Source: Mucilaginibacter sp.
GTDB taxonomy: Bacteria > Bacteroidota > Bacteroidia > Sphingobacteriales > Sphingobacteriaceae
Length of the DNA: 38,282 nt
Assembly: GCA_028287865.1 (NCBI GenBank)
Contig: JAQBOU010000122.1
Coordinates: forward strand, 1 to 38,282
Direction of reading: 5' to 3'
In this document: one piece after another, positions 1 to 38,282 of the stretch
Position numbering within the stretch: the first letter of the stretch is position 1
Layout of the letters: each line of letters starts with the position of its first letter
Made by a program: the position numbers and the translations under genes
Notes under the pieces: generated by a model
Database searches by the model: none
The model's input: only the letters and a program-made list of their open reading frames with translations
Told to the model about the DNA's origin: nothing

Positions 1-1
1 T

Positions 2-2368
2 ATTGAAAAAGAGATTGACGAAGATGTATACCACATGGCGCGGATGGGGGTTGATGCCTTCAGGGTGCATATTTGGGATACGGAGATATCTGATACCGCA
101 GGGAATCTTTTGGAAAACGAACATTTAAATTTGTTTGATTATTTGATCTATCGCCTAAAGCAGCGTAATATAAAAATTATTATTACCCCTATTGCTTTTT
201 GGGGTAACGGATATCCGCAGAAAGACGAAAAAACTACAGGATTTTCGTCAAAATACAACAAAGGCCGGGCTACTGTAAACGAAGATGCAATAAAGGCACA
301 GGAAAACTACCTGAGGCAGTTACTACAGCATGTTAATGCTTATACAAAGCTTAGTTACCGCGATGAACCCGACATTATAGCTGCCGAGTTGAATAACGAA
401 CCAAGCCACAGCGGCCCAAAAGAGAAAGCAACCGACTATATTAACAGGCTGGCCTTAGCCGCCCGCAGCACCGGTTGGAGCAAGCCCCTTTTTTATAATA
501 TCAGCCAGTCGCCTTATTATGCTGATGCGGTGGCGAAATCAGATGTAAACGGGTTTAGCTTTCAATGGTATCCTACAGGGCTTGTGGCCGGGCATGAGCA
601 AAAAGGAAACTTCCTACCCAATGTAGACCGTTATGCCATCCCTTATGACACGATACCGCAGTTTCATAACAAAGCCCGGATGGTGTATGAATTCGATGCG
701 GCTGATGTATTGCAATCTTGTATGTATCCGGCGGTTGCCCGCAGCTTTAAACAGGCAGGTTTTCAATGGGTTACCCAGTTTGCTTATGATCCATTGGCTA
801 CCGCCTATGGAAATACGGAGTATCAAACCCATTATTTAAACCTGGCCTATACACCGCCAAAAGCCATTAGCTTTTTAATTGCCAACCGGGTATTTCATCA
901 GCTGCCGCGAAATAAAGAATATGGCTCTTACCCTGCCGACAGTGTTTTTGATGTGTATCATGTGAGTTACAACCAGTCTTTGAGCGAAATGAATACCGCA
1001 AAGGAATTTTACTATTCAGGCACAACAGCTATGTCACCAACCGACCCGGCAAAGCTGGAACATATTGCAGGAGTAGGTAGCTCGGCTATTATAAAGTATA
1101 AGGGCTACGGCGCGTATTTTATTGATAAACTGGAAAACGGTATTTGGCGGCTGGAAGTTATGCCCGATGCTATTACCATCCGCGATCCATTTGAAAAGGC
1201 TTCGCCATCAAAAGAAGTTGTGCATATTCAATGGTCGGACCAGCCTATGCAGATCAACATTGGCGATATTGGAAATGATTTTGATATTAAAGGCATCAAC
1301 CAGGATAACAGCTACCAAACAACAGCGGCCAACGGATCATTTACTATAAAACCAGGCACCTATTTATTGGTAAAAAAGGGTAAAAACACCGGGAAATGGA
1401 CCATTGGAAAAATGATTGGCAATATCGGCTTAAACGAATTTGTCGCGCCACAGCCGTTCAGCCATATGCCGTATGTAAGCTATACTCCGGTTACAGAAGT
1501 AAGCGCTGGCGCAAGTTTTATAATCAGAGCCAAAATCGTTAACATTAACCCCGACACCAAAGTTAGTTTGATACTTACTAAAGCATTTGGCCCTCCGGCA
1601 ATCATTCCAATGGAAAAGCTTACGCCTTATGATTATACAGCGGTAATTTCTGCTGCACAGGTTACACCCGGATTGCTCACCTATCGCATCATTGTTAAAG
1701 ATGGGGATAAAACCCTTTCTTTTCCTGGAGCTATTGAAGGAAATCCCTACGATTGGGATTATGTAAATAATGAATCCTGGCAAACTTTTGTAGCTGCGCC
1801 TAACGAACGGCTCAGCTTATTTAACGCAACAACAGACCGGGGCCATACCAATACTTATTTCCCTGTATTTACCCGCAACGGGGGCGCACAATTTACCAGC
1901 GGCGAAGTAACCGGGCAGCTCGCATTCAGCGCTTCGATACCAAAAATTGCAAAGGGGCAGGTAATGGGCTTCCAGTTATATATTGGTGATAAGGTAAAAT
2001 ATAGATTGCCGGAAGCTGCTGCTTTCAGCAAAGTTGTTATCAGAGCACGGATGAAAAGTGATCAACCGGGCAAATTGAGAATAGCGTTATTGACCAACGA
2101 TGCAGCGGCTTATGCGGCATCAATTGATCTCAGCAGTCAATATAAAGATATAGAGATCCCACTATCGGCTTTCAAACCGGACTCGAGCCTGTTGCTGCCG
2201 AGGCCATATCCCGAGTTTTTGCCCCTCTGGTTTAAGGCATCTTCTTTTAGCGGACTAAGCATTCAAAAGCTGGATAAACTGGAAGTTACCGCGGGTAAGG
2301 ATCTTGATCCTGCTGGTTATAATAAACCTTTTGGCATTGAAGTGGAAAGCGTTACATTGGAACCTTAA
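2..2368 (+). CDS. Clan GH-A glycoside hydrolase (GH5-like) with C-terminal beta-rich region, 5' truncated by window edge
   Basis: Frame is open from base 2 (IEKEIDEDVYHMARMGVDAFRVHIWD...), upstream of the ATG at 35, so the gene starts outside the window. Clan GH-A style acid/base context AELNNEPS and putative nucleophile context MVYEFDAAD. Confidence 0.75.
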   Translation: MEKEIDEDVYHMARMGVDAFRVHIWDTEISDTAGNLLENEHLNLFDYLIYRLKQRNIKIIITPIAFWGNGYPQKDEKTTGFSSKYNKGRATVNEDAIKAQENYLRQLLQHVNAYTKLSYRDEPDIIAAELNNEPSHSGPKEKATDYINRLALAARSTGWSKPLFYNISQSPYYADAVAKSDVNGFSFQWYPTGLVAGHEQKGNFLPNVDRYAIPYDTIPQFHNKARMVYEFDAADVLQSCMYPAVARSFKQAGFQWVTQFAYDPLATAYGNTEYQTHYLNLAYTPPKAISFLIANRVFHQLPRNKEYGSYPADSVFDVYHVSYNQSLSEMNTAKEFYYSGTTAMSPTDPAKLEHIAGVGSSAIIKYKGYGAYFIDKLENGIWRLEVMPDAITIRDPFEKASPSKEVVHIQWSDQPMQINIGDIGNDFDIKGINQDNSYQTTAANGSFTIKPGTYLLVKKGKNTGKWTIGKMIGNIGLNEFVAPQPFSHMPYVSYTPVTEVSAGASFIIRAKIVNINPDTKVSLILTKAFGPPAIIPMEKLTPYDYTAVISAAQVTPGLLTYRIIVKDGDKTLSFPGAIEGNPYDWDYVNNESWQTFVAAPNERLSLFNATTDRGHTNTYFPVFTRNGGAQFTSGEVTGQLAFSASIPKIAKGQVMGFQLYIGDKVKYRLPEAAAFSKVVIRARMKSDQPGKLRIALLTNDAAAYAASIDLSSQYKDIEIPLSAFKPDSSLLLPRPYPEFLPLWFKASSFSGLSIQKLDKLEVTAGKDLDPAGYNKPFGIEVESVTLEP

Positions 2369-2389
2369 TTAATTAAGAAATAACATTAC

Positions 2390-2409
2390 TGTATCAGTAT
2401 GCTGATACA
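2390..2409. repeat. Perfect 8-bp hairpin TGTATCAG-TATG-CTGATACA downstream of the GH gene
   Basis: Read directly; no T-tract follows on either strand, so terminator function is uncertain. Confidence 0.6.
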
Positions 2410-2424
2410 AAAAATCGCACTGTT

Positions 2425-2540
2425 GTCCGTAGTTTCCAAACTACGGACTCCTTATGCCCGGAGACTGTGTCTGCGGAATTCAAGGCTACCAGTATCACTT
2501 TCTCATTTTCAAATCAACACATTTTTAAATCTTCAAATTA
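2425..2540. repeat. Dispersed palindromic repeat, copy 1 (REP/MITE-like)
   Basis: Begins with perfect inverted repeat GTCCGTAGTTT-CC-AAACTACGGAC (2425-2448), then a ~90-bp tail colinear with the second copy at 4900-5016. Confidence 0.8.
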
Positions 2541-2560
2541 AAACCAGGAGTATAGCTGGG

Positions 2561-3544
2561 TCATTTCTTTCCATAAACTGCCATGATATCGGGTACTTTG
2601 TCTAAGGTGATAACCAGGTCGTTGTTATAAACATATTTAAGATACTTAGGGTCCACCTTTTTTAAGAAATTAGAGTGCCATATCATAAACCATGACCATT
2701 TGGCCCCATCCGCAAAAGATTGCGCGGGATCCGGAGGAACCGGGCATTCATGAAATGGGATTGGCATGGTGCTGCCAACTATTGATTCTGCCTTTTTGTA
2801 CATTTTTAAATGCGTACCAGTATAACTATAATCATCCGCCCCTGCAATATCTACATAATCACGACCCGGATACCACGCGCTGTCGGGATTGTTGGTGTAA
2901 CACAGCACCCATATCAGGTTGTTGAGCCTTTTTTTGTGTACATAATAATCGTACATGGTTGTCCATAGGCGTTTAAACTGTTCGGGCCCTCCTTTGCTCC
3001 ACCAAAACCACGTGCCGTTAAGTTCATGAAAAGGACGCCATAATACTGGGACATGTGCCCGTTTTAACTTTTTAAGCAGCCGCCCTTTTTCTTTAAGCTC
3101 TTTCCAAAAAGCCTTATATTCAGGTGTTCCTTTCTCAAAGCATTTATTAATATCAATCTCTTTTTTTGAATTTACATATCCGTTACCAATAGCAGGTGCT
3201 CCCCAATGCCACATAAGGGTTGGTATCCCTCCCCGTTTCCACCACTCCTTTGCAAACTTTACTTCATTTTTATTCTTGCTGCTGTCAATAAAATCCATAC
3301 CCCGTATGGCAGGCAGCTTCCCTGTAGTATCCTGAATATATTTAAGCTCATCATATTGCCCGTTAAGCACCATCTGACCTGATAACATCTTTTTTCCATA
3401 CATATCCTGTAAATAGCTATATAAAGCTTTTGCCTGTTTGGAAGCTTTTTTATTTGATAATAACAATGCATCCTGACCATAAATAGAGGCATGTATGGAT
3501 ACTGCAAAAACAAAAAACAAAGCTGCTTTACTGTAAAAATTCAT
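2561..3544 (-). CDS. Glycoside hydrolase family 26 (beta-mannanase-like), secreted
   Basis: Signal peptide MNFYSKAALFFVFAVSIHASIYG; GH26-type acid/base motif WRPFHELNGTWFWWS; ADDYSY segment. Confidence 0.85.
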   Translation of the reverse strand: MNFYSKAALFFVFAVSIHASIYGQDALLLSNKKASKQAKALYSYLQDMYGKKMLSGQMVLNGQYDELKYIQDTTGKLPAIRGMDFIDSSKNKNEVKFAKEWWKRGGIPTLMWHWGAPAIGNGYVNSKKEIDINKCFEKGTPEYKAFWKELKEKGRLLKKLKRAHVPVLWRPFHELNGTWFWWSKGGPEQFKRLWTTMYDYYVHKKRLNNLIWVLCYTNNPDSAWYPGRDYVDIAGADDYSYTGTHLKMYKKAESIVGSTMPIPFHECPVPPDPAQSFADGAKWSWFMIWHSNFLKKVDPKYLKYVYNNDLVITLDKVPDIMAVYGKK

Positions 3545-3803
3545 TGGGTATTCAGTTTGATATTAATAATAAGGATGTCTTTAACAATCCGGAAACGAAT
3601 TGAAAATATCAAATATAAACCTGTAATGATACCCAAGATAATGCTATTTTATCTTTTTCTGTTTATTTATCATTTTCTTTTGCCACTGATGACCATCTAA
3701 ACAATGGTTAAAAATAATTTTTATTTCAAAAAAATTACAAAACCAGCGTTTACCTAATTGGTTATCAATAAAAGATGTTTATTAATTAAAACGAAATACT
3801 CCT

Positions 3804-4808
3804 ATGGATAACAACGAAAAAATAAGCCGGCGTAAGGTGGTAGCCGGATTGGGCGCTGGTTTGGCAGCAGCCGTAGTTTCACCCGTCTTTGGCAGCGGGG
3901 CTCCATCGTTCAATTTAGACGGACCTACAAAGCTCGATAATCCAATTACCAAATATCCAAAGCCGCCATTTCCAACACAGCCACAACCATGGCCGGGGCT
4001 GCAAAGCAAAATGACCCCGGTTCCCGACTGCGGCGAGACAAGCTATAAAGGTTCGGGCCGTTTAGCGGGGAGAAAAGCATTGATCACAGGGGGTGACTCG
4101 GGAATGGGCCGCGCCGCAGCAATCGCTTATGCACGCGAAGGGGCAGATGTTGCCATTAACTATTTCCCTACAGAAGAACCTGATGCCCGGGAAGTGATTG
4201 CACTTATTAAAAAAGAAGGTCGTAAAGCAATTGCCATTCCCGGCGACCTGCGTGACGAGGCATTTTGTGTAAAGCTGGTACAAAAAGCGGTGGATGAGCT
4301 GGGTGGTTTGGACATTGTGGTTAATAACGCCGGAAGACAACAGGCCCACCAGTCGATCCTTGATATTTCTACCGAGGATTTCGACTCGACCATGAAGACA
4401 AATATCTATGCTCCGTTCTGGATCATCAAAGCCGCTTTGCCGCATTTGCCGCCTGGGTCGGCTATTATCGGCACTACCTCGGAACAAGCGTACAATCCCG
4501 ACGCCTGGCTGTATGACTATGCACAAACAAAGGCGGCTACGATGAACTATGTAAAGTCGCTTGCCAAACAACTTGGCCCTAAAGGTATCCGGGTTAATGG
4601 TGTAGCGCCGGGCCCTATCTGGACACCATTACAGATCAGCGGAGGAACAATTGCCGGAAAACAGGAAACTTTTGGAAGCTGGACCCCCCTGGGCCGCCCC
4701 GGTGAACCCGCTGAATTAGCTTCCATTTATGTGCAGCTTGCAGCCAGTGATGCAAGCTATGCAAACGGGCAAATTTATGGTTCTTCAGGTGGGGTTGGAC
4801 AACCCTAA
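3804..4808 (+). CDS. SDR family oxidoreductase with N-terminal Tat signal (glucose/ribitol dehydrogenase / YghA-like)
   Basis: SRRKVVAGLGAGLAAAVVSPVFG twin-arginine leader; GGDSGMGRAAA cofactor motif; NNAG; YDYAQTKAA catalytic YxxxK; Pro-rich segment before the Rossmann domain. Confidence 0.88.
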   Translation: MDNNEKISRRKVVAGLGAGLAAAVVSPVFGSGAPSFNLDGPTKLDNPITKYPKPPFPTQPQPWPGLQSKMTPVPDCGETSYKGSGRLAGRKALITGGDSGMGRAAAIAYAREGADVAINYFPTEEPDAREVIALIKKEGRKAIAIPGDLRDEAFCVKLVQKAVDELGGLDIVVNNAGRQQAHQSILDISTEDFDSTMKTNIYAPFWIIKAALPHLPPGSAIIGTTSEQAYNPDAWLYDYAQTKAATMNYVKSLAKQLGPKGIRVNGVAPGPIWTPLQISGGTIAGKQETFGSWTPLGRPGEPAELASIYVQLAASDASYANGQIYGSSGGVGQP

Positions 4809-4819
4809 GAAAAGTAACC

Positions 4820-4851
4820 AAGTGTTCCTGCGTTAGCAACCAGGAACACTT
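4820..4851. terminator. Hairpin AAGTGTTCCTG-N10-CAGGAACACTT at convergent gene ends
   Basis: Perfect 11-bp stem starting 12 nt after the SDR stop codon; T-rich but imperfect tail. Confidence 0.6.
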
Positions 4852-4867
4852 GCTTCTTCACCTCCAA

Positions 4868-5008
4868 TTTGAAAATTTAGCAATTTGAAAACCTCAGCTG
4901 TCCGTAGTTTCCAAACTACGGACTCTCTATGCCCGAAGACTGTGTCTCGCGGCATTTACGGCTACTGGTATCACGTTTTCCTGATTTTCAAATTAGCACA
5001 TTTTCAAA
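4868..5008. mobile_element. MITE-like element, copy 2 of the palindromic repeat, with 24-bp imperfect terminal inverted repeats
   Basis: TTTGAAAATTTAGCAATTTGAAAA (4868-4891) against reverse complement of TTTTCAAATTAGCACATTTTCAAA (4985-5008); internal perfect palindrome 4900-4923 shared with copy 1. Confidence 0.65.
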
Positions 5009-5022
5009 TCTTCAAAGTAAAA

Positions 5023-5808
5023 TTATATTTCCCTCACATCGGCCACCTTTATCCAGCCTTCATTGCCATTGGCCAGTCTGATCTTTTCCCAGCCATTGCT
5101 GCTTTCCAAAGCGTTTACCTTGGTGCCTTCATGTAATACAAACAGGGTATTCAAATGCTCACCGGGTCCGCTTTTTACATTGACGGAGCTACTAAAAACA
5201 ATTGCCTGCCGGTGATCTTCAAAATAATTAACCTGCTTGCCGGCAATAAAGATTGTTAAGATCCCGAGAAAAAATAAAGTTACTGCTGCATAAAAGGAGG
5301 TTTTTTTTATTAAAACAGCGTCAGCAAAAAAGTACAGGATCAATAGCACTGAGCCAACGAGTACAAACACAATGCTTAATATAGACAATGTACCAACTGA
5401 AAAGCTCAAAATAAACATCCGCCACCACCGCGCGAGAAAAAATTCGGGCACGGCATCAATTTTATCAACGGTTTTTAAGTTGGCGAACCGGATATTAAAG
5501 TTGATATCATCGTCAGCCGGGTTAAGCTTATGTGCCTTTTCGTAATATAGCAGGGCCGAAGGAATATCCTCCAGTTTATAACTTGCATTTCCCATATTAA
5601 AATATACCACCGACGACTGATATCCCTCATCCAGAATCTTATGATAAGTATTCAGCGCTTCTTTATACTGTGCTTTTGCATAATAATCGTTGCCCTTTAC
5701 AAAAAGCACATGGGTATCATCATTACCAAATGACAACAATGGTAAAACCAGTCCTATAAAAAGATATAACCCTCGTTTCAACATATTAAATTTTACTTTC
5801 AATATCAT
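5023..5808 (-). CDS. batE: BatE: TPR plus SH3 domain protein of the Bat operon
   Basis: TPR region (VYFNMGNASYKLEDIPSALLYYEKAHKLNP), TM segments, C-terminal SH3-like (VNVKSGPGEHLNTLFVLHEGTKVNALESSNGWEKIRLANGNEGWI). A downstream Met at 5784 directly after the BatD stop (TAA T ATG) is a plausible true start. Confidence 0.85.
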   Translation of the reverse strand: MILKVKFNMLKRGLYLFIGLVLPLLSFGNDDTHVLFVKGNDYYAKAQYKEALNTYHKILDEGYQSSVVYFNMGNASYKLEDIPSALLYYEKAHKLNPADDDINFNIRFANLKTVDKIDAVPEFFLARWWRMFILSFSVGTLSILSIVFVLVGSVLLILYFFADAVLIKKTSFYAAVTLFFLGILTIFIAGKQVNYFEDHRQAIVFSSSVNVKSGPGEHLNTLFVLHEGTKVNALESSNGWEKIRLANGNEGWIKVADVREI

Positions 5809-7591
5809 TTATAATACCACTGGCCTTTTCAAATACTTCCTGCTGCGATATGTGGGTTACCGGTGCATAACGGGCCATTTCGCATAAATCAAGCGTATCC
5901 AGCAGCTGGCTGATCAGCTGTTCATCAACCGACCGGGCTCTTAAAGCCGATGCGATAGTTTCCCTGTTTAAGTTTGCATATAAAATATTCAGCTTATCGC
6001 TGAGGTAGCCATACAGTCCTTTAAATACATCTTCATAAAACGCTTTCGTATTTTTTGCAAGCAGCTGCTGCTGCGCGCTGGCCAGGTGTTTGGCTGCCTG
6101 TTTGCCTGCCCTCCTGCTTTTTACTTTAACTATATCGCTGTTTTCCCTGCGTATTTTGTTACGGTAGGCAAAAGCTCCCAAACACACCAGCGGTCCAAAA
6201 GCTATCAACAAATAATATCCCGGTGAACCGAAAAAATGATCACCCTGAATGCCTAATCCGCTATCATTGGTTTTGATATACCTGATATCTTTATCCAGCA
6301 ATTTTACATCCTGTTTATCCGCATCCGGGAAGGCGGTGACATTCTGTTCATTGGTGCCTTTATCTACTTTTATAAGAAATGCCTTGGTTGATAAGCTTAC
6401 ATACCTGCCGGTAGCAGGATTAAAATACGAGAATACATAGGGGTCGATGGTATAATTGCCCTGATGCCGGGGAATTAGCAGGTAATTATAGATCCTGCTG
6501 CCGGTGGCGCCGTTATCAGTGTCTGCAACTGTATCGATAACTTTTGGGTCGTATTTTTCAAAATCAGCAGGGAAATTTATTTTCAGGGGCACAAACAATT
6601 TAATATTACCCGAACCCGTGATTTTAACTTTATAATTTAACGCTTCGTTAGCCTTTAACTCAGTTTTATCTGTTGATGCCTGGATACTGAAGTTACCAAC
6701 CGCTCCTGTAAAACCGGCAGGTTTCCCCGCATCCGGCAATGGTTTTACATGAATAGTTACGGGGGCGCTTCTAACCTTAAATTTTTCCTCCTTAAACGAT
6801 CCGAAAAATTGATCCATAACATCCTGTGCAGGTGCCGGTACTCTCACCAAAAAGGTAAACCCTAAAGGATCAATGGTTAAATTTCCGGAATGCTCCGGGA
6901 ATAAAATGGTTTTTTTTACGTCGGTAACATTGTATTTCTGGCCTTTGTAAGTTTCCACACTCCATTGAACCTGCTGCTGCAGTTGTTTAACATCTTCGCT
7001 GTAAAAACCATTTAAATCCGGCAGTTTATCTACCTGGCTTTGCTCAATTCCTATACGGGTGTACAACCTGTAATTTACTGTTATCTGTTGGCCCTGATAC
7101 ACATTGGTTTTATCTACCACCGCCCTTATAAATAATGATTTGGCTAGGTCTGCCGGGTTACCTTCCATAACAGTATTATCGGGCGCGTTGCGGCCGGCGG
7201 CATTCTGTGGAACCGGCCGCCCCTTTACTACTTTAATTTTAATGGGATTGGCGGTGAACCTGCGGCCATTAACCACTATGGTGGCCGGGCCAATAGTAAA
7301 CTCACCTTCTTTCACAGCCATTAATATGAAGCTGTAGGAGTTACTTACAGAGGAATTCCCGTTAATGGATTCCATGCTGGTTGATACATTGGGGCCAGAC
7401 AATACCTGGAAGCTGCCAAAGGTTGGCGGTGTAAACCCGTCTGCATTGGCATTTACCAAAAAGGTAATTTCAAATTGCTCCCCGGTACCTACCTCGGTTT
7501 TACTTGCTGATGCAGTAAATTTTATACCATCAGCAAATAAAAGGTTTGCACAAAGAAGCAAAAATGTTAATATGTAGTGCCTTTTATTCAT
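5786..7591 (-). CDS. batD: BatD family protein (aerotolerance operon)
   Basis: Signal peptide, FTASASKTEVGTGEQFEITFLVNAN domain, central TM; operon position. Confidence 0.88.
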   Translation of the reverse strand: MNKRHYILTFLLLCANLLFADGIKFTASASKTEVGTGEQFEITFLVNANADGFTPPTFGSFQVLSGPNVSTSMESINGNSSVSNSYSFILMAVKEGEFTIGPATIVVNGRRFTANPIKIKVVKGRPVPQNAAGRNAPDNTVMEGNPADLAKSLFIRAVVDKTNVYQGQQITVNYRLYTRIGIEQSQVDKLPDLNGFYSEDVKQLQQQVQWSVETYKGQKYNVTDVKKTILFPEHSGNLTIDPLGFTFLVRVPAPAQDVMDQFFGSFKEEKFKVRSAPVTIHVKPLPDAGKPAGFTGAVGNFSIQASTDKTELKANEALNYKVKITGSGNIKLFVPLKINFPADFEKYDPKVIDTVADTDNGATGSRIYNYLLIPRHQGNYTIDPYVFSYFNPATGRYVSLSTKAFLIKVDKGTNEQNVTAFPDADKQDVKLLDKDIRYIKTNDSGLGIQGDHFFGSPGYYLLIAFGPLVCLGAFAYRNKIRRENSDIVKVKSRRAGKQAAKHLASAQQQLLAKNTKAFYEDVFKGLYGYLSDKLNILYANLNRETIASALRARSVDEQLISQLLDTLDLCEMARYAPVTHISQQEVFEKASGIINDIESKI

Positions 7592-7682
7592 TTATATTTT
7601 AATTGACCAGGTAGATTAATCAGGATGTCATTTTGTGTGAAACTCTTAACTGTTTAACTTAATCAACCACTCGTTTACTCCA

Positions 7683-8420
7683 TCACCAATCCTTTTGGAT
7701 CTGCATTTTAGTACCTTTTAATTTTTTATTCTTCAGCTTTTCCTGGGTTTGCTTTTCATCATTATTCATAGCATCCAGCATTCGTTCTGCATCCTGCTTT
7801 GATACTTTATCTTGTTGCTGCTGCTGATCCTTTTTGTCCTGGTTCTTATTGTCTTTATTCTTGTCGTCCTGATTCTTGTTATCCTGGTTCTTATTATCTT
7901 TATTTTTGTCGTCTTTATTCTTATTGTCTTGCTTCTGTTTATCCTGGTTCTTGTTGTCTTGATTTTTATTATCTTTCTTCTGTTGCTGCTGCTGTTTTAG
8001 CTTTTCCTGTGCATAAGCCAGGTTATAACGCGCCTCGTCGTCCTTTGGATTATTGAGCAATGATTTTTTATAGGCATTGATGCTTTCTTCCAGCTTCTTA
8101 TTTTCCAGCAAAGTATTACCCAAATTATAATAAGCAGCAGAAGCTACGGGCTTATTGTTATTGGCCGATTCTCCTAATTTGTTAAACTGGTCGCTGGCGT
8201 CGGTATATTTTTTTTGTTTGTAGAGGGCATCACCCAAATTAAAATTACCAGCAACGTTCTGATTTTTCTTTTCGACAGCCTGCCGGTAACTGGCTTCGGC
8301 TTCTTTAAATTTTTGTTGCTGATACAGGTCGTTCCCTTTTTTAATATAGCTTTTTTCCTGCTGGGCCAAAAGCAAAGTACCCTGCAGCAAAAACAACGAT
8401 ATGATCAATAATTGTTTCAT
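7683..8420 (-). CDS. batC: BatC: TPR protein with low-complexity K/N/D/Q tail
   Basis: Signal peptide; TPR repeats; (DNKNQ)n-rich C-terminus; position between BatB and BatD. Confidence 0.85.
   Translation of the reverse strand: MKQLLIISLFLLQGTLLLAQQEKSYIKKGNDLYQQQKFKEAEASYRQAVEKKNQNVAGNFNLGDALYKQKKYTDASDQFNKLGESANNNKPVASAAYYNLGNTLLENKKLEESINAYKKSLLNNPKDDEARYNLAYAQEKLKQQQQQKKDNKNQDNKNQDKQKQDNKNKDDKNKDNKNQDNKNQDDKNKDNKNQDKKDQQQQQDKVSKQDAERMLDAMNNDEKQTQEKLKNKKLKGTKMQIQKDW
7815..7990. repeat. Degenerate tandem repeat encoding DNKNQDNKNQDDKNKD tail of BatC
   Basis: Repeated 15-bp-scale units (ttcttgttatcctgg / ttcttattgtctt variants) in the + strand text. Confidence 0.75.
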
Positions 8421-9457
8421 GGTTTTTTGGCCTCAAATAAATTCAAACCGCTTAATTTTAAATTTTTCCGGTTCGAGATAAAGAACTCAACAATTAATAA
8501 CAAAAATGCAAAACCCAGGAAAAACTGAAAACGGTCTTCAAAGTTTTTAAAGCTTTTACTGTCAATTGTTTTTCTTTGAACTTTTCCAATCTGATCCATT
8601 ATGATGTTCAGTCCGCTGTTGGCATTGGTAGCTCTTACATAAGTGCCCATTCCAGCAGTGGAGATCTCTTTACACATATCTTCATTCAGCTTACTAATAA
8701 CGGTTTTACCCACACTGTCCGTATGAAAACCAACCTGTTTCCCGTTCTGATAAATTGGTATGGGTGAGCCTCCGGCTGAACCTATACCTACTACATTTAC
8801 CATTACATCCTTATCAGCGGCATTTTTCGCCGCCTTAACTGCGTCATCTTCGTGATTTTCGCCATCGGTAATTATAATCATGGCCTTACCTGTTCCATCC
8901 TTAAAGTCAAACGATTTCATGCCAAGGTCAATTGCCGAGCCAATGGCGGTTCCCTGCGTAGGCACCATACTGGTATTAATGGTACTCAAAAACAATTTGG
9001 CTGCCGAGTAATCAGTTGTTACGGGTAATTGCACATAGGCTTCTCCGGCAAAAACAATGATGCCTATACGGTCATTATGCAGGTTATCGATTAATTGCGC
9101 TATAGCCCGCTTGGCATTTTCGAGACGGTTCGGCGGCATATCCTGCGAGAGCATACTATTTGAAACATCCAGCAGTATCATCAAATCAGCAGCTTTACGC
9201 TTTTCTTCCTCCATTTTCGAACCGATCTGCGGATCGGCTATGCCAATGATCAGAAATCCATAAGCCACCAAAAATAAGATAAACTTAAGCCATGGCCTCG
9301 AAAACGAAACCTCAGGGATCATCATATCAACGATACGCCTATCCCCAAGCCTGGCAACAGCATTTTTTTTCCATGTGGTTACCGCTATAAAAAGCAGCAC
9401 AAACACCGGGATAGCGGCTAATGCCCACAAAAATTCTATATTTTGAAAACGCAGCAT
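8417..9457 (-). CDS. batB: BatB: von Willebrand factor A domain membrane protein
   Basis: MIDAS-type DLMILLDVSNSMLSQDMPPNRLENAKRA; N- and C-terminal TM helices. Confidence 0.9.
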   Translation of the reverse strand: MLRFQNIEFLWALAAIPVFVLLFIAVTTWKKNAVARLGDRRIVDMMIPEVSFSRPWLKFILFLVAYGFLIIGIADPQIGSKMEEEKRKAADLMILLDVSNSMLSQDMPPNRLENAKRAIAQLIDNLHNDRIGIIVFAGEAYVQLPVTTDYSAAKLFLSTINTSMVPTQGTAIGSAIDLGMKSFDFKDGTGKAMIIITDGENHEDDAVKAAKNAADKDVMVNVVGIGSAGGSPIPIYQNGKQVGFHTDSVGKTVISKLNEDMCKEISTAGMGTYVRATNANSGLNIIMDQIGKVQRKTIDSKSFKNFEDRFQFFLGFAFLLLIVEFFISNRKNLKLSGLNLFEAKKP

Positions 9458-9460
9458 CTT

Positions 9461-10465
9461 TTAAGTTAAGGCTCCTTTAAATAAAGTATTTTTTAATACA
9501 AACTCAGTTAATAAAAAGAATAAACCGATTAAAGCGAATGGCAAAAAACATTCGGATTTTTTATGAAATTGGGTTACGTCAATCTTTGCCTTTTCCAATT
9601 TATCAATCTGATCATAAATATTTTTTAACGTTCTGTTATCAGTAGCCCTGAAATATTTCCCGCCGGTAATATCAGCAATTTTGGTAAGGGTGCCTTCGTC
9701 AACATCCACCGGTATTTGCTGATACTGGACACCAAATGGCGTTTGAACCGGGTATGGCGCATAACCTTTTGTGCCTATTCCCACTGTATAAACCCTTACA
9801 TTAAATTGTTTGGCAATTTCGGCTGCGGTAACGGGCGGTATTGATCCCATATTATTTGATCCGTCGGTAAGCAATATTACCACCTTGCTTTTTGCTTCAC
9901 CGTCTTTAAGCCTGTTTACCGCGGTGGCCAATCCCATACCAATGGCGGTGCCATCGTCTATCATCCCGTTTTTAACATCCTGAAAAAGATTGACCAAAAC
10001 ATCATGATCAATAGTTAAAGGACATTGCGTGAAAGCTTCACCGCTGAAGATCACCAGGCCAATACGGTCGTCAGGGCGGTTTTTTATAAAATCTATCGCT
10101 ATATTTTTCCCTGCTTCCAGCCGGTTAGGCTGAAAATCCTCCGCAAGCATACTCCCGGAAATATCCGAGGCAATAATAATATCGATCCCTTCGGTAGTGG
10201 TATTTTGCCAGCTTAATGACGATTGAGGCCTTGCCAGCGCAATGATTAGGGCGGCAATAGCTAACGACCGCAACACAATGCTAAAGTGCCTAAGCCGGGG
10301 AATAACACTTTTTACAGGCAATGAAAACCCCTTTACTGCCGATACACTTAAACTCCCCTGCAGTTTTTGTTCCCGCCAAATATACCAGGCTACCATTACC
10401 GGGATGAGGATAAAGAACCAAAAAAATCCGGGATTGGCAAATTCTATCGATTTAAGGAAATTCAT
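9461..10465 (-). CDS. batA: BatA: von Willebrand factor A domain membrane protein
   Basis: DIIIASDISGSMLAEDFQPNRLEAGK MIDAS motif; TM helices; operon order. Confidence 0.9.
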   Translation of the reverse strand: MNFLKSIEFANPGFFWFFILIPVMVAWYIWREQKLQGSLSVSAVKGFSLPVKSVIPRLRHFSIVLRSLAIAALIIALARPQSSLSWQNTTTEGIDIIIASDISGSMLAEDFQPNRLEAGKNIAIDFIKNRPDDRIGLVIFSGEAFTQCPLTIDHDVLVNLFQDVKNGMIDDGTAIGMGLATAVNRLKDGEAKSKVVILLTDGSNNMGSIPPVTAAEIAKQFNVRVYTVGIGTKGYAPYPVQTPFGVQYQQIPVDVDEGTLTKIADITGGKYFRATDNRTLKNIYDQIDKLEKAKIDVTQFHKKSECFLPFALIGLFFLLTEFVLKNTLFKGALT

Positions 10466-11436
10466 TAAAGATTCCCCCCTTCCGCATTGCTTTTTACCTC
10501 AACCTGTTGGGTATCGGATACAAAACTTACCGCATTTGCAAAGCTTTGTTCATTTTCGGCCGGCAACGGTTTTTCTTTTGCAAATTTTACCAGGTCAGCC
10601 ATTACCAATGTTTTGCGCAGCAATTGCTTGTCTTCAGTTTTAATATCCAGGTATTTTAAGCTATCAAAAATTTCGTCGGTTGTTTTCTCATGGGTTTTTA
10701 TGACGTACCTTTTTTCTAAATACTCCCGCAACACATCGCTTAACTCAATATAATATTGCTTAACCTCACCCTGCTGCCATAGTTTTTTATCACGCAATTC
10801 ATTCAGTTTTTTCAGTGCCTCCACATGGGCAGGTATAATGGGTTGTTTTACAACTTTTATTACCGGGACGTTTTTCGGCCTCTTTTTTAAATAATAGATC
10901 AGCCCGATAATTGCTGCTATTACAACCAGGGCCAATACAACCCAGTACCAGTTATCCATCAGCCAGTCAAAAAAAGTATAGGATACCTTTAAAGGCTGTT
11001 TAATATCATAAATGCCTTTAGTGGTATCAACTTTAACCGTTTGCACCATTAAGGTTAATTCGTTGGTTTTTACAACGCCACCGGCAGTACCGAAGGAGTA
11101 TGAAGGAATGGCATAGGTACCTGCGTCAAAACTGGTTAGCGTATAACTTTGCGTTATAGTTGCCTGATTCCTATCCTTCTTGTCAACAACGGTATCGGGT
11201 TTATTGCTGCTTACAACCTGTACCTTCCCTGTTATGGTATCTGTTAACTTCGGAAAGTTCACATGTTCTTTTATAGGTTGATGAACAATTAAATAAAGCC
11301 TGGTTTGGTCGCCAATACGAATGGTATAGGGGTTCAGCCTGGCTTCTGCCCGGATATTTTGTGCGCCTGCATTAAATGTAAGGCCGGTTATAATTAACAG
11401 TGAAAACAGGATAGTATTAAAAAAACTTCTATTCAT
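10465..11436 (-). CDS. Membrane protein of Bat operon (signal peptide, Ig/BatD-like N-domain, one central TM)
   Basis: TM WYWVVLALVVIAAIIGLIYYL; overlaps/abuts BatA; typical position between DUF58 protein and BatA. Confidence 0.75.
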   Translation of the reverse strand: MNRSFFNTILFSLLIITGLTFNAGAQNIRAEARLNPYTIRIGDQTRLYLIVHQPIKEHVNFPKLTDTITGKVQVVSSNKPDTVVDKKDRNQATITQSYTLTSFDAGTYAIPSYSFGTAGGVVKTNELTLMVQTVKVDTTKGIYDIKQPLKVSYTFFDWLMDNWYWVVLALVVIAAIIGLIYYLKKRPKNVPVIKVVKQPIIPAHVEALKKLNELRDKKLWQQGEVKQYYIELSDVLREYLEKRYVIKTHEKTTDEIFDSLKYLDIKTEDKQLLRKTLVMADLVKFAKEKPLPAENEQSFANAVSFVSDTQQVEVKSNAEGGNL

Positions 11437-11441
11437 TTTTC

Positions 11442-12323
11442 TTACCTTTTTCTTTCCCGCTTTTTAAACAAAGTCATCAAAGGCTTCACATACGATTCGT
11501 GCGTGCCAATATCAGTAGCATCCACACCCGATTTGCTGAAAACCTCTTTTAAACGGGCATTTCTTTTTAAAGCATCAATTTTATAGGCATCGCGTACTTT
11601 TTTATCCCCGGTATTGATCCATATCAGCTCGCCGGTTTCTTCATCCTTTACAGGTATCAGCCCGAGGTCAGGAAATTCCTCTTCATGCTTATCGAAAAGC
11701 CTTAAAGCAATAATATCATGTTTCTTATTGGCTATCTTAAGTTCTGATTCAAAAGCAGGGCTCATAAAATCCGATATAATAAATGCGGTACATTTCTTTT
11801 TGATGGCACTGGTAAAATATTTTAAAGCCTGGGCCACATCAGTGCCTTTGTTTTGCGGTTTAAAATCTATCAGTTCCCTGATGATCATTAATATATGACT
11901 TCTTCCTTTTTTAGGCGGAATAAACTTTTCGATCTTATCGCTAAAAAATATCACTCCTACCTTATCATTGTTTTGTATTGCCGAAAAAGCGACCACAGCA
12001 CATATTTCTGTAGCCAGGTCCTGTTTCTGCTGGTTAAGGGTTCCAAAGTTTTCAGAACCGCTCACATCCATCAGCAACATTACGGTTAGCTCACGCTCTT
12101 CATCAAAAACCTTCACATAGGGATGGTTGAAACGGGCGGTAACATTCCAGTCTATCGTTCTTATCTCGTCGCCCAACTGGTATTCACGCACCTCGCTAAA
12201 GGCCATACCCCTGCCTTTAAATGCAGAGTGGTACTCACCCGAAAATAGGTGATTGCTTAACCCGCGGGTTTTGATCTCAATCTTCCTTACTTTTTTAAGC
12301 AGCTCTTTGGTATCCCTTGCCAT
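11442..12323 (-). CDS. DUF58 domain-containing protein
   Basis: YHSAFKGRGMAFSEVREYQLGDEIRTIDWNVTARF is characteristic of DUF58; VWA-like fold motif LLMDVSGSE. Confidence 0.92.
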   Translation of the reverse strand: MARDTKELLKKVRKIEIKTRGLSNHLFSGEYHSAFKGRGMAFSEVREYQLGDEIRTIDWNVTARFNHPYVKVFDEERELTVMLLMDVSGSENFGTLNQQKQDLATEICAVVAFSAIQNNDKVGVIFFSDKIEKFIPPKKGRSHILMIIRELIDFKPQNKGTDVAQALKYFTSAIKKKCTAFIISDFMSPAFESELKIANKKHDIIALRLFDKHEEEFPDLGLIPVKDEETGELIWINTGDKKVRDAYKIDALKRNARLKEVFSKSGVDATDIGTHESYVKPLMTLFKKRERKR

Positions 12324-12326
12324 ATT

Positions 12327-12419
12327 GCCCCTCTAAATCTCCCCGGTAGGGAAGAATTGTTATTTATTTTATTTTCTTTTTTAAAAGTCCTCCCACCCAG
12401 GGAGGATTAGGTGAGGCTT
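12327..12419. repeat. C-rich/G-rich dispersed inverted repeat, copy A (between moxR and DUF58 gene)
   Basis: gcccctctaaatctcccc ... CCTCCC-ACCCA-GGGAGG attaggtgaggc; related to 30319-30373 and 34353-34381. Confidence 0.6.
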
Positions 12420-13473
12420 AAGGTACTTCTACTGCATTTAAGATCCCGGTTATGATATCTTCGGAGGTCATATTTTCAGCTTCGGCCTCATAGGTTAGCC
12501 CGATACGGTGCCTCAAAACATCATGACAGATTGCCCTTACATCTTCTGGTATTACATATCCCCTGCGTTTGATGAACGCATAAGCCTTTGAAGCTAACGC
12601 AAGGTTGATACTTGCCCTCGGTGAAGCCCCAAAGCTGATGAGGTTTTTATAGTTAGATAGCTTGTACTGGTCGGGATACCGGGTAGCAAAAACAATATCG
12701 ATGATGTACTGCTCTATCTTTTCATCCATGTAAACTTCTCTTACCACTTTACGCGCCCTGATTATATCGTCAGGATGAATAATGGCCGTCGGCTTTAACA
12801 TTCCCTGCGGTGCAATATTTGCGCGGATGATCTTCTTTTCGTCTTCCTTGTTTGGATAGCCAATTACCACCTTCAGCATAAAACGGTCAACTTGTGCTTC
12901 CGGCAACGGATAAGTACCTTCCTGCTCAATCGGGTTTTGCGTAGCCAGCACCAGGAAAGGGTTAGGCAGCATAAAAGTATTATCGCCAAGCGTCACCTGT
13001 CTTTCCTGCATAGCTTCCAGCAAAGCGCTTTGTACCTTTGCCGGCGCACGGTTTATTTCATCGGCCAGCACAAAGTTTGAAAAGATAGGACCTTTTCTAA
13101 CTATAAATTCCTCTTTCTTTTGGTTATAGATCATTGTTCCCACTAAATCAGCAGGTAACAGATCGGGCGTAAACTGGATACGGCTAAAATCGGCCTGGAT
13201 AGCTTTTGACAGTGTATTGATTGCCAATGTTTTAGCCAAACCCGGTACACCTTCTAAAAGGATATGACCATCAGCCAGTAAACCGATCAGCAGGCGCTCA
13301 ACCATATATTTCTGGCCGACGATCACCTTGTCCATTTCCATTTTAAGCAGATCAACAAAGGCGCTTTCGCGCTGTATCATTTCGTTAATTGCTCTTATAT
13401 CTGTTGAATATGATGAATTACCAGTCAAAGTATCTGCTGCAGGATACCCTGTATTACTATTTATTTCTTCCAT
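12418..13473 (-). CDS. MoxR family AAA+ ATPase
   Basis: Walker A GHILLEGVPGLAKT; FTPDLLPADLVGT; ATQNPIEQEGTYPLPEAQVDRF. Confidence 0.95.
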   Translation of the reverse strand: MEEINSNTGYPAADTLTGNSSYSTDIRAINEMIQRESAFVDLLKMEMDKVIVGQKYMVERLLIGLLADGHILLEGVPGLAKTLAINTLSKAIQADFSRIQFTPDLLPADLVGTMIYNQKKEEFIVRKGPIFSNFVLADEINRAPAKVQSALLEAMQERQVTLGDNTFMLPNPFLVLATQNPIEQEGTYPLPEAQVDRFMLKVVIGYPNKEDEKKIIRANIAPQGMLKPTAIIHPDDIIRARKVVREVYMDEKIEQYIIDIVFATRYPDQYKLSNYKNLISFGASPRASINLALASKAYAFIKRRGYVIPEDVRAICHDVLRHRIGLTYEAEAENMTSEDIITGILNAVEVP

Positions 13474-13741
13474 GAAGTATTTTTATTTGGAGTGGCAAAA
13501 TTAAACAGATGATCATTTTTTTGCCAAAGAAAAGTGAAGCATAAATGTTAAATTTTGTTAAATCCGATCGCTGACTAAATAATTTTTAAATGTCTTATTG
13601 ATAATTTGTGAAATTAACAATAAAAAACATAAAGCTCCTTTGAAGTTATTTAAAAAGCTCCTGTAAAATTTAAGGATCAGAAAAACAAGCAATAATATAA
13701 TTCAAATCTTTAAATGAGCGTTCGGAAAAAATGAGACAAAA

Positions 13742-13781
13742 AAAAGTGGCTCCGATCTTTCGGGGCCACTTTTATTTTTTT
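13742..13781 (-). terminator. Strong Rho-independent terminator (potentially bidirectional)
   Basis: AAAAGTGGCTCCG-ATCTTT-CGGGGCCACTTTT: 13-bp stem with one G-U, flanked by A/T tracts on both sides. Confidence 0.85.
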
Positions 13782-13802
13782 AAGTGGATTTAAGGCTTAA
13801 TA

Positions 13803-13880
13803 TTAAGCTCTTTTCCTTGCAGGAACAAGAGGTAATACGATACAAGCGATTAAAGCGGCAACTTCTAATACGATTAACAT
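13803..13880 (-). CDS. 25-aa single-TM microprotein MLIVLEVAALIACIVLPLVPARKRA
   Basis: Not in the supplied ORF track. Minus-strand ATG...TAA, hydrophobic helix followed by basic RKR tail, A-rich upstream leader, strong terminator ~22 nt downstream. Confidence 0.65.
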   Translation of the reverse strand: MLIVLEVAALIACIVLPLVPARKRA

Positions 13881-14384
13881 GACTTTAGTTTTTTAAGTAA
13901 TTATTGAACATTAAATTTTGTCAGAAAAACTAACCCTTTTATTTCTGTTAAACCTAATCTTTCAATTGAGGCTTAGGATTTAAGATTTGTATTTCCTGTA
14001 CTGGGTTAGGCTAAAAACATGCCATAACGTATTTTTTAATAAAAATCGTTTTTGGGTTGAAAAATTGCTAAAATTAAAATTTACTTAATTTTGAAATTCA
14101 CTTTAAAAAGTTGAAGATTTTCTGTTTTTGGTTTCAATTTTATGACTATTACCTGAAAATCTTGTTTAAAAAACCTAATAAATCCTGTTTGGGGGATATT
14201 TTCAGATAATTAATGAAAATAGATTGAGTTTTTGCAGATATAATCGCCGTTATCATAAAAATAAAAAACAAGCGAGTTTATAAATCTTTAAGGACATTTT
14301 TTTAGAGCTGGCAGTAGTGGTTCTTTTTAATTAAATTCTTTTTTGAGCCCTTTTTATTTTAATTATCATTTGAAATTAAATTTT

Positions 14385-14547
14385 TGACAATTTGTCATAC
14401 ATGCTGACAAGTGGCAAAATTCGATAAAAATGACTGCAAAAAAATACTGCCAAACCACTGACAAAATGACAAACGATTAAATTCATAGGTAAAATACCTG
14501 ATTCTAGCCTTGTGCCAATTTCATTGACGAATCAAAATTGGTTGTCA
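14385..14547. promoter_or_regulatory. Cluster of TGACAA half-sites including palindrome TGACAA-T-TTGTCA
   Basis: TGACAA at 14385, 14405, 14459, 14467; TTGTCA at 14392 and 14542. Confidence 0.35.
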
Positions 14548-14900
14548 ATATTGCTATTTCTGTAAAATTTGGTATTTAAAAGGAGTTATCGTTAAGCGGT
14601 ATATCAGTTTCAGGGCAAAATATTGCCAACTTAATTATTTAACAAATTGAACTTGAGAGTTGAAGTCGAAAGCAGCAGCTTAAGGAAGTCAAAAAATCTG
14701 TAATAAGGTTTAGGTTTGTTTGATACTTAAATCTAAGTTAAACTACAATAGTTTTATTATGGCTTAACTATTAATCTGATTGAAAGGTAAGAATGTATTT
14801 ATGTTTTTTAAAATATATTATACCAATACCGTTATTGTATATGTGAACGTCGCTTTTCGAGGTATATAGTTCAATATATGTCTACTTTTTGATATCAGTC

Positions 14901-15032
14901 TTAACCACAATTGTTCCTCGCGTTCCCCTCAATTTCTACATCAATTATTTTCCCATCAAATTTAGCAGTTGATATGGATATGCCTACCCAATCTGATGCG
15001 GGTGTTTTTTGAATATAGCTGAAAGCTCTAAG
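14901..15032 (-). pseudogene. Possible decayed coding remnant
   Basis: Minus-strand open stretch LRAFSYIQKTPASDWVGISISTAKFDGKIIDVEIEGNARNNCG* lacking a start codon; coding-like composition. Confidence 0.25.
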
Positions 15033-15144
15033 TTATTTCTCCTTACATAAATCTGACATGGATAAGTTACCGTAGATGTAATCAAAATGTAAAATTAAAT
15101 TCCTGGTTAAGTAATCCATCTTCTAACAATATAAATCAACTGCT

Positions 15145-15573
15145 ATGAAAAAAAACACATTCAAAAAAATCCTGGTTTACACGCTATCCAGTATTTTATT
15201 ATTGGTAATCGTGCTGTGCGTTCACATTTATATGGTCTATCGCCCCAAAGCACCCACTGCATCTTCAAGGGTAATGGCCCGTATAGATATTAAACAACCG
15301 ATAAATGATGCTGACGCCAATAAGATAAAAGTATTTATGGCCCATGAAAAGGGCGTAGACCATTACCTGGTGAATCCTGAAACCAGTATCGTTGTTTTCA
15401 CATTTCTACCCATAAAAACCACCGGGAATCGGGTTGTCGATGATTTTAAAGCAAGTTTCAGCTTCAAAGCCGACCGCTTTGTGCCAACAACAAACGATTT
15501 AAAAAGCAGCTGCCCTGTAGCCGCTTCATCTTACACTTATAAAGTTTATCAATTTATTTCTCAAATAATTTAA
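15145..15573 (+). CDS. Hypothetical membrane-anchored protein with HMA-like ferredoxin-fold domain
   Basis: N-terminal TM helix; MARIDIKQPINDADANKIKVFMAHEKGVDHYLVNPETSIVVFTFLP resembles the beta-alpha-beta pattern of heavy-metal-associated domains but has no CxxC. Confidence 0.6.
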   Translation: MKKNTFKKILVYTLSSILLLVIVLCVHIYMVYRPKAPTASSRVMARIDIKQPINDADANKIKVFMAHEKGVDHYLVNPETSIVVFTFLPIKTTGNRVVDDFKASFSFKADRFVPTTNDLKSSCPVAASSYTYKVYQFISQII

Positions 15574-15587
15574 CCACAAAAATCAAT

Positions 15588-16154
15588 ATGAAAAAGTTAA
15601 CATTCCTCCCCATTGCCTTTTTAATTGCACTATCTGTACTGCTTATAGATGCATGCAGTAAAAAAGCCTCCAGCAACCCAACACCAACAACAGGAGCCAC
15701 CCTATATGATTCATTAGGCGGAACTGTGCTGGTTACCGATCCAACACATTCTGGTGCGATGATTGAAAAAGGGCGCTTAGCAATACGAAACGTTATAGAC
15801 AGTACAATATTTGTTATTGCTGCCGATTCAAAAATCAACGGTCACTTCACTGTATTACTTGCTGAAGTTACTAAAGGTGATCTTTCTGGTTTTACAGACC
15901 TGAGCGAAAATTTAACAACTTTTGTTGCGGGTGCTACGGGCGCTAAAGATTATATTTATATAGGATTAAATATGACCGATGCCCACAACCCTGCGACTAA
16001 CCCGCGGATGAACGGGAAAGCCACCAGTGCAGATTTCGATGCTTTTGTTAATGACCTTGTAGCGGGCGCCAACAAAAATAAAGTACCAGCCAATTTAATT
16101 AATTCGATTGGCAAAATTGTTCAAACTTTAAGGGGCCAGGTGGTTCAGAAATAA
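15588..16154 (+). CDS. Lipoprotein with divergent group I truncated-haemoglobin-like domain
   Basis: Lipobox-like LLIDAC; TLYDSLGG start typical of 2/2 globins; AADSKINGHF; putative proximal His in MTDAHNP; C-terminal ADFDAFVNDLVAGANKNKVPANLINSIGKIVQTLR helix pattern. Confidence 0.65.
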   Translation: MKKLTFLPIAFLIALSVLLIDACSKKASSNPTPTTGATLYDSLGGTVLVTDPTHSGAMIEKGRLAIRNVIDSTIFVIAADSKINGHFTVLLAEVTKGDLSGFTDLSENLTTFVAGATGAKDYIYIGLNMTDAHNPATNPRMNGKATSADFDAFVNDLVAGANKNKVPANLINSIGKIVQTLRGQVVQK

Positions 16155-16178
16155 GTTTAAATTTACAATAGACAGGCG

Positions 16179-16206
16179 GCCCGGAATGAACGTTCCGGGC
16201 TTTTTT
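16179..16206 (+). terminator. Rho-independent terminator
   Basis: GCCCGGAA-TGAACG-TTCCGGGC followed by TTTTTT. Confidence 0.9.
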
Positions 16207-16282
16207 ATAACGCAGCGATTACACATAAGCAAGGTAAAATCTATAAGTTTTTTAATTACGTAAATATTAAAAATAGAAGTAA

Positions 16283-16819
16283 ATGCATACAAATCAATCC
16301 ATTAATATTTCTAATTTATTTATAGCCGGTATCAATTATAAAAAAACAGATGCTGCTACAAGGGGGTTGTTTGCTATTAATTCCGATCAGTATGGAAACA
16401 TCCTGAAGCTAGCTCCATCCTGCAATATAGATTCATTATTTATACTATCTACCTGTAACCGCACTGAAATATACGGCTTTGCCGAACGGCCTGCGCAACT
16501 GATAAATTTATTATGTACACAAACCAAAGGCGATAGCCAAACTTTCACAAGCCTTGCCTATATTAAACAAGGCAATAATGCAATTGAACATTTGTTTAAC
16601 GTCGGCGCCGGGTTAGATTCTCAACTTTTGGGTGACTATGAAATTATCGGACAACTGAAACAGGCAGTAAAATTTTCAAAAGAACAAAATTTCATTAATT
16701 GCTTTTTAGAGCGTTTATTTAACAACGTACTGCAGGCATCCAAAACCATAAAAAACGAAACGCAACTAAGCGGCGGAACTGTCTCAGTTTCGTTTGCGGC
16801 GATACAGTATATTAAATAG
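16283..16819 (+). CDS. hemA: Glutamyl-tRNA reductase, N-terminal half (ends at in-frame TAG)
   Basis: LSTCNRTEIYGF catalytic Cys motif; GAGLDSQLLGDYEIIGQLK; GGTVSVSFAAIQYIK*. Confidence 0.85.
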   Translation: MHTNQSINISNLFIAGINYKKTDAATRGLFAINSDQYGNILKLAPSCNIDSLFILSTCNRTEIYGFAERPAQLINLLCTQTKGDSQTFTSLAYIKQGNNAIEHLFNVGAGLDSQLLGDYEIIGQLKQAVKFSKEQNFINCFLERLFNNVLQASKTIKNETQLSGGTVSVSFAAIQYIK

Positions 16820-16828
16820 CATATTAAA

Positions 16829-17500
16829 ATGGATGCCAGGAAAAAAATATTGATGATTGGCACCGGTAAAATAGGCCGCAATACCTGCAAAAATGTAGTG
16901 GACTATTTAAATACCACCAATATCACACTTATTAACCGTTCAGAAAAAAAGGCTATTGAGCTGGCTTCAGAGTTGAATTTAAAATATGCCCCGTTAAGTG
17001 ACCTCGCTAAGCAAATTAAATCGGCAGATATTATTCTGGCTGCCACCAATGCCAATGAACCCATTATTTTAAAAAAATACCTTGAAAACAATGGCGGGAA
17101 GCTAATTATCGACCTTTCTGTCCCCTATAATGTTGAAGCCGGAGTAGGTGAACTCCCCAATATTACTGTAGTAAACGTTGATGCACTTTCAAAATTGAAA
17201 GATGAAGCTTTACATAAACGTGAAGAGGAGGCCCCAAAGGCAAAGAAAATAATTGAACAGCAAATAGCAGGTTTTATGGAATGGTATACCATGCGTAAAA
17301 ATGCACCTGCCTTAAATGCTATTAAAGCTAAGTTGATTGCGATTTACGCCCAGCATCCGAAGGTATTAGCCAACACTATCGGTTTTTGTCCGGTTATGCA
17401 AGCCCAGCGGGTAATAAATGGTATCGCTAATAAAATGCGTACACAAAACCGGCAAGGCTGCCAATATATTGAAGCGATTAATGAGTTTATGTCCCTATAA
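16829..17500 (+). CDS. hemA: Glutamyl-tRNA reductase, NADPH-binding and dimerisation half, same frame as preceding ORF
   Basis: KILMIGTGKIGRNTCKNVVDYL Rossmann motif; start offset from 16283 is 546 nt (divisible by 3); intervening codons TAG CAT ATT AAA. Confidence 0.85.
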   Translation: MDARKKILMIGTGKIGRNTCKNVVDYLNTTNITLINRSEKKAIELASELNLKYAPLSDLAKQIKSADIILAATNANEPIILKKYLENNGGKLIIDLSVPYNVEAGVGELPNITVVNVDALSKLKDEALHKREEEAPKAKKIIEQQIAGFMEWYTMRKNAPALNAIKAKLIAIYAQHPKVLANTIGFCPVMQAQRVINGIANKMRTQNRQGCQYIEAINEFMSL

Positions 17501-17524
17501 CCTTCTTCAGGACTAGCTTCTCCT

Positions 17525-20500
17525 TTATGGTTTAATAGTCATCCTTATACCCTCCGAATGTGCATTAAACTCTGGTGCGTACATGCTCTGAACCGTACTG
17601 ATCCCTGTTGAAAAATTGCCCGGTTGGGCAATCCTCAGCCAATATTCAAAAACATAGTTGCCTTTATTTAAATTGCTGATAAAAAAATTGGTGGCTACGT
17701 CCTTTGTTACCTGGTAGTAATATAAACCATCCTGGTATTTAAAGGAAGAAAGTACATCAACCGGCTCCGTGCCTGCCGGGCGCATATCTTTTAGCTGTAC
17801 ATATTCAAAATCGCGTCCTGCATTCAAATAAACCACCACCTTTAATAAATCGCCTGTTTTAGGCTGATGCGCAGCATCAACAGTAATAAGCGATTGTCCC
17901 GCGTCAGTCTGTTTAATAATAAAATATTTGCGCTCCAGATGGATATCCGAGGTTGATGGTGTGGTCTTATCCAGCCGCTCTAAATACTGCCAGTGCAAAG
18001 CGCCCCAGCTCATCGTTTTACCATTGTTTTTCAGCTCCACTTTCCCTAATTCCGGTTTAACCTGTTCATTTACCCAATTGGTTTTGATATACCCTGTTCC
18101 GGCATCGGCCTTGATGTCAGGTCTCAATTCTGAAAGATTTTTGCCTCCCAAACTAATATCAGGCGCAGCCTGGTCTGCAAGCCAGTTATCTCCCTTAATT
18201 AATAAAGCATAACAGGCCGCCGCAGTGGCCTTGGTTGTTTTCCAGTTGGCAGTTTGCTTACCCCGCAACAGCCATATTTTCATTTCTTCAATGGCTTTGT
18301 AGTTATTACCGGTTTCAGTAAACAACTCGATCATTAAACTTTGCGTTTCAATTGGTGATTGGTACCAGTAGGATCCCGGCTGATTTTTGGCCCAGTACAT
18401 CCCTAAGTCATCTGATTGCTGGGCAGTCTCCAATAATGATTTTATGATAGCCGTTGCAACTTCAGGCTTTTTGTTGCGCTGCATTGTTAATGCGATCATG
18501 GCTTTTTCATATACATCTCCATTTACCCATTGCTTTTGTGCCAGGCTGAGGTAGTTGTCCAGCAGTGCCTGCATTGCCGGAATAATGGTTCTTGATGTAA
18601 AATAACTTTGTGTATAATAGCTATGGATCTCTAAAGGGCTTAATTCTCTATTTTCATAAGTTTTATGGCTTTTTTCATAAGTTGCATCGTCCATCAAAGC
18701 CTGATCCAGGTAAGCCATAGCTTTATCAGCAACATCTTTTAAAGCCTGGTTTTTCAGATCGGCTATATTTAAATGATATAATTGCCCGATTCCCGAAAGT
18801 ATATTTTGAGTTATATAACGATCGGCTCGGTCTCCGCCAAACCATGGGAAACCGCCATCCGGCAATTGCTTTTTTTGCAGTTTACCAAGGTTTGTTTGCA
18901 GTTCATAACTCATTTTGTTCAGGTCGAAAAGCAAGGCTATGCGCTTCTTTTGTTCTGATTCATTTACTGCATCCTGCAGCCAGGGGGTTTCTTCAATAAG
19001 CGTGGCTTTCAGTTCCTGGTTTTTTTCGAGGTTTGATAACAACTCCGGACTATTACTATTTTTCCATTGATCAAAGACCTGTTTAATAACGGGCATCCTG
19101 TTTACTAAACTGGTTGCCATGCTGTTGGCGTAATAGCAGTTAAATATCTGCTCTGAACACTCGTACTGAAACTCCATCATATAGGGCAGGGCCTGCACTG
19201 CATACCACGCAGGATTTTGGGTATATTCAAGCGTTAAGGTCTTGCTTTTTAGTGTTGAACTGGTTTGATTCACCAATTTATTAAAAGTAAAATCCCTGGC
19301 TTGCCCGGCCCGCACCATCATCGGCATAGATTCGGTGACCAGCATACTATTGGGTAGTATGGCCAGGGTATTTTCCTCACCATCACTGTATTTGCCAGAT
19401 TCGGCAGTAAGGCGATAAGTAATGGCATCGAGTCCGGCCGGAATAACTAATTTAAACGAGATGGCTTTATTGGATGCGGAAGCGACATCAAATTTTTGCT
19501 GTGCATCAGCAGCGTTAGCAAGTAAATTTACCGGCTGCATATTTATCGCATTAAAAAGCTGCAGCTGTACTTTTCCTTTTAATGTGGATGCTGTTAAATT
19601 TGCCAGCCTTGCCGAAATAATGATCGTATCGCCTTCCCTTAAAAACCGTGGTGCATTGGCAGTAATGCTTAGTTCTTTTTGCGTTACTATTTCGCACTCG
19701 ATATAACCTGTTTTAAGATCTTTGGTATGGGCGAAGCCTTTGAAACGCCATTTTGTTAATGCCTCGGGAATAGTAAAATCAATCAATATCCCGCCTTTTT
19801 CATCGGTATGCAATTGCGGGTAAAAAAAAGCTGTTTCGTTAAAGTTTTTCCGGGTAATTACAGGAGAAGCTATTAATTGGTCATTACCAATTTTAAACTT
19901 ATCACCCGGAGATACATTAAGTTCTTTAGGGATTTCAGCTCCATTTATATCCATCTTTCTTTGGGTACCATAGCCTACTGCCACTTCATTTAACGCAGGT
20001 GACTCTACAGTTGCCGATGCTATTGAAATACCTCTTACCATTACTCCCGCGGCCCTTCCATTTAGTCTATTTATTCCACCACTAAAAAAATTTAAATGTT
20101 CATAATTCCGTTCAGCTTGATTAAAGTAGTAATTTTTATATTGTAATGGTTGTGTTATAACTGCTCTTACAAAACCATAATCCCAGTTAAAATATTGCGG
20201 ACTGTACCTGTAACCATCATTTAACACGTTCTTCCAATTATCCGGCCTTGCCAGCGCATCTAAGGATGCATCATACAGATCGGCCACCATTTCGGCCGCT
20301 TGCCGCTCTTTATTCCTTCCAGAAATTTGCAGCTTCCATTGTTCCTTATCACCCGGCTGGAGTTTATTTCTGAACGTTAAAAACCGGATATCCAGGTCAT
20401 CGTTATCATTACTATTTTTAATAACCTCACGGCTGGTGTAGATCCTGTTTTGATAAACCATTAAAAACTGAACGCTTACATCATTTTCTTTTGCACCAAC

Positions 20501-23500
20501 AGGTATTTTGATCAGTTGCTGTTTGCCGCTACCGATAGTTAACCATTGCGATGAAAGCAATTGCTGCCCGCTATATTTTTCCATCAATATATGATTTGGC
20601 TCACCGGCACCCAGTAAAAATTCGGCCGGTTTTCTTCCGGAGGCTGTAGTATTTAAAGGAATTGCCCAATCCGTTATACTTGCCGGCTTTGAAGGTGCAT
20701 TAACTACGTACACATACCACGTAGATGAGGTGGTATCGCCCCGTTCATCCTGCGCACTAATACTTATTTTATAACTACCGGTTGGATGGTTCTTTAATAT
20801 ATCCAGGTTAAATATGGAAGGCCGGTTACCATCTGTTGTTATTTTTAAATCAGCCACTTTATTTTCGACGGCCCATGTGGCTTTGTTGTCCTCATTGCTG
20901 TAAGCGTAATAAGGAAAATCGGTTTTATACTGATCCTTCCTTAATAAATATTGATCTGGCTTACCCCATAACCTATCTTTAAACAAATGACCCGGTTCTT
21001 TAAGCGCATAAACTTTTAATTGAATAGCGCCGCTTTGCATTACATTATTCCGGTTGTAAATTTCCGCAGCTATTCTTACTGAGTCCTTTGCAATTATTTT
21101 ATTGGGGATATTGGCGGTAACTACCAGGTTCTTATCAGCAACCGTTAAAGCTAAATTAGCTGAACGCGTTTCGCCGCTCCCATCGGTAACATCAGCACTT
21201 ATTTTAAATGCATAATCCCTCTCGCCCTGCTCAGTCTCTTTGTCGGCAACAGCTTTAAATTTTATTTCAAATCGGCCCTGGTTATCTGTTGTAATGGTAT
21301 CGGTTGCTATTTCGGTGCTGCCGGTTGGGTAATTAATGTAGCTATGCGGTCTGTAAACAAATTGGCGTTCGCGGGTGATGTGGAACGCAACCCTGGCATT
21401 TGATATTCCATATCCTGAATAAGCTGAGACCGTTCCTTTTAAGGTCACAGAATCATTCGGTTTATAACTGTTTTTAACAGGATTGAACCCTACACTGAAA
21501 CTTGGTCGTTTATATTCTTCAACGTTGATCCATTTATTACCATCGACGGTACTGATAGAAACCGTTCCGTTCAATATATTTTGAGGGATAATAAACGTAC
21601 CGCTAAAAGTTCCGTATTCATTGGTGGCTACAGGTAGGGAAGCGATTGATTTATTGTTATTATCCTTGATATTAACGTTCATTTTTTTATTAACCAGTAA
21701 GCTGTTTTTGCCGTTTTGCGTTTGGATGTGCAATCCTTTAAAATACACGGTTTGCCCCGGGCGGTATATTTGTCTGTCTGTAAAAATTATTGTCCTGTTG
21801 AATAAGTTATCATAGACAGCACTTCCGCTATATCTTTGTCCGGTAGATAATGTATCCCTGTTCGATGACAGTTCCAATGAATAATTCCCGATCAGGTACA
21901 ACCCGGTTGTACAAATTCCATTGCCATCGGTTATGAACTGTTCATTTCCAGATACTTTTACCCGCACGCCCGGCATCGGCGCACCAGTTTCACGGTCCGT
22001 CACTAATACTTCAAAATTCTTTTGCTGGTTACGCCGAGTAACGAACGATAAACGGCTTACTTTAAATGAGGTGAGCTGTAATGTTGTTGGGTCATTAGTT
22101 AAAGTATCTTCCACCATTAAAACATAAACTCCCGGCTGTAGCGGATCTACTTTAAATTCGGTAGAATGGCTTCGATAATCGCCCGGGTTTGGCAACTGCA
22201 AGTCCTCCACCTTAATCGGCTTTAGCCTTTTTAAATAATTTAAAACACCATAGGAAGCTTGTATTACACCATTGTTAAACTGATTTTTATCCTGCCTTAT
22301 GCTTGCGAGCTCATCATATTGGGTTGACCAAATCTTATAAATAGTAATCCTGGCGGTTTTAATATTGCGATAATTAAGTAGCGCTAACAATGGTTTGCCG
22401 GGAACACCTACGTCCTCCAGGTTGGCTGATAACTCTTTTTGTTGGACCTGTTTAATATACCCGTTGGCATTACGGGCGCCCAGGCTTCCGGGCCAGGCTT
22501 TATCTGCTTTGATATAGTAACTTAAAGCTGTTTTTAAACTATCTCTGTCCTGGTAGTATTTCCCATGCAACACAAGTGCATCGGCGTTAATAGCGCTTGA
22601 TGAAAATCGCGTTTCAATCTCCTCAAGCGCCTTCAAATACAATGAATCTTTGGCAGGGACGTTTGCATGCGTATATAAAAATTGGAAACGCCTTAAATCA
22701 ATATCAGCAAGGGCTGCTTCGTTTGGTTTTTGGAGATGAAAAAGCGTTGCCTGCTGCAAATATTTAATACCCTGGTAAAAGGTTGACGTGGTATCTGTGG
22801 TTGCAATTTTTAAACCGGCAAACGCTCGGCTGTCGTCAAAAAAGCGCGGATCGCTCAAAGCAAAAGGCTGTTTGGGCTTTGTAAGTGCAGGTTCTTCGGC
22901 CAGGTAGAAATCTAACGCACGATGCACCAGCAGGTCATATAAAGTCGGGCGCAGGTACCGGGTTGTGGTATCCCCTTCCAGCACTCCATTTAACACGGTG
23001 ACTGATGTGTTTTGCTCAAGTTTATAGTCCTTTAACGACAGGTTAAACTGATGGCTTATTTCATTGTTGATGGTTTGCAAATCCCATTTGGTAAAATCGC
23101 TATCAGTGCTGGCAAGCCTTGTACGCTGACTAAACAGCCAGCGATTTTCCTCGTAATATTGCTGATATAGCGTCGCCAGTAATGATTGTAAAACCGGTTT
23201 CACCGGAAAAGACGCCTGGTTAACATCAGATTTCACGCGGTTAATAGCGGCAACCATCGCATTTTCATCTATGGCCGATTGAAATTGAATTCTATATAAT
23301 ATCGCCTTGATCTGCATAGGCGCGTTCCTTTCTTTTCGTGCCAGCTGTTCCAACTGATCAACTTCCAGTAAGGCTGACTTAGGCAGGTCTTTTTTTGCCA
23401 ACGAATCAATGCGCGCGCTGATCTTTTGGGAATTTTGCGCGAAAGTAAGGCTGCAAGAAATCAGCAGGACCAAAAGAAGTAACCCTTTTTTTGAGAAAAA

Positions 23501-23515
23501 ATATTTTACCGGCAT
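17525..23515 (-). CDS. Alpha-2-macroglobulin-like (MG2/A2M) protein, 1996 aa
   Basis: Signal peptide; MG2-like YRPGQTVYFKGLHIQ; A2M region FFYPQLHTDEKGGILIDFTIPEALTKWRFKGFAHTKDL; thioester-like YECSEQIF; alpha-helical thioester-domain segment. Confidence 0.9.
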   Translation of the reverse strand: MPVKYFFSKKGLLLLVLLISCSLTFAQNSQKISARIDSLAKKDLPKSALLEVDQLEQLARKERNAPMQIKAILYRIQFQSAIDENAMVAAINRVKSDVNQASFPVKPVLQSLLATLYQQYYEENRWLFSQRTRLASTDSDFTKWDLQTINNEISHQFNLSLKDYKLEQNTSVTVLNGVLEGDTTTRYLRPTLYDLLVHRALDFYLAEEPALTKPKQPFALSDPRFFDDSRAFAGLKIATTDTTSTFYQGIKYLQQATLFHLQKPNEAALADIDLRRFQFLYTHANVPAKDSLYLKALEEIETRFSSSAINADALVLHGKYYQDRDSLKTALSYYIKADKAWPGSLGARNANGYIKQVQQKELSANLEDVGVPGKPLLALLNYRNIKTARITIYKIWSTQYDELASIRQDKNQFNNGVIQASYGVLNYLKRLKPIKVEDLQLPNPGDYRSHSTEFKVDPLQPGVYVLMVEDTLTNDPTTLQLTSFKVSRLSFVTRRNQQKNFEVLVTDRETGAPMPGVRVKVSGNEQFITDGNGICTTGLYLIGNYSLELSSNRDTLSTGQRYSGSAVYDNLFNRTIIFTDRQIYRPGQTVYFKGLHIQTQNGKNSLLVNKKMNVNIKDNNNKSIASLPVATNEYGTFSGTFIIPQNILNGTVSISTVDGNKWINVEEYKRPSFSVGFNPVKNSYKPNDSVTLKGTVSAYSGYGISNARVAFHITRERQFVYRPHSYINYPTGSTEIATDTITTDNQGRFEIKFKAVADKETEQGERDYAFKISADVTDGSGETRSANLALTVADKNLVVTANIPNKIIAKDSVRIAAEIYNRNNVMQSGAIQLKVYALKEPGHLFKDRLWGKPDQYLLRKDQYKTDFPYYAYSNEDNKATWAVENKVADLKITTDGNRPSIFNLDILKNHPTGSYKISISAQDERGDTTSSTWYVYVVNAPSKPASITDWAIPLNTTASGRKPAEFLLGAGEPNHILMEKYSGQQLLSSQWLTIGSGKQQLIKIPVGAKENDVSVQFLMVYQNRIYTSREVIKNSNDNDDLDIRFLTFRNKLQPGDKEQWKLQISGRNKERQAAEMVADLYDASLDALARPDNWKNVLNDGYRYSPQYFNWDYGFVRAVITQPLQYKNYYFNQAERNYEHLNFFSGGINRLNGRAAGVMVRGISIASATVESPALNEVAVGYGTQRKMDINGAEIPKELNVSPGDKFKIGNDQLIASPVITRKNFNETAFFYPQLHTDEKGGILIDFTIPEALTKWRFKGFAHTKDLKTGYIECEIVTQKELSITANAPRFLREGDTIIISARLANLTASTLKGKVQLQLFNAINMQPVNLLANAADAQQKFDVASASNKAISFKLVIPAGLDAITYRLTAESGKYSDGEENTLAILPNSMLVTESMPMMVRAGQARDFTFNKLVNQTSSTLKSKTLTLEYTQNPAWYAVQALPYMMEFQYECSEQIFNCYYANSMATSLVNRMPVIKQVFDQWKNSNSPELLSNLEKNQELKATLIEETPWLQDAVNESEQKKRIALLFDLNKMSYELQTNLGKLQKKQLPDGGFPWFGGDRADRYITQNILSGIGQLYHLNIADLKNQALKDVADKAMAYLDQALMDDATYEKSHKTYENRELSPLEIHSYYTQSYFTSRTIIPAMQALLDNYLSLAQKQWVNGDVYEKAMIALTMQRNKKPEVATAIIKSLLETAQQSDDLGMYWAKNQPGSYWYQSPIETQSLMIELFTETGNNYKAIEEMKIWLLRGKQTANWKTTKATAAACYALLIKGDNWLADQAAPDISLGGKNLSELRPDIKADAGTGYIKTNWVNEQVKPELGKVELKNNGKTMSWGALHWQYLERLDKTTPSTSDIHLERKYFIIKQTDAGQSLITVDAAHQPKTGDLLKVVVYLNAGRDFEYVQLKDMRPAGTEPVDVLSSFKYQDGLYYYQVTKDVATNFFISNLNKGNYVFEYWLRIAQPGNFSTGISTVQSMYAPEFNAHSEGIRMTIKP

Positions 23516-23716
23516 AGCATTAACATTATGGTTTAGATTAATGATGCAATGGACATGCTGATTCCATAACCATTAGAAAATATTTAAGTTTGGAGAGATA
23601 AGATAGATGCTTTAATTTACAATTCTGCTTTTGGCATGCACTTTTACAAACCAAGTGTAGATCGCTTGTAGAAGATCTTTCACTGGGTTAAGATGACAAG
23701 GGGGATTTGATATTGA

Positions 23717-24628
23717 TCAGCTACCCTTCACCGCCCTGGTTGATTGGCCGATCTCATCCCACATCTGGTCAGTTACCATTTCGAGCCCATTGAATTGCCC
23801 GGCACCCTGCAGCCATTCGCCGCCGTCAATGGTGATCACTTCGCCATTTATGTAGGCTGAAAAATCAGAAATAAGAAAAGCGGCAAGGTTTGCCAGTTCC
23901 TGGTGTTCACCAACGCGTTTGAGCGGTACACGATTTTTAAAGCTAAATTTCTCGGCCATTTCACCGGGCAACAAACGCTCCCATGCACCTTTAGTGGGGA
24001 ACGGCCCCGGTGCAATAGCATTGGTACGAATACCGTGCCTGCCCCATTCCACAGCCAGCGACCGTGTCAACGCCAATACGCCACCCTTTGCACAGGCCGA
24101 AGGAACTACATATGCCGATCCTGTAAATGCATAAGTAGTAATTATATTAAGCATATTACCCGGTATTTTTTCGCTGATCCAGTACTTTCCCAAAGCAAGG
24201 GAACAATTAACCGAACCTTTTAAAACGATATCAATAACGGTGGAGAAAGCATTGGCAGAAAGGCGTTCTGTAGGCGAGATAAAATTGCCGGCTGCATTAT
24301 TAATTAATACATCAACCCTACCAAACATTTGAACGGCGTCGTTAAGCACTTTTTCTACCTCTTCATAATTACGCACGTCACAAGCAACAGCCAAGACTTT
24401 TCCGCCAGTTTCTGTTTCCATCTCCCCCGCGGTTTTTTGCAATACCTCAAGTTTTCGGCTGGTGATAACCAAATTGGCACCTAATTTTAAAAAGTAAGTA
24501 CCCATAGCCTTACCAAGTCCCGTACCGCCCCCTGTTATGATGATGGTTTTGCCTTTCAGCGCATCATCCTTTAACATACCACTTAAAGCGGAAGAATTAA
24601 CCGGATTATTTATATCAGGAAACTGCAT
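23717..24628 (-). CDS. SDR family oxidoreductase (2,4-dienoyl-CoA reductase-like)
   Basis: GGGTGLGKAMG, NNAAGNF, DGGEWLQG; gene order with beta-oxidation genes. Confidence 0.85.
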   Translation of the reverse strand: MQFPDINNPVNSSALSGMLKDDALKGKTIIITGGGTGLGKAMGTYFLKLGANLVITSRKLEVLQKTAGEMETETGGKVLAVACDVRNYEEVEKVLNDAVQMFGRVDVLINNAAGNFISPTERLSANAFSTVIDIVLKGSVNCSLALGKYWISEKIPGNMLNIITTYAFTGSAYVVPSACAKGGVLALTRSLAVEWGRHGIRTNAIAPGPFPTKGAWERLLPGEMAEKFSFKNRVPLKRVGEHQELANLAAFLISDFSAYINGEVITIDGGEWLQGAGQFNGLEMVTDQMWDEIGQSTRAVKGS

Positions 24629-24637
24629 AATATTGAA

Positions 24638-25414
24638 TTAAGCCTTTTTAGCCATGGGAGATTTTAAATTCTGTATAATTGATTCCAATGTTTTACGGGT
24701 TTCCGGTGCCCACCATTGTTTTAACATCACATCCAATGTACCTGTTTGGTCAGCAGTTAAATGCGCAATAAGTTCTTTACGGAGGTTAAGCTTGCTTTGG
24801 CTCCAGGTAACCGGGTTTAGCTGCATATAAGTACGGATCTTTTTTTCCGCCGCAGCCATAACATCTGCCGGATCACAAACTTCGTCGATCAATCCGTCCT
24901 TGAGCGCTTCATTAACCTGCAGTAATTTACCTTCCAGTAAATATTGGTACGCTTTACGTTTACCTATCCAAAAAGCGTATAAATAAAAAATAACATCGGG
25001 AACAATGATCCCAACCGGTATTTCATTTAGGCCGATGATAAATTTCCCGTCAGCCATCACTCTGTAATCACAGCAGATAGCCATCACACAGCCGCCTGCC
25101 GGGCTATGCCCGGTAATAGCAGCAACCAACGGCTTTTTAAAACTGGTTAAAACAGCCTGCAAATTCAAAAAATCGTTCCAGAAAGTCCTGCTTTGTTCTT
25201 CGTTGTAATTATAAACCTCTATCAGGTCAAGTCCAGCTGAAAAGAAGTTCTCTTTGCCTGTTAAAATCACCCCTCCGATCTGGTCGTCACCGGCAAAGTC
25301 TTTCATAAGCATTGTTAACTCCAAAACCATATCGGCATTGATAGGATTTGAACGCCCCCTATCCAGCATTATCACAGCCAGTTTATCTTTAATACTTACC
25401 TGTAAAGTGTTCAT
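24638..25414 (-). CDS. Enoyl-CoA hydratase/isomerase family protein
   Basis: NFFSAGLDL and AAITGHSPAGGCVMAICCDYRVM crotonase motifs; start overlaps the previous gene's stop. Confidence 0.92.
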   Translation of the reverse strand: MNTLQVSIKDKLAVIMLDRGRSNPINADMVLELTMLMKDFAGDDQIGGVILTGKENFFSAGLDLIEVYNYNEEQSRTFWNDFLNLQAVLTSFKKPLVAAITGHSPAGGCVMAICCDYRVMADGKFIIGLNEIPVGIIVPDVIFYLYAFWIGKRKAYQYLLEGKLLQVNEALKDGLIDEVCDPADVMAAAEKKIRTYMQLNPVTWSQSKLNLRKELIAHLTADQTGTLDVMLKQWWAPETRKTLESIIQNLKSPMAKKA

Positions 25415-27222
25415 ATTACTGCCGCATTCGTTTTGGTTTCGCCCGCGTATATCTTTTCAATCTCATTCCTGTATTTTTCCATAATTACGCGGCGTTTCAT
25501 TTTGCCCGTTGGGGTGAGCTCGCCACTTTCAATAGACCATTCTGCAGGCAACAGAACAATCTTTTTTACCTGCTCCACATGGTTAAATTCAGGGTTGTAC
25601 TCATCTACTATCGATTGGAACAGGGCGATCACCTTTTCGTCATGCAACAGCTTTTCATTGGAAGACAGGTCAATTTTATTTTGGGCGCACCATGCTTTCA
25701 GATTAATATAAGAAGGCACTATCAATGCAGCGGTAAATTTTCTGTCGGCCCCTATAACCATCATCTGCTCTATCAAATGGCTCTCTTTCATCCTGTTTTC
25801 GATAGGCAAAGGCGCTACATATTTGCCGCCGGATGTTTTAAATATCTCTTTCTTACGATCTGTTATTTTTAAAAAACCCTCATCATCAAGCATCCCGATA
25901 TCGCCCGTATGAAACCATCCGTCAATAATAACTTCTGCGGTTAATTCGGGATTTTTATAATAGCCTGCCATTACATTTGGCCCTTTGCAGAGTATTTCGC
26001 CATCGGCGTCAATTTTTACCAGCACATCCTGTAGCAAGGGGCCAACCGTTCCAAGTTTTCTGCCACTTGTGTTATATTGATTTACTGCAATAACAGGTGA
26101 AGTTTCAGTCAATCCATAACCTTCCAAAACCACCATTCCGGCAGCGGTAAAGATTTTTTCCAGCCGGATCGGTGTAGCCGAACTGCCAACAACAATGGCC
26201 TTTACGTTCCCTCCTATCGCAGCACGCCATTTACTAAAAACAAGCTTATCAGCCAATGCCAGCTGGATTTTATACCATGCGCTTTGGTTATTGATCTCAA
26301 ACTGTTCTGCAATTTTAATGGACCAAAAGAAAATGCTTCTTTTAATACCGGTCAACATTTGTCCGGCCGCCATAATTTTCTCAAACACCTTCTCAAGCAA
26401 CCTGGGCACCGAAGTAAAAATATAAGGCTTTGTATCCTTTAAATCAGTGCCTATAGTCTCCATGCTTTCCGCATAATAAATGCTGAAACCATGAAAGAGG
26501 TAAATGTAAGTGGACATTTTTTCGAAAATGTGATTCAAAGGCAGAAAACTCAAAGCCCTCTTTTTCTCCATCGGAATTTGTTCTAATACCTTACCCGAAC
26601 CAATAACATTACTTAAAATGTTTTTATGTGTCAGCATTACACCTTTTGGGCGGCCGGTAGTGCCGGAAGTATAAATGATCGTCGCTATATCTTCTTCTGT
26701 AATTTGATCACCAATCGCTTTTATTTTGTCGTGATCTTCTTGCTCCAATGGTTTTAACAAAGCCTCCCAGTTCGTTGCTCCATCTAACTGGTCAAAAGTA
26801 AAAACCTCCTTTAACGATGGCACATTTTCCCTGATTGAGCTCACCTTGTTATACAGTTCCAGATTGCTTACAAACATGTATTTGACTTCAGCTTCAATCA
26901 ATATCTGTTCAATTTCCTTAGCGGTGGTATTAGGGTATAGCGGCACCAGGATTGCCCCTGTTTGCTGAACGGCGAGATCTGTTATTACCCACTCAGGCCG
27001 GCCACTGCTGATAAGTCCTATTTTATCCCTGCCCTCAGTTGTTCCGTCATTTACAGAAACTCCCATATCTAACAAGGCCTTAGTTAGCCGGAAGATTTTT
27101 TCATGCACCTGTGCAGTACTGTAATGCAGCCATTCTCCCTTAACCTTTCCGTTTAAAAGATCGGGCACAGGTGCATCGGCCTGAATTTCTATACAATCAA
27201 ACAATCTTTTTTTCCCGGTCAT
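25411..27222 (-). CDS. Long-chain acyl-CoA synthetase (AMP-dependent ligase)
   Basis: TIIYTSGTTGRPKGVMLTHKN; EGYGLTETSPVI; GWFHTGDIG. Confidence 0.95.
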   Translation of the reverse strand: MTGKKRLFDCIEIQADAPVPDLLNGKVKGEWLHYSTAQVHEKIFRLTKALLDMGVSVNDGTTEGRDKIGLISSGRPEWVITDLAVQQTGAILVPLYPNTTAKEIEQILIEAEVKYMFVSNLELYNKVSSIRENVPSLKEVFTFDQLDGATNWEALLKPLEQEDHDKIKAIGDQITEEDIATIIYTSGTTGRPKGVMLTHKNILSNVIGSGKVLEQIPMEKKRALSFLPLNHIFEKMSTYIYLFHGFSIYYAESMETIGTDLKDTKPYIFTSVPRLLEKVFEKIMAAGQMLTGIKRSIFFWSIKIAEQFEINNQSAWYKIQLALADKLVFSKWRAAIGGNVKAIVVGSSATPIRLEKIFTAAGMVVLEGYGLTETSPVIAVNQYNTSGRKLGTVGPLLQDVLVKIDADGEILCKGPNVMAGYYKNPELTAEVIIDGWFHTGDIGMLDDEGFLKITDRKKEIFKTSGGKYVAPLPIENRMKESHLIEQMMVIGADRKFTAALIVPSYINLKAWCAQNKIDLSSNEKLLHDEKVIALFQSIVDEYNPEFNHVEQVKKIVLLPAEWSIESGELTPTGKMKRRVIMEKYRNEIEKIYAGETKTNAAVI

Positions 27223-27230
27223 AGATAGTT

Positions 27231-27294
27231 GGTCATTGGATCATTGGTCATTTATACCGCATTCAAATGACTGAATGACAAATGACCTGATGAC
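27231..27294. repeat. Imperfect inverted repeat built from (G)GTCATT/AATGACC units
   Basis: GGTCATTGGATCATTGGTCATTT ... AAATGACTGAATGACAAATGACC between acyl-CoA dehydrogenase and ligase genes. Confidence 0.7.
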
Positions 27295-27299
27295 TAAAA

Positions 27300-29093
27300 T
27301 TAGAAACAATATTTATTTTCTTCTATCAACTTTGCTGCAATACGCCTGCGTGCGGCTGTGGTGTTCAAGTCTTCAGTTTTAGTAAACCTTTTTAAACCTA
27401 CCATCATCATTTTCCGTTCGTCGCCTTCAGCAAAAGAATTTAAAGCTTCTTTACCGGCTTTAAAAATACGATCTGCTGCATCCCTGATATAAACCTGCAT
27501 CATATCCTTTTGCTCTTTCACATTGTCATCACCCCGCTGCCCGGCCAGCTTTTCAACCCGCAATTGTATTGATTCGCTTACGTAGGTTTCAATCAGCATA
27601 TCGGCAATGTACATTAATACTTCCTGCTCTTTTGCAAGGCTGGTCATCAATTTTTGTACAGCAGCACCGGCTACCAATAAAACAGCTTTTTTAAAGTTAG
27701 TGATATATTTCTTTTCGGTAGTAAAAAAGTCTTCTTCATCTAAATTAAAATCAGGAATACTCATTAACTCCGAGGCAACTTTTTGAGCCGGCCCCATCAA
27801 ATCAAGCTCACCTTTCATGGCACGTTTCAATATCATATCAACAGTAAGCATCCTGTTAATTTCGTTGGTTCCTTCAAATATTCGGTTGATGCGGCTATCG
27901 CGATACGCCCTGTCCATTGGTGCCTCTGCGCTGTAACCCATACCACCATAGATCTGAACTCCTTCGTCAACAATATAATCCAGCGCTTCTGACGCATGCA
28001 CTTTTATAATTGCTGCCTCTATAGCAAACAATTCGGTTCCTTTTAGTTTAGCCTTCCCTGCATCCATCCCGCCTTCAATTAAATTATGGGTTGCATCCTC
28101 AATGTTCTGACTTGCCCGGTACATTGCAGATTCGGTGGCATAAGCACGGATAGCCTGTTCGGCCAGCTTATAGCGGATGGCGCCATATTTTGAAATCGGG
28201 CGGCCAAACTGTTCGCGTTCATTAGCATATCTTATAGCTTGGGTTATCACTGCTTTTGCTCCTCCCAATGCTGCGCCGCCTAATTTGATACGGCCCAGGT
28301 TTAAAATATTCACTGCTATTTTGAACCCATTCCCGCGTTCAGAAAGTAAGTTTTCTACCGGCACTTTGCAGTCATTAAAAAACACCTGCCTGGTAGAGCT
28401 GCCTTTAATCCCCATTTTGTGTTCTTCGGGATTTAATGACAATCCTTCGAAGCCCTTTTCAACTATAAAAGCGCTCAGGTTTTCATCATTATCAATTTTG
28501 GCAAACACGGTAAAAACATCTGCAAAACCGGCGTTGGTGATCCACATTTTTTGCCCGGTTATACTATAATATTTTCCATCGGCAGAAAGCGTTGCCCTTG
28601 TTTTGCCTGAATTCGCATCAGACCCTGAACCCGGTTCGGTTAAGCAATAAGCGCCTTTCCATTCGCCAGTAGCTAATTTGGGGATATATTTATTTTTTTG
28701 ATCGTCATTGCCATAATAAAGAATCGGCAAAGTACCAATCCCGGTATGTGCCATTACCGCTACCGAAAACGACGCACCCGGCCCCGTTTTTTCGCTGATA
28801 AGCATAGCAGTTGTAAAATCTTTTCCAAACCCGCCATATTCTTCCGGCAAAGAAATGCCAAGAATACCCAATTCCCCGGCCTGGTGAATCAGGTCGACCA
28901 TCAAACCTTCCTCCTGCGCATCAATACGGTTCAAAACCGGGACAACTTTTTGTTCGATAAAATCCTGGCAGGTTTGTGCTATCATCAGTTGTTCTTCATC
29001 CCAATTTTCAGGGATAAATACATCTTCTGCAATGGTATCTTTTATCAAAAATTCGCCGCCCTTTAAGTGCGCTTTTTCTGCTACTGTGCTCAT
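27300..29093 (-). CDS. Acyl-CoA dehydrogenase (FadE-like)
   Basis: GAYCLTEPGSGSDANSGKT; MWITNAGFADVFTVFAKI; YGGMGYSAEAPMDRAYRDSRINRIFEGTNEI. Confidence 0.95.
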   Translation of the reverse strand: MSTVAEKAHLKGGEFLIKDTIAEDVFIPENWDEEQLMIAQTCQDFIEQKVVPVLNRIDAQEEGLMVDLIHQAGELGILGISLPEEYGGFGKDFTTAMLISEKTGPGASFSVAVMAHTGIGTLPILYYGNDDQKNKYIPKLATGEWKGAYCLTEPGSGSDANSGKTRATLSADGKYYSITGQKMWITNAGFADVFTVFAKIDNDENLSAFIVEKGFEGLSLNPEEHKMGIKGSSTRQVFFNDCKVPVENLLSERGNGFKIAVNILNLGRIKLGGAALGGAKAVITQAIRYANEREQFGRPISKYGAIRYKLAEQAIRAYATESAMYRASQNIEDATHNLIEGGMDAGKAKLKGTELFAIEAAIIKVHASEALDYIVDEGVQIYGGMGYSAEAPMDRAYRDSRINRIFEGTNEINRMLTVDMILKRAMKGELDLMGPAQKVASELMSIPDFNLDEEDFFTTEKKYITNFKKAVLLVAGAAVQKLMTSLAKEQEVLMYIADMLIETYVSESIQLRVEKLAGQRGDDNVKEQKDMMQVYIRDAADRIFKAGKEALNSFAEGDERKMMMVGLKRFTKTEDLNTTAARRRIAAKLIEENKYCF

Positions 29094-29116
29094 AATATCT
29101 ATTTTAAAATCAATAT

Positions 29117-30292
29117 TTATAATAATTCAAATATCCCGGCCGCTCCCTGGCCTGTACCAACGCACATGGTAACCATTCCGTACTTTGCATTTCTTTTTTC
29201 CAGCTCATCAAAAAGCTGCACAGAAAGTTTTGCACCGGTACAACCCAGCGGATGTCCAAGCGCAATAGCGCCGCCGTTTACATTTAATATATCTGTATTT
29301 AATCCCAGCTCCTTTATGATAGCCAATGACTGTGAGGCAAAGGCTTCATTGAGTTCTATCAATTCAATATCCTGCTGCTTCATTCCGGCCATTTTTAACA
29401 CTTTGGGTATGGCTACGATTGGGCCGATTCCCATTATCCTTGGCGGTACACCTGCAACTGCATAGTTAACCAAACGGGCAATGGGCTCTAAATTATTTGC
29501 CTTCATAAAACGCTCGCTAACCACCATCACAAACGCAGCGCCATCGCTTGTTTGCGATGAATTGCCGGCAGTTACTACTCCATTGGCATTAAATACAGGC
29601 TTTAATTTCGCCAGTGCTTCTATCGAGGTATCAGCACGCGGACCTTCATCTGTATCTACCTTAAATTCCCTTTTCTTCTTTTTGCCGTTTTCGTCTACGT
29701 AAGTTTCCTCAACATTTACAGGCACTATCTGGTCTTTAAACCGGCCTTCCTTTATTGCGCTGATTGCTTTTTGGTGCGATTGATAGGAAAACTGATCCTG
29801 TTCATCACGGCTGATGTTATATTCTTTGGCAACCGCTTCGGCAGTAAGGCCCATGCCCCAGTAATAGTCGGGATGTGTAAGCGCTATATCCACATTGGGC
29901 ACTATTCGCCAGCCTCCCATTGGCAGAAGGCTCATGCTCTCTACGCCACCGGCAATAATACAATCAGCTATACCGCTATGTATTTTTGCGGAAGCAATAG
30001 CAATAGTTTCCAATCCCGAGGCGCAATAACGGTTTATCGTCATTCCGGGAACCTTATCCGTATCCAGCGCCATCAACGAAATCAAGCGGGCTACATTTAA
30101 ACCCTGCTCTGCCTCCGGAGTGGCATTACCAACAATTACATCGTCAATCTGCTCTTTATCCACGTTAGGCACGGCGGCCATCAGGCTTTTTATCACCTCT
30201 GCAGCAAGCGTATCCGGCCTGGTAAAACGGAACCCTCCGCGGGTTGCTTTCCCAACAGCACTACGACGGGCCGCTACTATATATGCATCCAT
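29117..30292 (-). CDS. Acetyl-CoA C-acyltransferase (thiolase, FadA-like)
   Basis: NRYCASGLETIAIA; NVNGGAIALGHPLGCTGAKL; VTMCVGTGQGAAGIFE. Confidence 0.95.
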   Translation of the reverse strand: MDAYIVAARRSAVGKATRGGFRFTRPDTLAAEVIKSLMAAVPNVDKEQIDDVIVGNATPEAEQGLNVARLISLMALDTDKVPGMTINRYCASGLETIAIASAKIHSGIADCIIAGGVESMSLLPMGGWRIVPNVDIALTHPDYYWGMGLTAEAVAKEYNISRDEQDQFSYQSHQKAISAIKEGRFKDQIVPVNVEETYVDENGKKKKREFKVDTDEGPRADTSIEALAKLKPVFNANGVVTAGNSSQTSDGAAFVMVVSERFMKANNLEPIARLVNYAVAGVPPRIMGIGPIVAIPKVLKMAGMKQQDIELIELNEAFASQSLAIIKELGLNTDILNVNGGAIALGHPLGCTGAKLSVQLFDELEKRNAKYGMVTMCVGTGQGAAGIFELL

Positions 30293-30318
30293 TTTTTTCC
30301 TTTTTTATCTAATTTAAA

Positions 30319-30373
30319 GCCCATCTAAACCTCCCCTTCAAAGGAGTCCTATGGAGGGAGGGTTGGGTGGGGC
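30319..30373. repeat. C-rich/G-rich dispersed inverted repeat, copy B
   Basis: GCCCATCTAAACCTCCC ... GGGAGGGTTGGGTGGGGC between fadB/fadN-like and fadA-like genes. Confidence 0.65.
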
Positions 30374-32752
30374 CTAATTCCTCAATATTTTTCCGCCAGT
30401 TAAAATAGACTGGATCCGCTCAAGTGTTTTTCGTTCTGTGCAAAGTGATACAAAAGCTTCCCTTTCCAGGTTCAGCAAGTAATCTTCGCTTACAACGGAA
30501 GGTTGTGAAAGATCGCCCCCTGCCATAACGTAAGCAAGTTTGTGCGAGATCTTTACATCATGCTCACTGATATAATTACCGCTAAACATGGTGTTAGCAC
30601 CTATATAACCCAGCCCAAGCGCCTGTTTGCCCAGCACCCTGATATCTTTGCGCTGAACCGGTTGGGTGTACCCTTCATCTGCCAACATCAGGCATTGATT
30701 TTTCGCTTCCGAAAGCAACCTGTTTCTCGAAATAACCACCATGTCCCGGCCCTTTTTTAGATAACCAAACTCAAAGGCTTCATAGGCAGATGTAGAAACC
30801 TTGGCCTGGCCAATAGTTAAAAAACGATCGCGGAAATTATTCAGTTCAATATCACCTTCCTGTAGTTCGTCCGAAAGGCGCAGTGCAAACTCTTTTGTAC
30901 CGCCGCCGCCTGGAATCAGGCCAACACCAAACTCCACCAGTCCCATATATAACTCGGCATGGGCAACAACTTTATCAGCATGCAGGCAAATTTCGCAGCC
31001 GCCGCCCAGCGCCATTTGGTGCGGGGCAACCACAACCGGTATAGATGAATACCTGATCCGCATCATGGTTTGTTGAAATGCCTTTATCACCATGTTCAGC
31101 TCATCAAATTCCTGCTCAACAGCCATCATAAATATCATCCCTACATTGGCACCCGCACTGAAATTAGCCCCCTCGTTCGAGATCACTAATCCTTTATAAC
31201 CTTGCTCGGCAAGCGTGATAGCTTTATTAATGCCCTCTATCACCTCGCTGCCAATCGTGTTCATTTTTGTATGGAACTCGAGGTTTAGTATGCCATCGCC
31301 AATATCAGTAATGGTAGTGCCGCTGTTTTCCCAAACGGTGTGCGAGGCACGGATATTATCCAGCAATATAAACGCCTCGGTACCCGGAATTACCTTATAT
31401 GTTTTTGAGCTGATGTGATAATACAAACGTTTACCATCTTTTACCTTATAAAAGCTTTTGGCCCCGCCTGCCAGCATATCATAAACCCATTGTGCTGGTT
31501 TATGTCCTGCGGTTTCCATTTCTTTAACCGTGTTTTCAACCCCAATGGCATCCCACTTTTCAAAGGGACCCATTTCCCAGCCGAAGCCTGCATTGGTAGC
31601 GGCATCTATTTTGTACAGCTCATCCGAAATTTCTGGGATCCGGTTACTTGCATAGGCAAAAAGCTGGTAAAACGTTGCGCGGTAAAAATCGCCGGCTTTA
31701 TCTTTAGCAGCTATTAATATTCTCAGCCTGTCTTTTAAATTATCGACCGTTTTGGTGGTCTCTAAGGATGGAAATTTAACTTTTTTAGACGGCTTATATT
31801 CCAGCGTTTTCAAATCGAGCGCATAAAACTGGTTAACGCCGTCCTTTTTTTCCTTTTTATAAAAGCCCTGCCCGGTCTTGCTGCCGAGCCAGTTGTTTTT
31901 CATCATCCCGTTTACAAAATCCGGAATTTGAAACAGTTCTTTTGCTTCGTCATCAGGCGCATTCTGGCTAAGGCCATTTGCAACGTGCACCATCGTATCC
32001 AAACCAACTACATCATTGGTACGGAACGTTGCAGACTTCGGGTGACCGATAACCGGTCCGGTTAATTTGTCAACTTCCTCCACCGTCATGCCTGTTTTAT
32101 CAACATAGTGCAGTACGCTCATGATACTGAAAACCCCAATGCGGTTACCTATAAATGCGGGCGTATCTTTAGCTAAGACAGTGGTTTTTCCTAAAAACTT
32201 TTCGCCGTATTCCAATAAAAAATCTATCACTTCCGGGGATGTATCCTTAGTCGGGATTACTTCCAGCAGTTTTAAATATCTTGGAGGATTAAAGAAGTGG
32301 CTGCCGCAAAAATATTTCTTAAAATCTTCGCTCCTGCCTTCGGTCATTAAATGAATGGGGATACCAGAAGTGTTCGAAGTGATCAGCGTTCCCGGTTTAC
32401 GGAACTTCTCCACGTTTTCAAATACCTTTTGTTTAATATCCAAACGTTCAACCACCACTTCTATCACCCAGTCGCATTCGGCAATTTTTGGCATGTCGTC
32501 CTCGAAGTTTCCAGTGGTGATCCGCCTTGCAAAAGATTTCAGGTAGATAGGTGAAGGGCTTGATTTTAAAGCAAAATCAAGTGCATCATTAACAATTTTA
32601 TTTCTTGATTTTGGATCAGCGGATGCATCTTTTGGTACGATATCAAGGAGCAGTACCTGCACGCCGATATTGGCGAAGTGGCAGGCTATCCTGCTTCCCA
32701 TAACCCCCGACCCTAAAACGGCAACCTTTTTTATATTTCGTTTATAATTCAT
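30374..32752 (-). CDS. 3-hydroxyacyl-CoA dehydrogenase / enoyl-CoA hydratase (FadN-like domain order)
   Basis: N-terminal AVLGSGVMGSRIACHFAN, SNTSGIPI; C-terminal crotonase segment GGCEICLHADKVVAHAELYMGLVEFGVGLIPGGGGTKEF. Confidence 0.95.
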   Translation of the reverse strand: MNYKRNIKKVAVLGSGVMGSRIACHFANIGVQVLLLDIVPKDASADPKSRNKIVNDALDFALKSSPSPIYLKSFARRITTGNFEDDMPKIAECDWVIEVVVERLDIKQKVFENVEKFRKPGTLITSNTSGIPIHLMTEGRSEDFKKYFCGSHFFNPPRYLKLLEVIPTKDTSPEVIDFLLEYGEKFLGKTTVLAKDTPAFIGNRIGVFSIMSVLHYVDKTGMTVEEVDKLTGPVIGHPKSATFRTNDVVGLDTMVHVANGLSQNAPDDEAKELFQIPDFVNGMMKNNWLGSKTGQGFYKKEKKDGVNQFYALDLKTLEYKPSKKVKFPSLETTKTVDNLKDRLRILIAAKDKAGDFYRATFYQLFAYASNRIPEISDELYKIDAATNAGFGWEMGPFEKWDAIGVENTVKEMETAGHKPAQWVYDMLAGGAKSFYKVKDGKRLYYHISSKTYKVIPGTEAFILLDNIRASHTVWENSGTTITDIGDGILNLEFHTKMNTIGSEVIEGINKAITLAEQGYKGLVISNEGANFSAGANVGMIFMMAVEQEFDELNMVIKAFQQTMMRIRYSSIPVVVAPHQMALGGGCEICLHADKVVAHAELYMGLVEFGVGLIPGGGGTKEFALRLSDELQEGDIELNNFRDRFLTIGQAKVSTSAYEAFEFGYLKKGRDMVVISRNRLLSEAKNQCLMLADEGYTQPVQRKDIRVLGKQALGLGYIGANTMFSGNYISEHDVKISHKLAYVMAGGDLSQPSVVSEDYLLNLEREAFVSLCTERKTLERIQSILTGGKILRN

Positions 32753-32780
32753 AAATACTTAGTAAATGAGGCGTTTGATT

Positions 32781-33230
32781 TTATTCTGCGCGAGACCATG
32801 TGGTGGTACGGCCAAAAAGCGGAATGCCTACGTATCCGCGTATATCCAATATTTTACCTTTCCAGGTAATTTTGCAGCTGTAGGTTTTACCATTAAGCGG
32901 ATCATAAATAGTTCCGCCGGTATATTTATTATCGCCGTCTTTTTCAAAGTTCGATAAAACCTGCAGGCCCAGCCTTGGTCTGCCCCTGAGCTTAGGGTCC
33001 TCATTTAATTCATCTACCTTAGGTTTGCCATTTTTTAACGGTTCCTTCAGCCAAACCACTTTACCTATAAATTTCCCGTCATGATCCTTTGTAATAAGGA
33101 TCTTACCGCTTTTAACATCATTATACCACAAACCTTCTATTTTATCAGCCTGGGCTTTTACTACTGTGCTTAATAATGATATGCTTACCATTATAATTAA
33201 AAAGCGTACCGGCATTTTCTTCAATATCAT
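32781..33230 (-). CDS. DUF2147-like secreted protein
   Basis: Signal peptide; IEGLWYNDVKSGKILITKDHDGKFIGKVVWLKEP ... NKYTGGTIYDPLNGKTYSCKI. Confidence 0.88.
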   Translation of the reverse strand: MILKKMPVRFLIIMVSISLLSTVVKAQADKIEGLWYNDVKSGKILITKDHDGKFIGKVVWLKEPLKNGKPKVDELNEDPKLRGRPRLGLQVLSNFEKDGDNKYTGGTIYDPLNGKTYSCKITWKGKILDIRGYVGIPLFGRTTTWSRAE

Positions 33231-34069
33231 AACTTTTATTTGTTAATGTTAGGTTTGTATAATGCGCAGCCTGCTGTTGTCTGCAATAAAACACGAAAAT
33301 TTGTTCAATAAAATAATACGGTCAGTTAAAATTTAACTGCATTGGTTTATACTCAACAAATATCTTAAATAAGAGATGATTACATAGGTCTATATCACGG
33401 AAACATTTGTCAAAAGTTCGGCATTTGGAAAAACCCCGTCCCGGCTTTAGCAATTAAATGAAAATATCCATAATTAATTAATAAGAAACTTCTACCTTTG
33501 ATAATCCAGGAGCCGAAGCTGTTTGAATGTGATGATCCTTAATTTTTCTGGTAAAGCGTGGACTTTCATTGTATGGGAAGCTTTTAGTCGGGTGATACCT
33601 CTTTGAGTTCACGCTTATTTTTTGAATATTTCCCGGCATACGCCCCATTAACGGATCAGGTTGAATTGCATGGGGAACTAAATAAGTATCATCTTCGCGG
33701 AATTTTAAACGAGCCGAACCTCCCTTGCAGCGCACTTACCAAACCGGGGGCTAGCCTGGTATTTTCAACTTTACTTCAACGCTTGTTTCAGAAATTAGTG
33801 ACAAAAAAGACGCGGGACAAAAAAATGCTAAATTACTTTAAATAAGGGTATTAATAAATAAAATGAAGCAAGCTGAAACAGTCTGAAACAAAAAAGCCAC
33901 GCCCGCCCCGGAAAAGTTTACACTTTTAATGATTAATCCTGTTGTAAGTTTACAATCTTTCGATCCTGAACTTCTTCAAAGAAAAGTAATACCAATACTT
34001 TGCTGTATCCTTCAACGCCAGGATTAAAGCGATCACTTTCACTTCAAGTGACCTCAGATAGGTCAGGGT

Positions 34070-34308
34070 AAACGCATTAAAATAATCTGGAATGTGGAAT
34101 TAAAATTAGTTTAAGGAGGGCAGATTGTGTCATTTCTATAAACAGGCGACTCCACGGAGTCAAATTGATCTTACAAAATAAGTTATTGGGCTCCGGCGGA
34201 GCCTCCTGTTTATAGAAAAGAAAACGGAAAAGTTTAGGGGCTCCATTAGGAGCTCCTCTATGCAGGCTGTTTTGTAACGACAATGGACAGAATTATTTTA
34301 ATGCGTTT
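34070..34308. mobile_element. MITE-like element with nested inverted repeats and three hairpins
   Basis: Outer IR AAACGCATTAAAATAATCTG (34070-34089) / CAGAATTATTTTAATGCGTTT (34288-34308); inner perfect 14-bp IR TTTCTATAAACAGG (34133-34146) / CCTGTTTATAGAAA (34205-34218); hairpins at 34148-34161, 34189-34203, 34236-34257. Confidence 0.65.
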
Positions 34309-34352
34309 GCTCAGATATTGCCGCGGCCGTCGTGAACTGAACAATATGGTCA

Positions 34353-34381
34353 AAAGTTCCCCCTTCAGGGGGCTAGGGGGT
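34353..34381. repeat. C-rich/G-rich dispersed repeat, copy C
   Basis: aaagttCCCCC-TTCA-GGGGGctaggggg at the 3' end of the methyltransferase gene. Confidence 0.6.
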
Positions 34382-35533
34382 TAACCGCGCGACAAACATG
34401 GTATCCGCCTTGTTGTCAAAACCCTTTAAAACGGTTTGCTGTTCAAGCTTTAATCCCAGTTGCTTTACAATAAAATCAACCACTTCTTCATTTTCGGCTT
34501 TAAATACGGAGCAGGTGATATAAATAAGCGGTTTACCGGGTTTAAGGTATTTAACCACGTTGCGAACAATGTCTTTTTGCAGGCGCTGAAAAAAATCGAT
34601 CTTATAACCATCAAACTGGCTGATCATTTCCGGTGTTCGTCCCCACGTGCCTGAGCCGCTACAGGGTGCATCCAGGATAATTCCATCAAATGCATAATCG
34701 TGCAAAAGCAGGTCATTATTTTGGGTAAGGTCGAGTAATTTGCTTTGGTATTTGGTTAGTCCGGCCTGCTGAAACCGTTCATAAAGATTTGCTAATATGG
34801 ATTCGCGGATGTCTGATACAACCAATTTGATATTGGGCTCCATATCGTGCAGCAACAGCGACTTGCCTCCTGAAGCTGCACAGGCATCCCACCAATAATC
34901 CCATTTCTGCGGCTTAAAAAATCGGGCGGTTTGCTGTGACGACAGATCTTGTACCTCGTACCAGTTTTGGTTGGGTATAATGGTTTCCAGCCGTGTGCCA
35001 TTGGGTAAGGAAAAGCAGCCATTGCCTTCATCCTTAAAAACCACCTCACCGGCAGTCAGCGCTGTTCTTACCTGCTGCTCAAACCTTTTATATACCCTGA
35101 TAAAAAGATCGGGCTGTACAAAGAACGATCGTAAAAAGGCCTCCTTATCAATGCCCGCCGAAAGGTGTGTGGTCCATGGAAATACATCCTCCAGGTTAAA
35201 ATCGGGATGTACAGTTTTAACCATTGCAAGTTTTTCTTCAATGCCGAAGCTGATGCATGCTGCCCATTCGGGTTTGAAATGTTGTAAAAATGAATTGAGC
35301 TGGGTGTTGCATAAAAACTCTGCAATAAAGAGGCGCTCATCTGCAGGCAGTTGGGGCACTGCTTTGCCTAACCTGAAGTAGTTGTACATCAACCTGCCGG
35401 CAATACGCCTGTCGGTTGAGCCCATTTGTTTGTTTTGCCTGTAAAAGCCGGGTAAAAACTTGCTTAGGGGCGCTTCTGCCGGATATTCATCCAAAATTCG
35501 CTGAAACGTTTTAAGCTGGTTTATTGCCTTCAT
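34373..35533 (-). CDS. NOL1/NOP2/Sun-family (RsmB-like) RNA cytosine methyltransferase
   Basis: WWDACAASGGKSLLL SAM motif; ILDAPCSGSGTWGRTPE; YITCSVFKAENEEVV double-Cys motifs. Confidence 0.9.
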   Translation of the reverse strand: MKAINQLKTFQRILDEYPAEAPLSKFLPGFYRQNKQMGSTDRRIAGRLMYNYFRLGKAVPQLPADERLFIAEFLCNTQLNSFLQHFKPEWAACISFGIEEKLAMVKTVHPDFNLEDVFPWTTHLSAGIDKEAFLRSFFVQPDLFIRVYKRFEQQVRTALTAGEVVFKDEGNGCFSLPNGTRLETIIPNQNWYEVQDLSSQQTARFFKPQKWDYWWDACAASGGKSLLLHDMEPNIKLVVSDIRESILANLYERFQQAGLTKYQSKLLDLTQNNDLLLHDYAFDGIILDAPCSGSGTWGRTPEMISQFDGYKIDFFQRLQKDIVRNVVKYLKPGKPLIYITCSVFKAENEEVVDFIVKQLGLKLEQQTVLKGFDNKADTMFVARLTP

Positions 35534-36783
35534 TCTACCTTTTTCAGCTCAAAGTTAGCATATTTATACACGTTTACATGCGTATTGACCCAGCCCATAC
35601 CGGCTTTTTTTTGAAATTGAAAATCATTGTGCAAACCGCTGAAGTTTGTGCCTGATATATTCTTTAAATTATCCGTCGCCAGCAATGATCCAAAATATAA
35701 ACCTTCATCAAAGCCTTTAATCGCGTATAATGTAGGCTCAGAATGATAGGCATCCCTGTACTGCCGCATAAATGCTAATGTGCTGGTTGCTTTATAGTTT
35801 ACATATTCAGCCGAAGTAATATGTGTATCCAAACGTTGCAGTAACTCCGCTTTTAAAAAGGAGTAGTTTTTCCAGTTTGGATGGCCAAACACCGTCACGG
35901 GGTAGCTGCTGCTTAACGTATCCAGCGCCCTGAGCGTTACCATTAAAAAATGCTGATCGGTAGCAGGTATTATAAATACATTTTTGTCAGTTGTTGAAAG
36001 CTGTGGCAGCAACGAATTGAGCTGGCCGTGAACAACGGTAAGCATTATAACCTTAATATGTTTTTTACTTAAACTATCTATCGCCCTTTTAAAAGGGAGG
36101 ATATATTCATTTTCATCACTGTAACCCGATTTCAGGATAAATACTGTTTCGGGATTTACCTGGCTGTTAATGTATTTCGCTGCTGCCCAGGCATGGTATT
36201 CGAGCGGGGGAGTGATCGTTATTAATTGCGGATTTTTATAGGCAGCTGGTGATGAGGGCGAAAGCGGCGAAACAATTGGCTGCTGTGCGTTGGTATAAAC
36301 AGCGGTAAATGCCTTTACACCATCCGGGAAAACCGGGCCGACTATCAGATCACTGCTCCTGATGGCTGGATTGTAGGCAAGGCTGTGCGCCTGTGCTTTT
36401 TCGTCTCTCGAATCAAAAACCTGCAATTTGAAATTATAACCTTGCCCGGTAAGGGAGTCAAGCGCCAGTTTAAAGCCACGGTAGTAGCCAAGTGCAATAT
36501 CAGCTTCCTTTAAGGTTACGGTTGTGTAAGGTGCTCCCGGTGACAGGTGCTGCAATTCAAACGGCAATAGTAACGATATCGTGGAAACCTTTGGCCCCGC
36601 AGGTTTAACATCGCTTTTTTCGGCGTGCAGATTTTTTACAACCGGTTTTGCGGTCTCTTTCTTTACAGGCTGCTGTACCGGCTGTAATTTTGGAGAACAA
36701 GCCGCTACTGTCAACGCTATAATTAAAAATAAAGACCACCTATTCCCACTCAATGGTAGCAGGCGGTTTTGAACTGATATCAT
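35530..36783 (-). CDS. Lipoprotein with type-1 periplasmic binding fold (LppC/amino-acid ABC SBP-like)
   Basis: LTVAACSPK lipobox; [46 protein letters not shown]. Start codon overlaps the 3' end of guaA. Confidence 0.8.
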
Positions 36784-38275
36784 ATACTACCCGGTTAATT
36801 CCTTTTACATTATTAATGATCTCGTTGCTTATTTTAGCAAGCAGATCATAAGGCAGATGACACCAATCGGCCGTCATACCATCTAACGATTCCACAGCAC
36901 GCAGACAGATCACGTTCTCATAAGTACGCTCATCGCCCATAACACCTACCGACTGTACCGGTAAAAATATGGAACCCGCCTGCCAAACTTTATCATAAAC
37001 ACCGGCAGAGCGCAAATTGTTGATATAAATCGCATCTGCCTCCTGTAATATATGTACTTTCTGCGGGGTAACTTCACCTAATATTCTGATAGCCAGGCCA
37101 GGACCCGGGAATGGATGCCTTCCTAAAATATTAGGATCGATGCCCAAAGCTTTACCAACACGCCTTACTTCGTCTTTAAACAGGGTGTTTAGTGGTTCAA
37201 CAACCGTTAATTTCATAAAATCGGGCAAGCCGCCAACGTTGTGGTGCGATTTGATAGTGGCCGATGGCCCTTTTACCGATACCGATTCAATAACGTCGGG
37301 ATAAATGGTTCCTTGTCCAAGCCATTTTACATCCTGAACTTCATGGGCGGCATCGTCAAATACTTCGATAAATACGCGGCCAATGGCTTTACGTTTTTTC
37401 TCGGGATCTGTAAGACCTGTCAATGCATCATAAAAACGCTGTTTGGCATCTATTCCCTTGATGTTTAAACCCATGTGCTGATAGGAGTCAAGCACCGACT
37501 GGTACTCATCCTTGCGTAGCAGGCCGTTATCAACAAATATGCAATGCAGGTTTTTACCTATCGCATGGTGCAGCAACACAGCTGCAACCGATGAGTCCAC
37601 ACCGCCTGAAAGGCCGAGGACAACCTTATCGTTGCCCAGCTTTTCCTTTAGAGCTGCAATAGTAGTTTCTATAAATGAATCGGGTGTCCAATCCTGGGTG
37701 CATCCGCAAATGTCGACCAAAAAGTTATGCAGCAATTGCTTGCCGTCAACGCTATGGGTAACCTCCGGGTGAAATTGGATGCCATAGGTTTGGGTGCCTG
37801 TTATATGATAAGCTGCAACCTTTACGGTATCAGTACTGGCAATCACTTCGAAATTACTGCCTATACTGGCAATAGTATCCGCATGCGACATCCAAACCTG
37901 GGAGCCGGGCAATATCATTTTAAACAGCGGGTTATGCTCCTGTATGTATTGCAGGTTGGCACGGCCATATTCGCGGGTGCTGGAGGGCAACACTTCGCCG
38001 CCATTAAAATGGGCGATATGTTGTGCTCCATAACAAACACCCAAAATGGGCAGGGTGCCATGATACTTTTCGAAATCAAAATGGGGGGCGTCGTCCTGTC
38101 TTACAGAGTACGGGCTGCCCGAAAGGATAATACCTTTTACACTGCTGTCAACTTCGGGAAAATGATTGAAGGGATGGATCTCGCAGTAAATATTGTGCTC
38201 CCTGACACGGCGCGCGATAAGCTGGGTAAATTGCGAACCGAAGTCAAGAATGAGGATTTTTTCTTGCATGGGCAA
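36740..38275 (-). CDS. guaA: GMP synthase (glutamine-hydrolysing)
   Basis: [50 protein letters not shown]-terminal PPATIEWE. Confidence 0.98.
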
Positions 38276-38282
38276 AGATAGG

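Follow-up and report, generated by a model that had tools for sequence, protein, structure and literature searches.

We propose that a 25-codon gene on the minus strand of a Mucilaginibacter contig encodes a single-span membrane protein that is induced through RpoN (sigma-54) and modulates a membrane complex, either a sensor kinase or an ion pump, and we consider this overall reading to be fairly probable. The window, by which we mean the whole stretch of DNA that was analysed, is a whole contig of 38,282 nucleotides belonging to a 4.03-Mb genome that is 85% complete. The original prediction, which had picked out the gene, missed its sigma-54-type promoter, the paralogous long form of the protein and the fact that this long form is linked to an NtrC-type response regulator.

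The small gene and its conservation

The ORF lies at 13803..13880 on the minus strand, with the ATG at 13880 and 25 codons followed by TAA, and its product is MLIVLEVAALIACIVLPLVPARKRA. The product has one hydrophobic helix, of approximately residues 2-19, with a peak hydropathy of 2.84 in a 17-residue window, and its C-terminal ARKRA is basic. The ATG, the TAA, the helix and the basic tail had all been described in the original prediction and are present at 13880-13803. When the intergenic region 13475-15144 was shuffled, only 1% of the shuffles contained an ATG ORF of 22-40 aa with a comparable helix and basic tail. It is noted that no further ORF of at least 60 aa is present between the start of moxR (13473) and the ORF at 15145, which bears out the earlier description of the stretch upstream of moxR as otherwise noncoding.

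The next gene downstream of the small ORF encodes a moxR-type ATPase (12418..13473, minus strand) and forms a separate unit, for which the sequence suggests a Bacteroidota-type promoter candidate TAATTTTG at 13497-13504. We considered and rejected moxR as a functional partner: because the moxR neighbourhood is common to some copies only (L089, L090, L092) and is not kept beyond them, moxR is probably not functionally coupled to the small gene. Elsewhere in the window, a hemA-like frame (glutamyl-tRNA reductase-like, by sequence resemblance) at 16283-17500 on the plus strand contains one in-frame TAA at 16817-16819 (..QYIK*HIKMDARKK..), which may reflect either an error of sequencing or assembly in the draft genome or a real interruption.

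Judging from the sequences, it is practically certain that the 25-aa ORF is a real gene, because it is conserved. With tblastn, clear homologues of equal length were recovered from the 198 family genomes searched; homologues occur in 39 named genome records, and the named relatives are nearly all Mucilaginibacter. With a profile built from 14 members, 94 strong short-form matches (the short form having 25-31 aa) were found in 82 of the 151 Mucilaginibacter genomes, the consensus of the family being MLxVLEVAALLAVIIxPLxPAKK and the residues M1, L5, E6, V7 and P17 being invariant. Eight loci carry tandem arrays of two or three copies spaced 128-137 bp. Outside Mucilaginibacter, convincing short copies were found only in a sister genus (G002, G044); weak matches at the level of the phylum or class and three matches in G135 were set aside as unlike family members.

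The strong homologues keep the frame without internal stops, with pN of 0.20 and pS of 0.53 (pN/pS of about 0.38), and the entropies at the three codon positions of 58 distinct coding sequences are 0.66, 0.27 and 1.15. Between the window and its nearest relative, L052, the coding sequences share 94% identity; three of the five substitutions are synonymous and no indel is present. The tblastn check proposed with the original prediction, which looked to frameshifts or stops in homologous regions for its refutation, has thus given intact frames under purifying selection, and these, together with the conserved terminator and promoter described below, uphold the view that a small membrane protein is truly encoded here, by a gene with a transcription unit of its own. 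Searches of Pfam, NCBIfam and PHROGs gave no significant match for the short or the long form; this is a conserved small-protein family that was previously undescribed.

The transcription unit and its sigma-54-type promoter

An intrinsic terminator hairpin with 14 pairs, 7 of them GC, is located at 13742..13773, 29 nt past the stop codon, where a terminator had been predicted. This is the strongest terminator-like site within 12500-15000, where it was listed on the plus strand; since the hairpin also folds on the minus strand (at -19 kcal/mol) and runs into eight T there, it could terminate transcription in either direction. Of 65 short copies, 53 are followed within 140 nt by a hairpin resembling a terminator, compared with 11 of 650 shuffles.

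At the other end of the unit, family members share the upstream element TGGCAYRTTTTTAGY, in which ten bases separate GG from GC, the spacing of sigma-54 promoters. The window's -24/-12 element, TGGCATGTTTTTAGC (GG-N10-GC), is at 14010..14024 on the minus strand and starts 144 nt upstream of the ATG. Because the probable promoter begins there, the transcript is likely to be about 265 nt long and not about 150 nt, the length that had been expected. With the start site placed about 12 nt after the GC of the -12 element, the predicted 5' UTR spans 13881..13999 on the minus strand and ends in the A-rich ACTTAAAAAACTAAAGTC just before the ATG. Nearly every short copy keeps an A-rich leader adjoining the start codon; farther from the ATG, the 5' UTR differs among copies in both sequence and length and is partly lost in L084, L088, L125 and L111.

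In a scoring scan, the weights of which were set after inspecting the sequences, the element was present in 95% of 78 family copies; the corresponding figures were 3.7% for shuffles and 9% for downstream controls. Short forms mostly have it 130-155 nt from the ATG, the others among them at about 50-115 nt, and the range for long forms is about 46-130 nt; in tandem arrays it occurs only before the first copy. All 15 bases of TGGCATGTTTTTAGC are identical between the window and L052, whereas the DNA upstream of the promoter is only 71% identical. When the plain pattern TGGCAYN4TTNG[CTA] was searched in about 890 kb of family loci, all intergenic matches preceded family members except that in L224, a locus that was fetched because of its TGGCA-type site. 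Of about 11 intergenic sites outside rRNA in three near-complete genomes, 7 are followed by family members, the repeated TGGCACGGAGTTAGC matches being what we take to be 16S rRNA from their resemblance. Across the window's genome, the pattern has 12 matches (14010-14024 among them) versus 14 for the reversed control, and since there is no genome-wide excess, the case for sigma-54 rests on position and conservation.

The rpoN gene is present in the window's genome (G000:C43, E of 5e-33, partial) and in 20 of 21 genomes. Two of the features expected of a sigma-54-dependent gene, a -24/-12 element at a fitting distance and rpoN, were thus found. A simple sigma-70 scan gave no excess over shuffles. 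As to an enhancer-binding activator, NtrC-type regulators are present and linked to many long forms, but a search upstream of the promoter for a conserved enhancer motif yielded only A/T-rich words. The copies lying within kdpD-kinase operons are without the -24/-12 element. On these sequence features, control of the small gene by sigma-54 appears very probable.

Two further sites of this type were noted. At L152/L224 (G000:C65, about 180-470), a 54-aa lipoprotein-like protein (MKKIYFPSVILLLLCLSSCSVIGGIFKAG...) begins 124 nt after the sigma-54-type site TGGCACTCCCTTAGT and is possibly a further member of the sigma-54 regulon. At L247 (G136:C8:86776), a protein of 188 aa that looks secreted (MKKIILSAAILLSCFTAKIASAQ...) begins 94 nt after TGGCATTATTTTAGC and is a candidate sigma-54 target outside the small-protein family.

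It may be considered that a discrete unit with promoter and terminator, in which the nucleotides near the start codon are conserved, acts mainly as a regulatory RNA and that the peptide is incidental. In an Rfam scan with Infernal the known sRNA families gave only sub-threshold chance matches. We regard this reading as most improbable, because the codon-position entropies and the pN/pS given above place the peptide itself under selection, the 5' UTR varies in sequence and length, and in the long form the helix is retained although the RNA differs.

The long form and its linked regulators

The weaker profile matches revealed a second form of about 60-70 aa, which has the same helix followed by a conserved tail ending in the motif YAVNExGFLE or similar. 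The window's own genome has one long form, MKTMFFDLFEIFALMAVIILPFFLGGRKKEKTIRIPKNHNDTSRSRYAVNEHGFLEEIRHDKLSKHVQ, at G000:C115, with the same promoter type as the short form. For this protein AlphaFold2 gives one helix at 2-24 and a hairpin at 47-57, at low confidence (mean pLDDT of 70), so that the extra tail is predicted to carry a beta-hairpin.

Of 50 long-form matches, 26 are within 3.4 kb of an NtrC-type sigma-54 response regulator, all of one clade; for roughly half of the long forms, none is encoded close by. Those regulators near long forms that were compared have 60-96% mutual identity. Note that the clade is present in 143 of the 151 genomes of the genus at the cut-off used, and mere co-occurrence is therefore uninformative. 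Whether the linked NtrC-type regulator acts as the activator we can assert only tentatively, with a chance that we judge to be slightly below even. At L104, L099, L100, L102, L103 and L223, from several species, the gene order is long form, GNAT-like, M20-like peptidase, sigma-54 regulator and porin-like, the names being given by resemblance.

Some long forms are in kdp loci. In L213 the order is kdpB, kdpC, kdpD, histidine kinase, small gene and sigma-54 regulator, with KdpC, KdpD, HisKA/HATPase and Sigma54_activat confirmed by Pfam; in L219 the order is kdpD, histidine kinase and small gene, with a gap of 24 bp; and in L107 the long form is followed by the regulator and then by kdpA and kdpB, identified by sequence resemblance. 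The short form adjoins neither a kinase nor a sigma-54 regulator. Because the long-form loci point there, a Kdp-like two-component system, consisting of KdpD, histidine kinase and sigma-54 response regulator, is a likely control circuit.

These loci also bear on the alternative that the protein is a true KdpF-type subunit or a direct regulator of the KdpABC potassium pump. KdpF, a subunit of that pump of about 30 aa (PMC3618439), resembles the family in length and in having one helix, it is likewise a single-span peptide and has been described as a possible partner of sensor kinases (PMC3618439), and long forms are near kdpABC or kdpD in L107, L213 and L219. By contrast, the family matches neither the Pfam KdpF model nor any other, most short copies are far from kdp, and no TGGCA-type site was found before kdpA in L107, and we consider this alternative unlikely.

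Model of function

Based on our model of an RpoN-induced modulator, the small gene would stay off in the absence of a signal that turns on an NtrC-type activator, because sigma-54 promoters need an activator. The signal may be K+ or osmotic or envelope stress, as suggested by the kdp links. Activation would give a monocistronic mRNA of about 265 nt ending at its own terminator. The 25-aa protein would span the inner membrane once, with the short N-terminus outside and, following the positive-inside rule, the basic C-terminus in the cytoplasm. It would most likely act through contacts between helices, made by the invariant LEV motif (Glu6) and Pro17, and would either feed back on a sensor kinase or tune an ion pump or envelope complex. 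The invariant Glu near the outer end, the invariant Pro and the basic cytoplasmic end are consistent with docking of the helix onto a second membrane protein. That the protein is a modulator of a membrane complex is, taken by itself, a tentative proposal, to which we give somewhat less than an even chance.

The same hydrophobic helix, early Glu and later Pro drive weak profile matches to GspG, ComGC and geopilin, raising the alternative of a type IV pilin-like or pseudopilin fragment. The sequence has no prepilin leader, however, and the spacing from Glu to Pro is 11, that in pilins being about 17. Moreover, no match to prepilin peptidase (PF01478) was found in the window's genome (85% complete), with weak matches in four of 12 other relatives. 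Pilin identity was rejected as a composition-driven similarity and has a negligible probability.

By contrast with modulation, it had been suggested originally that the product may resemble a type I toxin, i.e. a short hydrophobic membrane-damaging peptide of the Ibs, Ldr or TisB kind that is held down by an antisense RNA. The family does share length and hydrophobicity with small membrane toxins of the TisB, Ibs and TimP type (TimP: PMC7667032), and has the basic tail and the tandem copies; moreover, some such peptides, e.g. TisB and TimP (PMC7667032), are stress-induced. The suggestion nevertheless fares poorly, and we judge it to be quite improbable: Pfam, NCBIfam and PHROGs gave no toxin-family match; a sigma-54-type promoter is off without its activator; a conserved antisense target is unlikely in L084, L088, L125 and L111, because only a short 5' UTR is kept there; and the same helix is fused to a conserved tail, with a soluble character, in the long form, which can sit in a kdp or kinase operon.

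For the proposed modulator, MgrB and KdpF offer the closest working analogies, with membership in neither family claimed. MgrB, of 47 aa, is induced by PhoP and inhibits the sensor kinase PhoQ (PMC8404706, PMC10576120). Similarly, ours would be a tiny single-span inner-membrane protein, and the long forms of the family are coupled to a two-component system; by contrast, no sequence similarity is claimed, the promoter is of sigma-54 type and not a PhoP box, the kinase contact is putative, and the family has many paralogues, several of them in tandem. In the E. coli Psp system, small membrane proteins are controlled by PspF and sigma-54. This parallel (for PspF, see PMC3162934) covers small envelope proteins under sigma-54 control, whereas there is no Psp homology, and the activator of the small family appears to be a receiver-domain response regulator and not PspF.

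Little is known, to our knowledge, about the roles of sigma-54 in Bacteroidota, and genes of such size are usually omitted from annotation. A comparative survey of sigma-54 regulons treats Bacteroidota by annotated orthologous groups, and the portion of its text that was searched mentions neither Mucilaginibacter nor small proteins (PMC12316311). Open-licence papers yielded nothing on Mucilaginibacter with sigma-54 and small proteins. In an older comparison, sigma-54 was associated with the cell exterior (PMC3162934), which agrees with an envelope role of the small protein.

Finally, we note a wider and rather speculative reading, in which a main dedicated output of sigma-54 in Mucilaginibacter would be a multi-copy family of tiny single-span proteins of the membrane feeding back on a Kdp-like kinase/NtrC-type circuit, a sigma-54 counterpart of MgrB-type control that is undescribed so far. 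Combining a single promoter type, very small membrane proteins and a two-component regulator linked to them, the family provides a compact and testable read-out, and a shared promoter, rather than length or annotation, can be used to find and validate small genes.

Follow-up and report, generated by a model that had tools for sequence, protein, structure and literature searches.

A 406-codon frame that encodes a glutamyl-tRNA reductase (GluTR) was found at positions 16283-17500 (+ strand) of the window, the whole 38,282-nucleotide stretch of Mucilaginibacter sp. DNA analysed here. This frame, hereafter hemA2, is broken once by a stop codon. The question raised by the locus was whether the stop marks a gene that has recently been lost, an enzyme made in two pieces, a codon that is read through, or an error in the assembled sequence.

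By translation, the frame contained one in-frame TAG at codon 179 (16817..16819, + strand) and a terminal TAA. The N-terminal part, which ends at the TAG (16283..16819, + strand), matched the catalytic domain profile GlutR_N with 131.4 bits, and the C-terminal part (16829..17500, + strand) matched the NADPH-binding and dimerisation domains (Shikimate_DH, 92.6 bits; GlutR_dimer, 24.9 bits). When read through the TAG, the frame scored 262.8 bits against the TIGR01035 hemA model, the cut-off of which is 209.55 bits. The motifs STCNRTE, HLF and GLDSQLLGD were located at residues 56, 103 and 110, respectively. With both open reading frames matched and a single internal stop, the first-pass annotation was right in its coordinates and motifs and in describing one GluTR interrupted by the TAG only.

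The frame was compared with known HemA proteins (TIGR01035; PF05201, PF01488 and PF00745; solved structures 1gpj and 4n7r). All three domains are encoded in the same order, and the catalytic Cys motif, His103 and the NADPH glycine motif are retained; hemA2 differs in being interrupted at codon 179 and in lying apart from the haem operon as an additional copy. In the alignment with 1gpj and 4n7r, the TAG was placed shortly before the glycine motif of the NADPH-binding Rossmann domain. The S-T-C-N-R active-site cysteine and the catalytic N-terminal domain therefore precede the stop, but the NADPH-binding and dimerisation domains, which a HemA carries in the same chain, are encoded in frame behind it. 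An origin of the TAG from CAG (Gln) or AAG (Lys) had been suggested. Both residues occur in relatives at this position, as do Ser and Arg, but Glu is the most frequent there, and neither of the suggested ancestors is the likeliest. Altogether, 133 of the 404 hemA2 codons lie one substitution away from a stop.

A search of the source genome, which is a 4.03 Mb draft in 266 contigs and 85% complete, revealed an intact housekeeping hemA on another contig (C103). It is followed by what we take, by sequence recognition, to be a hemC-hemD fusion and hemB. Hence, hemA2 is a divergent second copy of hemA located outside the haem operon and not the housekeeping gene. With an intact hemA on C103, hemA2 is in that sense dispensable, and most genomes of the genus lack the type. 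The earlier suggestion of a second copy away from the haem operon was thus borne out, as was that of a dispensable paralogue insofar as an intact housekeeping hemA exists.

Further, the distribution of the hemA2 type was determined. Within the same genus, 35 of the 150 genomes searched contained the type, in a total of 41 copies, with 48-72% identity to the window copy, as against about 26-31% for the housekeeping type. Among 301 genomes of the family, the type was confined to one of 25 genera and was absent from the other 24 genera sampled, yet other families of the same class commonly had it. In a tree built by a quick method with no bootstrap, the hemA2 copies of the genus all grouped together (support 99) in a clade that lay amid Chitinophagaceae-type GluTRs and far from the clade of the housekeeping hemA of the genus. 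The closest relatives outside the genus were housekeeping hemA genes of Chitinophagaceae (a Segetibacter metagenome-assembled genome, L036, and Cnuella takakiae, L038), which belong to the same clade with about 55-61% identity. In the named Chitinophagaceae, hemA is uninterrupted and heads a hemA-hemC-hemD-hemE run, whereas hemA2 is an extra copy here. This nesting indicates that hemA2 was probably acquired laterally, with patchy retention and duplication afterwards. No paper on a second GluTR in Bacteroidota was found in the literature.

The stop was unique to the window copy. The comparison of orthologues proposed earlier was run across the genus, and none of the other 40 copies in the clade contained the TAG or any other stop within the body of the gene. 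No other split at codon 179 was seen in the sample, which covered other species. An independent frameshift was found at about codon 298 in the hemA2 of a single-contig genome (G009; L068, around position 7307), which suggests that loss of hemA2 is tolerated within the genus.

The remainder of the window copy appeared intact. Of 109 near-invariant residues, 107 were kept, both departures were conservative, and uninterrupted genes departed at 0 to 7 of these columns. The ratio of dN in the C-terminal part to that in the N-terminal part was 1.54, against 1.46 +/- 0.22 in intact pairs; the region behind the TAG has evolved no faster than the region before it. The first reading had noted no other visible decay, and these values agree with it. 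In a neutral simulation, in which indels were ignored, the chance of so little decay fell from 7% at a divergence of 3% to 2% at one of 4%, and under this model the stop would be younger than about 3-4% divergence. So little decay means that the stop is young, or not real, or tolerated.

The most economical explanation, and the one we consider probable, is a recent nonsense mutation, or a segregating allele, in a dispensable and probably laterally acquired hemA paralogue. It was proposed that one nonsense substitution broke hemA2 very recently, the gene being redundant beside the intact housekeeping hemA. Translation would halt after the catalytic domain, and the product would be devoid of the NADPH-binding and dimerisation domains; judging from the GluTR fold, such a product should therefore be inactive. 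The stop may be a fixed lesion or one allele in the sampled population. As in recent nonsense pseudogenes of bacteria, a single lesion is combined with redundancy and an otherwise intact frame, but the loss of function is one that we infer. Of the options listed in the first-pass annotation, this one was favoured by the intact hemA elsewhere, the uniqueness of the stop and the lack of other decay. Some features count against a nonsense lesion. The stop lies exactly at the domain boundary and 9 nt ahead of an ATG, as would also be expected of a split gene; decay is wholly absent from the C-terminal part; and the genome is an incomplete draft.

The main rival is an uninterrupted hemA2 in which the TAG arose through faulty assembly or sequencing, or through a consensus base drawn from a mixed population. 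The draft state of the genome is consistent with an error, as are the full constraint on the rest of the gene and the lack of a stop in close orthologues. The lesion is, however, a substitution outside any homopolymer, and no interruption was visible in the other long open reading frames of the window, so that an error was judged unlikely.

A functional two-piece GluTR was considered still less likely. In such a case the C-terminal part would be made separately by reinitiation at the possible restart ATG at 16829 (codon 183), and the two parts would assemble. The boundary between the domains is clean, the ATG follows closely behind the TAG after an A-rich leader, and the C-terminal part is as constrained as the N-terminal one, though a split of recent origin might not yet have led to decay, and a recent nonsense mutation accounts for the constraint equally well. 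However, about 7% of hemA2 positions have an in-frame ATG within four codons, and the ATG at 16829 is therefore weak evidence; codon 183 is not conserved, being mostly Ile in relatives. No orthologue was seen split at this place, and the function would be redundant given the intact hemA. The more specific version, a two-polypeptide GluTR expressed by termination-reinitiation, with the gene observed in the act of splitting, seems slightly less probable again. The unconserved ATG and the frequency of chance ATGs left the split-enzyme option of the first reading with no positive support.

Readthrough was also among the options proposed earlier; either a suppressor or the local context would then permit some full-length enzyme to be made. 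It was regarded as the most improbable reading: the frame is open behind the TAG, but TAG is an ordinary stop nearby, ending three neighbouring genes, and a CUA anticodon was absent from the 24 typed tRNAs (with 3 partial matches and about 15% of the genome unseen), so that neither this option nor an alternative code or suppressor tRNA gained positive support.

Other interrupted hemA genes were also considered. Several matches had been flagged as recurrent internal stops, but those inspected stop at the natural C-terminus. Two further candidates were explained otherwise, by a frameshift (L148) and by an assembly gap (L067), and a flagged TGA among the phylum matches (G449) did not correspond to any stop within the aligned part. 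The frameshifted gene (L148, 2805-3972, genome G786) is disrupted near residues 116-124; this genome is a draft, the frameshift may be an error, and no second hemA above the cut-off was among its listed matches. Separately, a third divergent and shorter hemA-like gene of about 340 amino acids with 28% identity was observed in G112 (L086, 5027-6049), and similarly short, low-identity matches were present in G102, G111 and G118.

The neighbourhood of hemA2 was found to be recurrent. In about 14-15 loci the order was a small membrane protein, a globin-like lipoprotein, a terminator-like hairpin and hemA2. In the window, the first is a small membrane-anchored protein with no Pfam match (15145..15573, + strand; a conserved neighbour at 14 loci). 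It is followed by a lipoprotein that has distant similarity to group 1 truncated haemoglobin and a conserved His133 (15588..16154, + strand; 15 loci). The globin-like neighbour reported earlier is real, and the genus keeps it at about 15 loci, although its truncated haemoglobin match is weak (cyanoglobin, E=0.0025); its predicted fold was of low confidence (pLDDT 49), and no fold search was based on it. An intrinsic-terminator-like hairpin was detected by scan between the lipoprotein gene and hemA2 (16178..16201, + strand), and similar G+C-rich hairpins were seen by eye at the same place in most relatives (intergenic sequences of 15 loci). This hairpin points to a separate promoter for hemA2. 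Other hemA2 copies adjoin what we take, from sequence recognition, to be genes for universal-stress proteins, a P-type ATPase, acetate kinase/phosphotransacetylase or cytochrome bd. Further upstream in the window, the stretch of about 1.7 kb (13474-15144) that separates the small membrane protein gene from a moxR-like gene was without a substantial open reading frame; it is partly of 28% GC, contains a strong terminator-like hairpin at 13742 and gave no Rfam match.

Two motifs, both pattern matches and hence candidate regulatory sites only, were enriched upstream of hemA2 copies. TGAT-N4-ATCA preceded 13 of 39 copies, where 0.4 would be expected, and 9-11 of the 39 were preceded by an 11-bp-spaced direct repeat, where under 1 would be. 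The former was also present in 30 of 251 upstream regions of other open reading frames at the same loci, and part of its enrichment therefore belongs to the neighbourhood. Neither motif was found upstream of the window copy, and this is uninformative about decay, since 16 of the 39 copies are without both. The direct repeat resembles a Pho box, but this reading was not supported, no such repeat being found at 12 pstC loci searched together with 1.5 kb of flanking sequence. In four of the six genomes with two hemA2 copies (L052/L053, L054/L055, L056/L057 and L080/L081), one copy was preceded by an 11-bp-spaced TGACA direct repeat and the other by an FNR-like TGAT-N4-ATCA palindrome, which suggests that the regulation of the paired copies may be split.

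The stop in hemA2 would thus be an ordinary case of a redundant gene recently lost. More useful than the stop itself is that the genus appears repeatedly to keep, duplicate and lose an extra GluTR of the Chitinophagaceae type. These copies often adjoin a globin-like lipoprotein gene or genes of the stress and low-oxygen type and have distinct upstream motifs, and they may offer a testable case of conditional control over the first committed step of haem synthesis.
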